The notes under the pieces were generated by a model, which saw only the letters and a list, made by a program, of their open reading frames with translations, was not told where the DNA came from and searched no databases. From Armatimonadota bacterium (GTDB lineage: Bacteria; Armatimonadota; Fimbriimonadia; Fimbriimonadales; Fimbriimonadaceae): a DNA stretch of 64,000 nucleotides. The stretch covers positions 648,644 through 712,643 of the forward strand of contig JAFDWQ010000001.1 in assembly GCA_018268395.1 (NCBI GenBank), in the 5' to 3' direction. Made by a program: the position numbers and the translations under genes. Below are positions 1-64,000 of this stretch, one piece after another (positions within the stretch are counted from its first letter, which is position 1; the number at the start of each line of letters is the position of its first letter).

Positions 1-762
<762 letters not shown>

Positions 763-966
763 AAACGTTCTTGATTCCGCCGAAGCGGGTCAGGCCGTTC
801 TTAGAGAGCTCTTCCGCAAATCCGTCCGGGCTGTGAGGGCCCTTCTACCGGTTCTGCGGGGCTGGTTGAAACCTCTTCGCGATCTCTCGCGACGAGGCTG
901 TTGCGCTGTGTGTCACCACTCTATGGAGCTTTCAATCTGCGGCACCCTTCTTCAGGGGCAAGGGCT
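763..966 (-). other. 16S rRNA leader transcript
   Basis: About 200 nt between the rRNA promoter and the mature 16S 5' end, with no credible protein gene. It probably carries processing stems and antitermination signals, but I could not identify a clear boxA. Positions 997-1119, upstream of the promoter, hold nothing else I can name and run into the 3' end of pyrD. Confidence 0.6.
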
Positions 967-996
967 ATTATAGGCACGCCTTTCCGGAGGAATCAA
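967..996 (-). promoter_or_regulatory. rRNA operon promoter
   Basis: On the minus strand there is TTGATT (991-996), an 18-nt spacer and a perfect TATAAT (967-972), placing the start near 960. It is the best sigma-70-like promoter in the window, as expected for rRNA. Confidence 0.75.
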
Positions 997-1119
997 GGGT
1001 CCCGGGAGATATCCCTGGAAAGTCGGGACTTCGGGTCCCTTTTTGTGCCTCACGGCGGTTGCAGACCGACTTCGACCGATGGGCCGCGGCCCGTCCCGGG
1101 CCTGCTAGACCACCACAGG

Positions 1120-2142
1120 TCAAGCCGTCCCCGTCTGCTCCGGGTCCCGTTCCCGGACGCTCATCGGCGGTCGAGTCAGCCCTTCGACCAGGTCTGCGAC
1201 GAACGACGGCCCGCCATAGATCCAACCCGTATAGATTTGGACGAGGTCCGCGCCCAAGTCCAGTTTGTCCTGGGCGTCCGCGGCCGACATCACGCCTCCC
1301 ACGCCGATGAAGACCGTACCTTCGGGACAAGACGACTTCAATCGGGACAGCGCCCGGTCGGCCATCGGCTTCAGGGGCGCGCCGGACAGACCGCCGTCTT
1401 GACCGGGATCACGGGCCAGTCCGTCCCGTGACACGGTCGTGTTGGTGGCGACGACGCCCGTGAGCCGGGTCGTAGACACGACCTCCGCGATATCGTCCAG
1501 CGAGTCGCCGTCTAGGTCCGGAGCGACTTTGACGAACAGCGGTTTGTCTGGATCGATGGCCCGGAGCCTCAGTAAGATCTCGTGAAGCGGCCCCTTCTCT
1601 TGAAGCCCGCGCAGCCCCGGAGTGTTGGGAGAGGAGACGTTGACGACCACATAGTCGGCCAGCGGAGCCAACAAACGGAACGAGAACTCGTAGTCCCTTG
1701 GCGCCTCGTCCATTGGCGTGACCTTCGACTTTCCGATGTTGACGCCGACCGGAATCCCCGGACGAGCCGTTTCGAGACGTCTGGCCAGGGCCTCGGAACC
1801 CTCGTTGTTGAACCCCATGCGATTGATCACGGCGCGGTCTTCGGGCAACCGGAACAGCCTCGGTCTCGCGTTTCCGGGCTGCGGATGCCGCGTGACCGTT
1901 CCCAGTTCTACGAACGCGAAACCGAGGTCTTCCCAGCGGTCGATCGCGGTGCCGTCCTTATCGAAACCGGCTGCAAGCCCGACCGGATGTCTGAAATCCA
2001 CGCCGAACCGTGATAAGGGAAGGTCGCTAGGTCGCGGGGCTTGGACCAGTCCGTGGGACACGGCCCAAAGACCGAGTCGGTGGGCCCTTTCAGCGTCGAG
2101 CGAGAAGAGGGCCGGGCGGATCAGGGACTCGTAGAGCCCCAT
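1120..2142 (-). CDS. pyrD: Dihydroorotate dehydrogenase (quinone), class 2
   Basis: Oxidises dihydroorotate to orotate in pyrimidine synthesis, passing electrons to the membrane quinone pool. The 340-residue length and N-terminus (MGLYESLIRPALFSLDAE) are typical of the membrane-associated class 2 enzyme. The FMN-binding TIM barrel is visible as HPVGLAAGFDKDG, NIGKSK, VVNVSSPNTPGLR and FVKVAPD, ending in IYTGWIYGGP. The ATG follows the stop codon of the upstream ChaN-like gene without a gap and has AAGGAG 3 nt upstream, so the two genes are probably co-transcribed and coupled. The last residues extend slightly beyond the conserved barrel. Confidence 0.96.
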   Translation of the reverse strand: MGLYESLIRPALFSLDAERAHRLGLWAVSHGLVQAPRPSDLPLSRFGVDFRHPVGLAAGFDKDGTAIDRWEDLGFAFVELGTVTRHPQPGNARPRLFRLPEDRAVINRMGFNNEGSEALARRLETARPGIPVGVNIGKSKVTPMDEAPRDYEFSFRLLAPLADYVVVNVSSPNTPGLRGLQEKGPLHEILLRLRAIDPDKPLFVKVAPDLDGDSLDDIAEVVSTTRLTGVVATNTTVSRDGLARDPGQDGGLSGAPLKPMADRALSRLKSSCPEGTVFIGVGGVMSAADAQDKLDLGADLVQIYTGWIYGGPSFVADLVEGLTRPPMSVRERDPEQTGTA

Positions 2143-3003
2143 CTACTCCTTGACGGGGGCGGCGACGTACACGAAGTCGCCCAGACCCTTGCTCACCTGG
2201 CGCGGGCCCTCGGAGTCGATGCACGTCACGTTCAGCGTCCGCTCGCCCGTCCGTTTGGAGATCCGCCAGTTGATGCCTTGTCCGTACATCATGTGCCCGG
2301 ATCCGACGACGATCACCATCACCCGGTCCGGCGCGCCCTTCTCGCCCAAGAACTCGAGAGCCGTGTTCGCCATCGCGGTGTCCCAAGTCACTTGGCCGGC
2401 GTACATGCCGTCGGCGCCGCTGCCGGCATGTCCGCCGACCAACGCGTCGAAGACGGACCGGTGCTCCTGGTTCCCGAGGTCAAGGTCGGGCACCCACTTC
2501 TTCTGAACGTCGGTCAACGACGATGGCCCTTGGCGCGACACTTGGCGCACCCAGTCGCGAGGCACGTTCAGCGCGACAAGCGGCAAGCGGTGCTTCTTGA
2601 CCGCGTCGAAAACCGGCTTATAGATACGGTAGGGGAAACCCCATTGCTTCTTCCAATCGGACCGGGCCTGGAACTCCTCGTCCGACCACCATCCCAGCGG
2701 AAAGGCGCCGAGGTTGCCTTGGTTGTCCCTCGTGAACATCTCCATCCCGACGCAGACCTTGCGGCCGTCTTTGACAAGGGCCTCGATCACTTGTGCCTGC
2801 ACAGTGTGATGTTCCGGATTGTTGTGGGACTCGCCGACGAAGACGAACCGGACGCCTTTCGCGGCATTGACGACGTCCTTGACGGACGCGCGCTTGCCCG
2901 TCGCCGTGTCCGTGAAGCCCGGTTTGACTTCGACCTGGCCCTTGGTACCGATGTCGAGCAGGTACGGATCGCTTTGGACGATCGCTACGGGAAAGAGAGG
3001 CAT
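2143..3003 (-). CDS. ChaN/Tiki-like (haem-binding uptake, DUF399) protein
   Basis: Resembles the ChaN/Tiki superfamily, whose members bind haem or act as metal-dependent hydrolases. The hallmarks are FVGESHNNPEHH near the N-terminus, a following EMF motif, and VVGSGHMMYGQG near the C-terminus. I see no signal peptide or lipobox, unlike classical ChaN lipoproteins. ATG 3003 is preferred because it leaves room for a promoter. An in-frame ATG at 3048 would put the start only 8 bp from the divergent lipoprotein gene. It abuts pyrD, but the pairing gives no functional clue. The exact role is unknown. Confidence 0.75.
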   Translation of the reverse strand: MPLFPVAIVQSDPYLLDIGTKGQVEVKPGFTDTATGKRASVKDVVNAAKGVRFVFVGESHNNPEHHTVQAQVIEALVKDGRKVCVGMEMFTRDNQGNLGAFPLGWWSDEEFQARSDWKKQWGFPYRIYKPVFDAVKKHRLPLVALNVPRDWVRQVSRQGPSSLTDVQKKWVPDLDLGNQEHRSVFDALVGGHAGSGADGMYAGQVTWDTAMANTALEFLGEKGAPDRVMVIVVGSGHMMYGQGINWRISKRTGERTLNVTCIDSEGPRQVSKGLGDFVYVAAPVKE

Positions 3004-3039
3004 GGCCCATTGTCGTGCAACGGCGTCGGCGAAGTCAAC

Positions 3040-3048
3040 TGGTACCAT
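3040..3048 (+). promoter_or_regulatory. Extended -10 TGGTACCAT, leaderless type
   Basis: TGG followed by TACCAT (3043-3048), ending 8 nt before GTG 3057. The predicted transcription start falls on or next to the start codon of the lipoprotein gene. Confidence 0.55.
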
Positions 3049-3056
3049 TGAAGCCC

Positions 3057-3650
3057 GTGAGGAACGTCCTGCCTGTCGTCGTTTTCGCGGGACTGGCCCT
3101 GGTCGCCGGGTGCGGCCCCAAAGACAAAGGCGTCGTTTACCGTGCGCCCGACGACGCGAGTTACAGCGCCGCGCCCGACGATCCTGACACTGAACTCGCA
3201 GACCAGTTGCGGCGCGGCGCCGTCCAGATGACGGGAGCCAGCGAGTCCATCGAGGCCGCTCTCGTCGCAGCGCGGGAATACTTGAAGCAGGCCGACGGTG
3301 ACCTGGCGTCCGCCGCACAGGACCTGGTCGATTTCCTCGACAGCGCCGGCGAATCCGTGTCCGAAGCGGCCGGAGACCCTCCGACCGTCGACGACGTCAA
3401 GAAGGACTTCGTCAAGACGGACGATGAACGCAAGAAGCGGATCGAGACCGGGAACGACGCGTTCCGCGACCTGGAACAGGCGCTCGGCGTCGTGACCGCG
3501 TTGCAGGACCAAGTCGCCGGCCTGGAAAAGCTCCACGACCTTGTGACTCTGGCCATGGACGATACGGGAGACGCGGTCGAGGCTTTCGGCGGGACGGTTG
3601 AGTCCGAGGCCGATCAGGAAAAAGACGGCGGCCCATCGTCGGAACGATAG
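3057..3650 (+). CDS. Hypothetical lipoprotein
   Basis: A 197-residue protein with a clear lipoprotein signal: MRNVLPVVVFAGLALVAG followed by the lipobox cysteine (LVAGC). The mature part is acidic and mostly helical (AAREYLKQADGDLASAAQDL and similar), with likely coiled-coil character. I recognise no enzyme family. GTG 3057 is chosen because it gives a compact signal peptide and sits 8 nt after a -10 box. A TTG at 3048 is in frame but overlaps that box. It is transcribed divergently from the ChaN-like gene and converges on the STN-like gene at a strong hairpin. Confidence 0.75.
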   Translation: MRNVLPVVVFAGLALVAGCGPKDKGVVYRAPDDASYSAAPDDPDTELADQLRRGAVQMTGASESIEAALVAAREYLKQADGDLASAAQDLVDFLDSAGESVSEAAGDPPTVDDVKKDFVKTDDERKKRIETGNDAFRDLEQALGVVTALQDQVAGLEKLHDLVTLAMDDTGDAVEAFGGTVESEADQEKDGGPSSER

Positions 3651-3657
3651 GGCCGCC
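3627..3657. terminator. Bidirectional hairpin terminator
   Basis: GGCGGCCC-ATCGT (3627-3639), a 4-nt loop, then ACGAT, one unpaired A and GGGCCGCC (3644-3657). This 13-bp stem spans the lipoprotein stop codon and lies between two convergent genes. There is only a weak T-rich tail on the plus side. Confidence 0.7.
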
Positions 3658-3662
3658 CAGCC

Positions 3663-4598
3663 TTACTTTCGTTTGATGGTCACGGACTTGCCGTCCTTGT
3701 CGAACCGTACGGTGAAGTCGCCGTCACCGTCGAAACTTCCCAGGAGCTTCCGTTGCTCGGACGTCAGGTCGTCGACCGTCAAATAGCCCTTCGACTTGTT
3801 CTTCTTCAACTGCTCGGGCGTGAGGCTCTCGATCAGTTTGCCGATGTCGCCGAACTTCATGGCATTGGCCGGAAAGTCCTTGAATCCCTTCCAGTCCTTG
3901 AATTCCCGGAGCCCCTTCAGGTCGTTCCACTCTTTGCCGTCGAAACCCTTGAAGTCCCAAGTCATCGGTGGAAGGTCCTTGGGCTCCTTGAAGTCGAACG
4001 AACCTCCGTCCGGAAGGCCTTTCCACTTCGGAACGTCCTTCAAGGAGTCCTTGAGACCCTTGGAGAACGTCTCCCAGTCCTTCTCGTTCCACTCGGTCTT
4101 GGGAAGGTCCTTGAAGGAGTCCTTCAACTCGTCCGACCACTTCTCCCAGTCCTTGGACATGTCCGGCGCGTAGAGGCGCCAGGCCTTCATCGCATCTTTG
4201 TCGAACTGTGGCGCCATAAAGGCCTTGCCGTCGGAGCGCGAAAGTCCCCATGGGGCCTCCGGGCGGAGGACGAACGTCCGGCCCTTCTTCGTCACACCCA
4301 TACCAAGGGCTTCGGCGACGGCCTCGACGGCCTCGTCCGCCGATCGCCCCTTGATGCTGACCGTCAGCCTTTTGTCCTTCGGGATCGAACCGGTCTCGAC
4401 GACGAAGTCGACTCCGGACTTCTTCAGCCACTCGAACACGTCCTGGGCGGCGGCGTTCCTGAAGTCCATCGTCAAGGTCTTGTCTTGACCGGTCTCGAGC
4501 GGATCGAACACGCGCGGTGGGACGAGGTTCGCGGTCGCGATGGTCGCGGCCAAGGCGGCGGCGGCGAATCCGGTGATGGTCAGGACTTTTCCTTTCAT
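3663..4598 (-). CDS. Secreted STN-like protein with Trp/Lys/Asp-rich repeats
   Basis: A 311-residue protein with an N-terminal signal (MKGKVLTITGFAAAALAATIATA). Residues of about 35-105 resemble a secretin/TonB short N-terminal (STN) domain: TMDFRNAAAQDVFEWLKKSG, then LTVSIKGRSADEAVEAVAEA and TFVLRP. The rest is an unusual low-complexity region built from repeats such as DLPKTEWNEKDWETF, DVPKWKGLPDG and EFKDWKGFKDF, ending in a basic tail. ATG 4598 follows a GAGGAA Shine-Dalgarno, so the longer upstream frame is not used. STN domains sense or gate outer-membrane complexes, but no secretin or TonB receptor is nearby. The function is unknown. Confidence 0.7.
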   Translation of the reverse strand: MKGKVLTITGFAAAALAATIATANLVPPRVFDPLETGQDKTLTMDFRNAAAQDVFEWLKKSGVDFVVETGSIPKDKRLTVSIKGRSADEAVEAVAEALGMGVTKKGRTFVLRPEAPWGLSRSDGKAFMAPQFDKDAMKAWRLYAPDMSKDWEKWSDELKDSFKDLPKTEWNEKDWETFSKGLKDSLKDVPKWKGLPDGGSFDFKEPKDLPPMTWDFKGFDGKEWNDLKGLREFKDWKGFKDFPANAMKFGDIGKLIESLTPEQLKKNKSKGYLTVDDLTSEQRKLLGSFDGDGDFTVRFDKDGKSVTIKRK

Positions 4599-4733
4599 GG
4601 CAGCTTCCTCAGGAACGGCTCCATCCGCACCTACGGAAGCCGAAGTCCGCAAGGTTCCCGGCTTGGCGACAAAGTCCCATCGTGGGAAGTCCTGTCAGGC
4701 GAATCCCTGACTGGGCCGAAGGTCAAGGCCGGG

Positions 4734-4742
4734 TGGTATCAT
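4734..4742 (+). promoter_or_regulatory. Extended -10 promoter of rpsF operon
   Basis: TGG followed by TATCAT (4737-4742), a good TGn extended -10. The predicted start is near 4749, giving a leader of about 59 nt that ends in the rpsF ribosome binding site. This unit has a normal leader. Confidence 0.6.
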
Positions 4743-4807
4743 TGACCTTCGACTCTCTGCGCCTTGGACCGTGTCCAAGACGCCAGAACCCAGACCAGAG
4801 GGAGCCC

Positions 4808-5101
4808 ATGAAGAAATACGAAGCGTTTTATATCGTTCCGGCCGCGATGACCGACGACGAAGTCCAAAAGGTCGCCGACAACTTCAAGTCCGTCGTCGAG
4901 AAGAACGGAGGCACCGTTGAAACGGCCGGCAAGTGGGAGAAGCGCAAGCTTGCCTACGAGATCAAAGGCCACCGTGACGGCAACTACGTGATCATGCACT
5001 TCGACGCTCCGCCGCAGGTCCCTGCCGAGTTGAGCCGTCTCATGAGGATCAACGACAGCGTCATCCGCCACACTATCCTTCTGAGAGAGGAAGCCTCGTG
5101 A
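4808..5101 (+). CDS. rpsF: 30S ribosomal protein S6
   Basis: A 97-residue S6 with the typical start MKKYEAFYIVPAAMTDDEV and the conserved KWEKRKLAYEIKGHRDGNY segment. It binds the central domain of 16S rRNA, normally with S18. ATG 4808 is preceded by GAGGGAG, one of the few clear Shine-Dalgarno sites here. It overlaps ssb by 4 nt (GTGA). The usual partners rpsR and rplI do not follow. Confidence 0.97.
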   Translation: MKKYEAFYIVPAAMTDDEVQKVADNFKSVVEKNGGTVETAGKWEKRKLAYEIKGHRDGNYVIMHFDAPPQVPAELSRLMRINDSVIRHTILLREEAS

Positions 5102-5511
5102 GCATCAACCGCGTCGTGCTCGTCGGGCGCCTGACCCGAGATCCGGAACTTCGGACGACGACGACGGGCAAGCAGGTGACCGACTTTTCGATCGCCGTGT
5201 CCAAGCGCATCAAGCCTTCCGACGGCTCTCCGGACGCCGATTTCTTCCGCGTCTCCGCATGGGGACAGACGGCCGAGTTCGTCGCCAACTATCTCAACAA
5301 GGGCCGGCTCGTCGCCGTCGACGGTCGGCTCCAGAGCCGGAAATACACGGACCGGGACGGGAACAACCGCGAGGTCGTGGAAATCGTCGCCGACAACGTC
5401 CAAGGCCTCGACAAGCCGAGAGAGGACGCGATGGCGGGCAGCGCCGTCGTCAGCGGGTCCTCTGGGTCCGTCCCGTCGGAAGACGAATTCGATCCGTTTG
5501 CAGACGAATGA
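5098..5511 (+). CDS. ssb: Single-stranded DNA-binding protein
   Basis: A 137-residue SSB with an OB fold starting INRVVLVGRLTRDPELR and containing TDFSIAVSKR and FFRVSAWGQTAEFVANYL. It ends in an acidic tip, DEFDPFADE. The common C-terminal DDDIPF-type tip, which recruits repair and replication proteins, is degenerate here: the acidic residues are kept, with Phe inside the tip. The GTG start overlaps the rpsF stop, and the stop overlaps the next start (ATGA), so the three genes are translationally coupled. Confidence 0.96.
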   Translation: MSINRVVLVGRLTRDPELRTTTTGKQVTDFSIAVSKRIKPSDGSPDADFFRVSAWGQTAEFVANYLNKGRLVAVDGRLQSRKYTDRDGNNREVVEIVADNVQGLDKPREDAMAGSAVVSGSSGSVPSEDEFDPFADE

Positions 5512-6572
5512 AGCACTTGCTCGACGACGAAGCGTACGTCCTTCGGAACGATCCGAAAGGGATGTACGCCCTGACGTGCGCGTTTCCTGACCAAGTCTCC
5601 GAAGCCGTCGACATCGGCTACAAGGCAGACCTGTCCACAGTTCAAGGACGGCCCGGCCAGGTGCTCCTGACCGGACTGGGCGGTTCCGCCGCCGGCGGAG
5701 ACTTGACCCGCGCCCTGTTCGAGACGGAAGGGAGCGTCCCTTTCCAGGTGAACCGGGACTACTTTCTACCCTCGTGGGCCGGACCCGAGACGCTCGTGTT
5801 CGCGACGAGCTACTCGGGCAATACCGAGGAGACGCTCAGCGCCTATGCCGACGCCAAAGCGAAGGGATGCCGGATCGTCTGCGTCACGAGCGGCGGCCGA
5901 CTGGCCGAGCTCGCAAGGCTTGAAGGACGGCCCTTGATCGTCATTCCGGCAGGCCAGCCGCCTCGGACGGCCCTGGGCTACCTGTTCGCTCCGGTCGTCA
6001 CAAGCTGTGAGACCCTAGGACTGCTGCCCAAGCAAGATTGGGGCTCGGCCGTCGCCTTGCTGCGGCGTTGCGTGACGGAGTGGGGCGTAGGATCGCCGTC
6101 CGCCACGAACCCCACGAAAGGCCTTGCCGAAGACCTTCACGGCAAGATCAGCGTCATTTATGGTCTCGGCTCTTGGCAAGGACTGGTCGCGGGCAGGTGG
6201 AAGGGCCAGATCTGTGAAAACGCGAAAAACCTGACCTTTGCCCATACCTATCCCGAGTTGTGCCACAACGAAGTCTTGGGCTGGGTCAAGGCCGATGGTC
6301 AAGGCGTGGCCGCGTGGCTCTCCATCGTGCTCGAGGACGGCACCGAGAGCGCGAAGATGAAGAAGAGGGCCGAAGTGACCGCGAGGCTGATCGGCAACGT
6401 CGCCAAAACGGTCCACGTACGGGCACCTGGCGCGTCGTTGATGGAAAAGATGCTCGCCCTGACACTGTACGGCGACTTCGTCTCGCTCTATCTGGCAGCC
6501 CTGAACGATGTCGATCCTGAAAACATCGACTCGATCAACATCCTGAAGTCGGAACTCGCCAACGTCCCATAG
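5508..6572 (+). CDS. Bifunctional phosphoglucose/phosphomannose isomerase
   Basis: A 354-residue SIS-domain isomerase interconverting fructose-6-phosphate with glucose- and mannose-6-phosphate. The family signatures are LLTGLGGSAAGGDL, ATSYSGNTEETLSAY (phosphosugar-binding SIS loop) and the C-terminal region with NEVLGW and YGDFVSLYLA. The GHNE-like catalytic stretch appears as ELCHNEVLGW. Its ATG overlaps the ssb stop (ATGA), so sugar-phosphate metabolism is coupled to rpsF-ssb, where rpsR and rplI would normally follow. Confidence 0.9.
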   Translation: MKHLLDDEAYVLRNDPKGMYALTCAFPDQVSEAVDIGYKADLSTVQGRPGQVLLTGLGGSAAGGDLTRALFETEGSVPFQVNRDYFLPSWAGPETLVFATSYSGNTEETLSAYADAKAKGCRIVCVTSGGRLAELARLEGRPLIVIPAGQPPRTALGYLFAPVVTSCETLGLLPKQDWGSAVALLRRCVTEWGVGSPSATNPTKGLAEDLHGKISVIYGLGSWQGLVAGRWKGQICENAKNLTFAHTYPELCHNEVLGWVKADGQGVAAWLSIVLEDGTESAKMKKRAEVTARLIGNVAKTVHVRAPGASLMEKMLALTLYGDFVSLYLAALNDVDPENIDSINILKSELANVP

Positions 6573-6599
6573 CCCATCGGGCGGAGGAAGCGCGTTACG

Positions 6600-6620
6600 A
6601 GCCCGGAACCTCTCCGGGCT
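6600..6620 (+). terminator. Terminator of rpsF operon
   Basis: AGCCCGGA-ACCTC-TCCGGGCT, an 8-bp GC-rich stem between the convergent isomerase and histidine kinase genes. Its right arm touches the kinase stop codon. A weak T-rich stretch follows on the plus side. Confidence 0.6.
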
Positions 6621-8311
6621 TACTGGTTGTGCTCTTTCGCCTGTTCGATGTCGAGCGAGATCGGCACCGTCATCATGAAGGTCGATCCCTTCCCGACCTC
6701 TGATTCGACCCAGACTTTGCCCAAGTGGACGTCTTCGACGAGGTGCCTCACCAGGTAGAGGCCCAAGCCCGTTCCATAAATCTTCCGGTTGTCTTCGTTG
6801 TTCACCCGGTGAAACCGCTCGAACACTTTGTTCAGATGGTCGGCCGGAATGCCGATGCCTTGGTCTTGGACTCCGAGGGTGATCTCGTTGCCACCGTCGT
6901 ACCAGGCATGAACGAGGACGTCTCCACCCTCCGGCGAGTACTTGATCGCATTGTTCAGGAGGTTCGTCAAAATCTGATCGAACTTGTCCTCGTCTCCGAT
7001 GATGGTCTCGGGCAGGTCGTTGTGGACCCGCTTGTAAACCGTGTGCTTGGTCGACGCTTGGTTCTGGACGACCACGACCTTGTCCAAGAGGTTTTCGATG
7101 TTGAACCTGGTGTAGTTCGGTTTGAGGCTCTCGCCCGCCTCGATCCTGGCCGTGTTGAGGAGGTCGTCGATGAGGCGCCGGAGCCGGTCGCACTCGTGTT
7201 CGATGATCTGCAAGAACTCCTTCTGCTCGTCCCTCGTGAACGTATCGTCCATCAAGAGGGTACTGGTGAATCCCTTGATCGCCGTCAGCGGGGTGCGGAG
7301 CTCGTGCGACGCCATCGCGACGAAGCTCGACTTCATCTTGTCCAGGTTCTTCTGCTCGGTGACGTCGTTGAGGATGCTGACGAATCCCAGGTTCTTCCCT
7401 TCTTCGTTCCTCACCGCAGCACCCTGGACCGTGAACACGCGTTCGGCGTGTCCGACGTCCGTCGTGATCTCGATCGCGGGCATGTCGGTGCCTTGGATGC
7501 CCTTGTCGAAGAAGTCCGAGATGGCCTCGTTCTTCAACACCTCCCGGTAGAGCTTCCCGACGACGTCGATCGGGACTTCGAAGATCGCCCGGGCCGTCGC
7601 GTTCATCTGGCTCAGTCGGCCCTCAGGAGAAACGAGCACAAGTCCGCTCGTGAGCGACTCGAACGTCTGCAAGAGCTCTTCGCGTTCCTCGACGACTTCA
7701 CGATAGAGCTGGAGGTTGGCGATGATCGACCCGACGTTCCGGGCCATTCGCTCGAGTAGGCGGACGTCTTCGTCGTTAAAATCTTCGCCGTGGCGCTTGT
7801 TGAAGGCGTGCAGGACGCCGATCGTCGTCCGCTCCACGATCCGGTTCTCCTCGTCCCGCTTCTCGATGATGAGCGGGACGGAAATGCCGTTCTGGACGTG
7901 CATGATCGCGACCATGTCCTTCTTCGTCCGAGCGTCAGTGGTCGCGTCGTGAAAGATCTGGGGCTCGCCCGAGCGGAAGACCTCGCCGCTCACGCCTTGC
8001 GTGGCCCGAACTTTGAACAACTCGAGCTTGCTGTCCTCGACGCCGTAAGCGGGCGGGATCGCGATGAGTTCGCCGGACTCCCGGTCGTAGAACATGATCA
8101 CGATCTTTTCGGCCTGAAGGATCATGGCGACCCGCTGGACGAGGCGCCGGAGCGTGATGTCTCCTTCCTGGATCGGGGCGACCTCGACTCCAGACTCGAC
8201 CGACCCGGTCCTGACCGAATCCGTCCGAGAGACGTCTGAAGTCCTGAGATGTTGGAGTTCCGCCTCTAGGTCGGCTATCCGTTTGAGGAGTTCGTCGTTT
8301 GTAGAGGTCAT
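6620..8311 (-). CDS. Cytoplasmic GAF-PAS sensor histidine kinase
   Basis: A 563-residue kinase with no membrane segment. In order: a short N-terminal coiled coil, a GAF domain (about 50-205), a PAS domain (about 210-320, TSGLVLVSPEGRLSQMNATA), a HisKA dimerisation domain with phospho-accepting His336 in ASHELRTPL, and a HATPase domain (N box LLNNAIKYSPEGG, G1 DQGIGIP, G2 GTGLGLYLV). GAF plus PAS suggests sensing of a small ligand, light or redox state. No response regulator is adjacent, so it is an orphan. Its own promoter lies about 37 nt upstream. Confidence 0.93.
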   Translation of the reverse strand: MTSTNDELLKRIADLEAELQHLRTSDVSRTDSVRTGSVESGVEVAPIQEGDITLRRLVQRVAMILQAEKIVIMFYDRESGELIAIPPAYGVEDSKLELFKVRATQGVSGEVFRSGEPQIFHDATTDARTKKDMVAIMHVQNGISVPLIIEKRDEENRIVERTTIGVLHAFNKRHGEDFNDEDVRLLERMARNVGSIIANLQLYREVVEEREELLQTFESLTSGLVLVSPEGRLSQMNATARAIFEVPIDVVGKLYREVLKNEAISDFFDKGIQGTDMPAIEITTDVGHAERVFTVQGAAVRNEEGKNLGFVSILNDVTEQKNLDKMKSSFVAMASHELRTPLTAIKGFTSTLLMDDTFTRDEQKEFLQIIEHECDRLRRLIDDLLNTARIEAGESLKPNYTRFNIENLLDKVVVVQNQASTKHTVYKRVHNDLPETIIGDEDKFDQILTNLLNNAIKYSPEGGDVLVHAWYDGGNEITLGVQDQGIGIPADHLNKVFERFHRVNNEDNRKIYGTGLGLYLVRHLVEDVHLGKVWVESEVGKGSTFMMTVPISLDIEQAKEHNQ

Positions 8312-8347
8312 CTCAAAAGTACTCGCAACAGGCTAGGTCAGAAGGAT

Positions 8348-8356
8348 GATGATACC
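8348..8356 (-). promoter_or_regulatory. Extended -10 promoter of histidine kinase
   Basis: On the minus strand TGG followed by TATCAT, the same element as upstream of rpsF. The predicted start is near 8341, giving a leader of about 30 nt. The divergent LON-domain gene has its own -10 box 40 bp away. Confidence 0.55.
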
Positions 8357-8394
8357 AGCCGGAAGCCTCCAAGGCCGGGGCCCCGGGCGGGGGA

Positions 8395-8400
8395 TATAAT
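8395..8400 (+). promoter_or_regulatory. -10 TATAAT, leaderless type
   Basis: A perfect TATAAT ending 7 nt before ATG 8408. This choice of start explains why ATG 8399, which lies inside the box, is unlikely to be used. Confidence 0.6.
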
Positions 8401-8407
8401 GCCCTCA

Positions 8408-9079
8408 ATGGGTCACCGGCTTGAGGAAATGCCCCTCTTCCCCTTGGACACGGTGCTCTTCCCCTACGCCCAACTTCAGCTTCATGTCTTTGAAGACCGG
8501 TACCGCGAGATGGTCCGCCATTGCACGCAACACGATCAGCCGTTCGGCGTCGTCCTGATACGGTCCGGGGAAGAAGTGGGGGGCCAAGCCGAGCCTTATC
8601 TCGTCGGCACCGCCGTCCGTATCGTTTCGGTCCACACGTTCGATGACGGCAAAATGGACGTCCGAGTTCATGGAGAACGGCGATTTCGGGTCCGAAAGCT
8701 GGACGAGACGAAGCCGTACCTCGTCGGCTACGTCGAGCCCCTGATCGAACTGGAGGTCGAGGACACACCCCGCGCCGAAGAGCTCGTACTCCGATCACGG
8801 GAGTACGTCCAAGCCTATATTGAGAACTACTTCTCTCGCTTCGACGTCAAAGTCGCCAAAATCAAGCTTCCCACCGACCCGACCGCCCTCTCGTTCGTCG
8901 TCGCGAACTTCCTTCAGATCGAGAACCTCGACAAACAGCGGCTCCTCGAGACGACGGACACCCTTGATCGGCTGTCCGAGATGATCCCGATCCTGGAACG
9001 GCACATGGTCGAGGCCAAAGTCGCGGACGACCATAAGGTCTCGCCCTCCCACTTCCGGGAGTGGATTTTCCCCAACTGA
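8408..9079 (+). CDS. LON substrate-binding domain protein
   Basis: A 223-residue protein made only of the N-terminal LON (PUA-like) domain, without the AAA+ ATPase or Ser-Lys protease parts. The signature is PLFPLDTVLFPYAQLQLHVFEDRYREM, which I split here as PLFPLDTVLF and LHVFEDRYREM. A helical C-terminal half follows (LPTDPTALSFVVANFLQI). Such stand-alone proteins are widespread and poorly understood, and may act as substrate adaptors. Possible starts are ATG 8399, 8408 and 8429. ATG 8408 is favoured by the -10 spacing, while 8429 fits the family N-terminus and has GAGG only 2 nt upstream. Confidence 0.88.
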   Translation: MGHRLEEMPLFPLDTVLFPYAQLQLHVFEDRYREMVRHCTQHDQPFGVVLIRSGEEVGGQAEPYLVGTAVRIVSVHTFDDGKMDVRVHGERRFRVRKLDETKPYLVGYVEPLIELEVEDTPRAEELVLRSREYVQAYIENYFSRFDVKVAKIKLPTDPTALSFVVANFLQIENLDKQRLLETTDTLDRLSEMIPILERHMVEAKVADDHKVSPSHFREWIFPN

Positions 9080-9091
9080 CCGGACGCGGTC

Positions 9092-10573
9092 TCAGCAGAA
9101 CTGGAACTCAGGCGAACTGAAGACCAGACGACAGACGGCGGACGCCACGTTGTTCGCGTTCGAAGGCGACACGGCCCCTTCAGAGGCGTCGTCCGCCGCC
9201 TTCCTCAACTGGGCCCGCTTCTGCTCGGGCAACGTCACGTCGAAAACGGACAGGAGGCGGTCGACCGTCCCCGCAGGGGTCGGATCGTCTGCGAACAGCC
9301 CCATCGCCGGATAACGGAGGCTCTGCCCTCCCAACTTGGCCGGACCCTTTGCCGCTCCTCGGGCGACGGTCGCTTCCCCGAACAGGCGTTCGGACCACTT
9401 GAGCCGCTCGACCATCGTCGCCGAGGAGATCCAAGCCTCCCCGCTTTTCCAACCGGAAACGTCCGGTGGGTACAGGAGCTCCATGCCCATGGACTTGGTC
9501 GCCAGCATCGCGATCGCCGCCGGGCCTGCAGCCCGAAGCCCTTTGAGGGCTTCGTCTTCGGCCAGACGCTTGGCGTGGACGGCACCGACCCCCAACTGGC
9601 GGAGAGACGAGAGGCAGTAGACCACGGGGTTCTTGACGAGGTGCCGGACGCACTTCTCGGAAAGGAACTCGGGGGATTCGGCGATCGCCCTGACGAGGGC
9701 CTTGACGTCCATTCCCGAGTCACGGAACGCCTTCGCGACGCGCTCGACGACCGCTCTTTCCGGATTGGGATACGCGAACCACGACCACGCCTTCTCGGCG
9801 AGGAACACGGCGGTTCGCGGATTGCCCGTCAGGATGCCGAGCACGTCGTCCCCATCGAAGGCCCCTCGATTCCCGAGGATCGACTTTTCACCCGAATCGT
9901 GCTGCTCCGACCGGAACAGGAACTGGATCCGGGGGCCCGGCTGTTCGACCTTCAGTTTGGGGCGTTGGGCCGGCTTGGGTGTTTCGACCGTCCTTTGCCC
10001 GCGCTTGACGCCATAAGTCCAGCCTGTCAGGGCTCGCGCCGCTTCCTGGACGTCGGTCTCCGTGTAATGGCCGATGCCCAGGGTAAAGAGCTCCATGACC
10101 TCTCGGGCGAAGTTTTCGTTCGGCTTGCCTTTCTTGTTCTCGTGGTTGTCCAGCCAATAAAGCATCGCCGGGTCTTTGGAGACGCCCGTCAAAAGGTCTT
10201 GGAACTTGCCCGCACAGTGGGTGTAGAGGCATTCCACGTGATCGTGGAGGGCGCCGACGGCGTCGACCTTATCGGCGCTCGTCGCGAAATGGTTGTGCCA
10301 GAACACGACGAGTGCGGCCTCGAGCGGGCGGTTCGTCACGAGCAACCGGGTGTAGAACCAGGCTTGGACGCCTTTGACGTTGACGAGGCCCTTGTCGTTG
10401 GCAAAGCGGTCCAGTTCGACGACGGGATCCGCCACGGACGCGTACGACAAGAGCCTGTCCAAGGCACCCTTGTAACCGTCTTGGCCGTAAAAGTCCAACT
10501 CGGCCTCACTGGCGCCAAGCCCGAACCGTCGCAATAGGTGGGCGACCTTCTCCCGCTCCCCGAATCCGGTCAT
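9092..10573 (-). CDS. DUF1800 family protein
   Basis: A 493-residue DUF1800 protein: HLLRRFGLGASEAEL near the start, VFWHNHFATS, NFAREVMELFTLGIGHYTE and EAARALTGWTYG, then FRDSGMDVKALVRAI. DUF1800 proteins are common in Planctomycetes, Verrucomicrobia and Armatimonadota and normally sit next to a DUF1501 gene. Their role is unknown, with an envelope or export function suspected. Here the DUF1501 gene is 24 kb away. I see no signal peptide, although partners often have Tat signals. Confidence 0.9.
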   Translation of the reverse strand: MTGFGEREKVAHLLRRFGLGASEAELDFYGQDGYKGALDRLLSYASVADPVVELDRFANDKGLVNVKGVQAWFYTRLLVTNRPLEAALVVFWHNHFATSADKVDAVGALHDHVECLYTHCAGKFQDLLTGVSKDPAMLYWLDNHENKKGKPNENFAREVMELFTLGIGHYTETDVQEAARALTGWTYGVKRGQRTVETPKPAQRPKLKVEQPGPRIQFLFRSEQHDSGEKSILGNRGAFDGDDVLGILTGNPRTAVFLAEKAWSWFAYPNPERAVVERVAKAFRDSGMDVKALVRAIAESPEFLSEKCVRHLVKNPVVYCLSSLRQLGVGAVHAKRLAEDEALKGLRAAGPAAIAMLATKSMGMELLYPPDVSGWKSGEAWISSATMVERLKWSERLFGEATVARGAAKGPAKLGGQSLRYPAMGLFADDPTPAGTVDRLLSVFDVTLPEQKRAQLRKAADDASEGAVSPSNANNVASAVCRLVFSSPEFQFC

Positions 10574-10586
10574 GGACGTAAAGACG

Positions 10587-10619
10587 AAGGGCGCACGCTG
10601 GAGTTCAGCGCACGCCCTT
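10587..10619 (-). terminator. Hairpin terminator of the 64-aa gene
   Basis: AAGGGCG, an internal CA/CA loop, CGCTG, a 5-nt loop, CAGCG and CGCCCTT. On the minus strand this is followed by CGTCTTT. It lies between the 64-aa gene and the DUF1800 start. Confidence 0.65.
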
Positions 10620-10647
10620 GGGGCAGTCCGGGCCGAAGCCCGGCGGT

Positions 10648-10842
10648 TCAGACTTCCTTAACGTCGGTGGACTTGTAGGTCGCCTCGTTGACGAACTTGA
10701 AGAGCTTGCTGCCACCGAACTCGGCCGTGAGGGCGTAGCGGACCTGCTCGCCGTTTTTGGTCTTCCGGACCATCTTGGTCTTTCGGACATCGCTATCGGG
10801 CACATCGACGTGCGACCGTGTTTTGAGGTTATAAAACTTCAT
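10648..10842 (-). CDS. Small basic protein of unknown function
   Basis: A 64-residue protein starting MKFYNLKTRSHVDVPDSDV, with a basic middle (RKTKMVRKTKNGEQVRY) and the segment GGSKLFKFVNEATY. Lys/Arg richness and size suggest an RNA- or DNA-binding protein, such as a ribosome-associated or nucleoid factor, but I cannot assign a family and it does not match L33 or other small ribosomal proteins. A purine-rich AAGAAAG lies just upstream of the ATG and a strong hairpin follows the stop, both typical of a real, well-expressed small gene. It is transcribed divergently from the Fur-family gene. Confidence 0.75.
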   Translation of the reverse strand: MKFYNLKTRSHVDVPDSDVRKTKMVRKTKNGEQVRYALTAEFGGSKLFKFVNEATYKSTDVKEV

Positions 10843-10983
10843 GGTTCTTTCTTACGCCTCTCGTGTTAGTTGGCAACTCTCTGGCATCCAGGCCCGAGCG
10901 TTGTCCAAGCTGCCGTGAGTTTGTCCGGTTCAACCACGCTCGCGCAAGCCTAGCGGGCAGTTTTTCCCTGGATTAGCCCCAGG

Positions 10984-10989
10984 TACGAT
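10984..10989 (+). promoter_or_regulatory. -10 TACGAT, leaderless type
   Basis: TACGAT ending 8 nt before GTG 10998 of the Fur-family gene. The preceding 150 bp (10843-10983) contain a T-run near 10961 but no clear -35 or Fur box. Confidence 0.5.
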
Positions 10990-10997
10990 CCGACTTG

Positions 10998-11474
10998 GTG
11001 AAAGTCCGGCGCAAGAAGGGGGCGATCGTCCTGCCCCAAACGGGCTTCGCGGGCCAGGCCGTCGCCTTGCTGCAGCGGCACAGACTCCGTATCACGGCGC
11101 CGAGGCTCCAGGTCGTGCGCGTGTTGGCCAAAGCCGAAACCCCCTTGACGCCCTACGGCGTGCACCAGGAGATCGTAGCGTCGGGCGGGAAGACGGACGT
11201 CGTTTCGGTCTATCGGGCCCTCGACACGTTGACCGGGCTGGGGCTCGTCCACCACGTCGGCGTCGTCAACGGCTACGTCGCTTGCCGCCTTGAGGAGACC
11301 CACGGCGACCAGGCAGAGCACGTGGTCTGCTCCAAATGCGGCAAAGTCAGGGAGCTCACGATTCCGGACGAGGTGCTTGAAGCCACCCGACGTCAATTGG
11401 CCGAGCTAGGGCTCGAAGCGATCGAGACCCGGCTGGAAATCCTCGCGGACTGCGGAGACTGCGGTCAGGCCTGA
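10998..11474 (+). CDS. Fur/Zur/PerR family transcriptional regulator
   Basis: A 158-residue metal-responsive repressor. The winged helix covers about residues 20-90 (LRITAPRLQVVRVLA, VSVYRALDTLTGLGLV). The dimerisation domain has two Cys pairs for the structural zinc site: CSKCGK and CGDCG. The region QAEHVVCSKCGK fits Zur or PerR as well as Fur, so the sensed metal or peroxide cannot be decided. GTG 10998 is chosen over TTG 10995 by spacing to the -10 box. No transporter or peroxidase gene is adjacent. Confidence 0.9.
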   Translation: MKVRRKKGAIVLPQTGFAGQAVALLQRHRLRITAPRLQVVRVLAKAETPLTPYGVHQEIVASGGKTDVVSVYRALDTLTGLGLVHHVGVVNGYVACRLEETHGDQAEHVVCSKCGKVRELTIPDEVLEATRRQLAELGLEAIETRLEILADCGDCGQA

Positions 11475-11478
11475 ACGA

Positions 11479-11510
11479 AAGCGGCCCCGTCCTGAGGGAC
11501 TGGGCCGCTT
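11479..11510. terminator. Bidirectional hairpin between fur-type gene and htrA
   Basis: AAGCGGCCC (11479-11487) and GGGCCGCTT (11502-11510), a 9-bp stem with a 14-nt loop between two convergent genes. There is no T tract. Confidence 0.55.
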
Positions 11511-11531
11511 CGGCGTGCAACGGACGTGTCG

Positions 11532-13064
11532 TTAGCGGAACGGGACGGTGACGGTGAACTCCTGCCTCGATCCACCTTTGTAGCGGACGAACTTGACCGC
11601 GACCTGGTCGCCCCAGTCGACACCGCCCATCGCGTCGGTCAGGTCCGACACGAGGTTCACGGCGCGGCCGTTGATCGAGACGATGACGTCTCCGGGCTGC
11701 AGGTCGACTTTCGAAGCGAACGAACCCGGAGCCACGGTCTCGACGACCACGCCTTTGGCGTCGCCCGGCAACGTGAACTGAGAACGGACGTTCGCGTCGA
11801 TCTGCTTCACACCGACACCGAGCCTGGGCTTGGCCGTGCGGGCCTGCGGCTCTTCTTGGCCCCTCGGATCCGGCGAACCCTGGCCGAACGGCTGGATCCC
11901 GTCGGGGAACGTACCGGAACCGTTGTTCTGCACCGGAGGCGTGTTCGCCTTGACGTCTTCCAATTTGACCTGGACCGACTTCGACTGCTGGCCCCTCAAG
12001 TAGGTGACCCCGACGGTCTCGTTCGGAGAGTGGCGATAGAGCGCGATACGCAGATCGATCTCCCGGGCGACGGATTGACCGTCGATCGCTGTGATGACGT
12101 CGCCTTCCCGGATGCCTTGCTTGTAGGCGGGAGACTCCGGCTCGAGCTTCGAGACCACCGCTCCGCCCTGAAGGTTCTTCTCCTTCATCTCATAGGGCTT
12201 CAGGTCGCGAGGGACGACGCCAAGCATCCCGCGGTCGAACTTGCCCTTGGAGATCAGTTCGTCGGCGACGACCTTGACCACGTTGCTCGGAATGGCGAAG
12301 CCGATGCCGGCGCTCGATCCGGTGGTCGTGTTGATCGCCGAATTCACGCCGATGACGTCGCCGTCGACGTTGACGAGCGGACCGCCGCTGTTCCCGGGGT
12401 TGATCGAAGCGTCGGTCTGGATCAGCCCCGAATAGACGCGCCAACCGATGCCGTCTGCGACTTGACCGGGGCGGCCGATCGCGCTGACGTGGCCGACCGT
12501 GACCGAATCGGCAAGCCCGAACGGGGCGCCGATCGCCAACGTGAGTTGGCCGACCTTGACCTGACCGCTATCGGCCAGGCTCAGGAACGGCAGGTCCTTG
12601 GCGTCGAGCTTGACGACGGCCAAGTCGAGTTGCGGATCGTTGGCATGGATGACCTTGCCGACCATCTCTCGTCCGTCGGCCAAGACGATCTTGACCTTGT
12701 CCAGGCCAGAGACCACGTGGTCGTTGGTCACGATCCATCCGTCCGAGCGGTAGACGAAGCCGCTTCCGGACCGCACACCCTGGAGTTGCGACATGACGTC
12801 GTTCTCCGAATCAGAGCGCGTGTCCGACGTGACGAGGACGACACCCTGGGAGGCGGCTTCGCTCAGCGCTGAAAAGGACGCGTCAAGGGCCTTCAGGTTG
12901 GAGATGTCGACCCCGGTGTTCAGAGCGGCCATCTTGAGGTTGACGGGAGACTGGCTGGCGAACAGCGTCGATCCCGGTTTGAAGTTCTGAGCCGCGACGA
13001 CGCCGAGCACGACGACGGCTCCGGCACCAAAGACAGCCCAAGGACGGTTCAGAAAGTTGCTCAT
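11532..13064 (-). CDS. degP: HtrA/DegP-type serine protease with two PDZ domains
   Basis: A 510-residue periplasmic or membrane-anchored protease. An N-terminal hydrophobic segment (AVFGAGAVVVLGVVAAQ) is the anchor or signal. The trypsin-like domain shows the full triad: His116 in TNDHVV, Asp147 in QLDLAVVKL, Ser226 in GNSGGPL. PDZ1 is near 275-375 and PDZ2 near 420-505 (LQPGDVIVSINGRAV). It closes the sigma/anti-sigma/RseB-like operon, the same order as rpoE-mucA-mucB-mucD, and probably degrades misfolded envelope proteins under sigma control. A 101-bp gap with a palindrome separates it from the RseB-like gene, so it may also have its own promoter. Confidence 0.95.
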   Translation of the reverse strand: MSNFLNRPWAVFGAGAVVVLGVVAAQNFKPGSTLFASQSPVNLKMAALNTGVDISNLKALDASFSALSEAASQGVVLVTSDTRSDSENDVMSQLQGVRSGSGFVYRSDGWIVTNDHVVSGLDKVKIVLADGREMVGKVIHANDPQLDLAVVKLDAKDLPFLSLADSGQVKVGQLTLAIGAPFGLADSVTVGHVSAIGRPGQVADGIGWRVYSGLIQTDASINPGNSGGPLVNVDGDVIGVNSAINTTTGSSAGIGFAIPSNVVKVVADELISKGKFDRGMLGVVPRDLKPYEMKEKNLQGGAVVSKLEPESPAYKQGIREGDVITAIDGQSVAREIDLRIALYRHSPNETVGVTYLRGQQSKSVQVKLEDVKANTPPVQNNGSGTFPDGIQPFGQGSPDPRGQEEPQARTAKPRLGVGVKQIDANVRSQFTLPGDAKGVVVETVAPGSFASKVDLQPGDVIVSINGRAVNLVSDLTDAMGGVDWGDQVAVKFVRYKGGSRQEFTVTVPFR

Positions 13065-13100
13065 GGTCGGTTCAAATTGAGTCTCTTAAGGAGGATTGTG

Positions 13101-13116
13101 GCACCGGATCCGGTGC
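13101..13116. repeat. Perfect 16-bp palindrome upstream of htrA
   Basis: GCACCGGATCCGGTGC, fully self-complementary, in the 101-bp gap between the RseB-like gene and htrA. As DNA it could be a dimeric regulator's operator. As RNA it could form a short attenuator stem, although it lacks a loop and a T tract. Confidence 0.5.
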
Positions 13117-13165
13117 GGCTCACACAGTTCTGAAACGGACCGGGGCCGGAATGGAGTTCCCAGTC

Positions 13166-14200
13166 CTATCCGGACACCTTGAGAAAGGCCTGGAGAACGC
13201 TCTCCAAGACCTCGTCCGGTAAATGGTCGGTCGTACCCTCGGTCACCGCGAAGTACACGCCGTAACGGTCCTGGTCTTGGGGCGCGCTCCGGGGCGCCAT
13301 CGGCCGCCGGCCCCCGTCCGTCGGCTTCCATTGCCGGACGGTCAGGCTCGCCATACCGTCGGAGAGCTTGATATCGACGAACGCCGATCGGTCGGCCCCG
13401 AACAGGTAGGAACCCGTCGCCTTGAACCCGTATGGGAGCTGCTTGGGGACCCGGGGCGTAAACCCGACGTCGTCACGGGCGTCCGCCGCTTTGACCAACT
13501 TCTTCGGCGTAGGCTCCTTGACGATCCGGGCCTCCTCCGAAGATGCGGGAAGGGAAAAGCCGCGCTCGGCCGCCTCGCGCCCGAAGGTGACCGATTTCGT
13601 CTCGAAAACGACGAACTCGTCGTCGTCCGGCTGGCTCACGACGTACCGCAGGACGGTGTCGTGTTCGGGTTCAAAGTAGAATGTCCGGGCCGGAACCGGC
13701 GCGTGCACCGGCACCATTTCGATCGCTTGCACGGCCCGTCCCCCGATATTGTCGCCGTCGCCGAAGCGGACTTTGTAGTTCTGGTCGATCAGCTTCATGC
13801 GCCACTCGACCGAGGGCTGCATCTGGACGGGAGAGGCCTGGACGCGCAAGAGGTCTTCGTCACGGGAATAGATCTGGAAGAGTTTTCCGTCATCGATCGA
13901 CACGACGCCAGAACGTGAGATCGGGTTGATGACGGTCACCATGACGCCCTTTCTCTTGGCGACTTGGACTTTAAGCAACCATTCGGCCCCCGACGGGTCG
14001 ACGCGGTGCTCAAAGCGCACCGCGTCGACCGCCCTTTGGTTCGACAGGAGCCGCTTCAACCGGGCCTTAGCGCTGACCTGGCCGTTCTGACCCAGGGCCT
14101 GCCCGGCGGGCCAGGACGCGGCAAGCGCCGCCAGGGCGACCGGCCACCAGGACCGTCGAGATCGGGACCGAGGGACCACCGGTTCAGCGGTCGCCCGCAA
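13166..14200 (-). CDS. RseB/MucB-like sigma factor regulatory protein
   Basis: A protein of up to 344 residues with an N-terminal hydrophobic signal after a basic stretch (RSRSRRSWWPVALAALAASW). The body resembles the MucB/RseB lipoprotein-carrier-like fold: repeated beta strands (VRFEHRVDPSGAEWLLKVQV, FYFEPEHDTVLRYVVSQP), then a C-terminal part with FTPRVPKQLPYGFKATGSYL, close to the RseB P-x-L-P-x-G-F motif. RseB binds the anti-sigma factor and senses envelope damage. Start is TTG 14200 (overlapping the anti-sigma stop by 17 nt) or GTG 14179, which is 4 nt after that stop. I cannot decide between them. Confidence 0.82.
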   Translation of the reverse strand: MRATAEPVVPRSRSRRSWWPVALAALAASWPAGQALGQNGQVSAKARLKRLLSNQRAVDAVRFEHRVDPSGAEWLLKVQVAKRKGVMVTVINPISRSGVVSIDDGKLFQIYSRDEDLLRVQASPVQMQPSVEWRMKLIDQNYKVRFGDGDNIGGRAVQAIEMVPVHAPVPARTFYFEPEHDTVLRYVVSQPDDDEFVVFETKSVTFGREAAERGFSLPASSEEARIVKEPTPKKLVKAADARDDVGFTPRVPKQLPYGFKATGSYLFGADRSAFVDIKLSDGMASLTVRQWKPTDGGRRPMAPRSAPQDQDRYGVYFAVTEGTTDHLPDEVLESVLQAFLKVSG

Positions 14201-14630
14201 ATCCGACGCTCACCACCGGAGCGCCAAGGTCGATCGGGTCAGTGCTCGTCACGTAAGCTTGATCCGAAGCACGGTTGACAGCAGGTTTCACAGGGTTAGG
14301 GCGGGACGGCTGCTCCCAAGGGCCGACGACCCGGACGGCGAGCCAGGCGGCGGCGACCGACGATGCGGCGAGCAAGCCCACCACGGCCCAACGTCCGACG
14401 TCGGCTTTAGGCTTGCCGAAGACCGCCTCGTTCAACCGGGATTCGAGCCCGGCCGGTGGCGTCGCCGGATCGAAACCGTGGAATTGGCCCTTCAGGCCCT
14501 CGAGGACTTGGATCTCGTAGGCGCAGACCGTGCAAGTCTCCGCATGGGCCCTGACGCTCGAAGTCTCGGTCGCGTCGAGTTCACCGTCGACGAGCGCCGA
14601 AAGGAGACGCGACGCTTGTTCGCAGGTCAT
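14184..14630 (-). CDS. Zinc-binding anti-sigma factor
   Basis: A 148-residue ZAS-type anti-sigma factor. The N-terminal domain contains the zinc motif His29-x3-Cys33-x2-Cys36 (RAHAETCTVC), with Cys3 further upstream. One membrane segment follows at about 83-102 (WAVVGLLAASSVAAAWLAV), then a short extracytoplasmic tail. Its ATG overlaps the sigma stop (ATGA), the usual coupling for equal production. The tail is the likely contact for the RseB-like protein encoded next. Confidence 0.92.
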   Translation of the reverse strand: MTCEQASRLLSALVDGELDATETSSVRAHAETCTVCAYEIQVLEGLKGQFHGFDPATPPAGLESRLNEAVFGKPKADVGRWAVVGLLAASSVAAAWLAVRVVGPWEQPSRPNPVKPAVNRASDQAYVTSTDPIDLGAPVVSVGFAGDR

Positions 14631-15199
14631 ACGAGGCTCACCTCCCCGTGGCGCTCCAGGTAATGGCGCAGCTGCTTGCGGCCGCGATGGATCCTGGACC
14701 GGACGGTGCCGATCGACGTGGACATGACGTCGGCGATCTCTTCGTAGGACATTCCTTCGACATCGGCCAAAAGGACGGCCGTACGGAACTCCGGCGTCAT
14801 CGACTTCAAGCCGAGCTGAATGGGCTCTTCCAGTTCCTCTTGGAGAAGGCCCTGGTCGGCCCCTGACGTCTCGTCCGCGAACTCCCATGTCCGGTTGTCA
14901 TGCCCGGATTCGAGGCTGACCGTCTTCAACCGTGCCCGCTTCCGGGCCGTGTCGATGTGGACGTTCGTCATGATCCGGAACAGCCACGAAGCGAACGGAA
15001 GGGACTCGTCGTACCTGTGGAAGAAGCGGTAGGCCCTGACAAAAGTCTCTTGCAAGAGGTCTTCGGCGTCACTGCCGTTCCCCGTCAAGCGGTAGGCCAT
15101 GTTATAGGCTTGGCGATAGGTCTGCCCCATCAGGCGCTCGAACAGCGGTCTTCGCTCGTCGCGGACCCCCGTCCATTTTTTGACCCAAGTCGCCAACAT
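14627..15199 (-). CDS. ECF-type RNA polymerase sigma factor (RpoE-like)
   Basis: A 190-residue sigma-70 family ECF factor. Region 2 is at about 35-100 (GSDAEDLLQETFVRAYRFF, then PFASWLFRIMTNVHIDTARK) and region 4 at about 130-185 (LLADVEGMSYEEIADVM, then IGTVRSRIHRGRKQL). It heads the operon sigma, anti-sigma, RseB-like, HtrA, the layout of envelope-stress sigma-E systems. ATG 15199 is chosen because a TAGAAT box lies 20 nt upstream and region 2 begins soon after. The longer upstream frame has no sigma homology. Confidence 0.95.
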   Translation of the reverse strand: MLATWVKKWTGVRDERRPLFERLMGQTYRQAYNMAYRLTGNGSDAEDLLQETFVRAYRFFHRYDESLPFASWLFRIMTNVHIDTARKRARLKTVSLESGHDNRTWEFADETSGADQGLLQEELEEPIQLGLKSMTPEFRTAVLLADVEGMSYEEIADVMSTSIGTVRSRIHRGRKQLRHYLERHGEVSLV

Positions 15200-15219
15200 C
15201 GTACAGCCTCTACCGGAGC

Positions 15220-15225
15220 ATTCTA
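15220..15225 (-). promoter_or_regulatory. -10 TAGAAT of the sigma operon
   Basis: TAGAAT inside GCGCTAGAATGC, a 12-bp string that recurs exactly at the promoter of the ABC/MoxR operon (59578 region). The distance to the ATG is 20 nt at both sites. A GGGAAC lies just upstream. Confidence 0.5.
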
Positions 15226-15282
15226 GCGCAGTGTTCCCGTCCGGCCGCGGTCCTGGGCCAGTACCGGTGCAAATGCCGGCGG

Positions 15283-15633
15283 TCAGAACAAGCGGGACCC
15301 GTTCGGGACGTCGTCGTCGGGGACGCAGAGCACGACCGCCCCGCTTTCGTCGCAAAACCCCGTCACCAGACACTCGCTGACGAACGGCCCGATCTGCTTC
15401 GCAGGAAAGTTCAAGACCCCTACGACACGGCGCCCGATCAAAGATTCGGGCGAGTAGCGGGCCGTCAACTGCGCGCTGGAGCGGCGGATCCCGGCCGGGC
15501 CGAAGTCGACCCACAGCTTGATCGCGGGCTTTTTCGCCTCAGGAAAGGGCTCGGCCTGGGTGACCGTACCGACGCGGATCTCGACTTTCTCGAAATCCTC
15601 CCAAGTGATCGTCTCGGAACTCAGTTCCCGCAC
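15283..15633 (-). CDS. csaA: CsaA-like tRNA-binding domain protein
   Basis: A 116-residue protein consisting of one tRNA-binding OB fold: EKVEIRVGTVTQAEPFPEAKK, KLWVDFG, SSAQLTARYSPESLIGRRVV and NFPAKQIGPFVSECLV. CsaA was described as a chaperone-like factor in protein export, and the fold binds tRNA. The GTG start overlaps the end of the transglycosylase gene by 13 nt, so the two are co-transcribed. Confidence 0.9.
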   Translation of the reverse strand: MRELSSETITWEDFEKVEIRVGTVTQAEPFPEAKKPAIKLWVDFGPAGIRRSSAQLTARYSPESLIGRRVVGVLNFPAKQIGPFVSECLVTGFCDESGAVVLCVPDDDVPNGSRLF

Positions 15634-16664
15634 AACTGGCGATAATAGCCGATGACTTTGCGGACGTAGTTCTGCGTCTCACGGTAAGGAGGGACGCCGT
15701 TGTACTTCTTGACGGCACCGTCTCCGGCGTTGTAACCCGCGAGGGCCAGAACCAGCGCCTCGAACGAGTCCTCGGTCTGTTTCGAATACTTGTCGATGTG
15801 CCCACGGACGAGTTTCACCGTCCCCCAAAGGTTCTGCTCGATGTCGTAGGCGTCGGTCAGGCCGAGTTCCTTCTTGTTGACCGGCATCAACTGGCCGAGC
15901 CCCATGGCTCCGGCATGGCTGCGTTCCTGAGGATCGAAGTCGCTTTCGGTGATGACGATGGCCACGATGAGCCGGGCGTCGACCCCGAAGTGGGCACTGT
16001 ACGCCAGGATGCTCTCGGCGATCTTCTCGGCCTGGGCGTCGCTCAGCTTAGGATTGCGCTTCTTGGCGAACGCGGCATACGTCGGGACGACTTTGGCCAA
16101 CTCGGCGGAAACGCCGGGCGCCGGGCTCGAGACCGGATTGGTCACCACGTTGGGAATGTCCCCGGCCAGCGGCGCAGGACGGCCCTTGGTCCGCGACGAC
16201 TTGCTCCCGCCTGTCCGAACGGTCCGCGGCGCGACCGTAGCCGTGATCTTGGCGGGCTTGTTCTTCGCTTCGTAATCGGCGACTTCCGACTCACCGGCCG
16301 CGGCCAAGAGGGTGGCCCGCAACAGACCGTTCTCGGAAGCCCGTTCGGCTTCGACGATCAAGCGCGCCGCGACATTGCCCGATTTCAACCAGGCGGGCGC
16401 GCCGTTCGAGCGTACGAAATGTTGTTCTCCGCCTGGCCCTTCGACCATGAGGAGTTCGCTTTCGCCCGATCCCACGACACCTTTGACCGTCCCCTTGATC
16501 TCGACGACTCTCTTACCCACGATCGAGTCGATCGAAGCGACGTCCGCCGTAGAGACGATGCCGTACTGCCGACGGGCTTTGACGTACTCGTCAAGGCTCT
16601 GCGCCCAGACCGTCGGGAACAGGCAGACAAGCGACAGGATCAGGATGGCTTTCAGGGGTTTCAC
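15621..16664 (-). CDS. Secreted lytic transglycosylase (SLT domain)
   Basis: A 347-residue protein with signal peptide MKPLKAILILSLVCLFPTVWA. The N-terminal half is a beta-rich region of unknown role (about 25-130), then a linker rich in Ser, Pro and Thr. The catalytic SLT domain (about 205-345) shows the family motifs: catalytic Glu in VITESDFDP, GAMGLGQLMP, ALAGYNAGDGAV and the closing YVRKVIGYY. It cleaves peptidoglycan to anhydro-muropeptides. The GTG start lies 13 nt after the CCA end of tRNA-Ser on the same strand, so the mRNA leader is probably released by tRNA 3' processing. Confidence 0.93.
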   Translation of the reverse strand: MKPLKAILILSLVCLFPTVWAQSLDEYVKARRQYGIVSTADVASIDSIVGKRVVEIKGTVKGVVGSGESELLMVEGPGGEQHFVRSNGAPAWLKSGNVAARLIVEAERASENGLLRATLLAAAGESEVADYEAKNKPAKITATVAPRTVRTGGSKSSRTKGRPAPLAGDIPNVVTNPVSSPAPGVSAELAKVVPTYAAFAKKRNPKLSDAQAEKIAESILAYSAHFGVDARLIVAIVITESDFDPQERSHAGAMGLGQLMPVNKKELGLTDAYDIEQNLWGTVKLVRGHIDKYSKQTEDSFEALVLALAGYNAGDGAVKKYNGVPPYRETQNYVRKVIGYYRQLCGN

Positions 16665-16677
16665 GGCGTCTAAGGAC

Positions 16678-16767
16678 TGGCGGACAGGTCGGGATTCGAA
16701 CCCGAGAGAGGATTTCTCCCCTACCCACTTAGCAGGCGGGCGCTTTCGACCACTCAGCCACCTGTCC
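16678..16767 (-). tRNA. tRNA-Ser (GCU)
   Basis: Acceptor GGACAGG pairs with CCTGTCC, discriminator G, encoded CCA (16678-16680). The long variable arm is typical of class II serine tRNA. The anticodon loop reads CUGCUAA, giving anticodon GCU for AGC/AGU codons. A TAGAAT box lies 10 nt upstream of the 5' end, and the transglycosylase gene starts 13 nt after the CCA. Confidence 0.97.
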
Positions 16768-16776
16768 GTTGCGGGC

Positions 16777-16783
16777 TATTCTA
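16777..16783. promoter_or_regulatory. Overlapping back-to-back -10 boxes
   Basis: On the minus strand TAGAAT (16778-16783) would serve tRNA-Ser. On the plus strand TATTCT (16777-16782), the same hexamer as upstream of tRNA-Pro, would start the adjacent structured RNA near 16789. Confidence 0.45.
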
Positions 16784-16788
16784 CATCT

Positions 16789-16948
16789 TCGGTCGAAAGA
16801 CGTGCTGGGTGCAGTATGAAGTTCGGGCCGCGACCGACCGACAATCATACTGGGCCGACACAGAGCGGCCGTAAAGACTTGCCGAGGGCAAGACGCAAGC
16901 GAGATAGGGTAATCGGCGCCGCCAAATGGGACTGCGGCGCCTTTTTTT
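16789..16948 (+). ncRNA. Candidate structured non-coding RNA ending in an intrinsic terminator
   Basis: About 160 nt with no open frame of note. It folds into four tandem stems: CAGTATGA (16812-16819) with TCATACTG (16845-16852); GGCCG with CGGCC (16854-16871); CTTGCC-GAG-GGCAAG near 16880-16894; and the terminator hairpin. No protein gene follows on the plus strand for 2 kb or more, so it is more likely an independent small RNA than a 5' leader. I could not match it to 6S RNA, SRP RNA or tmRNA. A loose resemblance to c-di-GMP-I riboswitches (CACAG and ACGCAA strings) is not convincing. The 5' end rests on the TATTCT box and is uncertain. Confidence 0.45.
16915..16948 (+). terminator. Strong intrinsic terminator
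   Basis: GGCGCCGC (16915-16922), 11-nt loop, GCGGCGCC (16934-16941), followed directly by seven T. It is the most canonical rho-independent terminator in the window. Confidence 0.85.
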
Positions 16949-17231
16949 GTGCCCGGAAGGCCCCGTGACATTCCCTGAACGCGTCCGTACCTCGTGATCC
17001 CGCCGGTCGATCAAGTCCGCTCGCTGCCGAACATAGAAAAGCATGGTTCCGCCCGTTCACCGTCCGAGCCTCGAAGGACGCTCTCCACAGGCCTCCCCGT
17101 CAGGAGCGGCCGAGGCGCCCCGTGCGACCCTGGAGGACGATCCTAGGAAACACGTTAAGGCGGAGCCGCCCGAGGGCCCTGACCCGTTCGTCTCCGTAGA
17201 CGTCTTTGTCTGACCCATACCTACCCGATAC
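16949..17231. other. Intergenic region
   Basis: About 280 bp without a credible gene. A short near-direct repeat (ATACCTACCC, ATACCTAACC) lies at about 17217-17237 next to the 3' end of the following gene. I see nothing else. Confidence 0.4.
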
Positions 17232-17642
17232 CTAACCGGGGGCCTGTCCGGCCCCCCTTAAGCTTCCCAGAGTCATCGGCAGGTCGAGGACGTGGAGCAC
17301 GCGGTCCGCGGTCCGTGAGTCCACACCGGCCCCGGCCCGAACAATGTTGCGGCGCTCTCGAAGGGTCGCAGCGTCCAACGAAGCCCGAACGTCGTCGCTC
17401 ACGAAGACCTTGACCCCTCGCCATCGGGCTTTGATCCAGGCCCGGTGCCCCCAGTCGGACAAGACGCCGGATCCTGCCAGAAAGAGGACCGTCCTCCAAT
17501 AGGTCGCCGCATCGGTCCCGAACGCAGGAGCGAACGTCATCAAGACCTTGGTCCAGAACATCGGACCGAGAAGACCTGTCAAGAGCCGGTCGGCCAACAT
17601 CGAAGGTGACTCGCTTTCGACTCGATCCAGTTCGATCCACAC
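17232..17642 (-). CDS. Hypothetical protein
   Basis: A 136-residue protein of unknown family. The N-terminal half has hydrophobic stretches (LLTGLLGPMFWTKVLM, YWRTVLFLAGSGVL) that could be membrane or buried helices. The C-terminal half is charged (RASLDAATLRERRNIVRAG). The GTG start has GGAG 8 nt upstream and a TACACT -10 box (17663-17668) further up, which supports expression. A GC-rich hairpin overlaps the last codons. The region lies between the candidate small RNA and RNase P RNA. Confidence 0.5.
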   Translation of the reverse strand: MWIELDRVESESPSMLADRLLTGLLGPMFWTKVLMTFAPAFGTDAATYWRTVLFLAGSGVLSDWGHRAWIKARWRGVKVFVSDDVRASLDAATLRERRNIVRAGAGVDSRTADRVLHVLDLPMTLGSLRGAGQAPG

Positions 17643-17689
17643 GCGTCCGGCTCCGTGAGGAGTGTAACACCGTTCGGCCCGTTCCGGGA

Positions 17690-17695
17690 TACACT
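17690..17695 (+). promoter_or_regulatory. -10 box of rnpB
   Basis: TACACT ending 5 nt before the predicted 5' end of RNase P RNA. The divergent hypothetical gene has the same hexamer at 17663-17668 on the other strand. Confidence 0.55.
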
Positions 17696-17700
17696 GTCAA

Positions 17701-18016
<316 letters not shown>

Positions 18017-18019
18017 CTT

Positions 18020-19672
18020 TCAGCCGATCTTCGAACGCAAGACCCGGTCTCCGAGCATGGATGCCACTTGCCCGATGATCGGTTCGACCGGACGGTCGTC
18101 CGCATGGCCGATCGGGATCCCCAGACCCCGGAATTCTGACGCCACCCGCTCCGCCACGGGCGACACGCCGGTGCCTGACAAGTCGGTCGTGGCCGCGCGC
18201 CCGTGTCGGACCAGCAGGGCCCGGACCGCGACGGCGAGTTCGATCGCGATCACGCCCCGCGCCACGGCCACCCCTTCATAAGCGGCCCGGCACGCGTTCG
18301 CACCCATGCTCACGAAGTCCTCGGCCTCGTTGCCTGTCGTCACGTTGCCCACGCAATACGGCATCGAACGGGTCTTGAGTTCGCTGACCATGGAAGCGGC
18401 GGTGTATTGCGCGATCATCCAACCGGACTTAACGCCCGATGGATCGTCGACGACCAGGTGACGGGGAAGGCCATAGTTCCGGCGGTCGTTAAGGAGTTTC
18501 GTCACGCGACGCTCCGAAATGCCGGCCACCAGTGCCATCGCGGTCCGAAGCTGGTCGGCGGCGAAGCTGAGGGGCATCCCGTGAAAGTGGGCCCCGGACA
18601 GGACACGCCCGTCGACGACGACAGGATTGTCGGTCACGGAGTTGATCTCGGTCTCCACCACGCGCCGGGCTGCCTCGAGGGCGTCCCAAGCCGTTCCGTG
18701 GACGACGGGGCCGCACCTCAGGCAGTAGTCGTCTTGGACACCGTCGAAGACGCCACCGGCGACCGTACGGGCGCCGATGACGGCGTCCGAGGCCCGGCCG
18801 GCGGAGACCGTCGACTTCGAACCCGAAAGGAACCCGCGGACCCGGTCTGCGCTGGCCACGACGCCCTGGTGGGGCCGCAACGATTGGAGACCGGGGTCGA
18901 AAGCGTCCACGACGCCGCACATCGCTTCGACCGACAAGGCCAAGGCAAGGTCGGCGTGCCACAAAAGGTCGTCGAACGCGGCGACCGTCAACGCGCTCCA
19001 GGCCGACATGAAGGACGTACCGTTGTTCAGGGCCAGACCCTCTTTCGGGCCGAACGTCGACTCGGGCCCCTCGACGCCCGGAAACTCTTCGGACGGGCGA
19101 TAACTCAGAGGCTCGACGCCGTGTCGGTCCAACAGTCCTTGGTCGACAGCCCGCACCTTTCCTTCGACCCACACCGCCCCTCGGCCCATCAACACGAGCG
19201 CAAGGTGCGAAAGAGGAGCCAGATCGCCGCTCGCTCCGACGCTTCCGAAGGTGGGGACGACCGGGACAAGGCCGCTGTTGTACAAGGAGCAGAGGGCGGA
19301 GACGACGCTCGATCGGACGGCCGACGGCCCAAGGGACAGCGTCCTTGCCCGGACGGCCATCGCCGCTCTCACGATGTCCTCTCCGAGAGGCGTGCCGTGG
19401 CCAGAACTGTGGCTGAGGATCAAGTTGTCCTGGACCGTTCCCCGCTGGTCCGATGGGACGGTCGGCCGGTTTCGGTTATCTCCGAACCCCGTGTTGAAAC
19501 CGTACAGTCGGCTGTCGTCGCTCCGAAGCCTTTCAACGACCTGGCGCCGGACGGCGTCGATCCGGGCCCGGTCTTGGGGTTTGACGTCCAACCGGACTTC
19601 AAAGCGCGACGCACGGACGACGTCGTCGACCGTCAGTTTTCGCGAGACGTCGAGATGGGCAGGCTCCGCCAT
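18020..19672 (-). CDS. hutH: Histidine ammonia-lyase
   Basis: Deaminates L-histidine to urocanate, the first step of histidine degradation. The 550-residue protein carries the MIO-forming triad Ala147-Ser148-Gly149 in GSVGASGDLAPLSH, Tyr57 in YGFNTGFG, and NNGTSFMSAW, all conserved in the family. It starts 4 nt after the hisS stop, so the same transcript makes histidyl-tRNA synthetase and a histidine-degrading enzyme. No hutU, hutI or hutG is in the window. A tyrosine ammonia-lyase or aminomutase activity cannot be excluded, but substrate-site residues such as GSK and the context favour histidine. Confidence 0.9.
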   Translation of the reverse strand: MAEPAHLDVSRKLTVDDVVRASRFEVRLDVKPQDRARIDAVRRQVVERLRSDDSRLYGFNTGFGDNRNRPTVPSDQRGTVQDNLILSHSSGHGTPLGEDIVRAAMAVRARTLSLGPSAVRSSVVSALCSLYNSGLVPVVPTFGSVGASGDLAPLSHLALVLMGRGAVWVEGKVRAVDQGLLDRHGVEPLSYRPSEEFPGVEGPESTFGPKEGLALNNGTSFMSAWSALTVAAFDDLLWHADLALALSVEAMCGVVDAFDPGLQSLRPHQGVVASADRVRGFLSGSKSTVSAGRASDAVIGARTVAGGVFDGVQDDYCLRCGPVVHGTAWDALEAARRVVETEINSVTDNPVVVDGRVLSGAHFHGMPLSFAADQLRTAMALVAGISERRVTKLLNDRRNYGLPRHLVVDDPSGVKSGWMIAQYTAASMVSELKTRSMPYCVGNVTTGNEAEDFVSMGANACRAAYEGVAVARGVIAIELAVAVRALLVRHGRAATTDLSGTGVSPVAERVASEFRGLGIPIGHADDRPVEPIIGQVASMLGDRVLRSKIG

Positions 19673-19676
19673 GGGC

Positions 19677-21056
19677 TCAACTCAACGATCGGACGGTCTC
19701 GACGAGGTCGGAAAGAGGCACGGTCGTGTTCTTCGACTGCCGGGCGGCTTCGGGGTCGGCGACATCGGTCTCCGGCGTCACGGACCGCAAGGTGACGTTG
19801 CCTTGTTCTTGCTCGTCCGGACCGAAGAAGACCGCGACCGGAATCGCGTTCCGGGCTGCGAACCGGGTCTGGAGCTTCAAAGTCTCCGCGGGATCGGGAT
19901 AGACCAGCGTCCGGAACCCAGCCTCGCGGAGTTGGCGCGCGACCCTCATCGCACCCGGAAGCCAGTCCGGTTTCGTGATGACCAAGGCGTCGGCGATCCG
20001 CTCCGAGCACTCGGCGGGGACCCGTCCGAGATCCTTCAGGGCCTGCTCGATCCGGTCGAGTCCGAACGACGCTCCGACACAAGGCTGAGCTTCCCCTTCG
20101 ATGAACACCATGTTGTCGTACCGACCGCCACCCGCAAGGCTCCCGTACGTCCACAAAGGACAGTGCGCTTCGAACACAGGCCCAGTGTAGTAGTCCATCC
20201 CACGGGCGAGGCAAGGGTCGAACCGGACGCGGTCGAGGGGCGCACCGGCCTCGACGGCGCATTCCAAGACCGACCGCAGCGCGGCGCAGTCGGCTTCGAC
20301 GGTCGGAAACGCTTTGGCGAACGCCTCCAGGGCCTCGAAAGCGTCCTTCTGACGGTACGGCGTCAGATCGGACAGGAGGGACAAGATCTTGTCCGAAGCT
20401 TTGGCGCCCGCACCTGAAGGATCGACTTTGTCCCCGCCCTCCCGCTCTTTCACGAGCCCCTCCAGGTAGGCCTTGACCGGCGTCGGATCCTGGCTGGACG
20501 GCATCTTGTCGATCGTCCGCACGAACGTGAGTTCGTCGAAATAGGCGTCCGCCAAGAGCGCGTAGACGCCCTTCAGGACACCCCGTGTGTTCACGTAGAC
20601 CACGGTTTCGGGCAACCCGACCGACTCGAAGCCCTTCAGCAACCAGTACACGGTCTCGGCGTCGGCGGTGCCGAGAGGCGCCCCGACAAAGTCAGCGTCG
20701 CACTGGAGGAACTCCCTCCAACGGCCGCGCTCGGGCTTGTCCTGACGGTAAGCGTAGCCGACCTGGTGCCGCGGGAACGGGAGACGGAGCCTGTGCTGCT
20801 CGACGACGCGTCTCAGAGAGACCGTCTGGTCAGGTTTGAGGCAGACGTCGTCGCCGTGCTTGTCCGTGAAGCGGAAGGTCGGCTGGTCGCCGACTCCTCC
20901 CTGTTTGGCGAGGACGTCGACCGGCTCAAGGCCGGGGGTCTCGGACAGGTTGAAGCCGAGTTGGCGGTAGACGGCTTGGAACCGTGCGAGGATCCACTGT
21001 CGAAGAAGGATGTCGTCGGTGAACCTGTCTTGGGTTCCGGGATAGTTCGTCAGCAA
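19677..21056 (-). CDS. hisS: Histidyl-tRNA synthetase
   Basis: A 459-residue class II synthetase that charges tRNA-His. Motif 2 region FPRHQVGYAYRQDKPERGRW, the histidine loop LARGMDYYTGPVFEAH, motif 3 VGASFGLDRI and the GGGRYD element are visible. The C-terminal anticodon-binding domain follows. The start is TTG 21056, supported by GAGGA 5-6 nt upstream. No ATG or GTG lies close to the conserved N-terminus (TNYPGTQDRF). The ribosome binding site sits between the CCA end of tRNA-His and the TTG, so the mRNA begins as the trailer of that tRNA. Whether it belongs to the divergent HisRS group that reads A73 needs alignment. Confidence 0.95.
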   Translation of the reverse strand: MLTNYPGTQDRFTDDILLRQWILARFQAVYRQLGFNLSETPGLEPVDVLAKQGGVGDQPTFRFTDKHGDDVCLKPDQTVSLRRVVEQHRLRLPFPRHQVGYAYRQDKPERGRWREFLQCDADFVGAPLGTADAETVYWLLKGFESVGLPETVVYVNTRGVLKGVYALLADAYFDELTFVRTIDKMPSSQDPTPVKAYLEGLVKEREGGDKVDPSGAGAKASDKILSLLSDLTPYRQKDAFEALEAFAKAFPTVEADCAALRSVLECAVEAGAPLDRVRFDPCLARGMDYYTGPVFEAHCPLWTYGSLAGGGRYDNMVFIEGEAQPCVGASFGLDRIEQALKDLGRVPAECSERIADALVITKPDWLPGAMRVARQLREAGFRTLVYPDPAETLKLQTRFAARNAIPVAVFFGPDEQEQGNVTLRSVTPETDVADPEAARQSKNTTVPLSDLVETVRSLS

Positions 21057-21072
21057 GGGATCCTCTTGAAAT

Positions 21073-21147
21073 TGGTCCCCAGGATGAGAGTCGAACTCAT
21101 GACGTCCGGTTCCACAGACCGGTGTTCTACCACTGAACTACCTGGGG
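21073..21147 (-). tRNA. tRNA-His (GUG) with A73
   Basis: Cloverleaf: acceptor CCCCAGG with CCTGGGG, D stem GTTC/GAAC, anticodon stem CCGGT/ACCGG with loop CUGUGGA (anticodon GUG), T stem ATGAG/CTCAT. The discriminator is A73, followed by encoded CCA (21073-21075). Bacterial tRNA-His normally has C73 paired with an extra G-1. Here the genomic base before position 1 is G, which would face A73. The gene lies 16 nt upstream of hisS, with a TAAATT -10 box at 21179-21184. Confidence 0.93.
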
Positions 21148-21212
21148 CCGAGCCTCCGCCACGTGCGGGCGGTGAGAGAATTTACCCGCTTCGTTGACCT
21201 TGAGCGGGGTCC

Positions 21213-22976
21213 CTAAGCCGCAGCCCTGAGCAACCTCTCGGCCTCGTCCCGCCGCACGATCGTGTCGAACGACAGGAGCCGTCGCGCCTCTGCGAAACTC
21301 GTTTCGCCCTGGACGATGAGCTTGACCGCGGACGATTGCATCGCAGAATAGCCGTACTGGGGCGCCACTTCCCGGATCGACTCGATCGGCCGGTGGTCCG
21401 AGATCATTTTGGCGACTTCGCCCGTGACGGGCATGAGTTCGTGGACGGCCATCCGACCGCGGAACCCAGATCCCGCGCATTGGTCGCAACCGATGGAACG
21501 CCACACCGGGGTCGAGGCGTCCCCGGCGCCGAACGAGTCCAGAATGTTCGCCTCCTCCAAGGTCGGCAGGGACTCCTCCTTGCAATGGTTGCAGAGGACG
21601 CGCAGCAACCGCTGCGACATGATCCCGACGAGCGACGAGCCCAACAACAGCGGGTCGACTCCCATGTCGATGAGCCTCGGGATCGCCGATGGTGCGTCGT
21701 TCGTGTGCAACGTGCTGAGCACCATATGGCCCGTGATCGAGGCCCGGACCGCCGTTTCCGCCGTCTCTTGGTCCCGGATCTCGCCGACCAGCACGATGTC
21801 CGGATCCTGTCTGAGGATCGCCCTGAGCTGCGAAGCGAACGTGAGCCCCACCTTGTCGTTGACCTGCGACTGGCTGACGCCGTCGATCAGGTACTCGATC
21901 GGGTCTTCGCAGGTCATGACGTTGTTCCGGCCCGTCTTGATCTCGTTCAGGGCCGCGTACAGCGTCGTGGTCTTACCGCTGCCCGTCGGGCCTGTGACCA
22001 GGAAGAGGCCGTAAGGCCGTTCGATCAGTTGCTTGAAATTGACGAAGTTGACGTGGTCGAACCCGAGTTCGTCCAATCGCTTCAGGCCCACGGCTTTGTC
22101 CAAGATCCTGAGGACGATGCGCGAACCGAAGTATCCCGGAAGGACGGAAACGCGAAGATCGACGACCCTGTTGCCGAGTTCGGCCGTGATGCGGCCGTCC
22201 TGCGGGACGCGGCTTTCGACGATATCGAGGCCCGCCAGGATCTTGATACGGGTCGTCAGCATCGGCCCGAGCTTGGAAGGGATTTCACGGAGCTGGATGA
22301 GTTGTCCGTCGATCCTCAAGCGTATCTCGATGCGCTCGTCTTGCGGCTCGATGTGGATGTCGCTGGCCCGCCGGTTGATCGCATCGGTGATCAACTGGTT
22401 CACGAGGCTGACGACGGGCCGGGTGTCCTCTTCCCCGAGGACGGCCTTTTCGGCCCGGCTGACGTCTTCGACCTCCCGCACGTTGAGCATCGCCTGTCGA
22501 ACGATGTTGTCGACGGCCACGGAGCCGACCGCTTGCTCCTTCGTGTTGAGGCCCATGTCCTCGATGCAGCGCTTCAGCTTGGTCTCGTCGGCCAAGAACG
22601 GTTCGATCCGCATGCCCGTGACGTTCCGGACGAGGTCGATCGTCTCGATGTCGTCGGGGTTCCTCATCGCAAGGAGCAACAAGTCGCCTGTGATCCGGAC
22701 CGGAATGACGGCGTTGTCCCGGCAGACGTCTTGGCTGAGGCGCGCCATCGCTTCGGGATGCGGCGGGTCTTGGTCCAGGTGCCAGCACGACACCCCTTTC
22801 TGGGCCGAAAGCGCCTGCAAGAGCAGTTTTTCCGAGACGAAGCCCATTTGGACGAGGATCCGTCCCAGCGGACGCGGAGCGCGGCGTTGATCTTCCAACG
22901 CTTCGTCCAGTTGGACCTGCGTCACGACTTTCCGCGAAACGAGAATCTCACCCAGTTGCTTGCGCATCAAGCTCAT
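21213..22976 (-). CDS. PilB/GspE-type ATPase with MshEN domain
   Basis: A 587-residue motor ATPase for type IV pilus extension or type II secretion. The N-terminal domain has two tandem MshEN motifs, KQLGEILVSRKVVTQVQLDE (5-24) and RPLGRILVQMGFVSEKLLLQ, the pattern that binds c-di-GMP in MshE. The second is the better match, as the first lacks its central glycine. The ATPase core has Walker A GPTGSGKTTTLYA, Asp box ILRQDPDIVLVGEIRD and Walker B/His box STLHTNDAP, and a four-Cys zinc site (CNHC, CDQC). Other pilus genes are not adjacent. ATG 22976 is used; a second ATG is three codons in. Confidence 0.93.
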   Translation of the reverse strand: MSLMRKQLGEILVSRKVVTQVQLDEALEDQRRAPRPLGRILVQMGFVSEKLLLQALSAQKGVSCWHLDQDPPHPEAMARLSQDVCRDNAVIPVRITGDLLLLAMRNPDDIETIDLVRNVTGMRIEPFLADETKLKRCIEDMGLNTKEQAVGSVAVDNIVRQAMLNVREVEDVSRAEKAVLGEEDTRPVVSLVNQLITDAINRRASDIHIEPQDERIEIRLRIDGQLIQLREIPSKLGPMLTTRIKILAGLDIVESRVPQDGRITAELGNRVVDLRVSVLPGYFGSRIVLRILDKAVGLKRLDELGFDHVNFVNFKQLIERPYGLFLVTGPTGSGKTTTLYAALNEIKTGRNNVMTCEDPIEYLIDGVSQSQVNDKVGLTFASQLRAILRQDPDIVLVGEIRDQETAETAVRASITGHMVLSTLHTNDAPSAIPRLIDMGVDPLLLGSSLVGIMSQRLLRVLCNHCKEESLPTLEEANILDSFGAGDASTPVWRSIGCDQCAGSGFRGRMAVHELMPVTGEVAKMISDHRPIESIREVAPQYGYSAMQSSAVKLIVQGETSFAEARRLLSFDTIVRRDEAERLLRAAA

Positions 22977-23104
22977 TGCGACACACGGCCTCTCCGCCCT
23001 GATTACATTTTCGGGAGAGCCTGGCCCGATGGCGGACGGCAAGAATGCGGGGATTGGCCGCCGGCCGCCCGACGTCGGGGAACCCCTGCCAGGCGCTTGT
23101 GGCG

Positions 23105-24025
23105 TCAGTGCGGCCTGCGGTGGAACAACTCGGTCGAAGCGATCATCTGGTTCGGGTCGAGTTCGAGGGCCTTGCGGAACGCCTCCAAGGCCGCCTCTTC
23201 TTGTCCCAGCCTGCGGTAACAGACGCCGAGGAGCGCAAAGGCCTCCGCGTACGACGGGTTCAAAGAAGTCGCCTCGCGGAACTCCTCCATGGCTCGTTGG
23301 ATCTGGTCCGTCTCGAACAGGGCCTGTCCGTACCGGACATGGAGGTCAGCGTAGCCAGGACTTAGTTCAAGAGCGTTCCTGAAGCACTCGGCCGCGTCTT
23401 CGTAACGGTGCTGCCCCATCATCCGGTCGCCCCGGATCGAAAGGAAGTCAGGGTCGTCCTGGCCGGTCGGGCGGACCTCCCTCAGCTTTTTCGCGGCTTC
23501 TTCCCAGCGGCCCGAGTCTGCCAGTTCGATCGCACACTTGAAGACGGGCGTCTCCAGTCGGCGGTCCAATGACACGCCTTGGACGGCGCGGGCCAGACCG
23601 TTCGTGTGGTCCCCGCTCATGATCATCATCGAAGCCTGAAAGAGGACGGCCATACCGTAGTTCGGATTGATCCGGAGGGCGGCCTCGACCTCTTCGTTCC
23701 GTTTGGAGAACTCCCCGAGCGCCTCGTGGGCGAGGGCCAAGGACATGTGAAGGTCGGCATAGCGCGGCCTAAGGACGACCGCTTCGCCCAAGAGGTCGAT
23801 CGCAGACGTATAGTCGCCGTCGGCGATCGCCGCCTTTCCGAGACGTCCGAGCGCCCCCGCAAGGTACGACTTCGCCCGCTGGCGCAAGGTCAAGTCGGGT
23901 TCGACCGAAGCCACCTGTCGGAGCCCGTCGACAGCGACGGCGTACTCGCCCGCTTCGTACGACCGGAGCGCCGCATCGAACGACTCGTTGCGTCCAAAAC
24001 CGAACCACTTGCCAACAAACGCCAT
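23105..24025 (-). CDS. TPR repeat protein
   Basis: A 306-residue protein almost wholly built of tetratricopeptide repeats, for example YTSAIDLLGEAVVLRPRYAD, AAECFRNALELSPGYADLHV and AMEEFREATSLNPSYAEAFA, with a final AALEAFRKALELDPNQ. It has no signal peptide or enzyme motif and is probably a scaffold. An AGGAAG lies upstream of the ATG. Its partner is unknown, but the neighbouring PilB-type ATPase on the same strand is a possible one. Confidence 0.88.
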   Translation of the reverse strand: MAFVGKWFGFGRNESFDAALRSYEAGEYAVAVDGLRQVASVEPDLTLRQRAKSYLAGALGRLGKAAIADGDYTSAIDLLGEAVVLRPRYADLHMSLALAHEALGEFSKRNEEVEAALRINPNYGMAVLFQASMMIMSGDHTNGLARAVQGVSLDRRLETPVFKCAIELADSGRWEEAAKKLREVRPTGQDDPDFLSIRGDRMMGQHRYEDAAECFRNALELSPGYADLHVRYGQALFETDQIQRAMEEFREATSLNPSYAEAFALLGVCYRRLGQEEAALEAFRKALELDPNQMIASTELFHRRPH

Positions 24026-24079
24026 AAAGGTCTTCCTACGTTTCTCGGGCCCGTTCCGCCTCCTGAGCCGCCGGAGGAC

Positions 24080-24619
24080 TCAGTAAGCGGCCCGATACGC
24101 CACGATCGCTGCCGCGACATGGACGTTGAGGGAACGGCCCTTTCCTAACATCGGGACATAGACCGCTCCTGCGCAGTGCCGAAGGACGCTTCCGTAAACC
24201 CCGTTGACCTCGTTTCCCAAGACGAAGCACACCCGGTCCGGATACTCGAAGTCCGTATAGCACTGCGCACCATCTGCGATTTCGACGGCCACCGGCGTCC
24301 ATCCTTCTGCGATCAAAGACAAAACCGCCTCTTCGTGACCTCGGTAGGAGCGGGTTGCGATCCGACGATGATGACCGAGGCTCGTGACGCCGATCATCGG
24401 GTCCGGAGGGACGGGGGTATGACCCGACGTCACGACCAGTTTCGCTCCGACGGCGTCCGCGACGCGGTAGAGGCCCCCGACGTTGTACGCGTCGTCCCAG
24501 TCCTGTAGAAAAAAGGCGATCTCGACCTTGGGCGGCCGATCCTGTCGGAACGATCGGTGAAGGCGCCGGACTTCGGTCTTGCCCTTGAGGGTCTTGCCTT
24601 TCGTTCGAACGGGCTCCAC
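24080..24619 (-). CDS. TrmH/SpoU family RNA 2'-O-methyltransferase
   Basis: A 179-residue SPOUT methyltransferase, probably acting on tRNA or rRNA. Motif 1 is DAYNVGGLYRVADAVGA (usually N-x-G-x-x-x-R), motif 2 VLGNEVNGV, and motif 3 PMLGKGRSLNVHVAAAIVAY, which together form the knotted SAM site. It lacks an extra N-terminal RNA-binding domain, so the target cannot be read from the sequence. The start is GTG 24619, 9 nt after a TAAGGT box. Confidence 0.9.
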   Translation of the reverse strand: MEPVRTKGKTLKGKTEVRRLHRSFRQDRPPKVEIAFFLQDWDDAYNVGGLYRVADAVGAKLVVTSGHTPVPPDPMIGVTSLGHHRRIATRSYRGHEEAVLSLIAEGWTPVAVEIADGAQCYTDFEYPDRVCFVLGNEVNGVYGSVLRHCAGAVYVPMLGKGRSLNVHVAAAIVAYRAAY

Positions 24620-24628
24620 GGGCCGTGT

Positions 24629-24634
24629 ACCTTA
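24629..24634 (-). promoter_or_regulatory. -10 TAAGGT, leaderless type
   Basis: TAAGGT on the minus strand ending 9 nt before GTG 24619 of the TrmH-family gene. It is the weakest match of the set. Confidence 0.4.
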
Positions 24635-24741
24635 GAAAACTGACCTCAGCGTCCCTGAGCTTAGTTGGCCGTCCCTAGCCGTCGCCCGCCACTCCATTGG
24701 CCACAGTTCCAGACGGGCGTTTAGAAGAAAAAGGAGCGGTC

Positions 24742-25551
24742 CTAGACGGTGATCTTCAGGCCGTCGAAACCGACGACCACGCCGAGCGGCCCGAGTTCCC
24801 GTTCCAGTTCCTCGTGCGTAGCGTCGCCCATGTGGCTGTGGTGGGTCGTCACGATCTGCGTCGAACCCGTGGCCGTGCCTTGTTTCCTCAGCCTTTCGAC
24901 GACGTGACGGAACTCCTCGATGTCCAAGTGTCCGTTGTAGGGGGTCAACACGAAGCCCTCGCTACACTCCAAGACGAGGGCGTCCAATCGGAACTCGGTC
25001 AAGAACGCCCAAGTGGGTTCGTCCCAAACGCCGGTGTCGGTGGCGTAGAGGACGGTCTTCCCTTCGGATTGGACGATCAGGTTGTGGGTGTCTTCGTCGG
25101 GCGAGCCGTGCCTCGCCTTGATCGGGACGACCGTATAACCGCCCGTTTCGACCGGGCAAAAGCTCTTCGTCGTGACCACTTCGATCGGCCACTCGGGATA
25201 ACGCTCGCGGATTTTGGCCGAGACGACGTTGTTACCGTAGACGGTGAAGCCCGCCATCTCGAAGTCGTTGAACGGGTACAGCGCGTACTGGAGCTCTTCG
25301 ACCGCGAAATGGTCCGCGTCGGCGTGCGTGAAGAACACCGACCACCAGTCCCGTGCGTCCAGGCCCTCACGCGCGACCTGGGCCCAGGTGTCCGGCCCAA
25401 AGTCGATTTTCAGTCCGTCGTCGATGAGCGCGGCCGCCCGGCTGCGGACGTCCTTGCCCCGGTTGGCGCGGGCATGACGGCTCACCCGGGAGTCCGAGTA
25501 CAACGCCGGGACTCCGTCCGCGCCGCCCGTGCCCAACAGATGGATGACCAT
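24742..25551 (-). CDS. MBL-fold metallohydrolase (PhnP-like)
   Basis: A 269-residue metallo-beta-lactamase-fold hydrolase. It starts MVIHLLGTGGADGVPALYSD. The metal site reads FFTHADADHF (HxDxDH type as in PhnP and tRNase Z relatives), followed later by ARHGS, YATDTGVWD and THHSHMG. PhnP-like enzymes hydrolyse cyclic phosphates, but no phosphonate genes are nearby. It begins 9 nt after the DUF1015 gene, so the two share a transcript. Confidence 0.85.
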   Translation of the reverse strand: MVIHLLGTGGADGVPALYSDSRVSRHARANRGKDVRSRAAALIDDGLKIDFGPDTWAQVAREGLDARDWWSVFFTHADADHFAVEELQYALYPFNDFEMAGFTVYGNNVVSAKIRERYPEWPIEVVTTKSFCPVETGGYTVVPIKARHGSPDEDTHNLIVQSEGKTVLYATDTGVWDEPTWAFLTEFRLDALVLECSEGFVLTPYNGHLDIEEFRHVVERLRKQGTATGSTQIVTTHHSHMGDATHEELERELGPLGVVVGFDGLKITV

Positions 25552-25560
25552 GCCAGACCC

Positions 25561-26841
25561 TTAGAAGTCTTTCAACGACCAAACGACGAGGCCACTGAGC
25601 AACTTGGGGTAGTAATAGGTCGATTTTTGCGGCATCTTCTCTCCCCCTAGGGCAATTAGCCTCATGTCATCGACCGTCGGGGGGTTCATCAGGAAGCTTG
25701 CAGGCGATCCGTTTTCGACCGCTTCGACGGCTTCCGACTCGATCCGCGTGTATCCGAAAAAGTCCAAGCCCTTGAGCCCCAATACCTTTTCGAAAATGTA
25801 TCCGTGGAGCACAGAAACGTCCAGACCGTTCAGGAACGGGGTCCCCCCGCCCTCGATCTTCGACGCCGTCCTGTCGAGGTCTTTCACCTTGGCGACGAAC
25901 CCTTGACCACCTGGCAAGGCCACTCCGAACGCCCGGCCACCTTGGGCTGAAACCGCTTCGATCTCGGACATCAGCGACGCGTTCGCGCATTCCGTGAGTT
26001 CAAAGTCCGCCGACATGAGGCTCTTCAAATCGTCCGCGGACATCGGCATCGACTTGAGGATCCGGTGGGTCGGAAGCAGCACCAGTCCAGGATCCGTCAT
26101 GCTGTCGACCGCCATCATCATATAGTCCTCCGCGACCAGGCCGTCGACGTCGCCCTTCGCTTCCCGGAACGCGAGCGCGGTCTCGTAGCGGTGATGGCCG
26201 TCGGCGATCCAAAGCCGCTTGTCCTCCAAGGCCCGCACGAGGCCTTCGACGGCGGTCGGTTCGTCGATGACGTCGAGCGTGTGGCGGATACCGTCTTCGC
26301 GGGTGAGCAGGTCTCCGACCTGCCGGCCCGGTGACGACGCGACCAGGGAGTGGACGGCGTTATCGTCGTCCTCGTAGAGTCCAAAAATGCATTCGAGATG
26401 GCTGTGGGTCGCCTCGAGAATCCGCAACCGGTCCTCTTTGTGCTTGGGAAACGTCTGCTCGTGGGGCAAGACGACGCCCTTGGCGTAAGGCTCGACTTTG
26501 AGCAAGACGATCAACGACGTCCGGGTGAAAGACCTGTCCGACCCGGGAACCTGGAACGTCTGGGAGTAACGGTAGAACGACGGGCGCTCTTCGAGGGCGA
26601 GCGTACCGTCCCGGCGCCACTCCTCCAATTGAGCGGCGCTCCGGGCGTACTTGACGAACTTGGACCGGTCGTCCTCCCGTTGCTCGGGAAGGGTCAGTCG
26701 GACGACGTTGTGCGGGCTCTTTTCGGCCAAGGTCTCCCGCTCGGCCGGCGAGATCACGTCATAGGGCGGAGCGACAAGGTCTTCGAGCCTGCCGGCGTTC
26801 GGCCGGAATCGAAGCCCTTGGAAAGGCCTGACGGTCGCCAT
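25561..26841 (-). CDS. DUF1015 family protein
   Basis: A 426-residue DUF1015 protein: RPFQGLRF, LVAPPYDVISPAER, SPHNVVRLTLPE, LIVLLKVEPYAKGVVLPHEQ, LWIADGHHRYETAL and a C-terminal VDDMRLIALGGEKMPQKST. The family is widespread and conserved, with a DGHHRYE motif that suggests enzymatic activity, but its reaction is not established. Some members are annotated near serine biosynthesis. It is followed by the MBL-fold gene and is divergent from the polyprenyl synthase gene. Confidence 0.9.
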   Translation of the reverse strand: MATVRPFQGLRFRPNAGRLEDLVAPPYDVISPAERETLAEKSPHNVVRLTLPEQREDDRSKFVKYARSAAQLEEWRRDGTLALEERPSFYRYSQTFQVPGSDRSFTRTSLIVLLKVEPYAKGVVLPHEQTFPKHKEDRLRILEATHSHLECIFGLYEDDDNAVHSLVASSPGRQVGDLLTREDGIRHTLDVIDEPTAVEGLVRALEDKRLWIADGHHRYETALAFREAKGDVDGLVAEDYMMMAVDSMTDPGLVLLPTHRILKSMPMSADDLKSLMSADFELTECANASLMSEIEAVSAQGGRAFGVALPGGQGFVAKVKDLDRTASKIEGGGTPFLNGLDVSVLHGYIFEKVLGLKGLDFFGYTRIESEAVEAVENGSPASFLMNPPTVDDMRLIALGGEKMPQKSTYYYPKLLSGLVVWSLKDF

Positions 26842-26850
26842 GGTTCGGGC

Positions 26851-26856
26851 AAGATA
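26851..26856 (-). promoter_or_regulatory. -10 TATCTT, leaderless type
   Basis: TATCTT on the minus strand ending 9 nt before ATG 26841 (DUF1015). The divergent polyprenyl synthase -10 lies 11 bp away, so the two units share a compact bidirectional promoter. Confidence 0.45.
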
Positions 26857-26866
26857 CCCAAGCCCC

Positions 26867-26875
26867 TGGTAGACT
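26867..26875 (+). promoter_or_regulatory. Extended -10 TGGTAGACT, leaderless type
   Basis: TGG followed by TAGACT (26870-26875), ending 7 nt before GTG 26883. One of the clearest leaderless arrangements in the window. Confidence 0.6.
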
Positions 26876-26882
26876 CAACCGA

Positions 26883-27761
26883 GTGCCCGGCGAAGCCCAA
26901 CTAAGGGCCTATCGAACTCTCATCGACGCCAGACTCCCGTCCCTCCTGCCGCCCGAGGACGAACCGCCGACCGTCTTGCACCGTGCGATGAGGTACGCCG
27001 TCCTCGGTGACGGCAAGAGGATCCGGCCCGCATTCGCCATGGCGTCGGCTTTGGCCGCCGGTGGCACCGCCGACGACGGGATCGAGGCCGGATGCGCCGT
27101 GGAACTCGTCCACTGCTTTTCGCTGATCCATGACGACTTGCCCGCGATCGACGACGACGACCTCCGGCGCGGACGGCCGACCGTGCACCGGGCATTCAAA
27201 GAGTCCGTCGCGATCCTGGCGGGCGACGCGCTGTTCGCGCTCGCGTTCGACGTCCTCGCCCGGCTCGACCTGTCTCCGGAACGCGTCGTGCGGGCGATCC
27301 GGATCCTTGCGGGTTCCGTAGGAAGCCAAGGCCTGGTCGGAGGCGAAATGATGGACGTCGAAGCGGAAGGGAGCCGTCCCGACCTGCCGACGGTGACGAC
27401 GATCCATACCTTGAAGACCGCGAGCCTGGTCGCGGCGTCGTGCCGACTCGGGGCGATCGCAGCGGGTGCGTCGGACGAGGCGATCGAAGCCCTAGGACGG
27501 TTCGGCGGCCATATCGGCGTCGCGTTCCAGATCGTGGACGACCTGCTCAACGAAACGTCGACCGCCGAGACCCTTGGCAAATCCGCGGGATCGGACCGGG
27601 AAAGGGATAAAGCGACCTATCCCGCGGTCGTCGGGATCAATGCGAGCGAAGCCGCCGCACAAGCGGAGTCGGCGCGGGCCTACGCCTGTGTGGAGGGACT
27701 GCCAGGAGACCGACGCCCTCTCGTCTCGCTTGCGGAGTACTGCCTATGCAGGGACCGCTAG
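26883..27761 (+). CDS. ispA: Polyprenyl diphosphate synthase (FPP/GGPP type)
   Basis: A 292-residue trans-prenyltransferase elongating isopentenyl diphosphate units for quinones, carotenoids or lipid carriers. The first Asp-rich motif is HDDLPAIDDDDLRRGRPT (Asp84, Asp85, Asp90). The second is IVDDLLNETSTAETLGKSAG, where the usual DDxxD reads DDLLN. GDGKRIRPAF and GGEMMDVEAE also fit. Chain length cannot be told safely; the short bacterial FPP/GGPP form is likeliest. It overlaps the next gene by 16 nt. Confidence 0.9.
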   Translation: MPGEAQLRAYRTLIDARLPSLLPPEDEPPTVLHRAMRYAVLGDGKRIRPAFAMASALAAGGTADDGIEAGCAVELVHCFSLIHDDLPAIDDDDLRRGRPTVHRAFKESVAILAGDALFALAFDVLARLDLSPERVVRAIRILAGSVGSQGLVGGEMMDVEAEGSRPDLPTVTTIHTLKTASLVAASCRLGAIAAGASDEAIEALGRFGGHIGVAFQIVDDLLNETSTAETLGKSAGSDRERDKATYPAVVGINASEAAAQAESARAYACVEGLPGDRRPLVSLAEYCLCRDR

Positions 27762-28498
27762 ACCCGGCCCAGAGCTTCGGCCCCGTCGCCGAGCATTACG
27801 ACGTCTTGATGACCCATGTTCCGTACGACACGTGGGTGTCTTACTATCAGCTTCTGCTCGCCCAGATCGGCGTCGATCCGGTCACGGTGCTTGACGTCTG
27901 CTGCGGGACAGGCAACGTGACCGAACTGTTGGCGAAGGAGGGCTATCGCATGTCGGGGTTCGACCTCTCGGCACCCATGATCGACGTCGCCCGGCGGAAA
28001 GCGAAGGAACGAAAGCTCGACATCCGCTACTACGTCGCCGATGCCGCCGACTTCCAGATCCGAGAGACGTTCGACGGTGCCGTGTCCTTCTTCGACAGCC
28101 TCAACTACATCACCGATCCGGACCATGCGGCCAGGGCCATACGTCAGGTGGCCCGGCACTTGAACCGGGAAGGGACCTTCGTTTTCGACGTCAACACGGC
28201 CTATGCCTTCGAGCAGAAAATGTTCGACCAAAAGGAAAGCCGGGCCAAAGCCCCGATCCGGTACGACTGGGTCGGCGATTACGACCCTTCGACCAGGATC
28301 ATCGTCGTCAACATGAAGTTCGAACGGGACGGCCGAACGTTCGAGGAGCGCCACGTCCAGCGCGCGCACAGCCTGGACGAGATCGCCGATTGGCTGGACG
28401 ACGCCGGGTTCGAGGAGATCGCGGCGTTCGACAGTTACACGCTCAACCCTCCTCGGAAGAAGAGCGACCGGCTCCACTTCACGGCGAAACTGGGCTGA
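27746..28498 (+). CDS. Class I SAM-dependent methyltransferase
   Basis: A 250-residue methyltransferase with the Rossmann SAM site VLDVCCGTGNVTELLAKEGY, an acidic loop FDLSAPMIDVARRKA and motif SFFDSLNYITDPDHAARAI. Its start lies inside the end of the polyprenyl synthase gene, so the two are coupled and it could modify an isoprenoid or quinone. The motifs match generic methyltransferases rather than UbiE/MenG, so the substrate is open. Confidence 0.87.
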   Translation: MQGPLDPAQSFGPVAEHYDVLMTHVPYDTWVSYYQLLLAQIGVDPVTVLDVCCGTGNVTELLAKEGYRMSGFDLSAPMIDVARRKAKERKLDIRYYVADAADFQIRETFDGAVSFFDSLNYITDPDHAARAIRQVARHLNREGTFVFDVNTAYAFEQKMFDQKESRAKAPIRYDWVGDYDPSTRIIVVNMKFERDGRTFEERHVQRAHSLDEIADWLDDAGFEEIAAFDSYTLNPPRKKSDRLHFTAKLG

Positions 28499-28519
28499 CG
28501 CCCGTCTTTCTGACAGCGC

Positions 28520-28525
28520 TAAACT
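28520..28525 (+). promoter_or_regulatory. -10 TAAACT, leaderless type
   Basis: TAAACT ending 7 nt before ATG 28533, preceded by GCGC as at the sigma-operon promoter. Confidence 0.55.
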
Positions 28526-28532
28526 CCGGCGT

Positions 28533-30758
28533 ATGACGCCGGCCCTCGCCGCCCTCGGCCTCGCCGTCCCCCTGTTCGCGAACGGGCCGGTCGAAGACAC
28601 GACCATCGACTCTGAGAAGCCGGACACGAACTACGGCCGCGACACGTTCCTGGTGTCCGGCCCTGGCAAAGCGGTCTTGATCCGGTTCCCGTCGCTGGCC
28701 TGGTCCGATCCTCGGCTGGTTCCGGAGACGGCGACGGTCAGCCTCACCGTCCTCGACCAGGCCCAACCGAAGCTGAAGTCCGTCAAGAGGATCCTCCTTC
28801 CGTGGGGCGAAGGCGGTTCGCTCGGCGCGTCGATGCTCCAGCCCAAACTGACGGCCATGCAAGGCGGCGGGGCGACGTGGAACTCGAGCCGTGCAGGCGA
28901 GACCAAGTGGGGTTCGGCCGGTGCACAAAGTCCGAACGACGTCCGTGAGGTGACGGGGGTCACGGCGACGACGGAAAACGGGATCGTCAAGATTTCGGGC
29001 CTAGGTCCCGTCCTTGCCGAGTTGGCCCGCGACCCGTCCCACAACTTCGGGTTCCGGCTCGAATTCGAGACCAAGACCGCCTTCTTCAGTTCCGAGTCGC
29101 CTGAAAAGGGCCCCAAGCTCGAGGTCACGTCCAAGCCTGTGGCGCTGCCCTCCGGCCCTAGATTGACGCTACTGGCGCTTGAACCAGGTTCGGAAGGGAA
29201 CTGGGAGGCCGTGGTCACGAACGCGGGTGACGCGGTTTCGGCCGGTTGGAGCCTGTCCCTTGACGCCCCGAACGGAGCCAAGGTCGAAGCCACGTCCCAA
29301 GTCGCATTAGCGCCGGGAGACACGGGCCGTGTCACGGCCAAGTTTCCGGAACGCACGGCCGGTGCCGTTTCAGCCGTCGTCCGGAACGGAGGCACCGCCG
29401 CGACCGAGTTGATCCCTGACGCCACCCTGATGGTCGCTGCCGACGCCTGGCCCGTTCGGTTCGAACTCGGCCCCGAGGCCACGTCGGTCATCGAGAAGTC
29501 CCTTGGAAACGAACCCGTCGGACGGTTCCTTCAACGGGTCGTCGCCTGCGTCAACGAAGGCGTGTTCCCACAAAGCCGGACGGCGTCCCACCCCGATGGC
29601 TGCCCCTTGCGGCTCAGGCTCGCGGTCACGGACGGTCCCGCGGTGACGGTGAAGGTCGACTCCATCGGGCCCGACCCGTTAGCGGACCTCGTCCGGGCCA
29701 CGGTCCACGAACTGTCCCCCTTCTCCGGCCTGTGGACGAGTCCACCGGACAGCCCACGATGGCCCGAGACGGGCCTCGGCCGCCTGTCCGACACGAGGGA
29801 CGACACGGCTTGGCCCTCGGCGTTCCGGATGCCCGCGTTCCCCTATGGCGAACCGACGTCCGACCAAGCCCCGGCCAAGCCCACCGGACTCCTCGATCGG
29901 GCCGAAGTCGAGGCGTTCGCCGACATGAAACCGTTAGGGCCGGACGCGCGCAAATCGTTCGTCCCGACCATGCCGAATTCGATGATCCTGGTGATCCAGA
30001 ACCTCGTCGGAAGCCCGGTCCCGAACGCCCAGGTCGACGTTTACCGGACGAAAGACGGAAAACTGACGACCGATCCCCTCGTTTCGGGACGGACGTCGAA
30101 GAGCGGTTACCTGTACGTCGCCCCTCAGGGAGGCAAAGGCCCGTTCGCAGACCTCTCTCCGGACGGGTCGAACGCCTGGCTGCTGGTCCGTGTCACGTCC
30201 GAATTCAACACCGAGACCGCGTGGCTCTCGGCCGCGACGGTCTATGCCGAAACGAAGCGGTGTGGCGGAGAAGCCCCCCTCGTCGAGTTGCGCTTGATGC
30301 TGCCGTCGGGCAAGGTGAACACGGACACGGACTTCGTCCAAGGTAAGTCCGTCACCGACGACAAAGGCCGCTTCCCCGCCGTCCTGAACGCCCTTGTCGA
30401 CGGAGACCCTAAGTCCGGGGTCACGTTCGACGGCTCCGCGGGCCCGGCGTGGATCGAGTTCGACCTTGGGCGCGACCGCTTCGTGTCCAGCATCGAGATC
30501 GAAACCGACGGGCCGCTGTGGGACAGGTTCACGGTCCAGACCGCGATCACAGGGCAACCCGCGACGAGCCGTACGGACTGGTTCACGGAACCCAACGGCC
30601 GCTTCCGGACGGTAGAAAAGGGACAAAAAGTCGGAGAACGGACCGTCGTCGCGTATTCGGCCGCCCCCGTTTTGTGCCGCTACCTTCGGATCGTCGTCAA
30701 GTCCGGGCCGGCCGTGAACCTCACCGGCGTCCGCGCCAGGCCCCCGGTGATGAACTAA
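28533..30758 (+). CDS. Large secreted protein with DNRLRE-like and F5/8C-like domains
   Basis: A 741-residue exported protein with a short signal (MTPALAALGLAVPLFA). The N-terminal part (about 20-210) resembles DNRLRE/CBM96 beta-sandwich modules: DTTIDSEKPDTNYGRDTFLV, then KAVLIRFPSL. A middle region resembles CARDB/Ig-like repeats (NAGDAVSAGWSLSL). Near 500 there is a carboxypeptidase-regulatory-like strand pair (VPNAQVDVYRTKDGKL). The C-terminus looks like a discoidin/F5-8C fold (LVDGDPKSGVTFDG, WIEFDLGRDRFVSSIEIE). It has no catalytic motif I recognise. It is probably a cell-surface or carbohydrate-binding protein. Its end overlaps convergent purK by 4 nt. Confidence 0.75.
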   Translation: MTPALAALGLAVPLFANGPVEDTTIDSEKPDTNYGRDTFLVSGPGKAVLIRFPSLAWSDPRLVPETATVSLTVLDQAQPKLKSVKRILLPWGEGGSLGASMLQPKLTAMQGGGATWNSSRAGETKWGSAGAQSPNDVREVTGVTATTENGIVKISGLGPVLAELARDPSHNFGFRLEFETKTAFFSSESPEKGPKLEVTSKPVALPSGPRLTLLALEPGSEGNWEAVVTNAGDAVSAGWSLSLDAPNGAKVEATSQVALAPGDTGRVTAKFPERTAGAVSAVVRNGGTAATELIPDATLMVAADAWPVRFELGPEATSVIEKSLGNEPVGRFLQRVVACVNEGVFPQSRTASHPDGCPLRLRLAVTDGPAVTVKVDSIGPDPLADLVRATVHELSPFSGLWTSPPDSPRWPETGLGRLSDTRDDTAWPSAFRMPAFPYGEPTSDQAPAKPTGLLDRAEVEAFADMKPLGPDARKSFVPTMPNSMILVIQNLVGSPVPNAQVDVYRTKDGKLTTDPLVSGRTSKSGYLYVAPQGGKGPFADLSPDGSNAWLLVRVTSEFNTETAWLSAATVYAETKRCGGEAPLVELRLMLPSGKVNTDTDFVQGKSVTDDKGRFPAVLNALVDGDPKSGVTFDGSAGPAWIEFDLGRDRFVSSIEIETDGPLWDRFTVQTAITGQPATSRTDWFTEPNGRFRTVEKGQKVGERTVVAYSAAPVLCRYLRIVVKSGPAVNLTGVRARPPVMN

Positions 30759-31879
30759 AGGGCCGTCCAACCACGATAGAACCGCTCACGGGCGGCTATC
30801 GCCCGGGCCACAGCGTCGGCTCCGACGACGTTGAGATGGCCCATTTTGCGCCCCGGGCGGCTTTCGGCCTTGCCATACCAGTGGACACGGACGTCCGGGT
30901 CGCCCTCAAGAGCGGCCGCAAGACCCTTCCGATAGTCGCCGGCGCCGGGTTGCCCGAGCAGGTTCGCCATGCACGTCGGCGCTCCCTCCGGTTTCGCACA
31001 AGGCCAACCCATGACGAGCCGGACGTGTTGCTCGAACTGGCTGACCCCGCCCCAGTCCAGCGTGTAGTGCCCTGTGTTGTGCGGCCGCGGGGCGATCTCG
31101 TTCACTTGAAAGCTTCCGTCCTCGAGTTCGAACAGCTCGACCCCGAACAGGCCGTACCCTTCCACAGCCTCGACCGCCTTGATCGCGATGTCGCTGGCAT
31201 CGACCCCTGCCGGGAAGACGAGGTCGCAGACATGGTCGGTCTGCACGGTCTCCATCGTCGGGAAGGTTCCGACCTCCGCCTCTGAGCGGTAGACCATGAC
31301 GGCCAGCTCGCGTTTGAAAGGGACGAACTGCTCGGCGAGCCATCCGCCTTCCGACCACAACGGACGGAACGTCTCCAGGACTTCACGACTCCTGACCGTT
31401 CTCGTTCCCTTGCCGTCATATCCGCCGAACCGCGACTTGATCACCATGGGAAAGCCGATATCGTCGACGTTGGAGCCATGGTCGTCCGTACCGATCGGGC
31501 GCGCCCGTGGCGAAGGAACTCCCGCCTCAGCCATCCGGCCGCGTTGGACGAGCTTGTCGTTGATCTGAGACAAAGTCCACCAAGAGGGTACGACGTCGTC
31601 CCGGCGCCCGAGCGAGTCCTGCGCCGACCGGATTTCGGCACCTGGGATGAATTCGTTCTCCAACGTGGCCCGGAAGCACCGCTCCAACACTTTGCGGATC
31701 GCTTGTCCGTCCGAAACCGCACCTGGGACGAGGGCAGCGATCTGCGAGGCCGGACAGCCGGTGTCGGGGTCCAAGACAAGACACCTTAGCCCCATCCGCT
31801 GCGCTGCCTGGATCGACATCCGCGCCAACTGGCCGCCGCCGAGAAAGCCGATGTCGTATTCGAACTCACTCCCGTTCAA
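30755..31879 (-). CDS. purK: 5-(carboxyamino)imidazole ribonucleotide synthase
   Basis: A 374-residue ATP-grasp enzyme making N5-CAIR in purine synthesis. Typical features: IGFLGGGQLARMSIQAA at the start, VIKSRFGGYDGKGT (ATP-grasp loop), VFPAGVD, VNEIAPRPHNTGHYT and the closing HWYGKAESRPGRKMGHLN. purE is not adjacent. The start is TTG 31879, chosen because the conserved N-terminus begins a few codons later and a TAAACT box ends exactly 7 nt upstream. A leaderless TTG start would be unusual. Confidence 0.95.
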   Translation of the reverse strand: MNGSEFEYDIGFLGGGQLARMSIQAAQRMGLRCLVLDPDTGCPASQIAALVPGAVSDGQAIRKVLERCFRATLENEFIPGAEIRSAQDSLGRRDDVVPSWWTLSQINDKLVQRGRMAEAGVPSPRARPIGTDDHGSNVDDIGFPMVIKSRFGGYDGKGTRTVRSREVLETFRPLWSEGGWLAEQFVPFKRELAVMVYRSEAEVGTFPTMETVQTDHVCDLVFPAGVDASDIAIKAVEAVEGYGLFGVELFELEDGSFQVNEIAPRPHNTGHYTLDWGGVSQFEQHVRLVMGWPCAKPEGAPTCMANLLGQPGAGDYRKGLAAALEGDPDVRVHWYGKAESRPGRKMGHLNVVGADAVARAIAARERFYRGWTAL

Positions 31880-31886
31880 GCGTCAG

Positions 31887-31892
31887 AGTTTA
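31887..31892 (-). promoter_or_regulatory. -10 TAAACT, leaderless type
   Basis: TAAACT on the minus strand ending 7 nt before TTG 31879 of purK. Confidence 0.5.
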
Positions 31893-31937
31893 TCAGCACG
31901 CCCACGACCGGCCCTTAGTACCTTGGCACGTCGTCGC

Positions 31938-32282
31938 TTACCCTGCCTTTCGTGTTCCGGTCTCGACCGTGACGACGCTCGAGATGCCGCCCCTGACATT
32001 GAACCGTCCGATGACCCTCATCCATCGCGGTGAACAGGCTGCGGAGAGCTCGTCGAGGATCCGGTTCATGACGGCTTCGAAATAGATCCCCTCGTTGCGG
32101 AAGCCGTAGTAATAGAGCTTGAGAGACTTGAGCTCGATGCAGAGCGCGTCCGGGACATATTCCAGTTCGATCGTGGCGAAGTCAGGCTGACCTGTCTTCG
32201 GGCAGACGCTCGTGAACTCGGGGCAGACGTGGAGGATCGTGTAGTCCCGCTCCGGCGCGGGGTTCGGAAAGGTCTCGATCAT
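31938..32282 (-). CDS. queF: NADPH-dependent 7-cyano-7-deazaguanine reductase
   Basis: A 114-residue single-domain (type I) QueF reducing preQ0 to preQ1 in queuosine synthesis. The catalytic Cys lies in [20 protein letters not shown], followed by [20 protein letters not shown], both invariant in the family. GTP-cyclohydrolase-like T-fold. No queC, queD or queE is nearby. ATG 32282 is 7 nt after TACGAT, and it is divergent from fabD. tRNA-His (GUG) in this window is a normal queuosine substrate. Confidence 0.95.
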
Positions 32283-32289
32283 GGGCGGG

Positions 32290-32295
32290 ATCGTA
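32290..32295 (-). promoter_or_regulatory. -10 TACGAT, leaderless type
   Basis: TACGAT on the minus strand ending 7 nt before ATG 32282 of queF, the same hexamer as at the Fur-family gene. Confidence 0.55.
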
Positions 32296-32341
32296 CCGGG
32301 ATTGTCGCCCGCACAGCGGCCCAAAGGGGCGGCCCCTACGG

Positions 32342-32347
32342 TAACCT
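32342..32347 (+). promoter_or_regulatory. -10 TAACCT, leaderless type
   Basis: TAACCT ending 6 nt before ATG 32354 of fabD. Confidence 0.45.
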
Positions 32348-32353
32348 CCCGGC

Positions 32354-33301
32354 ATGATCGCCGTGGTGTTCCCTGGACAAGGCTCGCAGCGGCCCGGAAT
32401 GGGCAAGGACCTTTACGGCACCTATGGCCCGGCCAAGGACGTGTTCCACCAAGTTTCCGAGGCGACCGGAGTCGATGCCGCGGCCCTGTGCTTCGAATCG
32501 GACGAAGAGACACTGCGCAAGACGGAGAACGCCCAACTGGCGCTGTACACCTGCGGCTTGGCAGCTTGGTTTTCGTTGAAGGAAGGTCTGAGCGCCGAAG
32601 TCGACGTGTTCGCGGGTCACAGTGTCGGCGAATACGCCGCCGTCGTCGCGGCGGGCGCGCTTGGAGTCGGTACGGGCGCCATGCTGGTGCGGCGTCGAGG
32701 CGAGATCATGGCCGCTGCAGGCCAAAGCAGGCCGGGAACGATGGCGGCCGTGCTGGGGATGGACAGGGCCGACCTCGCGAAAGTCTGCGAGGAGGTCTCT
32801 GACAAGGGCGTGTGCGTCATCGCCAACGATAACGCGCCGGGCCAACTCGTCATCAGCGGTGACGTCGACGCCGTCCAGGCAGCGTGCGCCTTGGCCGGCG
32901 AGCGGGGGGCGAAACGGACGCTTCCGCTCAATGTCAGCGGGGCGTTCCACAGTCCCTTGATGGACGTGCCCGCACAGGAAATGGGCCAGGCCCTTGCCGA
33001 GGCCGGGTTCGGCAGTGTCGCCCAGCGGCACGTGGTCTTCGCGAACGTGACCGCAGCCCGGGTCGAACACGCTTATGAGTGGCCCGACCTTCTGGAACGT
33101 CAGCTAAAGTCCCCGGTCAGGTGGACGGAAAGCGTCCACGCCATGGCGAAATCCGGGGTGAGAGTGTTCGTCGAGTGCGGCGTGGGAGAGGTGCTCTGCG
33201 GGCTGCTCCGCCGGATCGAACCGGAGGCCAAGGGCCTGAAGGTGGTCGATCCGGCGACTTTGGAACAGGCGAGGTCGGAACTCTCGGCGGTGAACGTATG
33301 A
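32354..33301 (+). CDS. fabD: Malonyl-CoA:ACP transacylase
   Basis: A 315-residue FabD loading malonyl groups on acyl carrier protein. [16 protein letters not shown] forms the oxyanion region, catalytic Ser90 is in [10 protein letters not shown], and the catalytic His lies in [14 protein letters not shown] start 6 nt after a -10 box with no Shine-Dalgarno. It overlaps fabG by 4 nt (ATGA), and the two work in consecutive steps of fatty acid synthesis. No acpP or fabF follows. Confidence 0.96.
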
Positions 33302-34047
33302 GCCGATTCGGAGGCAAGGTCGTGGCGGTGACGGGCGCCAGCCGAGGGATCGGGCGCGAGATCGCGGCCCGGTTCGCGGCCGAAGGCGCGTCGGTCGCGG
33401 TGATCGCGACGACCGCGGCGAACGCCGACCGGGCCGTCCAGGAGATCCTGGCTTCGTACCCCGGCGCGACCGTGAAAGGCTTCGGCTGCGACGTTTCCGA
33501 CTCAGCGCAGGTCGATGCCACCTTTTCGGAGATCGAATCTGCGCTAGGGGCACCTTCCGTCCTGGTCAACAACGCCGGAGTCACGCGCGACACCCTTCTC
33601 ATGCGAATGTCCGAAGATGACTGGGACACGGTGCTCGCGGTGAACCTGAAGGGCGCCTGGCTGTGCACGAAAGCCGTACTCCGAAGCATGATGAAGGCCC
33701 GCTGGGGCCGGATCGTCAACGTCACGTCCATCGTCGGTCTCGGCGGGGCGGCGGGTCAGGCGAACTATGCGGCGAGCAAGGCCGGACTGGTCGGACTGAC
33801 GAAGTCGACGGCCAAGGAACTGGGCTCCCGCAACATCACCTGCAACGCCGTCGCTCCGGGCTTCATCGAAACCGATATGACGGCCGAACTGAGCCAAGAG
33901 ATGAAAGACGGGGTCGTGAAAACGGCGCCGCTAGGACGGTTGGGAACATCGTCTGACATTGCCGGGGCCGTCCTGTTCTTGGCTTCGGAAGACGCTTCTT
34001 ACGTGACCGGACAGACCATGGTCGTCGACGGCGGATTGACGCTCTGA
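33298..34047 (+). CDS. fabG: 3-oxoacyl-ACP reductase
   Basis: A 249-residue short-chain dehydrogenase reducing 3-oxoacyl-ACP with NADPH. NADP-binding VTGASRGIGREIA at the start, NNAG at about 91-94, and the catalytic Ser144-Tyr157-Lys161 (YAASK). The end VTGQTMVVDGGLTL is classical for FabG. It is coupled to fabD by ATGA overlap. Confidence 0.95.
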   Translation: MSRFGGKVVAVTGASRGIGREIAARFAAEGASVAVIATTAANADRAVQEILASYPGATVKGFGCDVSDSAQVDATFSEIESALGAPSVLVNNAGVTRDTLLMRMSEDDWDTVLAVNLKGAWLCTKAVLRSMMKARWGRIVNVTSIVGLGGAAGQANYAASKAGLVGLTKSTAKELGSRNITCNAVAPGFIETDMTAELSQEMKDGVVKTAPLGRLGTSSDIAGAVLFLASEDASYVTGQTMVVDGGLTL

Positions 34048-34050
34048 CGG

Positions 34051-34488
34051 TCACCTTGGGAGCGCGGGATACATGTCCCGGCTCATCGCCCGGACGTCCA
34101 CCAGCCATTTTCCGCCGACCTTGAACATCGACAGAGAGAAATTCTCCTCATAGGAGGACTCTGCCGAAACGTCTTTCGTGACCGCGATCCGGACCAGGGA
34201 CCGGTCGGGAGCCGGGCGGGTGTCACCGACGATCCGCCAAGCGAAGACGTAGTGCTTTCCGAGCTTGACCGTCTTGCTCCACTCGGCTTCGGTCTGCGAC
34301 CGGTCTTGTTCCGGCGAATAGTAACTCAGGTCGGCCAGCGTCTTGACGTCGCCTTGGCCGAGCGCTTTCATGAACTTGCCTGCCACCGAGTTCGGCGAGT
34401 CCCCTGAGAACGCGAGCAGCCCCAGGATCGCAACGGCGATCGCCGAAAGGACGACGATCATCCAGTTCACCCGACCCGAGGCCCGCAT
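34051..34488 (-). CDS. Membrane-anchored NTF2-like protein B
   Basis: A 145-residue protein with one N-terminal membrane segment (WMIVVLSAIAVAILGLLAF) and an outside domain starting NSVAGKFMKALGQGDVKTLAD, similar to NTF2/SnoaL-like or DUF4878-type folds. It is a paralogue of the next gene upstream, sharing size and domain order. ATG 34488 lies 7 nt after a TAAAAT box, so a longer frame running into the neighbour is rejected. The function is unknown. Confidence 0.7.
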   Translation of the reverse strand: MRASGRVNWMIVVLSAIAVAILGLLAFSGDSPNSVAGKFMKALGQGDVKTLADLSYYSPEQDRSQTEAEWSKTVKLGKHYVFAWRIVGDTRPAPDRSLVRIAVTKDVSAESSYEENFSLSMFKVGGKWLVDVRAMSRDMYPALPR

Positions 34489-34495
34489 CGCGGTG

Positions 34496-34501
34496 ATTTT
34501 A
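34496..34501 (-). promoter_or_regulatory. -10 TAAAAT, leaderless type
   Basis: TAAAAT on the minus strand ending 7 nt before ATG 34488. It sits only 7 nt after the stop of the upstream paralogue, so that gene's downstream neighbour has its own promoter. Confidence 0.55.
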
Positions 34502-34508
34502 GCCCGAA

Positions 34509-34922
34509 CTAGATGCCTGCCGTGCGGGATCGGATCTTGGTCGCCCCAGGGTCGATCAACCAGACCCCGGAGTCCTTGTGGAGCGAGAAGCTCACCGTGG
34601 TATAGCCTCGGCGCCTCGATGCGTACTTGACCCAGACTTCGGCTTCGATCGCCCTCTTGCCGACCCGGCTGATCGAAACGCTTGAACCGGCATCGATGAG
34701 ACCGGAGACGAAAGCCGACATCTGGCGGGCCTCTTCTGTCGCGTAGTGGGAGCCGAGCGTCGACCGGAGCAGCCGGTCGTCCTTCGTGACCAGGGCCTCG
34801 TGGAACCTTGTGACCGTGCTGACCGGCCCCTTGTTGCGGGACAGATAGAACACGCTGAGCGTCAGGACCGACAAAACGAACGCGGCCAGGACGGACGATG
34901 CTTGGCGCGACGTCAAGTTCAC
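34509..34922 (-). CDS. Membrane-anchored NTF2-like protein A
   Basis: A 137-residue protein with one membrane segment (SSVLAAFVLSVLTLSVFYL) then VSTVTRFHEALVTKDDRLLR, a helix-plus-beta domain resembling NTF2-like folds and ending SGVWLIDPGATKIR. Similar size and layout to protein B beside it, which suggests an old tandem duplication. Start GTG 34922, 6 nt after an extended -10 box. No function can be assigned. Confidence 0.7.
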   Translation of the reverse strand: MNLTSRQASSVLAAFVLSVLTLSVFYLSRNKGPVSTVTRFHEALVTKDDRLLRSTLGSHYATEEARQMSAFVSGLIDAGSSVSISRVGKRAIEAEVWVKYASRRRGYTTVSFSLHKDSGVWLIDPGATKIRSRTAGI

Positions 34923-34928
34923 AGGTAG

Positions 34929-34937
34929 ATTCTACCA
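34929..34937 (-). promoter_or_regulatory. Extended -10 TGGTAGAAT, leaderless type
   Basis: TGG followed by TAGAAT (34929-34934) on the minus strand, ending 6 nt before GTG 34922. Confidence 0.6.
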
Positions 34938-35003
34938 ACGCGCTGTGAACCCCTGGTTCCACGGCACGTCTGAACCGACAGTAAGTGCAAGGGTAGGCGC
35001 AAC

Positions 35004-36227
35004 ATGAGTGATTCGTTCAGCCGAAGAGACCTGTTAGGACGGAGCGGCGTGATCGCCGTCGGGCTTATGGCCCCGCCATGGCTCTCGGCGATCGCGAAGG
35101 CCGACGTCGTCCGAACGTCCCGTGGAGGCAAGGTCGACCCGGACAACGTCCTCGTCGTCTGCCAACTCTCGGGCGGGAACGACGGGCTCAACACGATCGT
35201 GCCCTATGCCGATGCGAGATACCGGGAACTCCGTCCGACCTTGGCGTTGCCGGAAGACCAGATCGTCAAGCTGAACGACGAGTTCGGCCTTCACCCGTCC
35301 CTCGCCGCGCTCGGACAGTTGTTCAAGCAAGGCAAGGTCGCCGTCGTCAATAGCGTGGGCTACCCGAACCCGAACCGCTCGCATTTCAAGAGCATGGATA
35401 TCTGGCAGTCGGCGGATCCGGGCGGAAAGCTCAAGTACGGGTGGATCGGCCGTGCGTTCGACGTCCGCACGGCCTCGGGGGCCCAGTCGCCTGTCGCCGG
35501 CATCGGGCTCTCTGTCGAAAAACCGCTGGCCCTTCAGGCGGACCACGCCAGCATCCCATGCTTCGCCAGTCTCGGCGACATCCAAGCGATGGTCGGAGAC
35601 CCGGACACCGAGCGCATGCTCCGTGCGATCCAAGGAAACGACGCTCAAGGGACGACCAAGGTCATCCAGCAAGCCAACCGGAGCGCACTTGACGCGATGT
35701 CCGAACTGAAGAGCAAGCTCGCGAACTTCACGCCGAAACAGAGCTACGGGAACGACGCCTTCGGCCAAGGGTTCAAACAGATCGCCCAGATCGTCGCAGC
35801 GTCCCCAGCGACGAGGGTCGTGTACTTCAGTGCCGGAGGGTTCGACACCCACAGCCGCCAAGCGGAGACGCACGCCCGTCTCCTCAAAGGTTTCAGCGAC
35901 GCCGTCGGTGCCTTCCAACAAGAGATCGAAGCGATCGGAAAGGCGGACAAGGTCATGGTGCTCGTCTTCAGCGAGTTCGGGCGTCGGTCGTACGAGAACG
36001 GCTCTTCGGGGACCGACCACGGCAAGGCCGCACCGATGCTGTTGATCGGTAAGAACGTGAAGGGCGGGTTCCACGGCCACAAGCCGGATCTGCAGAACCT
36101 CGACGATGGCGACGTCCGGTTCCAGACGGACTTCCGCGAAGTCTATGCGACGGCGCTCGACAATTGGATGGGCGTCGACAGCGGGTCCGTCCTCGGCGAG
36201 AAGTTTTCCCACATCGCCGCGATTTGA
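35004..36227 (+). CDS. DUF1501 family protein, Tat substrate
   Basis: A 407-residue DUF1501 protein (sulfatase/phosphatase-like fold). The N-terminus SRRDLLGRSGVIAVGLMAPP is a twin-arginine signal. Family motifs: VCQLSGGNDGLNTIVPYAD, GLHPSLAAL, VNSVGYPNPNRSHFKSMDIW, FDTHSRQ, FSEFGRRSYENGSSGTDHG. The role is unknown, and it is normally encoded with DUF1800, whose copy here is 24 kb away. The upstream region has no clear Shine-Dalgarno and no TANNNT at leaderless distance. Confidence 0.92.
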   Translation: MSDSFSRRDLLGRSGVIAVGLMAPPWLSAIAKADVVRTSRGGKVDPDNVLVVCQLSGGNDGLNTIVPYADARYRELRPTLALPEDQIVKLNDEFGLHPSLAALGQLFKQGKVAVVNSVGYPNPNRSHFKSMDIWQSADPGGKLKYGWIGRAFDVRTASGAQSPVAGIGLSVEKPLALQADHASIPCFASLGDIQAMVGDPDTERMLRAIQGNDAQGTTKVIQQANRSALDAMSELKSKLANFTPKQSYGNDAFGQGFKQIAQIVAASPATRVVYFSAGGFDTHSRQAETHARLLKGFSDAVGAFQQEIEAIGKADKVMVLVFSEFGRRSYENGSSGTDHGKAAPMLLIGKNVKGGFHGHKPDLQNLDDGDVRFQTDFREVYATALDNWMGVDSGSVLGEKFSHIAAI

Positions 36228-36251
36228 CCGGTCTTCTCAGTCCGGCCCGAC

Positions 36252-36286
36252 GCACGCTCGGGTAACGTTCGCAGACTCGAGCGTGC
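36252..36286 (+). terminator. Hairpin after DUF1501 gene
   Basis: GCACGCTCG (36252-36260) and CGAGCGTGC (36278-36286) with a 17-nt loop, followed by CTATTCTT. A small second stem CTTAGA-AAC-TCTAAG follows. Probably the DUF1501 terminator, although the tail also contains a TATTCT hexamer that could start the next gene. Confidence 0.5.
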
Positions 36287-36336
36287 CTATTCTTAGAAAC
36301 TCTAAGGCTTGCACGCCAGGTACACCTGGTACGACC

Positions 36337-37872
36337 ATGCGAACGCCCGCCCTCGTCGCCGCCCTCTTCGCCCTACCCTTCGCTTTTGCCGACGGTGAGT
36401 TCACGTCGAGCAAGGTCAAACTGCTGGCCCACTTCGACCTGACCCAACTGCAGGCCCGGTCCGGCAACACGTGCTGGGGCTACGTCAGTCCGAGCGGACG
36501 CGAATATGCCCTCATGGGTTGCAGCAACAAGACGGCGGTCATCGAGGTCACCGACCCGACCAAGGCCAAGCTGATCGGCAGCGTCCCCCACAAAGACGGC
36601 CTTTGGTCCGACATCAAGGTCTACAGGTCGGCCATGTACGTGTCGACGGAGGAAAGCGGCAGCGGGCTCCAAGTCATCGACCTGAGCAAGGTGGACGAGG
36701 GCAAGGTGACCTTGGTCAAGACGATCACCTCACCGGGCCGTTCCCACACGATCGCGGTCGACGCCGACGGCGGCTACCTGTACACGTGCGGCTCGCGTGA
36801 ATCGAGCGGGACGACGACGTGCTTCGACCTCAAGGATCCGCTTGATCCGAAGCAGGTCGGCGCCCAGACCATCACGCCTGTGTACCAGCACGAGGCCCAG
36901 GTCGTGACCTACAAGACGGGCAAGTACAAAGGACGGACGATCTTCTTCGGCGGTGGCGAAGGCCGGGGCCTCGAGATTTGGGACGTTACCGACAAGGACA
37001 AACCGTCCCTCGTGCGCCGCGTCGCCTATCCGTTCGTAGGATATTGCCACCAAGGTTGGCTCAGTGCCGACAAGAAGTACTTCTACGTCAACGACGAGTT
37101 CGACGAGAGCACGAACGGGATCGCGACGAGGACCCTCGTGTTCGACGTGAGCGACATCGACAAAGCCGACCTCGTCTCCACGTACTCGACCGGAAAGCCG
37201 TCGATCGACCACAACCTTTACACGCGGAACGACTTCATCTTCCACGCCAACTACACGACCGGGCTCTGGATCTTTGACGGTAGCGAAAGCCCCCTCACGC
37301 CGAAGCTCTGCGGCTTTTTCGACACCCACCCCGAAAACGACAATGCACAGTTCGAAGGGGCTTGGAGCAACTACCCTCTGTTGCCGAGCGGCACGGTCCT
37401 GATCAGCGACATCAACCGAGGCTTGTTCATCGTCGACGCCTCGGAAGCGACCAAGGTCGCAGTCAAGGTCCTGGACGTCAAGGCCCAGGGGGCGACCGGA
37501 GCGGTCGCGGGCGACGCCCTCTCCGAAGCCGACGGATCGGGGCAAGAGGTCTCGGGTAAGGGCGAGGCCACGCTGACGTTCGAAGGCAAGTGTCGCTGGC
37601 AGGTTCCGAGCAAACTGTCCTTCGCCGTCCACTCGGCCTCCAAAGGACGGCTCGACCAAACGATCGAACTGTACGACTGGTCGTCCGGCAAGTGGGAACA
37701 GGCCGCGACCGGTTCGACCGCCGAAGGAGCCGCGGACTTGACGGCGACGGGCAAGTCCGCCGGGCGGTTCGTCGAGGCGGGGACAAAGGCCGTCCGAGCC
37801 CGCTTGAAGGTCAAAGGTGCCGGCGCATGGACGATGAAGCTGGACCAAGCCGGTTGGACGGCCAATCCCTGA
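36337..37872 (+). CDS. Choice-of-anchor B family protein (LVIVD-type repeats)
   Basis: A 511-residue secreted protein, signal MRTPALVAALFALPFAFADG. Residues of about 20-370 form a beta-propeller-like series of choice-of-anchor-B/LVIVD repeats: CWGYVSPSGREYALMGCSNK, VIEVTDPTKAKLIGSVP, SHTIAVDADGGYLYTCGS, HQGWLSADKKYFYVNDE and DISDINRG-like ISDINRGLFIVDAS. The C-terminal 130 residues form a separate beta domain (GEATLTFEGKCRWQVPSKL) of unknown type. Probably surface-exposed. ATG 36337 is chosen by the signal peptide. Confidence 0.88.
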   Translation: MRTPALVAALFALPFAFADGEFTSSKVKLLAHFDLTQLQARSGNTCWGYVSPSGREYALMGCSNKTAVIEVTDPTKAKLIGSVPHKDGLWSDIKVYRSAMYVSTEESGSGLQVIDLSKVDEGKVTLVKTITSPGRSHTIAVDADGGYLYTCGSRESSGTTTCFDLKDPLDPKQVGAQTITPVYQHEAQVVTYKTGKYKGRTIFFGGGEGRGLEIWDVTDKDKPSLVRRVAYPFVGYCHQGWLSADKKYFYVNDEFDESTNGIATRTLVFDVSDIDKADLVSTYSTGKPSIDHNLYTRNDFIFHANYTTGLWIFDGSESPLTPKLCGFFDTHPENDNAQFEGAWSNYPLLPSGTVLISDINRGLFIVDASEATKVAVKVLDVKAQGATGAVAGDALSEADGSGQEVSGKGEATLTFEGKCRWQVPSKLSFAVHSASKGRLDQTIELYDWSSGKWEQAATGSTAEGAADLTATGKSAGRFVEAGTKAVRARLKVKGAGAWTMKLDQAGWTANP

Positions 37873-37970
37873 CCACACCTTCAGGGCTCCGGTCGAGTCA
37901 GGACGGACGGGCCGTTCGCGTCCGTCCGCCCCGACGCTGGCGAAGCAAAGGGGTATTCTGATCCTCGCGT

Positions 37971-38047
37971 CGGGGCATGGCGCAGTTTGGTAGCGCGCTT
38001 CTCTGGGGGGGAAGAGGCCGTGGGTTCGAATCCCGCTGCCCCGACCA
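37971..38047 (+). tRNA. tRNA-Pro (GGG)
   Basis: Acceptor CGGGGCA with TGCCCCG, D stem GCGC/GCGC, anticodon stem CTTCT/GGAAG with loop CUGGGGG (anticodon GGG, codons CCC/CCU), discriminator A and encoded CCA (38045-38047). A TATTCT -10 box lies at 37954-37959. A T-rich stretch (TTTTCGTTTTT) right after the CCA can act as terminator and overlaps the end of the convergent ParA-like gene. Confidence 0.97.
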
Positions 38048-38056
38048 TTTTCGTTT

Positions 38057-38764
38057 TTAGGCGGCCTTTTGTGGGGCTTGCCCTGATCGGATCAACGTCA
38101 GTTCCGCCCGCTCGACGGGTTTAGGCTCCCAAACGGCGAGCTTTTCGGCTAGGGCTTTCAAGGACTTCGGCACCGCTTCCGTAGAAGCCAAGGAACGTGC
38201 GAGCGACCGGCGGTGGAGCCGCGGGTGTTCGCCGACCGTCAGACTCCACTCCAAACCCGTGCTCAAGAAGCGTCCCAACGCCGCGTCGAACCGAGACGCT
38301 ACGTGGGCGCCCAACCGGTCTCCGTCGCAACGGTTCACGACAAGGGCGAGCGGGATTCCCGACCGGACGTTGACGGCTTCGCGCGCCGCCCGAAGGGCCC
38401 CCAAGAGAGCGACCGGCTCCGGCACCGTGACCAAGACCACCTTGTCGGCCATCGACAAGGCACGCCGGGTCTCCGAGCAGAGGCCCGGTGCGCAATCGAT
38501 CAGTCGAAACCCTTCGGTAAGAGCGGGCCATTCGGATCCGTGGTCCGCAGGTGGAACCGTCCACAAGTCCAGGCCTTCCGCCACCGACACCATCGATCCG
38601 GACGGCCCTTCGACGCCGAAGGCCAGAGCCAAGGCCGGAGCAAAGGGATCGGCGTCGACGACGGTCACCTTTTGCCCCGAGGAGGCCAAAGATTTTCCCG
38701 CTAGAGCGCACAACAAGCTCTTCCCTGTGCCGCCTTTGCAGTTCGCGAAGACGACGGTCTTCAT
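38057..38764 (-). CDS. ParA/MinD-type ATPase
   Basis: A 235-residue P-loop ATPase of the SIMIBI class. The deviant Walker A is ANCKGGTGKSLLCALAGKSL (Lys10 and Lys15), followed by VTVVDADPFAPAL and FRLIDCAPGLCSE, and VVNRCDGDRLG is the switch/base region. Its short length and lack of an N-terminal DNA-binding domain fit proteins that position cell-surface or polar complexes (MinD, FlhG, MipZ or ParC types) more than plasmid ParA. No parB follows. It overlaps the upstream adaptor gene by 4 nt (ATGA), so the two products are very likely partners. Confidence 0.88.
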   Translation of the reverse strand: MKTVVFANCKGGTGKSLLCALAGKSLASSGQKVTVVDADPFAPALALAFGVEGPSGSMVSVAEGLDLWTVPPADHGSEWPALTEGFRLIDCAPGLCSETRRALSMADKVVLVTVPEPVALLGALRAAREAVNVRSGIPLALVVNRCDGDRLGAHVASRFDAALGRFLSTGLEWSLTVGEHPRLHRRSLARSLASTEAVPKSLKALAEKLAVWEPKPVERAELTLIRSGQAPQKAA

Positions 38765-40131
38765 GCCGACCTCCTCAGGACCCGGTCAAGAAGCGATTTG
38801 GCACGAGGCGCTTCACCGTCGCGACCGGACGCCGCCCTCGCGACGTCCGAGTCCAGTTCTCCGTACCGTGCCCTGAGTTCGTGGACGACTTGGGACACAG
38901 GCGCGGTCCTGACCTCGATCTCCAGCCCTGTATGCAGGGCGATCGCATCGATGCCTGATTGGTCGACAGGCTCCGCACAAAGGCAGTACAGCTTCCCGCC
39001 AGAGCAGCATACGGGGAGGGCCAGCGCCGCGACGGCGAGTCCGGCCGGCACTTTTCGGACAGTCTCGGGATCGATCGCGTCCCAATCGGGTTCGGTCAAG
39101 GGTCCGGACGGCCCCGTGTCCGACTCAATGCCGACGTCGCCCATCGTATCTTCGAGCACCACGTCATCGAATTCGGCCGACGGCTCCGGAGCATCCGGAA
39201 CGGTTTGTCCGACCGATTCAAGCGAAAGGTCGGGGCCACCGTCTTCAGAGAGGCCGAGCATAGCTTGGATCTCGGCGGCGGAAAGGACTTCGTCCGACGA
39301 TTCGACAGCGCCGATCGATGCCTTCGGTGGGTCCGGTACGACAGGTTCCGGCTCTGGCACCGGATTCCCGAGTCCGGCCGTCGCCGCGAACAAAGCCTCG
39401 ATCTCGTCTTCTGAGAGGGCGACGTCCTCGTCGGCGCTTGAACGAGGAGCGTCCGCTTTTGCTTCGGCTGCCGGACCGCCTGCCACCGAACTTCCGGCGA
39501 GCGGCTCTTCGGGTCGGGGCTCATCGGCGTTCAACAGCGACTCGAACCCGTCCTCGGGTCGGGACTCATTGTCCGAGGATTCAAGGAAAGCGGTTTGGTC
39601 GTCGTGTTGCTCGAAAGCCCGGATCAGGTCGTCAAGCTCGCCAGACTCGAAGTTTCCGAATTCCTCGAGTTCAGCTTCGTCCGTCTGTCCGACATCGCCG
39701 TCATCGCCGGACTCGTCGGATTCGACTTCGGTCAAATCGGGGTTTGCGATCGCGAACTCCATTTCGGCTAAGAAGGCCGACTCGTCCTCGTTGCTTTGAC
39801 CGCCGATCTGTTCGACCATGTCGGCCAAGACCGCTTCCGCCGCTTCCTCCACGTGCTCGGTCGGCACCTCGTCCAAAGCATCAAGAGGGCCGGTGTCCGT
39901 TTCGATCGCGGGTCCCTCGTTCGAAGGGTCGATGGCGGTCGAACGTGTGACCGGTCCGCACCTATCAGAGGATTCCCGGATCAGGGCGACTTCGGCCCGA
40001 AGCGAAGCCAATTCGCCGACGAGCCTCTCGACGAGCGATTCGAGTTCGCCGCCGGACTTCCCCTTCGATGCCGCCGCACGGCGCGGCCCATCAGGTCTTT
40101 CCGCCTTTTTCGCCTTCGCCGCTCCCGGCAT
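38761..40131 (-). CDS. Acidic adaptor with two FliM-like motifs and a T2SSE_N/MshEN-like domain
   Basis: A 456-residue protein of undescribed architecture. A basic N-terminus leads into a coiled coil (about 28-52, ELESLVERLVGELASLRAEV), then some 290 acidic, probably disordered residues. Within these are LSEDEIEALF (239-248) and LSAAEIQAML (283-292), which look like the LSQDEIDALL peptide by which FliM/FliN bind phospho-CheY. The C-terminal part (about 352-424: WDAIDPETVRKVPAGLAVAA, then LYCLCAEPVDQSGIDAI and LHTGLEIEVRTAPVSQV) matches the second half of the PilB/GspE N-terminal domain. Coupled by ATGA to the ParA-like ATPase. Confidence 0.75.
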   Translation of the reverse strand: MPGAAKAKKAERPDGPRRAAASKGKSGGELESLVERLVGELASLRAEVALIRESSDRCGPVTRSTAIDPSNEGPAIETDTGPLDALDEVPTEHVEEAAEAVLADMVEQIGGQSNEDESAFLAEMEFAIANPDLTEVESDESGDDGDVGQTDEAELEEFGNFESGELDDLIRAFEQHDDQTAFLESSDNESRPEDGFESLLNADEPRPEEPLAGSSVAGGPAAEAKADAPRSSADEDVALSEDEIEALFAATAGLGNPVPEPEPVVPDPPKASIGAVESSDEVLSAAEIQAMLGLSEDGGPDLSLESVGQTVPDAPEPSAEFDDVVLEDTMGDVGIESDTGPSGPLTEPDWDAIDPETVRKVPAGLAVAALALPVCCSGGKLYCLCAEPVDQSGIDAIALHTGLEIEVRTAPVSQVVHELRARYGELDSDVARAASGRDGEAPRAKSLLDRVLRRSA

Positions 40132-40169
40132 GATCCTAGGAAGATTGTCGGTCTCTCAAGCCGTGTTTT

Positions 40170-40694
40170 TCAGTCCGTGACCAGGACGAAGACTTCTCGT
40201 GGACCATGGACCCCTCGGACGAGGACACCCTCGATATCGGCCGTCCGAGAGGGGCCCGTCACCAGGACCGACGTTTGGTGGCCCGTCCTTTCAATGGCTT
40301 CGTCGAGGGTTCCGACGATCGCGGCCCTCGGTACGGTGGCGACGTGCACAGGCGGAGCGAGGCTGCCTAGACGCCGTCCTCCGGTCACCAAGAGGCTCCC
40401 GGACTCGGCGACGGCGACCAAGGCCGCCGTGATTCCTAAGTCGGCTTCCCATGGTCCGGCGGGCTCGAACGGGCCCGCTTCAGCGGGCACGTCCACACCA
40501 GGATCGACGCTCCACCTCCGGCCTGGGAACGCTGCGAGACCGGCCCGATCGATAGACCGTCCGCCAAGTTCCTCAAATCGCTCCCAGAACAAACCCCAAA
40601 GTTCGCCCGCGATCGACGGTGCCCGCCACGATTCGGGCAAAGGCGTATTAAGAGGACCGGGCAGCCTTCCGAGAATGGCGTCACGATCGCCCAC
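40170..40694 (-). CDS. lutC: LutC-type LUD domain protein
   Basis: A 174-residue LUD-domain subunit of the LutABC L-lactate oxidising complex. The core ADLGITAALVAVAESGSLLV and HVATVPRAAIVGTLDEAIER are family-typical, as is the end TSVLVTGPSRTADIEGVLVR. It is shorter than usual LutC, mainly at the N-terminus. It overlaps lutB by 14 nt and is the last gene of the rhamnose operon. Confidence 0.9.
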   Translation of the reverse strand: MGDRDAILGRLPGPLNTPLPESWRAPSIAGELWGLFWERFEELGGRSIDRAGLAAFPGRRWSVDPGVDVPAEAGPFEPAGPWEADLGITAALVAVAESGSLLVTGGRRLGSLAPPVHVATVPRAAIVGTLDEAIERTGHQTSVLVTGPSRTADIEGVLVRGVHGPREVFVLVTD

Positions 40695-42024
40695 GCCACC
40701 ACCCCCTGAACGTCCGTCCGACCCGCTTCAACCGCTCTCGGTGCACGTTCCAGCCGTTCGGGAAACGCGTGGCCAGCGGCAACAAGGTCAGCGAGCCTCT
40801 CCAGGCCGCGTCACGTTCCGCGGTCCAAGCGAAGGCCCGCCAAGGGACGGGGTCGCCTTGGCCGGCCCGGCGCGCTTCCTCCCGAAGCTGGAGCAACATC
40901 CGAGGAATCGGGATCGCCACGGGGCAGACCTCCTCACAGGCCCCGCACAGTGTCGAAGCCTTAGCCAAGGCCCCGAGGGCCTCGACACCCTCCAAAGCAG
41001 GCGCCAAGACCGCTCCGACAGGGCCGGAATACACATGGCCATAGGCGTGCCCCGATCCTTGGCGGTAGACGGGACAGGTATTCAGGCAGGCTCCGCACCG
41101 GATGCACTTCAAGATGTCGCGGTACGGGCCGGACGCGATCCGGCTCCGGCCGTTGTCGAGCAGGACGAGGTGCACGGACTCCGGCCCGTCCAAATCCTCC
41201 GATGCCCGTGGGCCTGAGATCAAGTGCGTGTAGACGGTCAACCGTTGACCCGTGGCAGAACCGGCCAGGAGCCGCAAGAACAGGGGCAGATCGGCGTCTC
41301 TTGGAAGGAGCTTCTCGATGCCCATTACGGCGATGTGCCTCTTCGGGGCGGTCGTACTGAGCCGGTTGTTCCCTTCGTTTTCGACCAGCACGATCCTTCC
41401 GGATTCGGCGATCGCGAAGTTCACGCCGCTGATGCCGACGTCAGCGCGTCGAAACTTGCCACGGAGGTGGTCTCGGGCCTGCATCGCGAGCCCTTCGGGC
41501 GACTCCGTGTAGTCCCCCAGCCCGTGTTCGACGAACGACCGGGCGACTTGACGACGGTCCTTGTGGATGATGGGAGTCACGATGTGGCTCGGAGTGTCCC
41601 CATCGATCTGGACAACGAACTCTCCGAGGTCGGTTTCGACCACCTCGAATCCCGCGCCCTCGAGCGCGGCGTTCAAGTGAATCTCCTCGGTCGCCATCGA
41701 TTTGGCCTTGACGACGAGCCGCCCAGGAGCCTTCCGACAAAGGTCGAGAACGGTCTGGCGCGCTGACTCCGCGTCGGCGGCCCAATGAACTGTGATTCCG
41801 TTCGCGGTGCACGTTTCCTCCAGTTGGAGCAGCAGCTCCTTCCAATGGTCGAGAACGTACGCCTTGACTTCGGAAGCGTGCTTTCGGGCCGCTTCGGGAT
41901 CGTCAAAGGCCGCCGAAAGCGCTTTGACCCGGGCGTCGGTCTTGGACACGGACGCCGAGCGGACGCTCTGCACTGTGCCTTCGTCCAAACGCTGGACGAA
42001 CTCGTCGAAGCCCTTCAGAGACAC
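40681..42024 (-). CDS. lutB: LutB-type iron-sulfur LUD protein
   Basis: A 447-residue subunit with an N-terminal LUD domain (about 60-270: VVKAKSMATEEIHLN, DVGISGVNFAIAESGRIVLV, RLSTTAPKRHIAVMG). Two 4Fe-4S clusters follow: CIRCGACLNTCPVYRQ and CGACEEVCPVAIP. LutABC oxidises L-lactate to pyruvate without flavin lactate dehydrogenase. GTG 42024 is used. It overlaps the lutA stop by 10 nt. A longer frame upstream would overlap lutA coding much further and is rejected. Confidence 0.93.
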   Translation of the reverse strand: MSLKGFDEFVQRLDEGTVQSVRSASVSKTDARVKALSAAFDDPEAARKHASEVKAYVLDHWKELLLQLEETCTANGITVHWAADAESARQTVLDLCRKAPGRLVVKAKSMATEEIHLNAALEGAGFEVVETDLGEFVVQIDGDTPSHIVTPIIHKDRRQVARSFVEHGLGDYTESPEGLAMQARDHLRGKFRRADVGISGVNFAIAESGRIVLVENEGNNRLSTTAPKRHIAVMGIEKLLPRDADLPLFLRLLAGSATGQRLTVYTHLISGPRASEDLDGPESVHLVLLDNGRSRIASGPYRDILKCIRCGACLNTCPVYRQGSGHAYGHVYSGPVGAVLAPALEGVEALGALAKASTLCGACEEVCPVAIPIPRMLLQLREEARRAGQGDPVPWRAFAWTAERDAAWRGSLTLLPLATRFPNGWNVHRERLKRVGRTFRGWWRGRS

Positions 42025-42704
42025 GAAGCCAAGACCTCCGCAAAATGGGCGACCTCCAACTTTGGTCCCTCCCGGTCGGCGAGACCCTTCAGGTGCGCGA
42101 GGCACCCCATGTCGCCCCCGATCAGATCCGTCACGCCGGTCGCTCGGAGGCGTTCGAGTTTTTCAAGTCCGATACCACGGCTCGTCGCGCCGTGGGTGAC
42201 GCAGAACGCCCCACCGAAGCCGCAACACTGGTCCGCCTGTTCAGGCTGGACGAGTTCGAGTCCAGGGACCAGACCGAGCAGCCGCTCTTGCGACGGCCCA
42301 AGTCCCAGCATCCGCCCATGACAGGAGCGATGGAAAACGGCCTTCCGTGGCGATGGCAGGGCCGGCCACGAGGTGACCGAGAGCGGCCCCAGCAGGAACT
42401 GAGACAGTTCGTAGCACGGGGCAGGGCCGAGACCGAGCATGTCGTAGCCTTCGTGCATCATCGCCGCGCAGGACGCACTGGGCGTGACGATCGGGACATC
42501 GTATCGGAACACGGCTTTCGCCCGCAACGCGATCCGGCGGGCGCTGTCCCAGTCTCCGGCATTGAACGGTGGTTGTCCGCAACAGGTCTGCCCTTCGGCA
42601 AACTCTACTTGGGCCCCAGCCTGTTCTAAGACCTTGACCGTCGCGATTCCGACCTCGCCATAGAACGCGTCGCACAGGCACGTCAGCATCAGCTGGACGC
42701 GCAT
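42015..42704 (-). CDS. lutA: LutA-type CCG-domain oxidoreductase subunit
   Basis: A 229-residue protein with two cysteine-rich CCG domains, as in LutA/GlpC/HdrB: GQTCCGQPPFNAGDW with an upstream Cys, and DQCCGFGGAFCVTHG with HRSCHGRM. The domains carry an unusual iron-sulfur centre. It starts within the end of rhaB (16-nt overlap) and is followed by lutB and lutC, so lactate oxidation is genetically tied to rhamnose breakdown. Confidence 0.93.
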   Translation of the reverse strand: MRVQLMLTCLCDAFYGEVGIATVKVLEQAGAQVEFAEGQTCCGQPPFNAGDWDSARRIALRAKAVFRYDVPIVTPSASCAAMMHEGYDMLGLGPAPCYELSQFLLGPLSVTSWPALPSPRKAVFHRSCHGRMLGLGPSQERLLGLVPGLELVQPEQADQCCGFGGAFCVTHGATSRGIGLEKLERLRATGVTDLIGGDMGCLAHLKGLADREGPKLEVAHFAEVLASCL

Positions 42705-44026
42705 GTCCCACCTTGTGGTTGAAAATCGCGCGTTTCGACGCTCTGGGTGATAAGCGGGCCGATCCCGTCGAACGGGACATGACCCATGGCGGCGAACTGC
42801 AGCGCCAGGTTCCCCAACACGGTCGCCTCGTCCGGTCCGGAGACCACGCCCAGCCCGGTCGCGTCGGCCAGAGCCTGACAGAACGCTTCGCTCCGTGACC
42901 CCCCTCCGACGACACGGAGCCTACGAACGGTCCTTCCGGAAGCCCGCGCAAGCCTGGGCACGTCAGAAGCGATGCAGTCGACCAAGCTTCCCAATGCGGC
43001 TTGAGCCCATTCGGCCTCCGTCTGCGGAACCTTGTCGAGCAGAGCCGCACACGCCTCAGGCATCGATTCCGGACTGTAAAGCGTGGGATGTTGAGGATCG
43101 AACCTTCCGGTGAACGAGCGGTCCCTGGAATCCAGCCAGTCGCCGATGCTCTCCCGGACTCCCAGTTCGTCGTGGACGCGGTTCAGGACATAAAAGCCGG
43201 GGATGTTCTTCAAGAACCGGATGCGGCCGTCGTGCGCCCATTCATTGGTCCAACCTCCAGATTCGGCGCCGTGCCCGGTCTCAGGACGGTCGAGGACGAC
43301 GCCGAGGAGCGCCCATGTCCCGACGTTAAGGTAGGCGTCTCCTTCGGCCAGTTCACCGACGCCCAATACGGCGGAGGCCGTGTCGTGGCTCGCGACCGAG
43401 ACCAGCGGCGCGCCCTCGGCCTGCCCGACGATGTCCCCGCACGCGACAGGTTGAAGCGAGGGCGGAGCCGCTCCCAGCAGCTCGAACGCCTCGGTGCTCC
43501 ACTGACCGTCGAGCCCCATAAGTTGAGTGGTCGATGCTTGCGTCCGTTCGTAGCGACGGACCCCCGTCAGTAAGAATCCGATCAGGTCAGGCATGACGAA
43601 CCAGTCGCAGCGTCGCAGCAATCCGGGATCTTCTTCGAGCCGTGCCGCCAATTGGTAGAACGTGTTGAACGGTTGGTGGGCGATCCCGGTCAGTTCGAAC
43701 AACCGGTGGCGGACCGGAACGAGTTCGTCTGCCTTTCGGCTGTGGGTCGGATCTCGGTAAAGGACCGGCCCGAACTCGACGCGGCCGTCCTTGGTCACGA
43801 ACGCGTGGTCCACCCCCCACGAGTCGATGCCGACTGAAGCACCGTGCGTCGCGGCATAGGCGGCCGCACGCCGGCAGAAACCCAGGATCAGGTCCAGGTC
43901 CCAGAACCGGCCCTTCGGAACGTTCGGGACTTGATCGATCGTCGAGAAGACGATTTTGCCGCCGTCGATCTGGCCGTGCGCGTACCGCACGGACGTCGCA
44001 CCCAGATCGATGGCGACGGCGTTCAG
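42689..44026 (-). CDS. rhaB: Rhamnulokinase (FGGY family), CTG start
   Basis: A 445-residue FGGY sugar kinase phosphorylating L-rhamnulose. The phosphate-binding loop VAIDLGATSVRYAHG starts four residues in. Other family parts: VGIDSWGVDHAFVTKDG, SVASHDTASAVLGVG, LNVGTWALLGV and RLRVVGGGSRSEAFCQALAD. There is no ATG, GTG or TTG between the aldolase stop and the essential phosphate loop. The first plausible codon is CTG 44026, which overlaps the aldolase stop as CTGA, like the ATGA overlaps elsewhere. This predicts a rare CTG start maintained by coupling. Confidence 0.9.
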   Translation of the reverse strand: MNAVAIDLGATSVRYAHGQIDGGKIVFSTIDQVPNVPKGRFWDLDLILGFCRRAAAYAATHGASVGIDSWGVDHAFVTKDGRVEFGPVLYRDPTHSRKADELVPVRHRLFELTGIAHQPFNTFYQLAARLEEDPGLLRRCDWFVMPDLIGFLLTGVRRYERTQASTTQLMGLDGQWSTEAFELLGAAPPSLQPVACGDIVGQAEGAPLVSVASHDTASAVLGVGELAEGDAYLNVGTWALLGVVLDRPETGHGAESGGWTNEWAHDGRIRFLKNIPGFYVLNRVHDELGVRESIGDWLDSRDRSFTGRFDPQHPTLYSPESMPEACAALLDKVPQTEAEWAQAALGSLVDCIASDVPRLARASGRTVRRLRVVGGGSRSEAFCQALADATGLGVVSGPDEATVLGNLALQFAAMGHVPFDGIGPLITQSVETRDFQPQGGTCASS

Positions 44027-46095
44027 CGCAGGAACCCCTCTCGGTTTCCACCGTCCACAGTGATCACGCAACCGGTCGTCCGTGACGAGGCCTTGTCGTT
44101 GGCCAACCAAGCCACCGCGCCTGCGACGTCGTCCGGCGTCACGTCCACTTTCAGCATCGTCCTGTTCCGATAATAGGCTTCGATCTCGTCCGGACGGATG
44201 CCGAGGTTGGCAGCGGTCTGCGCCCGCCATTCGTCGTTCCAGATCCCGCTCCCGATCACGACCGCGTCCGGATTGACCGCGTTGCACCTGATCCCGTCCT
44301 TAGCGTGGTCGACGGCGACCGAACGCATGAGATGGAGTTCGAACGCCTTGGCCGCTGAATACAGCGCGGCGTTCGAGCCGACGGCGACGCCGTTCTTGGA
44401 CCCCACTACGACGATCGAACCGCCCGTCCCTTGGTGTTTCATCATTCGGACGGCCCGGGACATCGTCTCGAAATAGGCGGTCATGAGCAGGTCGGACAGC
44501 AGCTTGTAATCGCCGGGATCGGTGTCGGCGACCGTACCTCGTCGGGCGTTGCCCGCGTTCACGATGACGATGTCGACACCACCGAAGGCAAGGACGCTTT
44601 CGGTGAAAGCCCTGTCGAGCGCGGCTTCGTCGGTCACGTCGCAAACGACCCCTTTCACCGATCCTTTCGCCTTCGTCCCAAGGTCGTTGACGGCTTGTTC
44701 AAGCTTCGCTTCGTCCCGGTCGACCAGCACCACGCACGCTCCCAGCGCCGTCAGCGACCGCGCCACGGACTTTCCGATCCCTTGTGCGGCGCCCGTCACG
44801 ACCGCGACCTGGCGCGAGAGGTCGCTCTCCGGAGGCTGCCGTTTCAACTTCGCCTCTTCAAGAAGCCAATATTCGATGTCGAAGGCTTCCTGTTCTGGCA
44901 GCGAGACGTATTCCGAGACCGTCTCCGCACCCTTCATGACCCGGATGGCGTTCCGATAGAACTCGCCCGTGACCTGGGCCTCCTGGGGGTTCTTACCGAG
45001 CGCGACCATCCCGACGCCTGGCACCAAGACGATACTCGGGTTCGGGTTCCGCATCGCGGGCGAGCCGGGGCGCCGGCACCGCTCGTAATACGCGGCATAG
45101 TCCTTCCGGAACTCGGCGAGAGCTGCTTCCAGGTCGTCTCCCTGACGGTAAACGAGCGGGCGGATCTTGGTCCTGAGGAAGTGGTCCGGACAACTCGTAC
45201 CCAACTTTGAAAGCGCCCCAGACTTTTCTGAGGAGAGGAAATCCAGGACTTCTTCGCTCTGGTCGACGTTCGTGACGAGTCGCTTGCCCTCGAACATGAC
45301 CAACCCGCGCAGGCGTGGCAGGAAGCCCGCGAGGAAGCTCCGGGGGTCCGTGGCGGTTTCGACCTCGACCCGCGCACCGAACGGTTCGGCTCCGACCGAT
45401 TTCGAATCGATGTACTCCTGGGCCCGGTTGATCAACCTAATGGTGAGTTCGTAACACTCTTGCCAGTCGTCGGCCCAGCAGATGAACCCGTGGCTCTGCA
45501 TCAAGGCACCCTTGATCCCTGGGTTGTCGCGGATCAGGTCCCGGAGCATCAGGCCCAAGTCGAAGCCCGGGCGCTTCCAGGAAAGGAACCCCATTTCTCC
45601 TTGCCAGATCTCTTGGTTCAGCCGCTCCGCGTCTTGACTCGCCGCGATCGCGATCACGGCGTCGGAGTGCATGTGCGAGACCGCCCGGAACGGGACATAA
45701 GCGTGAAGCGGCGTGTCGATCGAGCAGGCGGTAGGGTTGAGGCCGAAGACGCAGTGGCGGTACAGGTCGATGACGTCGTCCTCGTGAAGACCCCTTTCCT
45801 GGGTGACCCGCTCAAGGTCCAGCACTTTGTCCAGATAGAGCGAGGCGAAATTCGCCCGGCTCGCGGAACCGAGGTCGCCCCCCGAACCTTTGACCCAAAG
45901 GACTTCGGTGTCCTCGCCCGTCAACGGGTCCGGCATCGTGATCTTGGACGACGTGTTGCCGCCGCCGAAGTTCGTGACGCGCTTATCGGACCCGAGGAGG
46001 TTCGAAGCGTAGACGAGCTCCTCGACCGGATCCGTCCTTTGCGATGTTCCAGAGTCCCAAAGGGACGTCAACAAGCTCTCGGACTGTCCGGTCAT
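44023..46095 (-). CDS. rhaD: Bifunctional rhamnulose-1-phosphate aldolase / short-chain dehydrogenase
   Basis: A 690-residue fusion. Residues 1-420 are a class II (zinc) aldolase of the RhaD type, with metal ligands His141 and His143 in SHMHSDAVIAIA and a later QSHGFICWADDW. Residues of about 425-690 are an SDR: VAVVTGAAQGIGKSVARSL, IVNAGNARRGT, YSAAKAFELHLM (Tyr-x3-Lys) and TVDGGNREGFLR. The aldolase yields DHAP and L-lactaldehyde. The SDR oxidises lactaldehyde to lactate, which LutABC of the same operon turns into pyruvate. No rhamnose isomerase or transporter is in the window. ATG 46095 lies 6 nt after CATAAT. Confidence 0.94.
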   Translation of the reverse strand: MTGQSESLLTSLWDSGTSQRTDPVEELVYASNLLGSDKRVTNFGGGNTSSKITMPDPLTGEDTEVLWVKGSGGDLGSASRANFASLYLDKVLDLERVTQERGLHEDDVIDLYRHCVFGLNPTACSIDTPLHAYVPFRAVSHMHSDAVIAIAASQDAERLNQEIWQGEMGFLSWKRPGFDLGLMLRDLIRDNPGIKGALMQSHGFICWADDWQECYELTIRLINRAQEYIDSKSVGAEPFGARVEVETATDPRSFLAGFLPRLRGLVMFEGKRLVTNVDQSEEVLDFLSSEKSGALSKLGTSCPDHFLRTKIRPLVYRQGDDLEAALAEFRKDYAAYYERCRRPGSPAMRNPNPSIVLVPGVGMVALGKNPQEAQVTGEFYRNAIRVMKGAETVSEYVSLPEQEAFDIEYWLLEEAKLKRQPPESDLSRQVAVVTGAAQGIGKSVARSLTALGACVVLVDRDEAKLEQAVNDLGTKAKGSVKGVVCDVTDEAALDRAFTESVLAFGGVDIVIVNAGNARRGTVADTDPGDYKLLSDLLMTAYFETMSRAVRMMKHQGTGGSIVVVGSKNGVAVGSNAALYSAAKAFELHLMRSVAVDHAKDGIRCNAVNPDAVVIGSGIWNDEWRAQTAANLGIRPDEIEAYYRNRTMLKVDVTPDDVAGAVAWLANDKASSRTTGCVITVDGGNREGFLR

Positions 46096-46101
46096 ACAAC
46101 G

Positions 46102-46107
46102 ATTATG
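46102..46107 (-). promoter_or_regulatory. -10 CATAAT of the rhamnose operon, leaderless type
   Basis: CATAAT on the minus strand ending 6 nt before ATG 46095. It overlaps the stop codon of the upstream VWA gene, so the rhamnose operon starts within the end of the previous operon. No repressor site was recognised. Confidence 0.5.
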
Positions 46108-48919
46108 GCCCTTGGCCCTTACGCTTCTTTCTGGACTCTAGGAGCTTTGTCGCCGCGGAAACATGCGTGGTTTCGACAGGATTCTCGGGTACCGGGACTT
46201 CGGCCCTTTCCGGAGCCGGTGCCGGCCGGGCCGGCTCTGAGGCTTCGCGGACCGTCCGGATCGTCTCCTTGGCGCGCTTCAGACGCGTCATGGGGACCGT
46301 GGCGGCTTGACGCTCCGTCTTCCGGCCCGTGACCCGGCTCCAGCCTGCCGCCAGGATCTGGGCCAGTGGCAAGGCCAACCGGCGGACGGCGATATCGAAG
46401 GGTAGCAGGACCGCTGCCGCCAAGAGGAACCAGCCCCAGAGGTCGGTGGCGGTCCGCCCCGTATAGGGCAACGGCCGTAACGCTTCGGACGGATCCTTGA
46501 GCCCTTGACCGTTTCCGAGTTGGGCGACCGTGCCAAGGAGCGACGTGTTCGTCCGATAGCTGCGATATTCCGGCGGATAGGCGACCGAAAACCCGCTGGA
46601 GGTCACGCGGCGCTGGTCGCCCGTTTCGCCTTCGGCGACGGAGACGATGTAGCTACCCAGTTCGTCGGCTTTGAATTCGGCCGAGAACTCGCCGGGGGCC
46701 TCCTGGGTCAAGGTGAGGTCTTGCGAACGCCCCGACGGCGAACTGACGCGGACCGTCGTCTCCGCGCCGCTGACGGGGTTTCCGAGACGGTCGGTCCCTT
46801 TGAGCGTGACCTTTCCGACCCCGCCCGCTTGCACGACGTCCACGTCGTAGTCGTTCTGCGTCGCCTTCCGGCTGACGGAGCGGGCGATCTGCCCCCAAAA
46901 CCGTCCGAACCCGTCCCATCCCATCCAGCGCGACGCCCACCTGGATTGAGCGTCGGACAAGAACGCGTACGACGTCCCCAAGCCGTACTGCCATGACGCG
47001 AGGATCGGATCGCGCTTGGGCGAGACGAGTCCGACCCTCGAGAGCGGACGCGGATCGGCCAGGCAGTAGGCGAACAGGGCCGGAAACTCGTTCGAAGCAA
47101 AACCTCTCAGAGCCTCCTCGCCCGCCTTAAGCTCTGGCACGAACACCATCTCTTCGATCGCGGAGCGCGACATGACGGCGACGTCTTGCGTGAAGATCGC
47201 GGGCAATTTGGCCGCCTTGTTCGCCAAATAAAACCGACCGCCGCCGGCGGTGGCAAGAGCACGGAGGAACGGGACGTCCTTACCGTCACCGATCGCGACG
47301 ACGGACGTCGTGATCTTGTCCTGCTTCATCTTCGAAACGACGTCGATCGAGTCTTCGTACGAGTCGACGTCGTTCCCATCGGCCAAGAGGAGGAAGTGCC
47401 GGACTTTCGAGTCGGAGGCCCTGAGGCGACTGTCGGCGAACCGTACGGACGGACCGGAGTAGATGCCTCCGCCTCCGACCCGGAGCTTCTTGATCTGGGC
47501 CACCACCGAGTCCTTGTCCTTCAGTTCTTGGATCGGGGCGACCAGTTCGATGCCGTCCGTGCTACCCGCGACGCCGACACGGTCGAGGGGTGACAACAGC
47601 TTCACGGTCTCCTCCGCCGCCTTTCCCGCAAGTTGGAGCTTTTCGACGCCGTCTTCGATCATGCCCATCGACCCCGACGCGTCGATCACGATGAGGACGG
47701 TCGTGGACGGATAAGTCTTCCGTTGTCGGATGTTCAGGTCGACGGGCAGCGCCTCAGCGACAGGAGTGCCGTACCAACCTCCGGGAAGGAACGAGTTTTC
47801 ACCGCCGACCATGACGAGTCCGACGCCCGTGTCCCTCACGGCCGACTGCAAAGTCCGCATCTGCCCCGGCGTCACCAGCGCCGCGTTCAAGTCGTTCAGG
47901 ACGACCGCGTCGTACGGCTGCACGTCTTCAGGCCGGACCGGGATGCCCTCGGCTCCGAACAACGCGACGTCGATCCCCTGGGCGCGGAACGCGTCGGCCA
48001 GTTCGTGCTTCGACGCATCGCCCTGGAGGAGAAGGACGCGTGGCTTCCCACGGACGGTCGTGAAGCTTGCGCCGACGTTGTTCCGGCTGTCCCCGTCCTC
48101 CCGGGCCAACACCGTCGCCCGGTACCGATAAAAGCCTGGCTTCAGGAGCTTCTGGTCCAGGACGAACGTCGTTCGTCCCACGTCCAATTGGACCGGTTGC
48201 CGGGCGATGACCGTGCCGTCACGGTCGATGACCACGGTCGCGACCTGGCGCACCGTCGAGTCGATCACGACCCTGGACTCGAACGGCTCTTCCGCCCTTC
48301 GTTCGCTCGGAGTCCGCATCTCGACGACGGCGACTTCGCTGGGCCTTGGCTTCGTCCCTAGGCCCACAAAGTCGACTTGGACCCCTTCGGTCCCGGCCAC
48401 TTCGGCCGCTTGTGTGGCGTCTCCGCGGTTCTCGTTCCCGTCGGAAAGAACGACGATCCTCCGCCCCTTCCCTTGCGGCATCGTCGCCATGGCCAGACGC
48501 ATGGCCGCAGCCATGTCGGAAACCGATCCGTCGACCTTCGACTGGATGCCGCCGAAGGAGCGACGTCCGGCCGGAGCCGAATCCAAGACCGGAAGCGCCC
48601 CGAACGCGACCACGCCTGCCAGGTCGTCGTCTCCTAGCCTTTGGAGCGCACCGTTCACGAACGCGTTCGCCGCCTTCTTGTCCTGGTCGGAGACGCTGTC
48701 CGAACAGTCGACGACGAACATCGTGGCGGTTCCCCGGTTCGGTTGGCGGGATTGAGGGCCGCACAAGGCGGCGACGCACAAGGCCGCCAGAACGGCCCGG
48801 ACGACGAAGGCGAAGCGCTTCCGACCCTTCGCCATACCGTGGACGTGGCGCCAACTGAACACGAGCCCCGCGACGACCGGGATCAGGAGCAGGGCGTAAA
48901 CGGGCGATGTGAAGACCAC
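46103..48919 (-). CDS. Large membrane protein with VWA and GATase-like domains
   Basis: A 938-residue protein. Two membrane segments lie at the N-terminus (YALLLIPVVAGLVFSW, VVRAVLAALCVAALCG). The first VWA domain reads FVVDCSDSVSDQDKKA with LSDGNENRGD. A glutamine-amidotransferase-like segment (VLLLQGDASKHELADAFRA, GLVMVGGENSFLPGGWYGT) precedes a second VWA domain with a good MIDAS (VIDASGSMGMIEDG, LLLADGNDVDS). A C-terminal Ig-like part, a membrane helix (WGWFLLAAAVLLPFDIAV) and a basic tail follow. It is the last gene of the ABC/MoxR operon and abuts the BatA-like gene without a gap. Confidence 0.82.
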   Translation of the reverse strand: MVFTSPVYALLLIPVVAGLVFSWRHVHGMAKGRKRFAFVVRAVLAALCVAALCGPQSRQPNRGTATMFVVDCSDSVSDQDKKAANAFVNGALQRLGDDDLAGVVAFGALPVLDSAPAGRRSFGGIQSKVDGSVSDMAAAMRLAMATMPQGKGRRIVVLSDGNENRGDATQAAEVAGTEGVQVDFVGLGTKPRPSEVAVVEMRTPSERRAEEPFESRVVIDSTVRQVATVVIDRDGTVIARQPVQLDVGRTTFVLDQKLLKPGFYRYRATVLAREDGDSRNNVGASFTTVRGKPRVLLLQGDASKHELADAFRAQGIDVALFGAEGIPVRPEDVQPYDAVVLNDLNAALVTPGQMRTLQSAVRDTGVGLVMVGGENSFLPGGWYGTPVAEALPVDLNIRQRKTYPSTTVLIVIDASGSMGMIEDGVEKLQLAGKAAEETVKLLSPLDRVGVAGSTDGIELVAPIQELKDKDSVVAQIKKLRVGGGGIYSGPSVRFADSRLRASDSKVRHFLLLADGNDVDSYEDSIDVVSKMKQDKITTSVVAIGDGKDVPFLRALATAGGGRFYLANKAAKLPAIFTQDVAVMSRSAIEEMVFVPELKAGEEALRGFASNEFPALFAYCLADPRPLSRVGLVSPKRDPILASWQYGLGTSYAFLSDAQSRWASRWMGWDGFGRFWGQIARSVSRKATQNDYDVDVVQAGGVGKVTLKGTDRLGNPVSGAETTVRVSSPSGRSQDLTLTQEAPGEFSAEFKADELGSYIVSVAEGETGDQRRVTSSGFSVAYPPEYRSYRTNTSLLGTVAQLGNGQGLKDPSEALRPLPYTGRTATDLWGWFLLAAAVLLPFDIAVRRLALPLAQILAAGWSRVTGRKTERQAATVPMTRLKRAKETIRTVREASEPARPAPAPERAEVPVPENPVETTHVSAATKLLESRKKRKGQGP

Positions 48920-50734
48920 CTACGACCTCCTCGCGAAGTACCACCACTCGAAGCCGAGTACGGCCATGGCTGCGAGCACGATCCAGCGCCAGAAGTCTTC
49001 GAACCGGACTGCGCTCGACGTTCCCTTGACCGAAACCGTCCCCACTTCAAGATCGGTCTTGGGCGCGATGTTCGATTCGACCGGACTCCTGAGCGACGCA
49101 TAGACGGCCTTCGCCTTTCCGCCGAGGTCGAGCGAGTACTTTCCGACCCTGTCCAGCCCGCGCACGGCGAGCCGGTCGTCCCGAGCCTCGATCGTGTCCC
49201 TTCGACCGTCGGGACGGGTCAACCCTGCGTCTTTCCGTCCCATGGCCGGAGCGACGAAAGAGGTGCCTGTCTTGACGGAAAGGGTGTCGGCCGCCTGTCG
49301 ACCGATCAAGAAATCCAGGGCGTTACCGATCAGGATCGGAAATCCGACGTTCAGCGGGAAGTCCGACTGCATCGGCTCGAACGCCACATAGACTTGGCGA
49401 GACTTGCCTTCGGACACGACGACCACGGGGCCGTCCTTTGAATCCACCACGACCCGACCCATCGCTTTGGGCTCGACGCGTTGCATCCGCTCGACGAACA
49501 CGCCGTCCCAGGACACGCCTTTACCGAGCGGATCGTTCGTACCCTGGATATCGCGCGGCGTCTGGACCGAGCCGGTCGTTTTGACGGCCGAAGTGGGGCC
49601 GGCCGCACCGAACGTCAGGACGCCCCTGGCCCGGACCGGTTGCTCGGGCACCCCGTCGAACACGACGATGTCGTAGGCCGCGTTCGAACGGACGGACTCC
49701 GGCAAGCGGTCCGCCTTGTCCAAAGTGACCCTCGGGTCGAGCGACAGCGCCTTCTCCAGGAACAGGTCGCCCTTCGTGACGAGCAGCACGTTGACCGAGG
49801 CTGCCGGATCGCACAACGTCACCGCCCAATCGTCCGCGGTCAAGGCGCCGCCACGGTCCAGCTTGGCTTCGAGCACCCTGGCCCCGGCGGGCACGGCGAC
49901 CGTCCGGCCCCAGGTCTGGCCTGGTCCGATCGTCGCCTCGACGCTATCGATCGCCCTTCCGTCGGCGTAGACCGTCACGCCCGTCGCGGCCGGTTCCGAG
50001 CCGTAGTTCCGCACGCCGCAATAGACGGACCGTCCCTTCGGGCCTTCGTTGCTCCCGAACGCCTGGACGGCCAGGTTGGCCGAGGACTTCCCATACGGCG
50101 TGTAAACGACGTTCGCCTTTCCGGCCGCAAAGTCGTCGACGCGGTTGAACACGCCGTCGCTGAGGACGACGATCTTGGCCGCCTCGTTAGCGGAGGCGAT
50201 CGCCGAAGCCAACCGGAGGGCTTCTCCCATGTCGGACTCGGCGTCGTACCGTCGGACGTCGGCGAGAAGGGAACGCTGCTTGTCGCCGTCGGATCCGAGC
50301 GGGAAGACGACCCGCGGTACCGGGCCGGCCTCGATCAGGGCGATGCGGTCGCCGACCGCGGCCGAACCGATCATTCGGTGCACTTCGGCCTTCGCCTGTT
50401 CGAAGCGACTGGGTTTGACGTCCGTCGCACCCATGCTGGCGCTCGAGTCCAGCACGACGACCGTGAGTTTGCCGACAAGACCGCGTTGCTTGATCTGCGG
50501 CCGGGAAAGCGCGAAGACGGCCAGGGACAGCGCCGCGAGTTGGAGGACGAGGAGCCAACTGAAGCGGAGCCTCTGAACGAGGGCGTTGGCCCGCACTTCT
50601 TCGGTCCGCTCCGGCCAAAGAAAAGTCGCGGGGACTTGGACGTCCCGACGCCGCATCCGGAGCAGGTAGAGGGCTACGATGGCCGCGCCCAACGGGAGGA
50701 GCCACAGCAAAGCCGAAGGACTTTGGACGTTCAT
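48920..50734 (-). CDS. BatA-like VWA membrane protein
   Basis: A 604-residue protein of the BatA/aerotolerance type. Two N-terminal membrane segments (LLWLLPLGAAIVALYLL, WLLVLQLAALSLAVFAL) flank the BatA leader region with ATFLWPERTEEVRAN. The VWA domain has a MIDAS VVLDSSASMGATDVKPSR. A CARDB-like and a beta-rich outer part follow, and a C-terminal helix (WIVLAAMAVLGFEWWYF) ends in RRS. It overlaps the DUF58 gene by 4 nt (ATGA). Such proteins act with MoxR ATPases and DUF58 proteins in complex assembly, but the client is unknown. Confidence 0.85.
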   Translation of the reverse strand: MNVQSPSALLWLLPLGAAIVALYLLRMRRRDVQVPATFLWPERTEEVRANALVQRLRFSWLLVLQLAALSLAVFALSRPQIKQRGLVGKLTVVVLDSSASMGATDVKPSRFEQAKAEVHRMIGSAAVGDRIALIEAGPVPRVVFPLGSDGDKQRSLLADVRRYDAESDMGEALRLASAIASANEAAKIVVLSDGVFNRVDDFAAGKANVVYTPYGKSSANLAVQAFGSNEGPKGRSVYCGVRNYGSEPAATGVTVYADGRAIDSVEATIGPGQTWGRTVAVPAGARVLEAKLDRGGALTADDWAVTLCDPAASVNVLLVTKGDLFLEKALSLDPRVTLDKADRLPESVRSNAAYDIVVFDGVPEQPVRARGVLTFGAAGPTSAVKTTGSVQTPRDIQGTNDPLGKGVSWDGVFVERMQRVEPKAMGRVVVDSKDGPVVVVSEGKSRQVYVAFEPMQSDFPLNVGFPILIGNALDFLIGRQAADTLSVKTGTSFVAPAMGRKDAGLTRPDGRRDTIEARDDRLAVRGLDRVGKYSLDLGGKAKAVYASLRSPVESNIAPKTDLEVGTVSVKGTSSAVRFEDFWRWIVLAAMAVLGFEWWYFARRS

Positions 50735-51603
50735 TCCATCCAGCCCTCCCGCTTTAACACGTCCTTCACCAGACGGTCGATCCGCTCTCCCGCCACGACC
50801 TGTGCGTAACGTCCGCCGCTTCGACGGCACTCCTCGGCGAGAGCGTCGGTATGGGCCTTCAACCGCTCGCGGTATTCGCGGAGCGTGAACGAATTGACCG
50901 TCAGTTCGGCTTTCGCCCCCGTCTCGACGTCGATCAGCCGGAGGTCTCCTTCGAGGTCCGGTTCGAGCTCGACGTCGCTGAGGACCTGGAGGAGCCAAAC
51001 TTCGTGCCCCCGACCCGCTAGGCTCCGCAGAGCCCCGACCGCCTGGGGGTGCAAGGCGTCAGAGACGACGACGGCGACGCCTGGACGCGACCGACCCGCG
51101 GCGAACTGTTTGAGCTCCGCGTCGAACGCGCGTTGCCCTTCGGGGCCCGTCGACGTCGCCCAGTTCGCTAGTCGGGGATAGGCGACCCGGCCCCTCATCG
51201 ACCCCGACGGTCGCGATCGGGTCGAGAACATCCAGGGAAGCACGCTGTCCCCTCCGCTCAAGGCCACGTATCCGACGGCGCACGCAAGGGCCTTGGCCGT
51301 TTCGAACTTGGACGGTTCGCCGAACCCCATGGACGCGCTCCCATCGAGCAGGACGTAGACCGCAAGATCTTCCTCGTCGCGGTACGTCTTCGTCACAGCA
51401 TGGCCGAGGCGCGCCAGGACGTTCCAGTCCAAGTGCCGAAGGTCGTCGCCTTCCGCATACTCGCGATAGTCGGCGAACTCGATGCTGATTCCCCGGCTCT
51501 GGGTCGTCCGCTCGCCACGGACCGAACCCGCGAACTTCCTCCGAGGCGCCAGGCGCAGACCCTCGAGGATCCGAAGCTCTCTCGGCTGAAGGACGAGGTC
51601 CAT
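50731..51603 (-). CDS. DUF58 family protein
   Basis: A 290-residue soluble DUF58 protein, a VWA-like fold that partners MoxR. Family core: YREYAEGDDLRHLDWNVLAR, then VTKTYRDEEDLAVYVLLDGS and SASMGFGEPSKFE. ATG 51603 gives the usual N-terminus MDLVLQPRELRILEGL and lies 19 nt after the MoxR stop. A longer frame overlapping MoxR is rejected. The order MoxR-DUF58-BatA is the standard one for this system. Confidence 0.92.
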   Translation of the reverse strand: MDLVLQPRELRILEGLRLAPRRKFAGSVRGERTTQSRGISIEFADYREYAEGDDLRHLDWNVLARLGHAVTKTYRDEEDLAVYVLLDGSASMGFGEPSKFETAKALACAVGYVALSGGDSVLPWMFSTRSRPSGSMRGRVAYPRLANWATSTGPEGQRAFDAELKQFAAGRSRPGVAVVVSDALHPQAVGALRSLAGRGHEVWLLQVLSDVELEPDLEGDLRLIDVETGAKAELTVNSFTLREYRERLKAHTDALAEECRRSGGRYAQVVAGERIDRLVKDVLKREGWME

Positions 51604-51622
51604 ATCGATGAAGGGGCGCGGG

Positions 51623-52636
51623 TCAGACCCCGACCGGGTCCTTCTTGGCGCCATCGGCGGCGCGGACCGCTTCGTCGACCACTTGGTCGGTCGTCACCCC
51701 GTCGGCCTCGGCTTCAAAGTTCAACAGCACGCGATGGCGCAACGACGCCCTGGCCGCCTGCTTCACGTCCTCTTTCGAAACGTTGAACCGACCGTCCAGC
51801 AACGCGGCCACCTTGCCAGCCGTGACGATCGATTGCGCTCCCCGTGGCGACGCTCCGTACCGGGAGTACTTCTTGACGAACGGGCACGATTCCGGGCTCT
51901 CCGGATGTGTCCCGACGACGACCGAAAGCGCGAAATCGAGGACGTCTTGGGAGACGGGCACGTCCCGCACCGTCTTGCGCATACGCAGGACGTCGTCACC
52001 GTGAGCGACGCTCGAGACGGCGACGTCGTCTCCGCCCGTCGTCCGGTTCACCACTTCCGCGAGCTCGTGCTTGGTCGGATAGGGGACCAGGAGCTTGAAG
52101 AAGAACCGGTCGAGCTGGGCTTCGGGCAACGGGTACGTGCCCTCTTGTTCGATCGGGTTCTGGGTCGCCATCACGAGGAAGGGCTCGTCAAGGACGTGCC
52201 GGACACCGCCGACCGTGACCGACCGCTCTTGCATGGCTTCGAGCAGGGCAGACTGCGTCTTCGGCGTCGCGCGGTTGATCTCGTCGGCCAGGACGAGGTT
52301 AGCGAACACGGGCCCCTTGCGGAACTCGAACCCCCTGTCACCGGACTCTGACGTCGCCAAGACGTTCGTCCCCGTCACGTCGGCCGGCATCATGTCCGGG
52401 GTGAACTGGATCCGGCTGAACGACAAATCGACGGCCTGGGCCAGCGTCCGGACCAGGAGGGTCTTGCCTAAGCCAGGCATGCCCTCCAGCAAGACGTGGC
52501 CGTTCGCGGCCATACAGGTCAAGACGCCTTCGACCGTCTTGTCCTGGCCCACGAACACTTTTCCGATTTCGTTGCGCAACGACTCGAAGGTCGTCCGGAA
52601 CCACTTTGCCGCGTCCTGGCCGTCAAAAATGTTCAC
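51623..52636 (-). CDS. MoxR-family AAA+ ATPase
   Basis: A 337-residue MoxR ATPase, chaperone-like. Walker A GMPGLGKT (52-59), Walker B VLADEINRATPKTQSALLEA, sensor MATQNPIEQEGTYPLPEAQL and the arginine-finger region LDRFFFKL. GTG 52636 overlaps the stop of the coiled-coil gene upstream (GTGA), so the conserved N-terminal helix is retained and a longer frame is unnecessary. It probably remodels or activates a complex together with the DUF58 and VWA proteins that follow. Confidence 0.95.
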   Translation of the reverse strand: MNIFDGQDAAKWFRTTFESLRNEIGKVFVGQDKTVEGVLTCMAANGHVLLEGMPGLGKTLLVRTLAQAVDLSFSRIQFTPDMMPADVTGTNVLATSESGDRGFEFRKGPVFANLVLADEINRATPKTQSALLEAMQERSVTVGGVRHVLDEPFLVMATQNPIEQEGTYPLPEAQLDRFFFKLLVPYPTKHELAEVVNRTTGGDDVAVSSVAHGDDVLRMRKTVRDVPVSQDVLDFALSVVVGTHPESPESCPFVKKYSRYGASPRGAQSIVTAGKVAALLDGRFNVSKEDVKQAARASLRHRVLLNFEAEADGVTTDQVVDEAVRAADGAKKDPVGV

Positions 52637-54411
52637 CGGCCCCCTCCGCTGAGCGATTCGAAGTACTCCTTCACCCGTTTCTCCTGGTCTTTCGGGATCT
52701 TCCCGGACGCGACGGCCTTTTCCGCGGCGCTCTTGAACTTGGGCAGCACCTTCTGATACGGCACCGAAGACCGGTTGCCGACCTGGGTCGGAGCTTTGAT
52801 CGTGACCGACCATTGGTCTCCTTTGTCGCGCCAGTCCCCCTTGACCGACGTCGTCGTGGTCTTCCCTTTGTTCTCCCGCTCGTGCTCGCTCTTCACGACC
52901 TTGCCTGTGTCGCTGAACATGTCGTCTTTGCCTGTCCCAGGGTTACCGTTCGGGTCTTGCATGCCGAATGCCTCCATCAGGCCCTGCATCTGTTGAGCGC
53001 TCATCCCAGCCTGCTCGAGCTGTTTCATGGCCTCTTCCATCTGGCGTTTGATCTCCTCCCGCTTAGCCGGGTCTTTCCAGTCCTTAGCGAACTGTTCCAT
53101 CTGTTGCTTGAACTGCTCCATTTGCTTCTTGAGCTGTTCGAGCTGTTCCTTCGACATCGGCTGCCCCTGCTGCATCTGCTGGGCGTTCTGCTGCATCTTC
53201 TCCATCATTTCCCGGAGTTTCTGGCCTTCCTCGCTCTCCATCAGTTCTTTCATCGCTTGCAAGGCGTCTTCCGACAGTTTCAGCTTCTCGCTCAGTTGTT
53301 GAAGCTCCTGCATCTGGCGCTGCATCTCCTGGCGCTGGGCTTCCAACTTCTTGCGCTCGGACTCAGGGAGACGATCGATCCGGTCCATTTCCTTCTGAAG
53401 GGCTTCTTGTTGCTTTGAGAGGGCGTTCCGCAGTTGCTCGCGCTGCTCCTTCGAAAGGCCCGCGAGTTTCTCGGCCGTCCGGTCGACGCCCAGGTCTTTC
53501 AACTCCTTGTCGCTGAACTTCGACTTAGGGTTTTCAAAACCCTGGTCCTTCATGGCTTTGTCCAAAGCCGATTGCTGCTCCGGACTGAGTTTGAGCCTCT
53601 CAAGGTCTTCGGCCTTCACGCCGGCCTCGTCGAGTTTCATGCGCTCGTACTTGCCGAGCGCCGTCTGGGCTTGCTCGACGCTCTGTTCAGCGGACTTTGC
53701 CGACTCCTTTGCGTCCTCTTCGGCTTTTTTAGCCAAGTCGTTGGCCTTTCGAAGGGCTTGCTCCTTATTGATCTTGCCGTCCTGGAGCTCCTTCGCGAAG
53801 CGGTCGATCTGTTGCGCGGTTTTCTGAGCGTTGGGCGGGACTTCCACCCCCTTCACGGGTTTCTCGACGGGTTTGGCGACCCGTTCGACCTTCTGACCGA
53901 TCTCCTTCAGTTCCTGCCTCTCGGCTGCGGTCTTCGGGCCGCGGACGATCGGTGAGTTCCCGAGTAGGAAGGTACTGGCGGCGAGCACGGCGCACGCCAA
54001 GGCTGCCGCATGCCAGCGACCGAAACGGACGGGATAAAGGCGCTTCGGCTCGACCGACGCGACGGCACGGTTCGCGTCCTCGGCCTGGAGTTCGTCGAAC
54101 GGGGTCGCGGCGCGCGGTTCAAGGGCCGTGCCTAAGCGGTCCTTCAGGCTCCCACGACGGTCGATGCTGCGGGCCAGGTCCAGTTCTGAAGTCCGTGCCA
54201 GGAGTCCGGCGACCAAGCCGGCAAGGGTCCCGGCTCCGGCCACGGCCGCAAGGCCCCGCCAGTCCGCATAGGCGACGCCCGCCCAATCCAGGGCGCTCCA
54301 AACAAGGGCCGCTAGACTCCCAGCGGCCAGGCCCATCGCGGCACCGTGCCACCCTTTGAGCAGGCGCACGCGGCGGGCGAACGGTCGGATCTCTTCATGC
54401 AGTCCGGGCAT
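52633..54411 (-). CDS. Membrane protein with long Gln/Lys/Glu coiled coil
   Basis: A 592-residue protein. Two or three membrane segments lie in the first 170 residues (GAAMGLAAGSLAALVWSAL, AVAGAGTLAGLVAGLLA, AAALACAVLAASTFLLG), as in DUF4175-like proteins. About 330 residues of charged, Gln-rich coiled coil follow (KEQLEQLKKQMEQFKQQMEQ). The C-terminal 100 residues form a separate domain (GDWRDKGDQWSVTIKAPTQV). It begins within the end of the ABC permease gene and overlaps MoxR by 4 nt. Possibly a scaffold that links the exporter to the MoxR/VWA proteins. The family is uncertain. Confidence 0.78.
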   Translation of the reverse strand: MPGLHEEIRPFARRVRLLKGWHGAAMGLAAGSLAALVWSALDWAGVAYADWRGLAAVAGAGTLAGLVAGLLARTSELDLARSIDRRGSLKDRLGTALEPRAATPFDELQAEDANRAVASVEPKRLYPVRFGRWHAAALACAVLAASTFLLGNSPIVRGPKTAAERQELKEIGQKVERVAKPVEKPVKGVEVPPNAQKTAQQIDRFAKELQDGKINKEQALRKANDLAKKAEEDAKESAKSAEQSVEQAQTALGKYERMKLDEAGVKAEDLERLKLSPEQQSALDKAMKDQGFENPKSKFSDKELKDLGVDRTAEKLAGLSKEQREQLRNALSKQQEALQKEMDRIDRLPESERKKLEAQRQEMQRQMQELQQLSEKLKLSEDALQAMKELMESEEGQKLREMMEKMQQNAQQMQQGQPMSKEQLEQLKKQMEQFKQQMEQFAKDWKDPAKREEIKRQMEEAMKQLEQAGMSAQQMQGLMEAFGMQDPNGNPGTGKDDMFSDTGKVVKSEHERENKGKTTTTSVKGDWRDKGDQWSVTIKAPTQVGNRSSVPYQKVLPKFKSAAEKAVASGKIPKDQEKRVKEYFESLSGGGR

Positions 54412-55951
54412 ACGGTTCCATCTCCGACAGGATCTTTCGACGTTTCCATTCTCCGAAGCCGCCGGCGGCAAGGGCGATCAGACCCATCACCGCGGCTTTG
54501 GCCGCAGCCGCCGGAGGGGCGTCGAAGGCGAACGTCGTCATGTTGTACGTCTCTGTCCAACCTTGGGGTAGTCCCCAAGTCCCGATCGCGGACGCCGACT
54601 CCAAGATCCCAAGGACGACGATCGGCGCCACCGTGACCATGAACAGGAACAACAAGGTGAGGCGGCGGGCAGCCTCAGGCCCTTGTCGCCACATCAGGGC
54701 CGACGACAACCATCCGAACGACCATGCCATCGTGCTCGCCGCGAAGAGGCCGACGATGCCGGCCGCGTTCTCCGGCCCCACCTGCTGGCCCGTTGCAAGG
54801 GTTCCGAGCACTTGTCCCACGACCATCGACAGCGTGAGGAGCAACAGGTAAGGGAGGCCCGACGACGGCGTGCCCCTTAAGATCCACTTGACGCTGAACA
54901 AGCCGTTCGGCCAAGTCTTCGCGCCGCCGGCAGACGACCACACCGACACGAACGGCAGAAAGACGACGAAACACCACATCAAGGGCCAGACCGCCGTTGG
55001 GACTGCTCCCCCCGAACCCGGCAAAGCGATCGTTCGGGAGCCGCCGGTCCCATAAGCCATCAAGAAGGGCACCGTTAAGCAAAGAACGAGGCCGTGGATC
55101 CGAAGGCTGAAGGTCTCCTTCGATCCCGCTCCGGTCAGAACAGATCCGGCGCTCAGCAACATGATCTTGGCGACGAGGAGCGTGAACACGCCTGCAGGGA
55201 TCCACACCGGAACCTTGGTACCGAGCAGTTCGGTCGTTCCCGAAGCCACGAAAGAAGTCGCGAACGGCGTCATTCCGGCGAGCAACGGGAGCGAACCGCC
55301 GGGCCGCGCCGCGCCGACAAGGGTGAACGCGGACAGGGCGACAGAGAACAAAAAGGCTGCCAGGTACGACCAGACGACGGTGCTCACGGCCTTCCCCGTC
55401 ATCACGGCGATCGGGACGGAGATCGCCATATAGAGAAGCCCGTGGAACGAGACCAGGGCATAGGCCGCGACGACGTCGGCCCAAGTCGCGCCCCCAAGGA
55501 CGACCGAAACGGCCGCGATCGGCAACGAGACGACGAGCAGGATCAGGACGTAGCGATAAGACGCGACGAGTTTGCCGACCAGGAAGTACTTCGGCGACAT
55601 CGGCGACGAAAAGACAAGGTCGATCATCCGCGTCGTGTACTCCGACACGATCCCGCTCGCGGCGATGACGGGAGCGGACAAAGCGACCATGAACTCCATC
55701 ATCCCGACCACGACGCCGAAGAACGTCCTCAGCGAGTCTTGGATCTCGGCCACCGAACGGACCCCCGACGTCTGAATCCCGATGTAGAACAGAGACGCGG
55801 TAACGATCAGCAGCATCAGGTACCCGGACAAAAACCACGGTGCCTTGTTGCTCCTCAGCTGCGTCCGGTACTCCTTCGTCATGGCCGCGTTGTCGAGGTA
55901 GACCCTCCACTGTTCGCGGACCCATCCGGGCAGTCCGGCTACGACGGTCAC
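54395..55951 (-). CDS. ABC-2-type transporter permease (large)
   Basis: A 518-residue polytopic membrane protein with roughly 12 hydrophobic segments, for example GYLMLLIVTASLFYIGI, TFFGVVVGMMEFMVAL, VLILLVVSLPIAAVSVVL. The segment SAPVIAASGIVSEYTTRMID, followed by LVFSSPMSPKYFLVGKL, is typical of ABC-2 exporters. It lies 13 nt after the ATPase gene. Together with the second permease and the ATPase it would form the exporter. Confidence 0.85.
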   Translation of the reverse strand: MTVVAGLPGWVREQWRVYLDNAAMTKEYRTQLRSNKAPWFLSGYLMLLIVTASLFYIGIQTSGVRSVAEIQDSLRTFFGVVVGMMEFMVALSAPVIAASGIVSEYTTRMIDLVFSSPMSPKYFLVGKLVASYRYVLILLVVSLPIAAVSVVLGGATWADVVAAYALVSFHGLLYMAISVPIAVMTGKAVSTVVWSYLAAFLFSVALSAFTLVGAARPGGSLPLLAGMTPFATSFVASGTTELLGTKVPVWIPAGVFTLLVAKIMLLSAGSVLTGAGSKETFSLRIHGLVLCLTVPFLMAYGTGGSRTIALPGSGGAVPTAVWPLMWCFVVFLPFVSVWSSAGGAKTWPNGLFSVKWILRGTPSSGLPYLLLLTLSMVVGQVLGTLATGQQVGPENAAGIVGLFAASTMAWSFGWLSSALMWRQGPEAARRLTLLFLFMVTVAPIVVLGILESASAIGTWGLPQGWTETYNMTTFAFDAPPAAAAKAAVMGLIALAAGGFGEWKRRKILSEMEPYARTA

Positions 55952-55964
55952 GGAAGCGCCTCCG

Positions 55965-56894
55965 TCAATTGAGGGCCCCCGTCGTCACGCGCAAGAAGAC
56001 GTCCTCCAGGTTTGCCGCTTCCTCCGTGAAGCCGACGACCTTGTATCCGGCCTGGACGACTTTGGCCAGGAGTTCGGCCTGGTCCGTCAATTCGCCGTCG
56101 AACTCGATCCGGACCGACGTCGACCCCATGAGTTGTGTCGACGTGACGTGTTCGAGACCGTGCAAGAACATGCTGGCTTCAGGCGCGTTCTCGAGCACAC
56201 GGATCTGGATCGTCCGAGCTTGCTGGATGCTGCGAACGACGTCTTCGACCGAACCGTGCGTCACCATCCTGCCCTTTTCGATGATGCCGACGGTGTTGCA
56301 GAAATCGGCCAGCTCGGGAAGGATGTGGGACGACACGATCACCATCTTGCCCATGCGGCCCATTTCAGCGATCAGTTCCTTGAGTTCCGCCCGGGCCCTC
56401 GGGTCTAGACCGCTCGCGGGCTCGTCGAGCAACAGGAGTGAAGGGTCGTGGACGAGGCAACGTGCCAGCGACAACCGCTGTTGCATGCCCCTTGAGAGAG
56501 AAGAGGCGTGAGCGTCCTTCTTGATCGTCAGGTCGACCAGTTCGAGCACGTTGTCGATGACCCCGGCCCGCTCTTCCTTCGGCACCCGGTAGACAGTGGC
56601 GAAGAAGTCAAGATACTCCCAGACACGGACGTCCTCATAGATGCCGAACGTGTCGGGCATGAACCCGATCTGCCGCCGGACCTGCATCGGGTCCCGGCGG
56701 ACGTCGACCCCGTTAAGGACGGCCGTTCCCGCATCGGGCTCGAGCAGCGTCGCGATCATGCGGATCGTGGTCGTTTTTCCGGCTCCGTTGGAGCCGATGA
56801 AACCGAAGATGTCTCCTGGTTGAAGGTTGAACGACACGTTCTGCACGGCCGTCAACGGACCGAACGCCTTGTAAAGGCCCTGGACTTCAAGCAT
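55965..56894 (-). CDS. ABC transporter ATP-binding protein
   Basis: A 309-residue ATPase. Walker A IGSNGAGKTTTIRMI (Lys40), signature SSLSRGMQQRLSLARCLV, Walker B LLLLDEPASGLDPRARAEL and H-loop VIVSSHILPEL. The C-terminal 90 residues are the extra domain common in drug or lipid exporters of the CcmA/NatA type. It overlaps the upstream permease gene by 8 nt. Confidence 0.95.
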   Translation of the reverse strand: MLEVQGLYKAFGPLTAVQNVSFNLQPGDIFGFIGSNGAGKTTTIRMIATLLEPDAGTAVLNGVDVRRDPMQVRRQIGFMPDTFGIYEDVRVWEYLDFFATVYRVPKEERAGVIDNVLELVDLTIKKDAHASSLSRGMQQRLSLARCLVHDPSLLLLDEPASGLDPRARAELKELIAEMGRMGKMVIVSSHILPELADFCNTVGIIEKGRMVTHGSVEDVVRSIQQARTIQIRVLENAPEASMFLHGLEHVTSTQLMGSTSVRIEFDGELTDQAELLAKVVQAGYKVVGFTEEAANLEDVFLRVTTGALN

Positions 56895-57732
56895 GAGGTT
56901 TGCTCCCCTTCTTCCTTTCCCGCTCGACGTTCCCGACGGTCAAGGCCAACAGGACGGCGCCTCCGACAGCATGGACGACGAGGCACGTGATGACGCCCGC
57001 GCCTGCCGGAAGCGTCGCGTCGCCGGCTCGGGGCCAGAGCATCCGGGTCGCAGCGTCGAGAGGATGGTATGCGATGATGAACTCCGATAAGTTTCGGCTC
57101 AGGGGGCTAAGGGCCGCTGCGAAGACCGGGAGAACGCCGTAGACGACGAACAGTCCGCCGATCACGGCCGTCAACGCTCCCGATGTCGTCCGGTTGACCG
57201 ACGAGAGGAACAACGCCATGGCGGCGACGAACCACGCGACGACCAAGCTCAGGACGAAAATGACGGCCATTCCTCCGAAGAAGTTCGCGTCCGGGTTGCC
57301 GGGTGCAAGGCCTCGACTTATCCGGACGAGACCGAAGACCAACGCTGGGACGAGCAACGTGATCTCGAGTCCGACCAAGGGCCAGAGGGCGCGCGCCAGC
57401 TTCGCCGTCACGATCTGAGGAGCCGTGACGGGGGCGACCAAGAGCAGGTCCATCGTCTTCTTCTCCCGTTCAGCCGCCAACGACGGATAAAGGACGGTCG
57501 CGACGAACAGAGGGGTCAAGACGACCAACAGGATCAAAAAGACGCCGGCTTCCAGATAGTCGACGATCTGCATCCCTCCCGCCAAGAGGGCGCCGTAAAC
57601 GGCCGCGACCAAGAGGCCCGTCACGATCGAATTCGCCTTCCAGTTCTTACCCCTCCGTGCCCGGGCAAAGGGGCGCCACGTCTCGGCCAAGACCGGATTG
57701 TCCGCGAAGACCTCTCGGAACGTGGCCCTCAC
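56887..57732 (-). CDS. ABC-2-type transporter permease
   Basis: A 281-residue membrane protein with six or more segments, including LEAGVFLILLVVLTPLFVAT, AVIFVLSLVVAWFVAAMALF and GVITCLVVHAVGGAVLLALT. The motif SLAAEREKKTMDLLLVAPVT is the typical ABC-2 cytoplasmic loop. It overlaps the GATase-like gene by 4 nt and the ATPase gene by 8 nt. Confidence 0.88.
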   Translation of the reverse strand: MRATFREVFADNPVLAETWRPFARARRGKNWKANSIVTGLLVAAVYGALLAGGMQIVDYLEAGVFLILLVVLTPLFVATVLYPSLAAEREKKTMDLLLVAPVTAPQIVTAKLARALWPLVGLEITLLVPALVFGLVRISRGLAPGNPDANFFGGMAVIFVLSLVVAWFVAAMALFLSSVNRTTSGALTAVIGGLFVVYGVLPVFAAALSPLSRNLSEFIIAYHPLDAATRMLWPRAGDATLPAGAGVITCLVVHAVGGAVLLALTVGNVERERKKGSKPHA

Positions 57733-59558
57733 CGGCGCTTCCCCCAGACATAGAGCAGTCTTGTGAAATCGTGCTGCGGATCCACCTTGCCGAGCGTCGA
57801 TCCAACAGGCAAAGTCGGCACCCGGGCTTCGAGGGCGACCTGACCGGCAAGGGGGGGCGCCGTTCCCGAGTTCCAGTTCGGACGCGCGCTTCGCGACACC
57901 GTGCCTTTGACAGGCTTCGAGGCCCCGGCCGCGACGTCTCCGACCTCCAGGCTCGCGTCCCCGAGCCAGATCATGGCCGCTTTGAGCTCGTGACCCGTGT
58001 TGTTGTGGAGGACGCCGTCGACCGTGACGGACTTATCGCTGACCGTGGTCTTGTGCGGGAAGCCGATCCCTCCGCCGAGAGTGACCGTTTGGACGATGTC
58101 GTACTCTCGGAACGCGAGGTTCGGCACTTCGACCATCGGCGCGACGACCTGGCCGATGTCCAGGAGCCCGGCGTCCTTGGTCGGATCGACGGGCGAATCT
58201 CCGAACATGCCCCTGGATTGCGGGGACGTCGCCGTTTCGACCCCTTGAAAGCCCATGTCGTACCGCCCGCCCTTGGGGACGAAGAGCTTTTGGCGGCCGA
58301 CGAACACGCTTTCGGACGATCCGTCCTGAACGATCAGCACGCCTTGCGTCGAGCGGGCCATGTTCGACGAATACAGTCCCGATGCGGTACCGAAGATCAT
58401 GCCTGAGAACACCAGGCTCGTGACCGGGAGGGTGATCCAGGCCAGTTCTTTCTTCTTCATGCGCGACAGGACTAGGAAATTGACGGGCACCGCCATCGCC
58501 AGGAACGTGAACAAAAGGCCGACGATCTTCCACCAAGCGGGCAACTCCGCCTGGAACGGGTCGCTCGATCCGCCTCGGGGTGCGGGCCCGAAGCGACCGA
58601 TGTCGCGTTCGTCGGGTCGCCCCAGATAGGCGTCGACCGAAGGAGTCGTCAAGGCGAGGGTCTCGACGAGCCGCCGTTTGCCTTTCCAGGTCGAGAACGG
58701 AGCCGAATAGGGGTCGAAGGCCAAGAACACGGACCGGCCAAGACCGTAACTGCATTGGTCGACGAGTTCGACGCCGTCCTCAGAGACCCAAGAAGAAGCG
58801 TTCGGCTTCGGCCTGGCCTCGGTGACGGAGAAACCTGAAGCCATCGGGATTCCTGCCAAGGCCGTGATCGATCGCGACGGCCCGACGTTCTTGACGGCGC
58901 CCGGAACGATCGGTAGGACGTCGGCCCACCGCGCGTCCCGGAGCCATGGCGCAGAGGCGCCTCCTGGAAACACCACCGTCCCTCCGGACAAGACCCACCG
59001 CTTGATCGCGGCGACGGCGTCGTCGCTGAGCCTCTCTGCACCGTCGCCAAGGAACAAGACGTCGAGCCTTTCATAGCCGATCGACCGGGTCGGAGCGCTT
59101 TCGGGCTTCGTCGTAGAGTCGATCAGTTCGGTCTTCCCTCCCGATTTGGCCCTGACGACTGACAGGAGACCCTCGGTCGACGACACGACGCCGATGACCC
59201 TCCGGTTCTGCTGCATCCCCGACGGCGGGTTCAGATTGATGCTGACGTTCCCGGCACCGGTCTCCAGGACGATCGAGTCTTGACCGTATCCGCGCTGGCC
59301 GCTCGAATAAAGGTCGACGACTTTGTTCGCGCCTTTCGGCAGTTCGATCGGATAGAGGGCGCTCCTAGAAGCTCCCTCGATCTTCAGAGTGCCGACCGTG
59401 TCCTTTCCTTCATTGGTGACGAAGACCCGGATGACCGAATAGCGGCTGCCGAACGAATCCGTGTCAGGCCAGACCGGCGCGTAGGACAACGAAAGGTCGG
59501 CCGCTGACGCCATGCCCGACGCGATGCCGGTAATGCACAGTATCAGCCTCGTTCTCAT
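57729..59558 (-). CDS. Secreted/membrane protein with GATase-like domain (exporter accessory)
   Basis: A 609-residue protein, signal MRTRLILCITGIASGMASAA. A beta-rich N-terminal half precedes a glutamine-amidotransferase-like region (LDVLFLGDGAERLSDDAVAA, WVLSGGTVVFPGGAS). Two membrane segments lie near 345-390 (WWKIVGLLFTFLAMAVPVNF, ITLPVTSLVFSGMIFGTAS), and then another beta domain. The plan resembles accessory proteins found beside ABC-2 exporters in gliding or cell-surface systems, but the match is only architectural. It is the first gene of the nine-gene operon. Confidence 0.78.
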   Translation of the reverse strand: MRTRLILCITGIASGMASAADLSLSYAPVWPDTDSFGSRYSVIRVFVTNEGKDTVGTLKIEGASRSALYPIELPKGANKVVDLYSSGQRGYGQDSIVLETGAGNVSINLNPPSGMQQNRRVIGVVSSTEGLLSVVRAKSGGKTELIDSTTKPESAPTRSIGYERLDVLFLGDGAERLSDDAVAAIKRWVLSGGTVVFPGGASAPWLRDARWADVLPIVPGAVKNVGPSRSITALAGIPMASGFSVTEARPKPNASSWVSEDGVELVDQCSYGLGRSVFLAFDPYSAPFSTWKGKRRLVETLALTTPSVDAYLGRPDERDIGRFGPAPRGGSSDPFQAELPAWWKIVGLLFTFLAMAVPVNFLVLSRMKKKELAWITLPVTSLVFSGMIFGTASGLYSSNMARSTQGVLIVQDGSSESVFVGRQKLFVPKGGRYDMGFQGVETATSPQSRGMFGDSPVDPTKDAGLLDIGQVVAPMVEVPNLAFREYDIVQTVTLGGGIGFPHKTTVSDKSVTVDGVLHNNTGHELKAAMIWLGDASLEVGDVAAGASKPVKGTVSRSARPNWNSGTAPPLAGQVALEARVPTLPVGSTLGKVDPQHDFTRLLYVWGKRR

Positions 59559-59577
59559 CGGTTCCCGGCCCTTCGCG

Positions 59578-59589
59578 CATTCTAGCGCT
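59578..59589 (-). promoter_or_regulatory. -10 region GCGCTAGAATGC of the ABC/MoxR operon
   Basis: TAGAAT within a 12-bp string identical to that of the ECF sigma operon, again 20 nt before the ATG. An upstream GGAAC at about 59607 could be an ECF-like -35, but the spacing differs from the sigma operon. Confidence 0.45.
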
Positions 59590-59599
59590 TGTGAGCGGT

Positions 59600-59618
59600 C
59601 TTTCGTTCCAAACGAAAG
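59600..59618. terminator. Hairpin between metallophosphoesterase and ABC/MoxR operon
   Basis: CTTTCGTT (59600-59607) and AACGAAAG (59611-59618) with a 3-nt loop, 26 nt after the metallophosphoesterase stop. There is no T tract. It may end that gene or lie in the operon's promoter region. Confidence 0.45.
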
Positions 59619-59643
59619 GGCCGTTGCAGACGTACCAGGACTT

Positions 59644-60462
59644 CTAAGCTCCCATAAGCGTCAAGATCGTGACTTCGGGCGGACAGAACACCCGGATTCC
59701 AGGACCGACCGTACCGACTCCGCGCGCCACGTAAAGCGGAACCGGGGCCTGACGATAGTAGCCGCGGATGAAGGTCTTGGCGCCGCGAGGCGTGTGCACG
59801 GGGACCCCGAACGGGAGGCAGACTTGCCCGCCGTGGCTGTGACCCGCCAGCATGAGCGAGGCCCGACGGTCGATCCGCTCGACGAAATCAGGTTCGTGGA
59901 ACAGGCAAAGGACGTTCTTGTCCATTCCGGTCTTCAGGAACGTGTGGTCGTCCCGGTTGGCGATGCCGTCGTCGACCCCCGCGACCGTCACGCCACCGAT
60001 CTCGACCGTCTCGTTCCGCAAGAGCCTGGACCGGGGCCCCTGGAGCCTGGCCTGAAGCCCGCTGATGAGACCTTTCGCATCGCGGACGTCGTATTCGTGG
60101 TTGCCAAGGACCGCAAAGGTCGGGATTCCCAGGTCTAGGATCTCCTGAAGTCCTCGGTGGCACTCCCTTACGGAGTCCGGTCGGGACGTCGACGCCAGGT
60201 CGCCTCCCAACAGCAAAACGTCAGGACGCTCGTCCGACGCCATACGGGCCGCACGGACCGCACGGTCGGCTTTGGACTTGGAGTCCATGTGAAGGTCGGT
60301 GAGAAGCGCGACTTTGAAGCCGTCGGCCGTCCATCGGGGCAGCCCGAGACGGTGCCGTTCGACCGTAAGTTCGTTGCGGTTGTCGACCTGTGACAGGCCC
60401 GCGAAAGCCGCGCCTGCTCCGAGCCACTTCAACGCCGCACGGCGGGTGAGCTTTCTCGACAC
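59644..60462 (-). CDS. Metallophosphoesterase, probable Tat substrate
   Basis: A 272-residue calcineurin-like phosphoesterase. Metal-site motifs in order: ALLTDLHMDSKSK, LLLGGDLAS, VLGNHEYD, and GHSHGGQVCLPFG. It starts with SRKLTRRAALKWLGAGAAFA, a twin-arginine-like signal, which favours GTG 60462. A longer frame to TTG 60555 adds a low-complexity stretch with no support. The YkuE/LpxH-like group includes such exported enzymes. The substrate is unknown. Confidence 0.87.
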   Translation of the reverse strand: MSRKLTRRAALKWLGAGAAFAGLSQVDNRNELTVERHRLGLPRWTADGFKVALLTDLHMDSKSKADRAVRAARMASDERPDVLLLGGDLASTSRPDSVRECHRGLQEILDLGIPTFAVLGNHEYDVRDAKGLISGLQARLQGPRSRLLRNETVEIGGVTVAGVDDGIANRDDHTFLKTGMDKNVLCLFHEPDFVERIDRRASLMLAGHSHGGQVCLPFGVPVHTPRGAKTFIRGYYRQAPVPLYVARGVGTVGPGIRVFCPPEVTILTLMGA

Positions 60463-60578
60463 CGTGACTTCAACAGGCCCGTGAGGGTCCCCGTTCCCAA
60501 GTCCGGAGGACGGTCCAAGTCCCGATGGCACGTCAGCGACGTTGGTCCCGGACAATTCGAAGAAGTTCGGCGCAACCC

Positions 60579-60607
60579 TTGCGCTTTCCCATTCGTCGCT
60601 TTATAAT
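60579..60607 (+). promoter_or_regulatory. Promoter of the 45-aa lipoprotein gene
   Basis: TTGCGC (60579-60584), 17-nt spacer, TATAAT (60602-60607). The start near 60614 gives a leader of about 92 nt, by far the longest of the small genes here. Confidence 0.65.
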
Positions 60608-60705
60608 GATCCGAACGTGAGGCGGCCGGCACAAGAACCGGTTGTCGAACGGGACGAAGCGGAAAAGGCTTCGGCCGGATCCGCTCCGATGAACGGAGGA
60701 GGTTC

Positions 60706-60843
60706 ATGATGAAGAAACTGACATTGATCGTGATGGCGCTCAGCGTGCTGGGCATTCTGATGGCTGGCTGCTCCGGCGGCGAAGCGGGCGGCGACGCTGC
60801 CAAGCCGGATGTCGCCAAGCCGGCTGAAGGCGAAAAGAAGTAA
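60706..60843 (+). CDS. Small lipoprotein, 45 aa
   Basis: A 45-residue lipoprotein. The signal MMKKLTLIVMALSVLGILMA ends in the lipobox LMAGC, and the mature peptide has only about 24 residues, rich in Gly, Ala, Lys and Pro (GGEAGGDAAKPDVAKPAEG). It has a strong GGAGGAGG Shine-Dalgarno, a near-consensus promoter and a stable hairpin after the stop, so high expression is expected. It may be a Lpp/entericidin-like envelope peptide, although there is no family match. Confidence 0.8.
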   Translation: MMKKLTLIVMALSVLGILMAGCSGGEAGGDAAKPDVAKPAEGEKK

Positions 60844-60862
60844 GCCGAAACGGCTGACGACC

Positions 60863-60893
60863 ACGGGCCCGAAGGCGTTCGCCTCGGGCCCGT
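60863..60893 (+). terminator. Terminator hairpin of 45-aa lipoprotein
   Basis: ACGGGCCCGA-AGGCG, loop, then CGCCT-CGGGCCCGT: a very stable stem about 20 nt after the stop, with only a short T-containing tail. Confidence 0.65.
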
Positions 60894-60918
60894 TCTGCGT
60901 CCGGGCGACCCTCTCCGC

Positions 60919-60924
60919 CACAAT
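60919..60924 (+). promoter_or_regulatory. -10 CACAAT, leaderless type
   Basis: CACAAT ending 6 nt before GTG 60931 of the oxidoreductase gene. Weaker than the others because its first base is not T. Confidence 0.4.
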
Positions 60925-60930
60925 ACGGAC

Positions 60931-62013
60931 GTGACCAGAGTCGGCATCGTGGGCTGCGGCAACATCTGCCCGATCTACATTCAAAACCTCACGTCGTTTT
61001 CCGGTACCGAAGTCACCGCCGTCTCCGATTTGGACACGTCAAGGGCCGATCGGCGGGCCCGCGAGTTCGGTGTGCCCTGGTCGGGAAACCCCCAGGAACT
61101 CATGTCCCGCGACGACGTCGACGTCGTCCTCGACCTTACCGTGCCGAAAGCCCATTTCCAGGTCGCGTCTGCGGCCCTCGAAGCCGGCAAACACGTCTAC
61201 AACGAGAAACCGCTGGCGGTCGCTTGGGACGAGGGCCGCAAGCTGGTCGGTCAAGCGAAAGCCGCCGGCCTCCGGATCGGTTGCGCGCCCGACACCGTCC
61301 TCGGAGCGGGCGTTCAAACGTGCCGGGCCCTGATCGATGCGGGCGAGATCGGGACCCCCGTCGCCGTCCAGGCCTTCATGATGTGTCCAGGACATGAATC
61401 CTGGCATCCCGATCCCGCCTTCTATTACGAAGTCGGCGGAGGGCCCCTCTTCGACATGGGGCCGTACTATCTCTCGGCCTTAGTGACCCTCCTTGGGCCG
61501 GTCCGCAGGGTGACGGGTTCGACAAGGACATCGTTTCCCACACGGACGGTCACCAGTGAGCCTAAGCGCGGCCTAAAGGTCCGAGTCGAGACGCCGACCC
61601 ACCTGACCACTGTCCTGGACTTCGTCCAAGGAGCCGTCGGACACCTGACGACGAGCTTCGACGTCGTCGCCCATTCGATGCCCCACATCGAGGTCTACGG
61701 TTCCGAGGGAACGCTACAAGTCCCCGATCCGAACGGCTTCGGCGGGCCCGTCCGGATCCGGAAACGAGGGGACGCCGATTGGACCGAAGTCCCTCTGGAT
61801 CGCGCGTACTCCGAGAATTCTCGCGGGCTCGGAGTCCTCGACATGGGACTTGCCGTCGTCGAAGGTCGTCCCCATAGGTGCGACGGGGAGACCGCGCTCC
61901 ATGTGCTCGAGATCATGCACGCGGCCCATTGGGCCAGCGAACAGGGGTCACACGTCACGTTGGAAACGCGGCCCGACCGACCAGAACCCATGCCGGCAGG
62001 CGTGTTCGGATGA
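60931..62013 (+). CDS. Gfo/Idh/MocA family oxidoreductase
   Basis: A 360-residue NAD(P)-dependent sugar dehydrogenase. The Rossmann part starts VGIVGCGNICPIYIQNL, the family's EKP motif appears as YNEKPLAVAWDEG, and the C-terminal alpha/beta domain includes GGGPLFDMGPYYLSALVTLL. The GTG start has no Shine-Dalgarno. The substrate is unknown; such enzymes are often linked to inositol or sugar catabolism, and a GH20-like gene lies 1 kb away. It overlaps the next gene (ATGA). Confidence 0.92.
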   Translation: MTRVGIVGCGNICPIYIQNLTSFSGTEVTAVSDLDTSRADRRAREFGVPWSGNPQELMSRDDVDVVLDLTVPKAHFQVASAALEAGKHVYNEKPLAVAWDEGRKLVGQAKAAGLRIGCAPDTVLGAGVQTCRALIDAGEIGTPVAVQAFMMCPGHESWHPDPAFYYEVGGGPLFDMGPYYLSALVTLLGPVRRVTGSTRTSFPTRTVTSEPKRGLKVRVETPTHLTTVLDFVQGAVGHLTTSFDVVAHSMPHIEVYGSEGTLQVPDPNGFGGPVRIRKRGDADWTEVPLDRAYSENSRGLGVLDMGLAVVEGRPHRCDGETALHVLEIMHAAHWASEQGSHVTLETRPDRPEPMPAGVFG

Positions 62014-62546
62014 CCCCGGCACTGCCTAAACTGGGCTTAGGTTGGAGGGAGGTCGCCCTCTCGCTGGCGTCGTCGTTCCTCCTGGCAACGGGGGCCCTGA
62101 TCGGGCGCACTTCGGACCTGGCCCAAACGGCGGAGGCGTACTATTCGCTCGTTCCCGCCGTCCGATGGTTCCGGACGGGCGCGGCTGCCCTCGACGTCGC
62201 CGTCCTGGTCACGACCTTGACCGGCATCCTCCTCCCTCGTGTCGCACGAGGGACCGTGAGCATCCTCCTCTTCCTATGCCTCACCGGGATCGTCGCGTGT
62301 TGGAGCGAACTCCTGTGGGCGCGGCAGTTCGCGCACAGCCATGTCTTCCTGCTTCGAGAGCTTCCGTTCAAGCCCCTTGCGAACTTCGGCTTGGGCGGTG
62401 CGGTCGTGTTCGCCACATACGTCGCGTTAAAGATCCCAAGCGGAAAGCTGCCTCCGTGGCAGACCTTCCTCGTCCAGACGTGCATCGCCGTGTCCAGCGC
62501 CGCGTTCCAGTTCCTCGTCTGGGCCGCGGTCGGACCCCGTCCGTAG
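62010..62546 (+). CDS. Membrane protein of unknown function
   Basis: A 178-residue protein with four probable membrane segments: VALSLASSFLLATGALIG, AALDVAVLVTTLTGILLP, GTVSILLFLCLTGIVACW and VQTCIAVSSAAFQFLVWAAV. No family is recognised. Its ATG overlaps the oxidoreductase stop, so it is co-translated with it. Confidence 0.75.
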   Translation: MTPALPKLGLGWREVALSLASSFLLATGALIGRTSDLAQTAEAYYSLVPAVRWFRTGAAALDVAVLVTTLTGILLPRVARGTVSILLFLCLTGIVACWSELLWARQFAHSHVFLLRELPFKPLANFGLGGAVVFATYVALKIPSGKLPPWQTFLVQTCIAVSSAAFQFLVWAAVGPRP

Positions 62547-62571
62547 TAGGACCCCATAATCCGGACAGGCG

Positions 62572-63012
62572 ATGAGCAAGCGGATCTTGGTGCCTCTGGC
62601 GTTCCTCTTTTTCCTTGGATTTCCCGCCGTAGGGTTGGTCTGGGTCTGGAACGACGCCCACGCCCGCTTGCGCCGTTCGGCCGAACCCGAGGCCCGGATC
62701 CTTGTGGAGAAGGCCCTGCAGGCCACGAAGGTCGAAGACTTCGACGTCCTCTCGACGAACGTCTACATCAAGTCCGGGGGCCCGGCGGCCGTCCTCAAGG
62801 CCCGGGCCGAGCACGGCGGCCTGAAGTCGGTGGGGACCTTGAGCTACGTTCGGAGCTATGCCGGATCGCGGAGCGACATGGTCTGGCAGTTCGTGGAGTT
62901 CAAAGGCCCGGTCACGTTCGATAAGGGCGGCGAAGTCCAAGTCCGCGCGACATTGGGCAGGCACTCGATCAACGTCGTCTGGCTGCTCGACAAACTCGAG
63001 ATCGACCGCTGA
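62572..63012 (+). CDS. Small secreted or membrane-anchored protein
   Basis: A 146-residue protein. The N-terminal hydrophobic segment (VPLAFLFFLGFPAVGLVWVW) is an anchor or signal, followed by a mixed domain (ARILVEKALQATKVEDFDVL, VTFDKGGEVQVRATLGRHSI). The layout (one membrane helix plus about 100 residues) resembles the NTF2-like proteins at 34 kb. A CATAAT lies 11 nt before the ATG. Confidence 0.7.
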   Translation: MSKRILVPLAFLFFLGFPAVGLVWVWNDAHARLRRSAEPEARILVEKALQATKVEDFDVLSTNVYIKSGGPAAVLKARAEHGGLKSVGTLSYVRSYAGSRSDMVWQFVEFKGPVTFDKGGEVQVRATLGRHSINVVWLLDKLEIDR

Positions 63013-63015
63013 CGC

Positions 63016-64000
63016 CTAGTCCCTGCCCCATTTGTTGACCGCCCACCAGCACGCCTGGTCGTGGGGGACGAACATCGGGTCGGTCAGGACGTCGAACGCA
63101 GGGAGGTAACCCAGTTCGCCCCGCCCGTACGACTGGATGCGGCGGATGACCCGCTCGACGTGTTCCCGGGCGACCTTCGTCCGCTCGACGTCGGCAAGGC
63201 TCCCTCCGATCCGGTCGAAGGACCGTCGGGCGACCCGCTCCAAGTTGTCGAACACGTGCCTTGCCGGAGCGAGCGCTTTCACCGCCCTCTCGGGTTCGCC
63301 TTTGGCATACCACTCGTGGGCCTCCTCGGCGATCTGAACGAACTCGACGGCCGAACGGACGAACGTGGAAACACCCTTGCACCCTTCGTCCCGCACCGAC
63401 CGGGCCGCCCTCTCGCAGACCTCGATGGCTTGAGGGCCCGCCTCGCCGGCGAACTCTTCGCGGTGGTGGCGCCATGCCAGGAACGGGTTCCCATAAAGGA
63501 GGAGCCGGCACTTCAGTCGGTTGCGGTGCCCGTCATGGCCAAAGACGCCCCCGAGTCCGGCTAGACCGTAAGACATCTCTCGGGCCCACTCCTCAGCCTC
63601 ACCGTAGCCTTCGACGAGTCCCGGCGCCCCGTCGGGGTCGTCCATGATCCTCCTCGCGGCCCGGACTGCAGGCAAGACGGTGTCATAGGCGCCGAAAAGC
63701 CCGCATTCCCAAGTCGTCAGGCACGTGCCTTCGAGGTGCATCTCCTTGGCGTCACGGCTGACCTGGCGGACGTTGGCGTCGCTCGGGCCGAGGTGCATCC
63801 ACGCTGCGTCGTAGACGTGGACGGTCGGGCATCCGACGACCCCGTGACCCGCTTGCGCGAGTTTCGGCGAGCTCTCTTCAAGGCCCCCGAAATATTGCCA
63901 GTCGAAGATCAGGCACTCGCGCGGCAGAGCGTCCAAGACGTCAGTGTGCTGGAGGAGCATGTCGCCCCAAAGGCCCGGCCGCCGTCCCTTCGCGACGCAC
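63016..64000 (-). CDS. GH20-like glycoside hydrolase, 5' part cut by right edge
   Basis: The C-terminal 327 codons of a gene entering from the right edge. The frame is open through position 64000, and the residues at the edge (GLWGDMLLQH) match the region near the catalytic site of GH20 beta-hexosaminidase-like barrels, so the ATG at 63960 is internal. Other features: LIFDWQYFGGL, LEGTCLTTWECGLFGAYDTV and a helical C-terminus. The catalytic Asp-Glu pair should lie outside the window. It converges with the small protein gene, 3 nt away. Confidence 0.65.
   Translation of the reverse strand, partial: CVAKGRRPGLWGDMLLQHTDVLDALPRECLIFDWQYFGGLEESSPKLAQAGHGVVGCPTVHVYDAAWMHLGPSDANVRQVSRDAKEMHLEGTCLTTWECGLFGAYDTVLPAVRAARRIMDDPDGAPGLVEGYGEAEEWAREMSYGLAGLGGVFGHDGHRNRLKCRLLLYGNPFLAWRHHREEFAGEAGPQAIEVCERAARSVRDEGCKGVSTFVRSAVEFVQIAEEAHEWYAKGEPERAVKALAPARHVFDNLERVARRSFDRIGGSLADVERTKVAREHVERVIRRIQSYGRGELGYLPAFDVLTDPMFVPHDQACWWAVNKWGRD

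Follow-up and report, generated by a model that had tools for sequence, protein, structure and literature searches.

The window, a stretch of 64,000 nucleotides from an Armatimonadota bacterium (genome G000), carries on its minus strand a tRNA-His(GUG) gene, followed after 16 nt by hisS and, 4 nt behind the hisS stop, by the ATG of hutH. ARAGORN and Rfam agree on the tRNA gene at 21147-21073, which has C1:G72 and A73 and encodes its CCA end. The 16 nt between that end and the TTG start of hisS (21072-21057) contain the ribosome binding site, AGAGGA at 21066-21061. hisS (19677-21056) encodes a histidyl-tRNA synthetase (HisRS) of 459 aa which, as described below, is of a foreign type, and hutH (18020-19672) a putative, divergent histidine ammonia-lyase of 550 aa. 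This minus-strand order had been proposed in an earlier note and is borne out by both tRNA predictions, the profile matches and the coordinates.

Histidine ammonia-lyase (HAL) models are the best match of HutH, which carries the MIO triad ASG and a HAL-like SH motif. Because the scores, 438 and 422 bits, are both below the NCBIfam cutoffs, we infer its substrate, and the product is probably a histidine ammonia-lyase; no second hutH was found in the source genome. hutU, encoding the next pathway step, is located about 155 kb from the locus. Tail to tail with hutH, and outside the operon, lies the plus-strand rnpB gene (RNase P RNA, class A; 17703-18017), its 3' end 2 nt from the end of hutH. 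The same convergent arrangement is present in two relatives, G001 and G003. Operon read-through beyond hutH would be antisense to rnpB.

Gene order and transcription of the locus

The genus of the source organism (g1) was sampled with four genomes, G000-G003, and a fifth genome with the linked pair, G105 (locus L097), belongs to another genus, g19. The order tRNA-His-hisS-hutH is found in all four genus genomes, with 16, 20, 16 and 16 nt between tRNA and hisS start and +4, +4, -4 and -1 nt between hisS and hutH. Both flanks differ in G002, in which the genes occupy another chromosomal setting, so that the trio itself is the conserved unit and its order is not a product of chance. The earlier note had left it to relatives to confirm or contradict the order, and within the genus they confirm it. 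In G105 the tRNA and hisS are kept with a 14-nt spacer and without an adjacent hutH. Overall the linked non-canonical pair is patchy, being present in 5 of 85 family genomes, namely every genome of g1 plus a single one among about 20 in g19.

Across these five genomes the tRNA-hisS spacer measures 14-20 nt, which leaves no room for a promoter, and a sigma-70 consensus scan found neither promoter nor terminator in it. Co-transcription of tRNA-His and hisS is therefore very likely on the basis of the gene layout. The same scan revealed no convincing promoter upstream of the tRNA. By eye, the upstream alignment contains a -10-like element, GGGTAAATT, at 21179-21184 on the minus strand, 31 nt before the 5' end of the tRNA in G000; this assignment is tentative, as its score does not exceed that of shuffled sequences (0.41 of shuffles score at least as high). 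TACATT/TAAAGT boxes lie 33-34 nt upstream of the tRNA-His of G001 and G003, and in the source genome most tRNA genes are preceded by a GGTANNNT box at a distance of 9-14 nt. The intervening short tRNA 5' leader (21148-21178, minus strand) coincides in position with a hairpin in two relatives (z = -4.0 in G001, z = -6.8 in G003); the hairpin is not significant in G000 (z = 0.4) and absent in G002 and G105.

The single transcript suggested previously is thus strongly supported for tRNA-His and hisS, and hutH is coupled to them by its spacing in the four genus genomes. Its description as a histidine-centred unit holds in the genus and fails beyond it, given G105 and the distance to hutU.

A non-canonical tRNA-His and its synthetase

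Nearly every tRNA-His obeys the G-1:C73 rule, as do 25 of the 31 distinct Armatimonadota tRNA-His genes that we compared, with G-1, G1:C72 and C73. The remaining six have A73: five come from G000-G003 and G105 (hereafter the clade) and one from G092, a distant Armatimonadota lineage. All five clade genes also share C1:G72, and their position -1 is not conserved (G, T, T, T and C). G000 encodes a G at -1 that is unable to pair with A73, and the T-1 of G001-G003 could pair with it. Scanning 291 genomes of the phylum for A73 with an encoded CCA returned only the four genus members, G105 having escaped detection owing to its variable loop of 4 nt. No second tRNA-His was found in the source genome, and no C73 tRNA-His in G000-G003 or G105. 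What the earlier note regarded as a tRNA-like leader is the source genome's only functional tRNA-His and not a mimic.

A73 also occurs in the eukaryotic Thg1-dependent tRNA-His, to which G-1 is added after RNase P cleavage. A Thg1 homologue was found in none of G000-G003, in a search that detected the positive control of Methanosarcina acetivorans. From these features, the mature clade tRNA-His probably lacks G-1. We also considered derivation from another resident tRNA by anticodon change and rejected it, as the best matches (Arg, Met, Ile and His) reach 71-78% and reveal no clear parent.

The source HisRS scores 251 bits against TIGR00442, below the cutoff of 286.75, and matches the Pfam tRNA-synt_His and anticodon-binding domains. 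Each clade genome encodes a single HisRS, scoring 246-265 bits; the native HisRS of relatives score 420-471, and the cutoff is passed by their intact native enzymes and by all 14 control genomes. The enzyme shares with canonical HisRS its class II membership, the LARGMDYYTGPVFE and VGASFGLDR motifs, the anticodon-binding domain and the anticodon GUG of its tRNA, and the pair differs from the canonical one in lacking C73 and a conserved G-1, in its changed motif-2 Gln and in the linkage of the tRNA to hisS. More specifically, the motif 2 loop reads RQDKPERGRWREF and places Glu109 where most HisRS have Gln. Glu stands at this position in all five clade enzymes and Gly in the six aligned enzymes of the alphaproteobacterial RRCH group. 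The residue is not diagnostic alone, since the native HisRS at locus L116 (genome G103) has Gly there and yet its tRNA has C73. An AlphaFold2 model built from five sequences has a mean pLDDT of 61, falling below 50 over residues 36-130, motif 2 included. A HisZ identity was rejected (PF03129 is present; 251 bits for TIGR00442 versus 132 for TIGR00443), as were pseudogene and contamination readings, since the motifs are intact, the enzyme is the sole HisRS and the genome is 99.8% complete.

In the HisRS tree, the five clade enzymes form a 100/100 group outside native Armatimonadota HisRS, at the end of a long branch (2.8 changes per site). Vertical descent from the native enzymes is rejected by the AU test (p=0.00018), the log-likelihood being 66 lower when native HisRS are constrained to one clade. 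The major branch that holds the clade also includes RRCH, Bacteroidota and some Firmicutes and cyanobacterial enzymes; a sister relation to the RRCH HisRS receives 96/88 and dissolves in smaller taxon sets. Scans for the clade HisRS gave no match among viral contigs and, among genome contigs, only the genus, G105 and one archaeal match of 27%.

Linkage follows the tRNA type. Each of the six A73 tRNA-His genes immediately precedes a hisS gene, and a survey of 33 tRNA-His loci with their 1.5 kb flanks found a HisRS nearby only at the A73 ones; conversely, no tRNA was found within 1.5 kb of native hisS at 26 loci. The linked pair of G092 combines a HisRS with a tRNA-His bearing G1.U72 and A73, and the motif-2 residue across the three A73-type groups is Glu, Asp or Gly. 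Contamination appears unlikely for G092, as the pair resides on a 266-kb contig and adjoins a gene for a DUF1559-like pseudopilin, of a type typical of Armatimonadota.

Relation to known systems

A G-1-less pair of alphaproteobacteria was reportedly described by Ardell and Andersson in 2006, Wang et al. in 2007 and Yuan et al. in 2011. This RRCH tRNA-His/HisRS pair is reported to have A73 and to lack G-1 (PMC3937112, PMC9976931, PMC3875453), and bacterial loss of G-1:C73 is presented as a single alphaproteobacterial event (PMC3937112). The Armatimonadota pair resembles it in A73, in the absence of a conserved G-1, in a single divergent HisRS of the same major branch with the motif-2 Gln replaced, and in that no Thg1 was found in the genus. 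It differs in having C1:G72 rather than U72, Glu rather than Gly in motif 2, and in belonging to the phylum Armatimonadota. Furthermore, tRNA and hisS share one operon here, unlike the six alphaproteobacterial hisS loci examined, which have no adjacent tRNA.

The earlier note knew of no described operon of such make-up, a statement that needs qualifying in view of the tRNA-Trp(A73)-TrpRS-A operons of CPR bacteria (Mukai et al., 2017; PMC5370408). Both cases place a non-canonical A73 tRNA in an operon with a divergent, laterally acquired synthetase. The present one concerns histidine instead of tryptophan and has no ORF1 between tRNA and synthetase; moreover, its canonical pair is gone, whereas TrpRS-A coexists with the canonical pair (PMC5370408). 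Our search of the literature on Armatimonadota together with tRNA-His or HisRS found nothing, and what seems to be new is an A73, presumably G-1-less pair outside the alphaproteobacteria, with operon linkage.

Probable replacement of the ordinary histidine identity pair

In our view, this lineage has probably lost the ordinary bacterial histidine pair altogether, its place being taken by a non-canonical identity pair encoded in one operon. The sole tRNA-His and the sole HisRS share that operon and appear to follow recognition rules unlike those of nearly all other bacteria, so that both parts of the pair seem to have been exchanged together. Transcription would start just upstream of the tRNA and, in the genus, run through hisS into hutH. 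RNase P and 3' processing would then cut out the tRNA and leave a hisS mRNA with a 14-20 nt leader holding the ribosome binding site. As the base facing A73 at -1 is unconstrained, cleavage by RNase P is expected at +1, and G-1 would not be kept. Because Glu replaces Gln in the motif-2 loop that recognises -1 and 73, the enzyme may read A73/C1:G72 and the anticodon rather than G-1:C73. Linkage would let the enzyme and its cognate tRNA be transferred and expressed jointly, and thereby allow a swap without a mismatched intermediate. HutH, the first enzyme of histidine degradation, would be a later addition confined to the genus.

That these are ordinary neighbouring tRNA and synthetase genes, separately transcribed, is highly improbable: tRNA genes commonly adjoin unrelated genes, but a promoter would not fit into the spacer in any of the five genomes, the relocated G002 copy keeps the same order, and the HisRS type changed along with the identity elements. 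It is also very unlikely that the native HisRS and tRNA-His drifted together in place, their linkage being incidental. The alphaproteobacterial pair has been suggested to result from convergent evolution (PMC5370408); however, the AU test and likelihood difference given above speak against extreme drift of a resident pair that became linked by accident, and a change in place fits poorly with the patchy occurrence in g19 and with the wide separation of tRNA-His and hisS in native relatives. A regulatory model along the lines of the earlier note, whereby hisS and hutH would be adjusted to the level of histidine or tRNA-His through maturation of the tRNA or binding of HisRS to the leader, appears unlikely. 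The proximity of the ribosome binding site to the CCA end (within 16 nt), the tight spacer kept in five genomes and the strong upstream hairpins of two relatives speak for it. Against it, the upstream element is itself the one functional tRNA-His, which has to be excised from most transcripts, conservation of the hairpins does not extend to G000, G002 or G105, and hutH is not beside the pair in G105.

A linked A73, G-1-less tRNA-hisS cassette that arose once, travelled and yielded the RRCH, clade and G092 pairs is a possibility that we regard as rather doubtful. In the best trees, the three groups of A73-type HisRS cluster on one side of a branch, with the clade and RRCH joined as noted, and the G1.U72 and A73 of G092 match the U72 and A73 reported as Caulobacter identity elements; however, the three-way grouping has a support of 54/24, the groups differ at the acceptor end, with G72 or U72, and in the motif-2 residue, and the alphaproteobacterial hisS loci stand without a tRNA. 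We likewise propose, only tentatively, that linked tRNA-His-hisS cassettes carry the A73, G-1-less identity from phylum to phylum and displace the resident pair whole, the alphaproteobacterial pair being an ancient, later-separated product.

Replacement of the ordinary pair would constitute a second bacterial case of G-1:C73 loss, in which the new pair is still linked and the ordinary one gone. It would make a route for changing an essential identity rule, by moving both parts together, directly testable, and would offer naturally orthogonal HisRS/tRNA-His pairs for genetic-code work. It would also weaken A73 as a unique phylogenetic marker.

A conserved tRNA-His, hisS and hutH block

The order described in the earlier note, tRNA-His followed by 16 nt, hisS with a TTG start, 4 nt and hutH on the minus strand, is seen with ARAGORN, Rfam and open reading frames. 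More specifically, tRNA-His(GTG) (21147-21073, ARAGORN and Rfam) ends in a CCA located 16 nt from the TTG of hisS (TTG start at 21056, end at 19677; TIGR00442, tRNA-synt_His and the anticodon-binding domain), with AGAGGA within that spacer, and hutH (19672-18020) follows after 4 nt. HisRS scores 251 bits against TIGR00442, under the cutoff of 286.75, and HutH matches histidine ammonia-lyase models, also under cutoff; both family assignments hold despite these scores. The window edge cuts a 16S rRNA gene, of which the 5' half (Rfam RF00177, model positions 1-789) lies at 1-762, minus strand.

The genome carrying the window (G000) is 3.7 Mb and 99.8% complete. The trio is present in all three other sampled members of its genus (G001-G003), where 20, 16 and 16 nt separate the tRNA from the hisS start and the hisS-to-hutH spacings are +4, -4 and -1 nt. 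Both flanks differ in G002 (a P-type ATPase gene upstream and other genes downstream), so the conserved unit is the trio. The G002 hutH (L062 9673-11335) has an apparent frameshift giving two overlapping ORFs, which may be an assembly error since this is a MAG contig whose name states 4x coverage. The conservation that the earlier note asked for thus extends to every sampled genus genome, but only the pair persists beyond it: in G105, from another genus (g19), a 14-nt spacer separates tRNA-His from the hisS downstream of it (HisRS 57% identical), and hutH is not adjacent. There, a hisG-H-F-A-D operon, assigned by reading ORFs, starts about 2 kb downstream, and an ORF resembling a REP-associated/IS200-like transposase (L097 3450-4052) sits directly behind the pair.

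Within the genus, HutH proteins are 59-64% identical among themselves and 33-41% identical to those of order relatives, which share 43-81% with each other; by these identities the genus hutH is an outlier too. The MIO triad and SH motif are retained, and hutU is single copy, about 155 kb away. We read HutH as a probably working histidine ammonia-lyase, putatively added to the operon in the genus ancestor.

Altered identity elements and a foreign HisRS in single copy

Of the 31 distinct tRNA-His genes compared across Armatimonadota, 25 carry G at -1 together with G1:C72 and C73. In the five of G000-G003 and G105, here called the swap clade, the acceptor pair is C1:G72, the discriminator is A73, and the -1 base is G, T, T, T or C. 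A pattern scan of 291 phylum genomes for A73 with encoded CCA matched the four genus members only, G105 having escaped through its shorter variable loop. In G001 and G002 (L032 1405-1480, L034 1409-1484), G8 and G14 replace the near-universal U8 and A14. No ordinary second tRNA-His was found in the swap-pair genomes (one G000 check spanned 30 of 46 tRNAs), each of which has one HisRS. None of the genus genomes was found to encode Thg1, an enzyme able to supply G-1 post-transcriptionally; a homologue (L099, G009:C11:85981-86322, 101 bits) occurs in a relative with ordinary C73 tRNA-His.

In a 44-sequence tree, whose sampling beyond Armatimonadota is thin (plasmid-borne copies plus two PDB sequences transcribed from alignments), the five swap HisRS group together at 100/100, apart from native Armatimonadota HisRS, and branch among Bacteroidota, cyanobacterial, some clostridial and RRCH enzymes, the last being the alphaproteobacterial clade with a known G-1-less, A73 pair. 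A constraint uniting them with native HisRS lowers the log-likelihood by 66 units (AU p=0.00018); the swap HisRS is foreign. Its sister relation to RRCH (96/88) is not robust, being unresolved with fewer long branches or with G092 added. The swap pair occurs patchily, in 5 of the 85 genomes of the family, comprising 4/4 in the window's genus (g1) and 1 of about 20 in g19. Native hisS loci of relatives have a tRNA gene in 0 of 26, 1.5 kb flanks included, and across 33 tRNA-His loci HisRS is nearby only at those with A73.

The motif-2 loop carries Gln in most HisRS (ERPQKGR), Gly in RRCH (NEKPGPGR) and Glu in the five swap enzymes (RQDKPE[KR]GR). This residue alone proves nothing, because a native HisRS (G103; loci L116 and L154) has Gly there, yet its own tRNA-His has C73 and G-1. 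A structure prediction for HisRS was of too low quality to be used.

A second linked pair and known systems

A member of another Armatimonadota family, G092, holds a second linked non-canonical histidine pair (L184 9366-10988). Its A73 match is a tRNA-His with G1.U72, A73, A at -1 and no encoded CCA; 75 nt separate it from the likely ATG of the RRCH-like hisS downstream. The encoded HisRS has KPDPGR in motif 2 and groups with RRCH (85/72). With G092 included, every one of the six A73 tRNA-His genes observed in Armatimonadota is linked to hisS. In the best tree the swap clade, RRCH and G092, the three groups of A73 HisRS, are united, but their node has only 54/24 support.

With A73, an altered motif 2 and no Thg1, the swap pair probably works like the G-1-less alphaproteobacterial pair, but it is not classed with that type because it has neither U72 nor the motif-2 Gly. 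In organisation it resembles the tRNA-Trp(A73)-TrpRS-A operons of CPR (PMC5370408), except that in the swap genomes the canonical pair is gone. The window locus and G092 add to the bacterial occurrences of such pairs, via transfer or new origin.

Proposed expression and the facing RNase P gene

We propose that a promoter upstream of the tRNA would give a single transcript, that RNase P would cut tRNA-His at +1, and that its excision would free hisS mRNA with a short leader; HisRS would recognize A73 together with the anticodon and would not need G-1. In G000, G001 and G003 the tRNA-His is preceded, at a distance of 31-34 nt, by a TAAATT/TACATT/TAAAGT element; the G000 copy scores no better than shuffles, and strong hairpins follow the element in G001 and G003. 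At most G000 tRNA genes (L002-L031) a -10-like box, GGTANNNT, lies 9-14 nt before the mature tRNA, compared with 31 nt at the tRNA-His operon; this short distance implies that most tRNAs of this genome would have very short 5' leaders. A hypothetical autoregulation via the tRNA leader is possible.

The RNase P RNA gene, rnpB (17703-18017, plus strand), lies tail to tail with hutH, its 3' end facing the hutH end at 2 nt (17703-18022); the same tail-to-tail arrangement occurs in G001, with an overlap of 18 nt, and in G003, with a gap of 10 nt. Transcription running past the end of the operon would be antisense to rnpB, the ribozyme that trims the operon's own tRNA.
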